From an uncultured Spirochaetales bacterium (GTDB lineage: Bacteria; Spirochaetota; Spirochaetia; Sphaerochaetales; Sphaerochaetaceae): a stretch of 11,193 nt of DNA. The position numbers and the translations under genes were made by a program. Of the stretch, positions 1-11,193 are shown one piece after another. Where the stretch lies: the NCBI GenBank assembly GCA_937902565.1, contig CALFMX010000049.1, positions 1 to 11,193 on the forward strand, written 5' to 3'. Position 1 is the first letter of the stretch; each line of letters starts with the position of its first letter. The notes below the pieces were generated by a model. That model made no database searches, was not told where the DNA came from, and saw nothing but the letters and a program-made list of their open reading frames with translations.

Positions 1-315
1 TTGGGTGACGCTGCTATCAGCTTTATCCAGCATAGAATTGATTCTGAGGAACTTTTTAATGGTCTGACAGATCAAGACTTACAAGTTATTGGAATCAGCG
101 AGCTAGGAACAAGAAAGAAAATACTTGCCTTGATCAAACAGAGAACGCATTCGGAAGAGGCTGTCGACCCCGTTAGCCGAGAAGAGCCTGTGCCGGAAGC
201 AATAAATGTCACGGTGCAAGCTCCTGAGCCTCAGAAGAGCAGTGGTGGTGTATGGGCGGTGGTCGGTGTGTTGATTGCAATTGTTCTCGGGTTAATAATA
301 CTTGCCTCGCTCTAG
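1..315 (+). CDS. SAM-domain protein with C-terminal membrane anchor (5' partial)
   Basis: The reading frame is already open at base 1 with a TTG, so the true start probably lies upstream. The first ~48 visible residues look like the second half of a sterile alpha motif (SAM) domain: an I-D-S-E-E-L helix, then L-T-D-Q-D-L, then the I-G-I...L-G-T-R-K-K-I-L turn and final helix. The usual first helix of SAM is missing, which supports truncation by the window edge. Residues ~50-80 are an acidic, proline-containing linker, and residues ~83-104 are one strongly hydrophobic helix ending at the stop, so the protein should be tail-anchored with the SAM domain in the cytoplasm. SAM domains mediate self- or partner association. 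The partner is unknown. The next gene overlaps its last 14 bases, so they are probably cotranscribed. Confidence 0.7.
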   Translation: MGDAAISFIQHRIDSEELFNGLTDQDLQVIGISELGTRKKILALIKQRTHSEEAVDPVSREEPVPEAINVTVQAPEPQKSSGGVWAVVGVLIAIVLGLIILASL

Positions 316-736
316 AATAAACATTACGTCGCTCTCCACTCCAGTCCAGTTTCTTGTTGGGGTGGGACTTTATATACCTCATTTCTTCCTGATGAAGTTC
401 TACGCTCCATACAATAGCCTGTTCATTCGCCGGCACGCAGGAGATTTCTTGGCGTTGATCGTTTGTGTTCCTCTGTTCACAAACTTTCAAATGCTATTGA
501 GGGTGCGAGAGACCACGTTCATTCGATTTTGGGAGGTGGCGTTATATTGGTTTCTCTTTTCATTGGTATTTGAAGTGTTCTCTCCTCTGGTGCTCAAGAG
601 AGGGTTTGCCGATGTTTGGGATGTTGTTGCCTACGCTATAGGGGGAGTATTGTTGTATGTATCTCAGTATCTACAAAAAGGCAGAAGCGAACCTCCCTGT
701 GAGCATATGTGCAACACTCCCCAACGTAGCAGGTGA
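302..736 (+). CDS. Small VanZ-like integral membrane protein
   Basis: The 144-residue protein has about four hydrophobic segments (roughly residues 14-32, 46-65, 76-96 and 106-122). The end of the core, F-E-V-F-S-P-L...R-G-F-A-D-V-W-D-V-V-A-Y-A-I-G-G, has the spacing of the conserved tail of VanZ-like and related small membrane proteins (E, then D-x-x-D, then a G in the last helix). No enzymatic function is known for such proteins and I do not assign one. The start is uncertain. The frame opens with TTG at 302 inside the previous gene, which suggests translational coupling, but there is no strong Shine-Dalgarno site. An ATG at 392 would remove the first helix. The tail after residue ~124 is hydrophilic and contains two cysteines. 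Confidence 0.6.
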   Translation: MPRSRINITSLSTPVQFLVGVGLYIPHFFLMKFYAPYNSLFIRRHAGDFLALIVCVPLFTNFQMLLRVRETTFIRFWEVALYWFLFSLVFEVFSPLVLKRGFADVWDVVAYAIGGVLLYVSQYLQKGRSEPPCEHMCNTPQRSR

Positions 737-772
737 ATCACGCACCCATCAAGAGCATTTGGGAGAGGACTT

Positions 773-1687
773 CTACAACCACTTCCTAAAGAACTCCACG
801 CTCTTTGCTTGCTTCTCAGCTGTATAGCCATGCCCATCTTCGGTGATCTCGGTGATCAGGGTATCAGTGCCTGCGTATGCCTCTTCGGCACGCTGGCAGA
901 GGAGGAGTGATCCCTCCTTGGGGAAGATTGGGTCATTGGCACCGAAGGTGAGGTAGAGGGGGGTGGGGCTGAGGAGGGAGAAGAGATCTTCGGTATCGCC
1001 GTGGTTGAGGAGATTGGGTAGATACATGCTGAAGTTGTGGTTGAGCCGCCTCTCTTGTAAAAGGGCAAGAGGGGCGATACCGCAGCTTGAGGCAACTGCC
1101 TTGATACGCTTCTCATAGAGAGCGAAGAAGAAGGACATGAGTCCTCCCATGGAGTGGCCTGCGATACCGATGCGCTTGCTATCGACAAAGGGGAGATGTG
1201 AGAGTATCTCGAAGATGCATGAGAGGTCGCGCAGGCTCTTTCCCAGCAGCGTCCTGCCAGTAAGGAGCTCTTCGATAAAGAGCCATCGCTCTCCCTCCCT
1301 GTCTGCCATGGGCGAGTGGTCATCATAGCGGACTCGTCGTCTTCCAAAGCCGATATGCTCAGGGCAGATGACCACAAAGCCCGCCTCAAGGAGTGGCAGG
1401 GCGAAGGCGTTCTCCCCATTGCCTGCCAGCCCTGCCGGCTCCTCCATCCCGATCTCAAACTGGTTGGCGTGCTGGTGGCAGGCGATGATGGCGGGATGGA
1501 GCGTATTGGTATCGATATGAGAGGGGATCAGGAGGAGGGCGGTGATGGGAATCCCATCACTATCCTTGCAGGAGACTTCCTGGACTGAAAAGAGCCCATG
1601 ATCGACTGGCGGGGAGAGGGTATAGGGTCTGTCTTTGGCCATCGGCTCAAAGGAGCCGAGCAGGGTGAGGAGGGTATCTCTATCCAT
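773..1687 (-). CDS. Alpha/beta hydrolase, dienelactone hydrolase/acetyl-esterase-like
   Basis: The 304-residue cytoplasmic protein has a full alpha/beta-hydrolase catalytic set. The nucleophile elbow is G177-H-S179-M-G-G, the acid is probably D252 in F-G-A-N-D-P, and the histidine is H286 in E-D-G-H-G-Y. The N-terminal part has the long substrate-side section seen in large esterase/dienelactone hydrolase relatives (A-C-H-Q-H around 69-73, and P-E-H-I-G-F-G-R-R-R around 109-118). No signal peptide is visible. The substrate cannot be told from sequence; a carboxyl ester is the default expectation. It is the second gene of a - strand operon, 15 bases after the ferritin-like gene, and its AAAGGA ribosome site lies in that gap about 6 bases before the ATG. 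Family confidence is high; specific function is unknown. Confidence 0.88.
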   Translation of the reverse strand: MDRDTLLTLLGSFEPMAKDRPYTLSPPVDHGLFSVQEVSCKDSDGIPITALLLIPSHIDTNTLHPAIIACHQHANQFEIGMEEPAGLAGNGENAFALPLLEAGFVVICPEHIGFGRRRVRYDDHSPMADREGERWLFIEELLTGRTLLGKSLRDLSCIFEILSHLPFVDSKRIGIAGHSMGGLMSFFFALYEKRIKAVASSCGIAPLALLQERRLNHNFSMYLPNLLNHGDTEDLFSLLSPTPLYLTFGANDPIFPKEGSLLLCQRAEEAYAGTDTLITEITEDGHGYTAEKQAKSVEFFRKWL

Positions 1688-1702
1688 TCCAAATCCTTTT
1701 AC

Positions 1703-2182
1703 TCAGTAGTCGTCTCGTACACCGAACTCAGCCGATTCCACCCAGCGATGGGGACGGGTGACGAGTTTGAGCAACTCCTCGATCACCTGGTAGTGTCTCC
1801 GCTCCTCGGCGATGATCCTCCTGATCGCCTCCCTCTCAGCTTCGAACTGCAGCTCGTTGAGCTGGCTCGTATAGAGATCGATGGAGCGCTGTTCGAGGGC
1901 TAGGGCTTCCTTGTAGAGGGGGATCTGGTCCTCAGCCGCCTCGAAGGTATCGGGGTCGAAACTCTTGAAGACCTTCTTGGCCTGGTCCATGACCGAGGAG
2001 TCGACCGATACGATGGCACTGCGCTCCTTCAGGGCACGGAAGTAGCTCTCATGCTTCTTCTCATCCTCTGCAAGCCGTTTGAATATCGAGGCAAAGCCCT
2101 CAGTCGGGGCCCTCTTGGCAAGGTTCAGGTAGAACGTCGCCCCGTCTTGTTCCAACTTGATGGCAATCTCAAATAAATCCAT
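1703..2182 (-). CDS. Rubrerythrin/ferritin-like diiron protein
   Basis: The 159-residue protein is a four-helix-bundle ferritin-like domain with two paired ligand motifs. The first half has E11 and E41-K-K-H44, the second half E97 and E127-R-R-H130. This is the rubrerythrin arrangement, so a bound diiron centre and a peroxide-scavenging or iron-handling role are expected in the cytoplasm of an anaerobe. There is no C-terminal CxxC rubredoxin module, so it is a short 'erythrin' type protein that would need an outside electron donor. The ATG at 2182 is chosen over an in-frame start 24 codons upstream because AGGAGG lies 5 bases before it and the domain begins directly with M-D-L-F-E-I-A. It is the first gene of an operon with the hydrolase. 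Confidence 0.85.
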   Translation of the reverse strand: MDLFEIAIKLEQDGATFYLNLAKRAPTEGFASIFKRLAEDEKKHESYFRALKERSAIVSVDSSVMDQAKKVFKSFDPDTFEAAEDQIPLYKEALALEQRSIDLYTSQLNELQFEAEREAIRRIIAEERRHYQVIEELLKLVTRPHRWVESAEFGVRDDY

Positions 2183-2205
2183 ACCAACCTCCTGGTAGTG
2201 ACCAT

Positions 2206-2235
2206 AGTATATGAGGGGGAAAGGAGTGGGCGCAA
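2206..2235 (-). promoter_or_regulatory. Candidate promoter of the ferritin-like/hydrolase operon
   Basis: On the - strand, TTGCGC (2230-2235) is followed after 18 bases by TATACT (2206-2211). The -10 matches the sigma-70 consensus at five of six bases, the -35 at three of six. Transcription would start near 2199, giving a leader of about 17 bases that contains the AGGAGG site at 2188-2193. Spacing and placement are good but the -35 is weak. Confidence 0.4.
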
Positions 2236-2433
2236 GGAGATTGCAGAAGCACATCTAGTATGTGAGAGGATTGATAATGAGAGAAGAGTGCTCACTCTGT
2301 ACAAGAATCTTCTCTGACTTGGTAGGAGAAAATTATTCTTCCGTTTCCCCCCAAAACCTGCATCTAGCGTCGCCATTCCACCTTTTTAGCTGATTTTCCT
2401 TTCGATAAGTCCGAAAGTCTGAATTGCTCATTG

Positions 2434-2450
2434 CCGTAAAATATTTACGG
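2434..2450. repeat. Inverted repeat upstream of the ATPase promoter
   Basis: The arms CCGTAAA (2434-2440) and TTTACGG (2444-2450) are perfect complements separated by ATA. The repeat lies 7 bases before the candidate -35 of the ATPase gene, a typical place for an operator. It is too AT-rich and lacks a T-run, so it is not a terminator. The binding protein, if any, is unknown; neither gene of the pair has a visible HTH. Confidence 0.45.
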
Positions 2451-2457
2451 ATGATTC

Positions 2458-2486
2458 TTGCTATTTGGCCAAAATCATGGTATTTT
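2458..2486 (+). promoter_or_regulatory. Candidate promoter of the ATPase/TOPRIM operon
   Basis: TTGCTA (2458-2463) is followed after exactly 17 bases by TATTTT (2481-2486), each matching consensus at four of six bases. The TGG just before the -10 makes an extended -10 (TGnTATTTT). Transcription would start near 2493, leaving a leader of only about 10 bases that begins with the GGAGG ribosome site (2493-2497). A perfect palindrome, TTTGGCCAAA (2464-2473), lies in the spacer, where a bound repressor would block polymerase. Confidence 0.4.
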
Positions 2487-2502
2487 ATCGGTGGAGGACG
2501 CC

Positions 2503-3600
2503 ATGCTCACACGGTTTGCCGTAACAAATTACCGAGGCTTCGATAAGAGGATTGAGCTTGATCTGTCAACACCCAAGGATTATCAGTTCAATACATATGC
2601 AATCAAAGACGGGGTGATAAAGAACGCCATCATCTATGGGCCGAACGGTTGTGGAAAGACCAACCTGAGTCTCGCTATCTTCGATATTGTTAACCACCTG
2701 TCACAGAAGTGGAAGAAGGCTACCTACTATGACAATTTTGTCTATTCGGGCTCTTCATCCAAAGTTGTTTCATTTGAATACACCTTCTTGTTTGGTAGGG
2801 ACATCATCCAATATGACTATACAAAGAACGATCGGGGGATGCTGGTACGAGAAAGTCTGCAATGTAATGGGAAATCTGTATTTAGGAAGGATGATACCCT
2901 CACATTGGACGAAAGCCAGTTCAAGATGAACGATTCGGTGAAGGTGGACCTCGAGAAGAGCTCGAATGCCATATCGATCGTGAATTATCTGCTCACCTCT
3001 TTCCCGCTTCAAAAGGATCATTATCTTCTCAAGCTCAGAGATTTTGTCGCCTCGATGCTCTGGTTCCGTTGTCTTGAACAACGGGAGTTTATCGGGTTGG
3101 AAACGGCGGTATACTATCTGAATGATTATATCATCAGCAATGGGTTTGTGCAGGAGTTCGCTGATTTCCTTGAGAAGGTGAGTGATCAACGGTTTGACTT
3201 TAGCCCAACATCCGCCGATGACAAAGCGCTTCTTTGCAACATTAATGGGAGTGCTGTCGTCTTCGATGAAATTGCATCAACAGGCACCCGGTCATTGACC
3301 CTGTTGTTCTTTTGGGTGAAGCACCTGCAGGATGCTTCCTTCGTGTTCATTGATGAATTTGACGCATTCTATCACTTCAAGCTCTCCTTTGAAGTATGCA
3401 AGCTCCTCTTCTCTCATGATTGTCAGGTGCTTCTCAGCTCACATAACACCTATCTGATGACCAATGACCTTCTCAGGCCCGACTGCAATTTTGTGATGAA
3501 TGGAAACGCGGTGAAGCCGTTATCCGACTCCACTGAAAAAGAATTGAGGTTTGGGCACAATATCGAGAAGTTATACAGAGGCGGGACGTTTGATACATGA
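2503..3600 (+). CDS. AAA (AAA_15/AAA_21-type) ATPase of a two-gene putative defence system
   Basis: The 365-residue protein is an SMC/ABC-like AAA ATPase of the OLD/RloA/AbiLi kind. It opens with the family's F-x-V-x-N-Y-R-G-F strand. Walker A is G46-P-N-G-C-G-K-T53, an ABC-signature-like stretch is S259-T-G-T-R-S-L265, Walker B is F-V-F-I-D284-E285-F-D, and the switch histidine is H314 in L-L-S-S-H-N. The middle (~60-250) is a variable insert with no family I recognise. The ATG at 2503 is chosen because GGAGG lies 5 bases before it and the conserved strand follows at once. Its TGA overlaps the ATG of the next gene (ATGA), so the two are translationally coupled. In related systems the ATPase senses the trigger and controls an associated nuclease. 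That role is inferred here. Confidence 0.85.
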   Translation: MLTRFAVTNYRGFDKRIELDLSTPKDYQFNTYAIKDGVIKNAIIYGPNGCGKTNLSLAIFDIVNHLSQKWKKATYYDNFVYSGSSSKVVSFEYTFLFGRDIIQYDYTKNDRGMLVRESLQCNGKSVFRKDDTLTLDESQFKMNDSVKVDLEKSSNAISIVNYLLTSFPLQKDHYLLKLRDFVASMLWFRCLEQREFIGLETAVYYLNDYIISNGFVQEFADFLEKVSDQRFDFSPTSADDKALLCNINGSAVVFDEIASTGTRSLTLLFFWVKHLQDASFVFIDEFDAFYHFKLSFEVCKLLFSHDCQVLLSSHNTYLMTNDLLRPDCNFVMNGNAVKPLSDSTEKELRFGHNIEKLYRGGTFDT

Positions 3601-4382
3601 TCCTATTTGTATTTGAAGGAAGAAAACGAGAACCTGCTCTGTTCAGGACGATTGAACACCTATATTTTCCTCATTCCGGCTCTATCATATGTTCTTATGA
3701 AAACAACATTTATAACTTGTTCAAAGAGATGTCGGAAAATGAATTTCAAATGGATATTGCTTCCCTCCTCCACGAGAAATGGGCAGGGACAGATCAGGAT
3801 CCATTTGGAGATTCTAGGAAAACATCAGATTTTTCCGAGGTGTTCCTCTTCTTCGATTATGACTGTCATCATCAGAACAAGGGGCGGATGACAACACTTG
3901 AAGAATGGAACTCCCAAATACGTGATATGCTGAATTTCTTCTCTGATGAGACGGGAAATGGTAAGCTCTACGTGAATTATCCGATGGTGGAATCAATCAG
4001 ATATACCAAAAAACTGCCAGACCCATTGTTTCATACCTATGTAATCAGCATTGACGAGATTCCCCGCTTTAAGAAGATTGCCGCTGATTTTTCATTTTAC
4101 AAGAACCTGGATCAAATATGCTTCGGAATAACCAGCAAGAAAGCGTTGAAGGTTCCTGATCAATCGACGTTCACCGTCGTAAAAACTCACTGGAGGCTCC
4201 TTGTTGAGCAGAATGCGAAGAAAGCCAACTTCATTTGCTCTGGAATAAATGAGTATCCGAAGAATAAAAGTGAGATTGGACAGCTTGTTGTCTTTGATCA
4301 CGAGCTTTCCAAGTTCGTAAGCCAAAATACGGTCTCGATCCTGAATTCATTTCCTCTGTTCCTCTATGATTACCTCAAATGA
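3597..4382 (+). CDS. TOPRIM/RloB-like effector partner of the AAA ATPase
   Basis: The 261-residue protein has the layout of small TOPRIM-like nucleases found next to AAA_15 ATPases. Strand one ends in F-V-F-E7-G-R-K-R-E-P, which supplies the catalytic glutamate. Next is S-Y-E-N-N-I-Y-N-L-F (33-42). Then a hydrophobic strand ends in F-F-D87-Y-D89, the DxD metal-binding motif. Then comes K-L-Y-V-N-Y-P-M-V-E-S (123-133), a block I recall from close relatives. The C-terminal half is not recognisable. The expected activity is Mg-dependent cleavage of nucleic acid (DNA, or tRNA as in PARIS), released by the ATPase. Relatives usually have G after the DxD segment (FDYDGH-like) where this one has C90. 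It follows the ATPase with a 4-base overlap. TOPRIM family membership is likely but rests on motifs read by eye. Confidence 0.7.
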   Translation: MILFVFEGRKREPALFRTIEHLYFPHSGSIICSYENNIYNLFKEMSENEFQMDIASLLHEKWAGTDQDPFGDSRKTSDFSEVFLFFDYDCHHQNKGRMTTLEEWNSQIRDMLNFFSDETGNGKLYVNYPMVESIRYTKKLPDPLFHTYVISIDEIPRFKKIAADFSFYKNLDQICFGITSKKALKVPDQSTFTVVKTHWRLLVEQNAKKANFICSGINEYPKNKSEIGQLVVFDHELSKFVSQNTVSILNSFPLFLYDYLK

Positions 4383-4442
4383 CTCTAATCAGTCACGTGA
4401 AAGGTATGTGCCGCTGGTTTTGATAGACTGAACACATGCTGG

Positions 4443-5378
4443 TCAACTAATCAAGCTACGGAGCTCCGTTTCTGCGCAGGGGGCGAAGTCAAAGACGTAG
4501 GTCTGGTGGTATGAGAGATACTCCCCGGTTCCGTCAGGAATCGTTGCAAGGCGCTTCGAATCATCTACTCCCAATCTGTCGTAGTCACGGCTGTTGAGTT
4601 GGCTAGAGAGCCTGATCGCCCCGGTCGATGTGCTGAAGGTGATCATCCCCAAATCAAAGAGCTTGTCATAGAGCGGGGAGAGGATGAGTGAGTTCCTGGG
4701 ATCGACACGCTCCTGGTCATTTGAGACCCGCCACGGCTTGATGTGGCTTGCTATGAGGATCTTTGGCTCTTCGACACCGAGGACTGCGCAGCGGTTGTCC
4801 CAGAGACGGAGTGCATCCCTGCGGTACTGTTGTTGGACGCTCCGTTGCTCGATGGTAGCAATGCGGGTGGTGTTGATGATGCGGTCATAGCGAACTGGGT
4901 CGTCGATGGCGGTATGGGATTCATCAACAAAATCTCCGTGGTAGAACACGGTATCGGCATACTCATAGAGACTGAACTTTGTCTTGCATGGGGTGCCCGG
5001 CTCGAAGTATTGGCTGGCGATCGGGATGGCCCGTCCGTAGTACCGATAATCTCTCTGCTCCCGCTTCTCCCGGATGAAGACAAAGATCTCGTACTCACCA
5101 CTGTTCATGTTCTTCTCGACAAACCGGTTCTTGAGCTGACCCTCCCAGTAGAGGACATCGTTGTCGACGTGGTCCCTATACGGGGTCGCCTCCTTATGCT
5201 TCTCAAGGTTGATGAGCAGCACGATGGCGTTCTCGCCGGTCCTGCTCAGGACCCCTTTACGCAGTGCTCCCGTAAACTGCATCTCAAGAAGATCCGCGAT
5301 CTCTTGGAGGGTGTAACTCTCCATGATCTCGAGTGCGGTGAGAAGATTGTGGGTCAGTCGTGTGGACAGCCTGCTCAT
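4443..5378 (-). CDS. HNH endonuclease with DUF3427-like N-terminal region
   Basis: The 311-residue protein has two parts. Residues ~20-145 resemble the DUF3427-type region (G-V-L...A-I-V-L-L-I-N-L-E-K, Y-R-D-H...D-V-L-Y-W-E-G-Q, I-F-V-F-I-R-E-K, Y-Y-G-R-A), a module seen next to helicases and HNH nucleases, probably for DNA recognition. Residues ~195-255 are an HNH_2-type nuclease: C197-A-V-L-G, I-A-S-H212-I-K-P-W, R-N229-S-L-I-L-S, then Y-D238-K-L-F-D242. The third 'HNH' position is D, as in other members of the family. It is probably a modification-sensing or defence nuclease. It is transcribed away from the MazG gene, 91 bases from it. No upstream start is possible (TGA nine codons before), and the ATG lacks a good ribosome site. 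M19 (ATG at 5324) is an alternative start. Confidence 0.82.
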   Translation of the reverse strand: MSRLSTRLTHNLLTALEIMESYTLQEIADLLEMQFTGALRKGVLSRTGENAIVLLINLEKHKEATPYRDHVDNDVLYWEGQLKNRFVEKNMNSGEYEIFVFIREKREQRDYRYYGRAIPIASQYFEPGTPCKTKFSLYEYADTVFYHGDFVDESHTAIDDPVRYDRIINTTRIATIEQRSVQQQYRRDALRLWDNRCAVLGVEEPKILIASHIKPWRVSNDQERVDPRNSLILSPLYDKLFDLGMITFSTSTGAIRLSSQLNSRDYDRLGVDDSKRLATIPDGTGEYLSYHQTYVFDFAPCAETELRSLIS

Positions 5379-5384
5379 GAATCC

Positions 5385-5413
5385 AGGATCTGCTGCTTTG
5401 GCTCATAGGTCAA
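5385..5413 (-). promoter_or_regulatory. Weak candidate promoter for the HNH gene
   Basis: On the - strand, TTGACC (5408-5413) is followed after 17 bases by GATCCT (5385-5390). The -35 is good (five of six) but the -10 is poor (three of six). The first base expected in the RNA, seven bases past the -10, is the A of the HNH start codon, which would make the message leaderless. This fits the lack of a ribosome site, but the weak -10 keeps confidence low. Confidence 0.25.
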
Positions 5414-5454
5414 GTCCTGATTGGGTTTTCTCCCTTTCTGTTCACTCCTACCGG

Positions 5455-5463
5455 TGGTATACT
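5455..5463 (+). promoter_or_regulatory. Extended -10 promoter directly before the MazG gene
   Basis: TGGTATACT is an extended -10 (TGnTATACT), matching the hexamer consensus at five of six bases. The best -35 at normal spacing (5435-5440) is poor, as is common for extended -10 promoters. Seven bases past the hexamer is the A of the MazG ATG at 5470. There is no purine-rich ribosome site between them, so the transcript is probably leaderless. Confidence 0.5.
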
Positions 5464-5469
5464 TGCCCT

Positions 5470-6015
5470 ATGCATATACAAGAGCGGATCAAGCGGGCCC
5501 AGGCGTTTATGGGACTCTCAGATAGTGAGATGGCAGCTGAGCTGGAGATGGGGGAGTGTGAATACCTGGAGAGGGTGGAGCGTGCTGGTTCTGAGTTCTG
5601 CCAGGTTCTGAACAGCGTCTTCGGTATCTCTCTTTCATTTTTGTTGGAGGGCACCGATCCACTCTTCGATTGGAGACCGCTTCCTGTCTCTGATATTCTC
5701 CGCTTCCGTGATGAGCGGAACTGGAAGCAGTTCCATACCCCCAAGGATCTGGCAATCTCCATCACCCTGGAGGCTTCGGAGCTCCTGGAGTGCTTCCAAT
5801 GGTCGGCCGAGGACCTTGAGGTCGAAGAGAAGCGGGCTGCCATGGAGGAGGAGCTTGCCGACATCCTCATCTACGCTGTCTCCTTCGCCGATGCCATCGG
5901 CGCCGATATCCCCTCGATCATCCGTGATAAACTCAAGAAGAATGGGAAGAAGTATACCGTTGGTCGCTCATGGGGCAACGCTACCAAGTACACCGACTTT
6001 GAAGAGGAGTTGTGA
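5470..6015 (+). CDS. HTH-MazG fusion, MazG-like nucleotide pyrophosphohydrolase
   Basis: The 181-residue protein joins two parts. Residues ~1-65 look like an XRE-type helix-turn-helix (I-Q-E-R-I...L-S-D-S-E-M-A-A-E-L...V-L-N-S-V-F-G-I-S-L-S-F-L-L-E). Residues ~72-178 are a MazG/dCTPase-like all-alpha NTP pyrophosphatase with both metal motifs: E101-A-S-E104-L-L-E, then E128-L-A-D131-I-L-I-Y. The family's C-terminal K-L-K-K-N-G-K-K-Y...K-Y-T-D block closes it. It should hydrolyse (d)NTPs to NMP and pyrophosphate in the cytoplasm, and the HTH may let it bind its own promoter. The ATG at 5470 is chosen over in-frame upstream ATGs because the HTH starts there and an extended -10 ends seven bases before it. 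Its TGA shares one base with the next ATG. MazG enzymes of this type are usually ~100-120 residues, so the HTH is an addition. Confidence 0.85.
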   Translation: MHIQERIKRAQAFMGLSDSEMAAELEMGECEYLERVERAGSEFCQVLNSVFGISLSFLLEGTDPLFDWRPLPVSDILRFRDERNWKQFHTPKDLAISITLEASELLECFQWSAEDLEVEEKRAAMEEELADILIYAVSFADAIGADIPSIIRDKLKKNGKKYTVGRSWGNATKYTDFEEEL

Positions 6016-7967
6016 TGCTGGTCTACAGTGGGGACAAGGCACAGTTCCTTGAGGATGTCGCGACCAACGAGATCGATCGGAAGATCGAGGAGATGATGGC
6101 CCTCAAGCTGAAGAAGCGGGTCGGGGAGCGGGAGCACGCGTCGTGGATGAACTCGATGCAGTATATGCAGAATATTTTGATGGACAGCGAGATCCCCTCC
6201 GACTGCGGGGTAGCCATCGAGTTCAACATCCCCAATACCGCCAAGCGGGTCGACTTCATTATCAGCGGGCTTGGCGAGAGTGATGACCGTAACGCCATCA
6301 TCGTCGAGCTCAAGCAGTGGAGTCAGGTGGAGAGCATCCCGTCGGTCGAGCAACTTTTGCGCTACAACCCCGAAGCCGAGGTCATCAATGTGCAGACGAT
6401 CTTGGGCAGGGGCCTCGTCGAGACCGCTCACCCCTCCTACCAGGCGACCTCGTACCGGACCCTCATCAGCGACTACAATGTCAATGTCCAGGAGCTCCCC
6501 ATTAGGCTCAACAGTTGTGCCTACCTGCACAACTATCGAAAGAGAGCGGGTAAGGATCCGCTCTTCATGCCCTACTTTGATGAGGTGCTCAAAGAGTCCC
6601 CCCTCTTTGTGCGCGATGACGTGAGGAAGTTGCAGGCGTTCATCAAGCGATACATCAAGAAGGGGGACTCAAAGAACACCCTCTACTACATCGATGACAG
6701 TGAGATCAAACCGTCAAAGAGCCTGCAGGACTCCCTCTCGGCGATGCTCAAAGGCAAGCGGGAGTTCACCCTCATAGACGAGCAGAAGGTCGTCTATGAG
6801 AAGATCCTCGCCATGAGCAGACGATCACAGAAGGATGGAAGGAAGCGGGTCTTCATCGTCGAGGGCGGGCCGGGAACCGGCAAGACGGTGGTTGCCATCA
6901 ACCTCCTGGTGGAGCTGACGAGAGGGGATCAGCTGGTCGCCTATGTGACCAAGAACAGCGCCCCGCGCAATGTCTTTGAAGCGAAGCTGAAGGAGGGGGC
7001 GTTCAAGCGGAAGAACATCTCGGCCCTCTTCAAGAGCTCCTCGGCCTTCATCGATGCGGATGAGAACGACTTTGACACCCTCATCGTCGATGAGGCGCAC
7101 CGCCTCAACGAACGCTCACAGCTCGGGCCGAGGGTGATGGGGGAGAACCAGATCAAGGAGCTCATCGCTGCATCCAAGAGTGTTGTCTTCTTCCTCGATG
7201 AGGACCAGCGGGTCACCGCCAAGGACTACGGGGACCGAAAGACTATCAAGAGGTGGGCCGAATACTTTGGCGCCGAGGTCAGCGAAGGGGCCTTGCTCTC
7301 CCAGTTTCGCTGTAGTGGCTCTGATGGCTACCTCGCCTGGCTTGACGGGGTGCTGGGCATCCATGACGAGACGGCCCATCCGACCCTCGATGGCATCCCC
7401 TATGATTTCAAGGTTGTTGACGATCCCCTTGTGCTCAAGACGCTCATCGAAGAGAAGAACAGAGAGGACAACAAGAGCCGGCTGGTGGCCGGCTACTGCT
7501 GGGAGTGGGCTTCAAAGAAGGATAAGGAGGCCGATGACATCGTCATCGGCGACTTCTCGATGCAGTGGAACCTTGCCAGTGATACCACCTACGCCATCAG
7601 CGAGGGGTCTATCAACCAGGTGGGGTGCATCCACACCACACAGGGCCTTGAGTTCAGCTATGTCGGTGTGATCATCGGCGATGACCTGCGCTTTGAGGGC
7701 GGGAGGGTCATCACCGACTACACCCGCCGGGCAAAGAGCGACAAGTCCCTCCATGGCCTCATCGGCCCGGCCAAGAAGGGGAGTGTGGAGGCGCTTGCAG
7801 ATATCGACCTCATCATCCGCAACACCTACCGCACCCTGATGAGCCGGGGGATGAAGGGGTGCTATGTCTACTGCACCGATGGGCCGCTCGCCTCCTTCCT
7901 CAAGAGCCGGATCGAGGGGTATCAGGCAGACGTGACCTATATGGAGGCTGCGGAGGAAGAACTGTGA
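6015..7967 (+). CDS. DUF2075 helicase with N-terminal PD-(D/E)XK-like nuclease
   Basis: The 650-residue cytoplasmic protein starts with a PD-(D/E)XK-like module: E69, D80 in K-R-V-D-F-I-I, and E98-L-K100 in I-I-V-E-L-K-Q-W. A family-typical H-P-S-Y-Q-A-T-S-Y follows at 139-147. From ~255 it is a DUF2075 (Schlafen-group-3-like, superfamily 1-type) helicase. Walker A is V-E-G-G-P-G-T-G-K290-T, Walker B is L-I-V-D359-E360-A-H-R, motif III-like is L-D395-E-D-Q-R-V, then L-S-Q430-F-R432, then T-T-Q-G-L-E-F (541-547) and Y-R-T-L-M-S-R611-G for the late motifs. All key residues are present, so it should be an active ATPase, and the nuclease site looks intact. GAGGAG lies 7 bases before the ATG at 6015, which overlaps the MazG stop; an adjacent GTG at 6012 is also possible. 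Direct coupling to MazG suggests one functional unit, probably defensive. Confidence 0.87.
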   Translation: MLVYSGDKAQFLEDVATNEIDRKIEEMMALKLKKRVGEREHASWMNSMQYMQNILMDSEIPSDCGVAIEFNIPNTAKRVDFIISGLGESDDRNAIIVELKQWSQVESIPSVEQLLRYNPEAEVINVQTILGRGLVETAHPSYQATSYRTLISDYNVNVQELPIRLNSCAYLHNYRKRAGKDPLFMPYFDEVLKESPLFVRDDVRKLQAFIKRYIKKGDSKNTLYYIDDSEIKPSKSLQDSLSAMLKGKREFTLIDEQKVVYEKILAMSRRSQKDGRKRVFIVEGGPGTGKTVVAINLLVELTRGDQLVAYVTKNSAPRNVFEAKLKEGAFKRKNISALFKSSSAFIDADENDFDTLIVDEAHRLNERSQLGPRVMGENQIKELIAASKSVVFFLDEDQRVTAKDYGDRKTIKRWAEYFGAEVSEGALLSQFRCSGSDGYLAWLDGVLGIHDETAHPTLDGIPYDFKVVDDPLVLKTLIEEKNREDNKSRLVAGYCWEWASKKDKEADDIVIGDFSMQWNLASDTTYAISEGSINQVGCIHTTQGLEFSYVGVIIGDDLRFEGGRVITDYTRRAKSDKSLHGLIGPAKKGSVEALADIDLIIRNTYRTLMSRGMKGCYVYCTDGPLASFLKSRIEGYQADVTYMEAAEEEL

Positions 7968-7984
7968 GGTTACTGACACCTAAA

Positions 7985-8776
7985 TCAGTAGTTATCTGTC
8001 TTTGCAATCAAAACTTTAGTACCAAGTGATTTGTAATGATTTAAAAGTTCTTGATCAGCCTGATCATCGGTAATAAGGGTAAAGTGTTCATTTAGCGTAC
8101 TGATATGCACAAGGTTCTGTACTCCGAGTTTAGTGTGGTCGGTCAGTACGACTACATGTTTCGAGATTTTAATTAATGAAGAGAAAACACCAGCTTCCAT
8201 GAGGTTGTACCCACAAAGACTTCCACCTTTATCAATAGCTGAAGACCCTATGAATGTACAATCAATTGCCAGCTCGCCGAGATATTTTTCCGCGATATAG
8301 CCAGTAACCATAAGAGATGAAGGCATGATTGCTCCTCCAATCATTATCAATGGTGTATTTGTAATCGATGCGAGGTGATTGGCTACATGGAGATTGTCAG
8401 TAATCAGCTGGACGTCAACAGATGGATCAATTTGTTTTGCCATGCATAAGACGGTGGATCCCGACCCAATATATATGGTGCTGGGTTTGGTAGGGAGTAT
8501 CTCTTCAGAGAGATGTTTAACGGCACGTTTCCCTATAGCCATCTTTAAATCAGATTTGTATTTGATGCGCAGGTTAAAATCATCTTCCTGTTTATTGTTC
8601 CTGTTGGCATGGGCTCCTCCATGGAATCGAACAATCTTACCCATAGCTTCCAGCGTAGCGAGATCCCGACGAATAGTCATACCAGAGACTTTGAATTTCT
8701 CCACCAAATCCAAAGTATTCACTGACTGATGCTGCTCTATGAAATTGTAAATACTATTAATTCTATTTCTTTTCAT
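7985..8776 (-). CDS. DeoR-family transcriptional repressor
   Basis: The 263-residue protein is a full-length DeoR regulator. An N-terminal winged helix (about 5-55) carries the recognition helix F-K-V-S-G-M-T-I-R-R-D-L (28-39) and the family's wing R-F-H-G-G-A (50-55). The C-terminal DeoRC sensor domain (about 75-235) has I-G-S-G-S-T (103-108), I-T-D-N-L (125-129), I-G-G (146-148) and L-T-D-H-T-K-L-G (211-218). Such domains have an isomerase-like fold and usually bind phosphorylated sugars or polyols. The start at 8776 is preferred because AGG lies 7 bases before it and the protein then begins like other family members; an ATG five codons upstream (8791) has no ribosome site. It is divergent from the importer genes and probably controls them and itself. 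It ends 17 bases from the stop of the convergent helicase gene. Confidence 0.9.
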   Translation of the reverse strand: MKRNRINSIYNFIEQHQSVNTLDLVEKFKVSGMTIRRDLATLEAMGKIVRFHGGAHANRNNKQEDDFNLRIKYKSDLKMAIGKRAVKHLSEEILPTKPSTIYIGSGSTVLCMAKQIDPSVDVQLITDNLHVANHLASITNTPLIMIGGAIMPSSLMVTGYIAEKYLGELAIDCTFIGSSAIDKGGSLCGYNLMEAGVFSSLIKISKHVVVLTDHTKLGVQNLVHISTLNEHFTLITDDQADQELLNHYKSLGTKVLIAKTDNY

Positions 8777-8794
8777 AATGTGCCTATACATGTA

Positions 8795-8822
8795 AGTATC
8801 ACATGTTTTAGATAAAAAGCAA
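8795..8822 (-). promoter_or_regulatory. Possible promoter of the DeoR gene
   Basis: On the - strand, TTGCTT (8817-8822) is followed after 16 bases by GATACT (8795-8800), which is preceded by TGT and so forms an extended -10. The hexamer matches four of six bases, the -35 three of six. The RNA would start near 8788, just ahead of the AGG ribosome site, leaving a short leader. This is plausible but weak. Confidence 0.3.
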
Positions 8823-8829
8823 CACTAAG

Positions 8830-8957
8830 TGAACAATTAGAAGGAAAAATGTTCAGATGAACACTGAATCGATAATATATTATCTTAATTGTTTGTATAA
8901 TGTTTATATTGTTCAAAAAAAGTTTGACAATTGTGTTTTTAGCTTATATGATGAACA
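8830..8957. promoter_or_regulatory. Cluster of five TGTTCA/TGAACA operator half-sites
   Basis: The same hexamer or its complement occurs at 8830-8835 (TGAACA), 8850-8855 (TGTTCA), 8858-8863 (TGAACA), 8910-8915 (TGTTCA) and 8952-8957 (TGAACA). The second and third form a perfect inverted repeat separated by GA. The fourth sits just upstream of the -35 and the fifth overlaps the end of the -10 of the importer promoter. About 0.1 such hexamers would be expected by chance in this 206-base gap. GlpR-like DeoR proteins bind similar ATGTTC...GAACAT sites, so these are the likely operators of the adjacent DeoR protein. Confidence 0.7.
8924..8952 (+). promoter_or_regulatory. Strong promoter of the importer operon
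   Basis: TTGACA (8924-8929), a perfect -35, is followed after exactly 17 bases by TATGAT (8947-8952), which matches the -10 consensus at five of six bases. Transcription would start near 8959 and leave a leader of about 24 bases containing AAAAGGAG (8968-8975). An operator half-site touches the -10, so repression by DeoR is expected. Confidence 0.75.
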
Positions 8958-8982
8958 TATAAACCTAAAAAGGAGACTCAGA

Positions 8983-10023
8983 ATGAAAAAAGTAGTGATA
9001 ACGTTTCTATGCGTTTTGCTTGTCTGTTCGACAGTGTTTGCACAAGGATCGTCTGAAAAAGCTGCTGGTAAGCAAAGTGGTAAACTTGTAATTTACACCA
9101 CTGCTGCGGATGAGGAATATGAAACCATAGTAGGTGGTTTCATCAAGAAATACCCTCATATCAAAGTTGAAGCTGTTCAAGCAGGAGCGGGCGAACTAAA
9201 AACGCGGATTCAAGCTGAAGCTGGTAATCCCCAGGCGGACATTATGTCTGGATTGAATTATCCCGATTATTTGTCCATGAAGAATAACTGGGAAGCATAT
9301 ATCCCTTCAAATAATGGCTCTTTGCCTCCAAACATGCAGGATAATACCGAAGGAAGGCTCCATTTTGGTACCGTTCAGGTAACTAACTTGCTCGTCAATA
9401 AAGCTGAGGCAGCTAAACTTGGAGTGAAGATTGAAAGCTATGCCGATCTGCTCAATCCAGCATTGAAGGGCAAAATCATTTCAGCAAACCCTGCAGCATC
9501 GTCTTCAGCTTGGAACCAGCTGTCTACTATGTTGAGTTCCATGGGCGGGTATGAAAGTAAGGAAGCTTGGGATTTTTTGGAGCGGTTAGCAGAAAATCTT
9601 GGTGGAGTAATGAGTGGCAGTTCAAGTGCTAGTTATAAGACAGTACTTCAAGGTGAGTATGTTGTTGGGATTACCTATGAGGCACCATGTGTTACCTATA
9701 TTGAAGAGGGGCAAGGCGACAAGGTTGAAATCGTCTATCCCAGCGAGGGAACCAACTTTATCCAGTTCGCTTCCGCAATTATCAAGGATGCAAAGAATAT
9801 GGAAAATGCAAAACTCTTCATTGAGTGGCTCATGAGTGATGAGTTGCAAGCTAATCTTGCCTCTACGACGCAACGCCAAGCAAATATTACTCTTCCAACT
9901 ACAAATCCAAATATGAAGAGTATGAGTGAAATTAAGTTCTCTGAACGTGACGAGGTGTATCTCGCCGCCAACCAACAGAATATTCTTGACCGGTGGGCCA
10001 GAATTTGGGCCAAGTATAACTAA
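8983..10023 (+). CDS. Periplasmic solute-binding protein, AfuA/FbpA type
   Basis: The 346-residue protein is an ABC-importer binding protein of the AfuA/FbpA/PhnS-like group. A signal peptide (K2, K3, hydrophobic 4-19) ends in V-F-A20, followed by Q-G-S-S-E-K; C15 could be a relaxed spirochaetal lipobox, but V at the -1 position argues against it. The mature protein opens with L-V-I-Y-T-T-A-A-D-E-E-Y and continues with the family blocks K-Y-P-H-I-K-V-E, T-R-I-Q-A-E-A-G-N-P-Q-A-D-I and L-K-G-K-I-I-S-A-N-P-A-A. No tyrosine pair of the FbpA iron site is visible. AfuA of Actinobacillus binds hexose phosphates, and with a DeoR regulator next door a sugar phosphate or similar anion is the best guess. 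The ATG at 8983 is chosen because AAGGAG lies 7 bases before it and the signal peptide starts there. Confidence 0.88.
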   Translation: MKKVVITFLCVLLVCSTVFAQGSSEKAAGKQSGKLVIYTTAADEEYETIVGGFIKKYPHIKVEAVQAGAGELKTRIQAEAGNPQADIMSGLNYPDYLSMKNNWEAYIPSNNGSLPPNMQDNTEGRLHFGTVQVTNLLVNKAEAAKLGVKIESYADLLNPALKGKIISANPAASSSAWNQLSTMLSSMGGYESKEAWDFLERLAENLGGVMSGSSSASYKTVLQGEYVVGITYEAPCVTYIEEGQGDKVEIVYPSEGTNFIQFASAIIKDAKNMENAKLFIEWLMSDELQANLASTTQRQANITLPTTNPNMKSMSEIKFSERDEVYLAANQQNILDRWARIWAKYN

Positions 10024-10031
10024 TGATTCTT

Positions 10032-10063
10032 ATGTTGGGCCGTCCGGATGGCCGGCTCAACAT
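10032..10063 (+). other. Intergenic hairpin between binding-protein and ATPase genes
   Basis: ATGTTGGGCCG (10032-10042) pairs with CGGCTCAACAT (10053-10063) over 11 base pairs with one G-U, closing a 10-base loop. It begins 8 bases after the binding-protein stop codon, and only four T's follow its last pair region. It is more likely an mRNA-stabilising or partial-termination hairpin than a full terminator. Such structures commonly keep the binding protein more abundant than the rest of its transporter. Confidence 0.65.
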
Positions 10064-10087
10064 TTTATAAGTGAATGGGGGTCGAGG

Positions 10088-11193
10088 ATGAGTGTTGATA
10101 TTCGGATTGAGGGTGCAGTTAAGAGATTTGGTAGTAATACCATCATTCATGGTCTCAATTTAGATATACGCAAAGGTGAATTTTTTACTTTGTTGGGACC
10201 TTCAGGATGTGGAAAAACAACTTTATTGCGGATGATTGCAGGCTTCAATTCGATCGAAGGTGGATCGTTTACTTTTAATGGGAAAGAAATCAATACCCTT
10301 GATCCAGCCAAACGTAATATCGGCATGGTCTTTCAAAACTATGCCATCTTTCCACATCTTACCGTTAAGAAGAATGTGGCTTTTGGTCTTCAGAATCGCA
10401 AAATTGATAAGAAAGAAATTGATATTCAAACTGAAGAATTCATGAAACTGGTGCACGTGGCAGAGTATGCTGATCGGATGCCTGAAAGATTGTCAGGAGG
10501 ACAGCAGCAGCGTGTCGCTTTGGCGCGAGCCCTCGTGATCAAGCCCGATGTGCTCCTTATGGATGAGCCACTCTCTAATTTGGATGCCAAACTTCGAGTT
10601 GAAATGCGCAGTGTCATCAAAGAGATACAAAATGAAATTGGGATTACTACGGTGTACGTCACCCATGATCAGGAAGAGGCTATGGCTGTTTCTGATCGTA
10701 TTGCTGTCATGAAATCGGGAACCATTCAACACATAGGGACACCCAAAAATATTTATCAACGACCCGCAAATGTGTTTGTAGCTACTTTTATTGGCCGGAC
10801 GAATTTGCTTAACGCCACTTTGGAAGTCAAAGGCGATATCTGCAAAATTGTATTCCCCTCTGGATTTTCAGTGACTGCAGATAATATCCGACCATCATGT
10901 AAGAGTACCCAGAAAATCAAAGTCTCAATACGTCCTGAAGAATTCATTCTCCAAGATTCTGGTCAAAACGGAATTGCCGCAGTCGTAACGGACAATATAT
11001 TTCTAGGTTTAAATACACACTACTTTGTTACGCTTGAGAGTGGAGAGACGGCTGAAATAATTCAAGAATCTTCACTTGATTCCATTATCAAAAAAGGAAC
11101 CAAAATTTCGCTTGGAATCAAGCTGGATAATAGCCGTTATCAGCAAAACAGGCGCATCCAGCGGCAATTTGAGCAGTTTCAAAAAGCCATGAC
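10088..11193 (+). CDS. ABC importer ATPase, AfuC/FbpC/PotA type (3' partial)
   Basis: The frame stays open to the window end (368 codons seen). Residues 1-~235 are an ABC nucleotide-binding domain: Walker A G37-P-S-G-C-G-K43-T, Q-loop Q83 in V-F-Q-N-Y-A-I-F-P-H, signature L135-S-G-G-Q139, Walker B V-L-L-M-D159-E160, D-loop S-N-L-D and switch H193. Residues ~238-345 form a C-terminal TOBE-like domain, including S-I-R-P-E-E (280-285), the part that can bind regulatory ligands in this class. It powers uptake by the binding-protein system encoded just upstream, working at the inner face of the cytoplasmic membrane with permeases not in this window. The ATG at 10088 follows a G-rich stretch (GGGGG, then GAGG). 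It lies 64 bases after the previous stop, with a hairpin in the gap. All catalytic residues are present. Confidence 0.9.
   Translation, partial: MSVDIRIEGAVKRFGSNTIIHGLNLDIRKGEFFTLLGPSGCGKTTLLRMIAGFNSIEGGSFTFNGKEINTLDPAKRNIGMVFQNYAIFPHLTVKKNVAFGLQNRKIDKKEIDIQTEEFMKLVHVAEYADRMPERLSGGQQQRVALARALVIKPDVLLMDEPLSNLDAKLRVEMRSVIKEIQNEIGITTVYVTHDQEEAMAVSDRIAVMKSGTIQHIGTPKNIYQRPANVFVATFIGRTNLLNATLEVKGDICKIVFPSGFSVTADNIRPSCKSTQKIKVSIRPEEFILQDSGQNGIAAVVTDNIFLGLNTHYFVTLESGETAEIIQESSLDSIIKKGTKISLGIKLDNSRYQQNRRIQRQFEQFQKAM

Follow-up and report, generated by a model that had tools for sequence, protein, structure and literature searches.

A conserved MazG and nuclease-helicase gene pair, probably antiviral, beside an HNH gene in a Sphaerochaetaceae genome

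Phage defence is known to include systems that deplete nucleotides, and the nucleotide-inhibited nucleases of Gabija are known as well. Gabija, Hachiman and other nuclease-and-helicase defence systems divide the work between a nuclease and a DNA motor. Nuclease-helicase systems acting in phage defence include Nhi, a single-gene system (PMC12904381). On the nucleotide side, the cited passages of PMC7162842 name nucleotide pools as the target of MazG/DCTPP1 enzymes and report a high affinity of DCTPP1 for dCTP and modified dCTP forms. MazG also stands among the predicted, unvalidated defence domains of DefensePredictor, in a passage that leaves its partner unnamed (PMC13092281). Modification-dependent endonucleases with an SRA-HNH or EVE-HNH architecture include VcaM4I and TagI; the EVE-HNH enzyme VcaM4I senses 5mC/5hmC (PMC7897488). 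Among the literature matches listed, there is no conserved operon that couples a nuclease-helicase with a Schlafen-family motor to nucleotide depletion, and the two-gene nuclease-helicase/nucleotide-hydrolase module described here is possibly undescribed.

Gene layout and protein architecture

The window, the whole 11,193-nucleotide stretch of DNA that was analysed, is an entire contig of a Sphaerochaetaceae assembly (2.33 Mb in 332 contigs). The original prediction placed three genes at positions 4443..7967, and their coordinates are correct. An HNH gene (4443-5378, minus strand; an ORF of 311 aa) is separated by a divergent intergenic stretch of 91 bases (5379-5469) from an HTH-MazG gene (5470..6015, plus strand; 181 aa), whose best start is the ATG at 5470 within a longer frame from 5323. 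The MazG stop and the start of the nuclease-helicase gene (6015..7967, plus strand; ATG at 6015, 650 aa) overlap by exactly one base. An inverted repeat with 12-base arms (5404-5415 / 5461-5472), the second of which extends into the MazG gene by 3 bases, is equalled in 0 of 30 shuffles and is a possible HTH operator by sequence; as a conserved HTH operator it was rejected, the motif occurring in 0 of 14 relatives' MazG upstream regions. Promoter-like sites show no excess (2 found, 1.8 expected), and 2 terminators were found where 2.5 were expected.

The nuclease-helicase is composed of a PD-(D/E)XK nuclease (residues ~1-240) and an SF1 helicase (residues ~245-635), and the predicted PD-(D/E)XK-DUF2075 fusion holds at the level of motif and family profile. 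The protein scores 327 bits against PF09848 (formerly DUF2075, now SLFN-g3_helicase; cut-off 24) over profile positions 1-354 of 354, and carries helicase motif I GGPGTGK at residues 284-290 and DEAH at residues 359-362. The nuclease motif, D80 and E98-x-K100 (in 'ELKQW'), does not vary among the 37 aligned sequences, and its site corresponds to strands 81-86 and 92-100 of the predicted model. With at least 7,998 homologues at E<=1e-30, the helicase family is, by this sequence measure, large.

In whole-chain fold searches, helicase matches dominate, among them UvrD, RecD2, HelD and Dna2, and the nuclease domain is barely sampled. SLFN11 is the top Foldseek match. The aligned ranges of SLFN11 and SLFN14 start at model residues 6-41 and those of the other helicases listed at ~235 or later, these ranges being end points only, with the N-terminal part barely tested; VIA-align coverage lies mostly in residues 238-635. 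By sequence, the helicase profile reaches SLFN11 among PDB sequences at E 0.032 only, so that the link to Schlafen proteins depends on Pfam and fold. The protein resembles Schlafen group 3 (human SLFN11/SLFN14) and bacterial Schlafens in its helicase family and in its first Foldseek match, but differs in that the N-terminal Schlafen RNase core is absent among the 24 Pfam families listed at E<=1 and an active-looking PD-(D/E)XK domain stands in its place. Like Nhi and AbiO, it joins a nuclease and an SF1 helicase in a single chain (PADLOC Nhi 1.2e-14, AbiO 1.4e-14), but the PADLOC match is confined to residues 250-406, with the Nhi model covering 250-405, leaving the nuclease part unmatched, and, unlike Nhi, the protein is paired with MazG. 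No Gabija or Hachiman family is among the 11 PADLOC families listed for it; in contrast to those systems, it has nuclease and helicase in one chain and is partnered by a nucleotide hydrolase.

The MazG protein contains an XRE-type HTH (residues ~1-60) and an all-alpha NTP pyrophosphohydrolase domain (residues 74-177). It scores 67.9 bits against the MazG-like family PF12643 in Pfam (curated cut-off 27), and its PDB matches include the 4qgp pyrophosphatase (1e-20) and DCTPP1 (2.5e-19). As in DCTPP1 and the MazG-like all-alpha NTP pyrophosphatases, the metal-binding ExxE...ExxD residues E101, E104, E128 and D131 are invariant (61 of 61 MazG genes of related loci, window included), WxxFH and FQW are largely conserved, and W85, H89 and W111 are conserved. 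Unlike those enzymes, this MazG is the operon partner of a nuclease-helicase and is fused to an HTH, a fusion seen in this genus. The predicted HTH-MazG architecture is borne out, the HTH being without a Pfam score in the window protein and assigned from HTH_3/HTH_19 in MazG homologues of similar length (e.g. P0139-P0141, P0143 and P0144). No PADLOC 2023 model matches the MazG partner at E<=0.1.

Defence genes surround the pair. In the window, an AAA ATPase gene (2458-3600, plus strand; PADLOC PDC-M12A, 3.6e-130) and an RloB-like gene (3597-4382, plus strand; PADLOC PDC-M12B, 3.8e-66) form the PADLOC candidate system PDC-M12A/B (2458..4382), a cassette apart from the pair. Across the window and its relatives, the defence genes around the pair comprise PDC-M12, PDC-M19, MzaC/MzaE and HipA, and on plasmids restriction-modification genes lie close to the helicase. 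The hotspot that holds the pair and the HNH gene adjoins a rubrerythrin-like gene.

Linkage and distribution of the pair

The MazG and nuclease-helicase genes form a conserved pair far beyond the source genome, in both gene orders and across phyla. In the best 80 of 586 relatives, a sample biased toward near kin, 49 of 80 loci of other genomes have a MazG-family gene next to the helicase and in the same orientation, 28 before and 21 after; the window copy (L001) is excluded from these neighbour counts. Of the MazG matches, 49 fall in the 66 kb adjacent to the helicase and 5 in the remaining 721 kb, an enrichment of ~107-fold. No MazG lies nearby in 24 of the 80 loci, many of them from Bacillaceae and Caryophanaceae (3 further loci are cut), indicating that the helicase is able to do without MazG. 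Families other than MazG each occur in at most 5 of 92 loci within five genes of the helicase, a count made without the L010 HNH gene, which the gene caller's overlap rule dropped. A Pfam tally of 145 of the 153 proteins beside the helicase (those excluded include 4 long ones and 1 frame antisense to an HNH gene) likewise reveals no second common partner (HTH_3 6, HNH_2 4, HNH_4 4).

On a tree of 89 helicases, which leaves out 3 of the 92 loci (L006 and L009, short frames; L092, cut by a contig end), the 'before' state changes at least 14 times and the 'after' state at least 7 times, indicating that the pairing was repeatedly lost, regained or rearranged. The pairing labels also cluster with phylogeny, none of 500 shuffles scoring as low, and the 49 loci are therefore not 49 independent events.

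Among 72,556 plasmid records, 37 contain the helicase, 20 the MazG core and 10 both, against 0.01 expected (Fisher 6e-29), with the two genes on the same strand in 10 of 10; a single Hymenobacter strain accounts for two of these ten, and a single Methanosphaera plasmid is represented twice, in different versions, among the 37 helicase records. In 100 genomes, the source genome included, both genes are present in 29, the helicase alone in 6, MazG alone in 6 and neither in 59 (p 1e-13); relatedness is not taken into account in the Fisher tests. The helicase is spread over bacteria and archaea, with plasmid and phage-record copies. In viral contigs, an alignment search found three helicase loci, one of them (L090) with MazG beside the helicase, and a single-protein query found none.

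Presence of the helicase is patchy, at 35 of the 100 genomes. It is absent from 8 of 25 congeners, three of those eight assemblies being at least 90% complete. Of the congeners with at least 60% rubrerythrin identity, a comparison made without G025, 11 of 11 have it, once in decayed form. The view of the pair as a housekeeping locus of close relatives, raised with the original prediction, thus fits the nearest congeners and not the genus as a whole. Retention of the helicase in every one of the 11 nearest congeners is what a useful chromosomal gene would show and counts against a defence module. Throughout the genus figures, loci L010, L011 and L012 are taken as genomes G024, G013 and G025, with no second count. 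Decay strikes either side of the locus: genome G009 carries several stop codons in both genes of the pair and an intact HNH gene, and G007 carries an HNH gene with a stop beside an intact helicase.

The neighbouring HNH gene

The HNH gene product, with an SRA-like domain and an HNH_2 endonuclease, looks by predicted fold like an SRA-HNH, type IV-like endonuclease of the modification-dependent type. It scores 38.6 bits against HNH_2 PF13391 in Pfam (cut-off 21), the catalytic residues H212 and N229 are invariant in 31 of 31 aligned sequences, and its HNH half matches VcaM4I by sequence at 1.9e-17. A Foldseek search with the predicted model (pLDDT 81) returned VcaM4I (1e-8), SauUSI (2e-4), AspBHI (3e-4) and the SUVH5 SRA (4e-4), and the matches to the last three, at E 2e-4 to 1e-3, point to a PUA-superfamily (SRA/EVE) sensor domain; Pfam SRA stays below cut-off both in the window protein (0.09) and in a homologue (0.0056). 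By predicted fold, the protein shares the architecture of such endonucleases, VcaM4I and TagI among them, including an SRA-like N-terminal domain. The earlier description as DUF3427-like/HNH is correct for the HNH part. DUF3427 is borderline, being precomputed in 20 of 89 HNH homologues, and was rejected for this protein: it is absent at E<=1 from the window protein and at E<=0.01 from homologue P0002, and the model is SRA-like.

In the genus, a window-type HNH gene lies near the pair, within ~2.2 kb, in 11 clear cases and 1 weak case among 18 helicase loci, in some cases with one or two intervening genes; in some relatives whole defence cassettes separate them. Counting either of two HNH families, the figure is 16 of 18 same-genus loci; in each of the remaining two, a contig end truncates the locus on one side. 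In 7 loci, a gene of the second family overlaps the end of the helicase gene by 4 bases; members of this family also adjoin the helicase in a gammaproteobacterium (L078) and, convergently, in Lentibacillus (L085), and one directly follows MazG in L149. Eleven genomes carry this second HNH gene: after the helicase in 7, without a helicase in two (G006, G023), on another contig in G020 and at a contig start in G054. Taken alone it shows no association with the helicase in the genus (p 0.42), and in the 3-4 kb examined for four full-length plasmid relatives, no helicase is annotated.

HNH and helicase co-occur at p 0.0002 over 100 genomes and p 0.038 in the genus, where a stricter HNH limit (11, 1, 7, 7) gives a similar p 0.036 and any HNH gives p 0.020. 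Linkage in unrelated genomes, a test proposed with the original prediction, did not emerge: across 74 genomes from outside the genus, presence of the window-type HNH shows no association with that of the helicase (Fisher p 0.62), and genomes that have both carry them on different contigs. On plasmids, 0 of 59 HNH-match records are among the 37 helicase records, but with 0.03 expected by chance this zero merely fails to show an HNH link. A fixed three-gene module is rejected, since the HNH gene is linked in the genus only, cassettes intervene, and HNH and pair decay separately. Of the three-gene defence module first proposed, the MazG-helicase pair and the defence surroundings are retained, and on the best reading the HNH gene is a hotspot neighbour, frequent in the genus, and not a fixed component.

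Possible function of the pair

We consider it fairly likely that MazG and the nuclease-helicase make up a mobile two-gene defence module combining dNTP hydrolysis with Nhi-like cutting, with the HNH gene as an independent hotspot neighbour. The pair is probably an anti-virus device, as suggested by its linkage, its defence context, its patchy presence and its decay in G009. Specifically, the helicase would load onto phage replication or recombination intermediates, which the PD-(D/E)XK domain, by analogy with Nhi, would cut. MazG would hydrolyse a deoxynucleoside triphosphate, most likely dCTP or 5-modified dCTP given its likeness to DCTPP1, and this could starve phage replication, help to switch on the nuclease, or both. 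Operon regulation is the probable role of the HTH in the MazG of this lineage, and the HNH gene would encode an independent SRA-HNH endonuclease of modification-dependent type in the same hotspot.

It is unlikely, in our estimate, that MazG is the trigger and not an effector, with dNTPs holding the nuclease off until MazG lowers the pool and releases it; the one-base operon overlap, the short gaps in relatives and the parallel with the nucleotide-inhibited nucleases of Gabija are consistent with such sensing, but the best 80 of 586 helicase loci include 24 with no MazG near. We doubt a three-part system against phages with modified cytosine, in which MazG would remove modified dCTP, a PUA-type (SRA- or EVE-like) HNH would cut modified DNA and the helicase-nuclease would degrade the cut DNA. 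The near-constant presence of one or other HNH family near the pair in the genus, the 4-base overlaps, L078, L085, L149 and the any-HNH association all favour it, as do the modified-base sensing of VcaM4I (PMC7897488) and the modified-dCTP affinity of DCTPP1 (PMC7162842) in the passages cited; the missing association of the window-type HNH outside the genus and of the second HNH alone within it, the two genomes without helicase, the plasmid relatives, the inserted cassettes and the separate decay in G009 and G007 argue against it.

A role in DNA maintenance, with MazG sanitising the nucleotide pool and the helicase-nuclease repairing or restarting forks without any part in defence, appears quite unlikely. 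The action of MazG/DCTPP1 enzymes on nucleotide pools in the cited passage (PMC7162842), the fold matches to UvrD, RecD2, HelD and Dna2, and retention in the closest congeners would suit it, but it is at odds with the patchy distribution over bacteria and archaea, the plasmid and phage-record copies, the defence-gene surroundings and the decay in G009. Only tentatively can the pair be placed, together with interchangeable modification-sensing HNH third parts, in a widespread undescribed immune system of modified-dCTP pyrophosphatase and nuclease-Schlafen-type helicase, from such a protein of which the linker and helicase half of vertebrate SLFN11 would have descended, the linker being a disarmed nuclease domain; we regard this, too, as improbable. 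On the preferred reading as a two-gene defence module, the pair is a readily testable candidate defence system, and it places the helicase half of the human Schlafen proteins in a prokaryotic context.

Gene layout and the MazG protein

Re-derivation of the open reading frames in the 11,193-base window, an entire contig of a 2.33-Mb assembly in 332 contigs, confirms the three-gene arrangement of the original prediction. The HNH gene (4443–5378, minus strand) is separated by a divergent gap of 91 bases from the MazG gene (5470–6015, plus strand), which overlaps by one base with the nuclease-helicase gene (6015–7967, plus strand). A 12-base inverted repeat (5404–5415 and 5461–5472) lies in the gap, with its second arm spanning the MazG start codon; its motif was not seen upstream of MazG in 14 relatives. 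The three genes are flanked by a rubrerythrin-like gene (1703–2254), and between this gene and the HNH gene stands a pair encoding an AAA ATPase and an RloB-like protein (2458–4382; PADLOC candidate PDC-M12A/B, E 3.6e-130 and 3.8e-66), neither of which was matched in the 20 same-family loci examined. The other window neighbours are an alpha/beta hydrolase, a DeoR-type regulator and an ABC transporter operon of which the window contains the beginning. The nearest named relatives are Sphaerochaeta, which is very probably the genus of the window.

The closest PDB matches of the window pyrophosphohydrolase domain are pyrophosphatase 4qgp (1e-20) and dCTP pyrophosphatase 1 (DCTPP1; 2.5e-19). All 61 MazG genes of the loci, a set that includes the window and some genes not adjoining a helicase, keep the four acidic metal-binding residues without exception. 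Furthermore, W85, H89 and W111, which we take to correspond to the lining of the DCTPP1 base pocket, are kept in 98%, 97% and 90% of these genes, respectively. MazG frames are 182–214 aa in 11 same-genus loci, a length required by the HTH extension, and 100–129 aa in 52 of the 61 frames of the first set of loci.

In the nuclease-helicase model m39198705a14a (residues 6–622), the range aligned with human SLFN11 and SLFN14 extends into the nuclease part, so that, judged from this model, a PD-(D/E)XK domain that has lost its activity may underlie the linker of Schlafen proteins.

Linkage of MazG and the helicase

The linkage of MazG and the helicase exceeds chance by four tests. In 49 of 80 helicase loci, each set drawn from distinct species, MazG adjoins the helicase gene on the same strand (28 before, 21 after), and MazG density beside the helicase is ~107-fold that in the remainder of the same loci. 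MazG is not near the helicase in 24 of the 80, many from Bacillaceae and Caryophanaceae, and 3 further loci are cut; no other neighbour family within five genes of the helicase occurs in more than 5 of 92 loci. On the well supported branches of a tree of 89 helicases, the 'before' state changes at least 14 times and the 'after' state at least 7 times, indicating that the association has been broken, rebuilt or turned round repeatedly; the pairing labels are also clustered on this tree (0/500 shuffles as low).

Among 72,556 plasmid records, the helicase is present in 37 (E limit 1e-5), the MazG core in 20 (E limit 1e-8) and both in 10, with 0.01 expected. The two genes share a strand in all 10, lying within 1 kb in five, at ~3.8 kb in two (one of these distances crosses the record's start) and at 8–10 kb in three. 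Of 100 genomes, the window's own included, 29 carry both genes, 6 the helicase only, 6 MazG only and 59 none of the two (p 1e-13 for the whole set, 3e-6 for genomes outside the genus), and the genes lie within ~1 kb in 25 of the 29.

The HNH gene as a neighbour of the pair

The HNH gene encodes an SRA-like domain and HNH_2, and matches VcaM4I in sequence over the HNH half (1.9e-17). Its fold matches are VcaM4I, SauUSI, AspBHI and plant SRA domains, and whole-chain superposition on VcaM4I is poor (TM 0.3, rmsd 18–20 Å). SRA/EVE-type fusions to HNH are modification-dependent endonucleases, according to two reports (PMC7897488; PMC6212794).

Within the genus, the window-type HNH gene adjoins the rubrerythrin-like gene, at most ~2.2 kb from the pair, in G001, G003, G007, G009, G011, G017, G019, G024 and G025; G016 has a weak window-type match, and in G004 the window-type gene is in the same direction as the pair. 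In G002, G004, G007, G008, G012, G018 and G024, a gene of a second HNH family, which differs at the N-terminus, has a 4-base overlap with the helicase stop. One family or the other is carried by 16 of 18 same-genus helicase loci, and in the remaining two (G013 and G020) a contig end truncates one side of the locus. At locus L149 (G039:C78, 6335–7031), a gene of the second HNH family, truncated where the contig ends, begins two bases after MazG, without a helicase between; the genes preceding this MazG belong to the same families as those that lead up to MazG, helicase and HNH in the Mza-type island of G002. In a Clostridiales genome (L067, 2872–5617), an HNH nuclease precedes MazG and overlaps a gene that, read from its N-terminus, resembles a cytosine DNA methyltransferase.

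The original prediction of a three-gene module is supported for the MazG-helicase linkage and for an HNH association within the genus (p 0.038; p 0.020 with either HNH family), but not for an HNH link outside it, where 2 genomes carry HNH and helicase, 15 the helicase only, 4 HNH only and 53 neither (p 0.62). In the two with both, the genes are on different contigs (G052, G076), and HNH occurs without the helicase in G005, G035 and G046. A three-part system, in which PUA-HNH neighbours and MazG-helicase are directed against phages with modified cytosine, would draw on the association within the genus, and such phages would be a fitting target for PUA-HNH neighbours together with a hydrolase of modified dCTP; we consider it unlikely. 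The association in the genus, through which the value over all 100 genomes (p 0.0002) is driven, can be accounted for by common descent at a single hotspot, with a partnership as the less probable explanation. PDC-M19A/B-type genes, scored in G003 and assigned by clustering elsewhere, stand between HNH and MazG in G003, G019 and G025; in the same place G011 has a single member of this gene pair and G009 a fragment. In G009 (L137), several stops break MazG and the helicase, while the HNH frame is open over 321 aa. In G007, a stop lies within the HNH stretch and the helicase is intact, although one stop may be no more than an error of the draft assembly. The 59 plasmid records with an HNH match and the 37 with the helicase do not overlap, which is only a lack of support for an HNH link, because 0.03 shared records were expected and the matches lie largely in the HNH half. 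On balance, we read HNH as a probable neighbour of the MazG-helicase pair rather than a third part.

Defence context and proposed function

The surroundings of the pair suggest a role in defence. Near it in the genus are PDC-M12, PDC-M19, HipA, and Mza genes accompanied by an AIPR protein. On plasmids of Hymenobacter and Priestia, restriction-modification genes lie close to the helicase; the distance to MazG is 8.4 kb in the Hymenobacter record. The helicase is patchily distributed (35/100 genomes). As to conservation as a housekeeping locus in all close relatives, all 11 congeners with a rubrerythrin of at least 60% identity keep the helicase (one decayed), so it is not short-lived there, but it is missing in 8 of the 25 congeners, including 3 whose assemblies reach 90% completeness or more. 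The rubrerythrin-like gene (1703–2254 in the window) marks a defence hotspot in the genus, with cassettes that vary by species (PDC-M12, PDC-M19, HipA, DUF2779).

The window MazG matched no PADLOC 2023 model at E ≤ 0.1, and the best PADLOC matches of the nuclease-helicase, Nhi and AbiO (~1e-14), cover part of the protein. In the literature searched, no paper mentions DUF2075 together with MazG, the five that mention DUF2075 include none on defence by title, and none describing the pair was among the matches listed by other text searches; we regard the pair as provisionally undescribed, because subscription journals and bioRxiv preprints lie mostly outside this coverage. A preprint reportedly deals with bacterial Schlafens in phage defence. 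The DefensePredictor report (PMC13092281) lists MazG among predicted, unvalidated defence domains, and its figure may already contain the pair.

Active-site residues are intact in both enzymes, the motor is fused, and the genes are coupled in an operon and recurrently linked. Nhi is reported to nick and unwind DNA and to be tied to phage SSB (PMC12904381), and by analogy the nuclease-helicase would target phage DNA. The affinity of DCTPP1 is high for dCTP and for modified forms of this nucleotide (PMC7162842); by likeness, MazG would hydrolyse dCTP or modified dCTP, with its HTH as a putative regulator.
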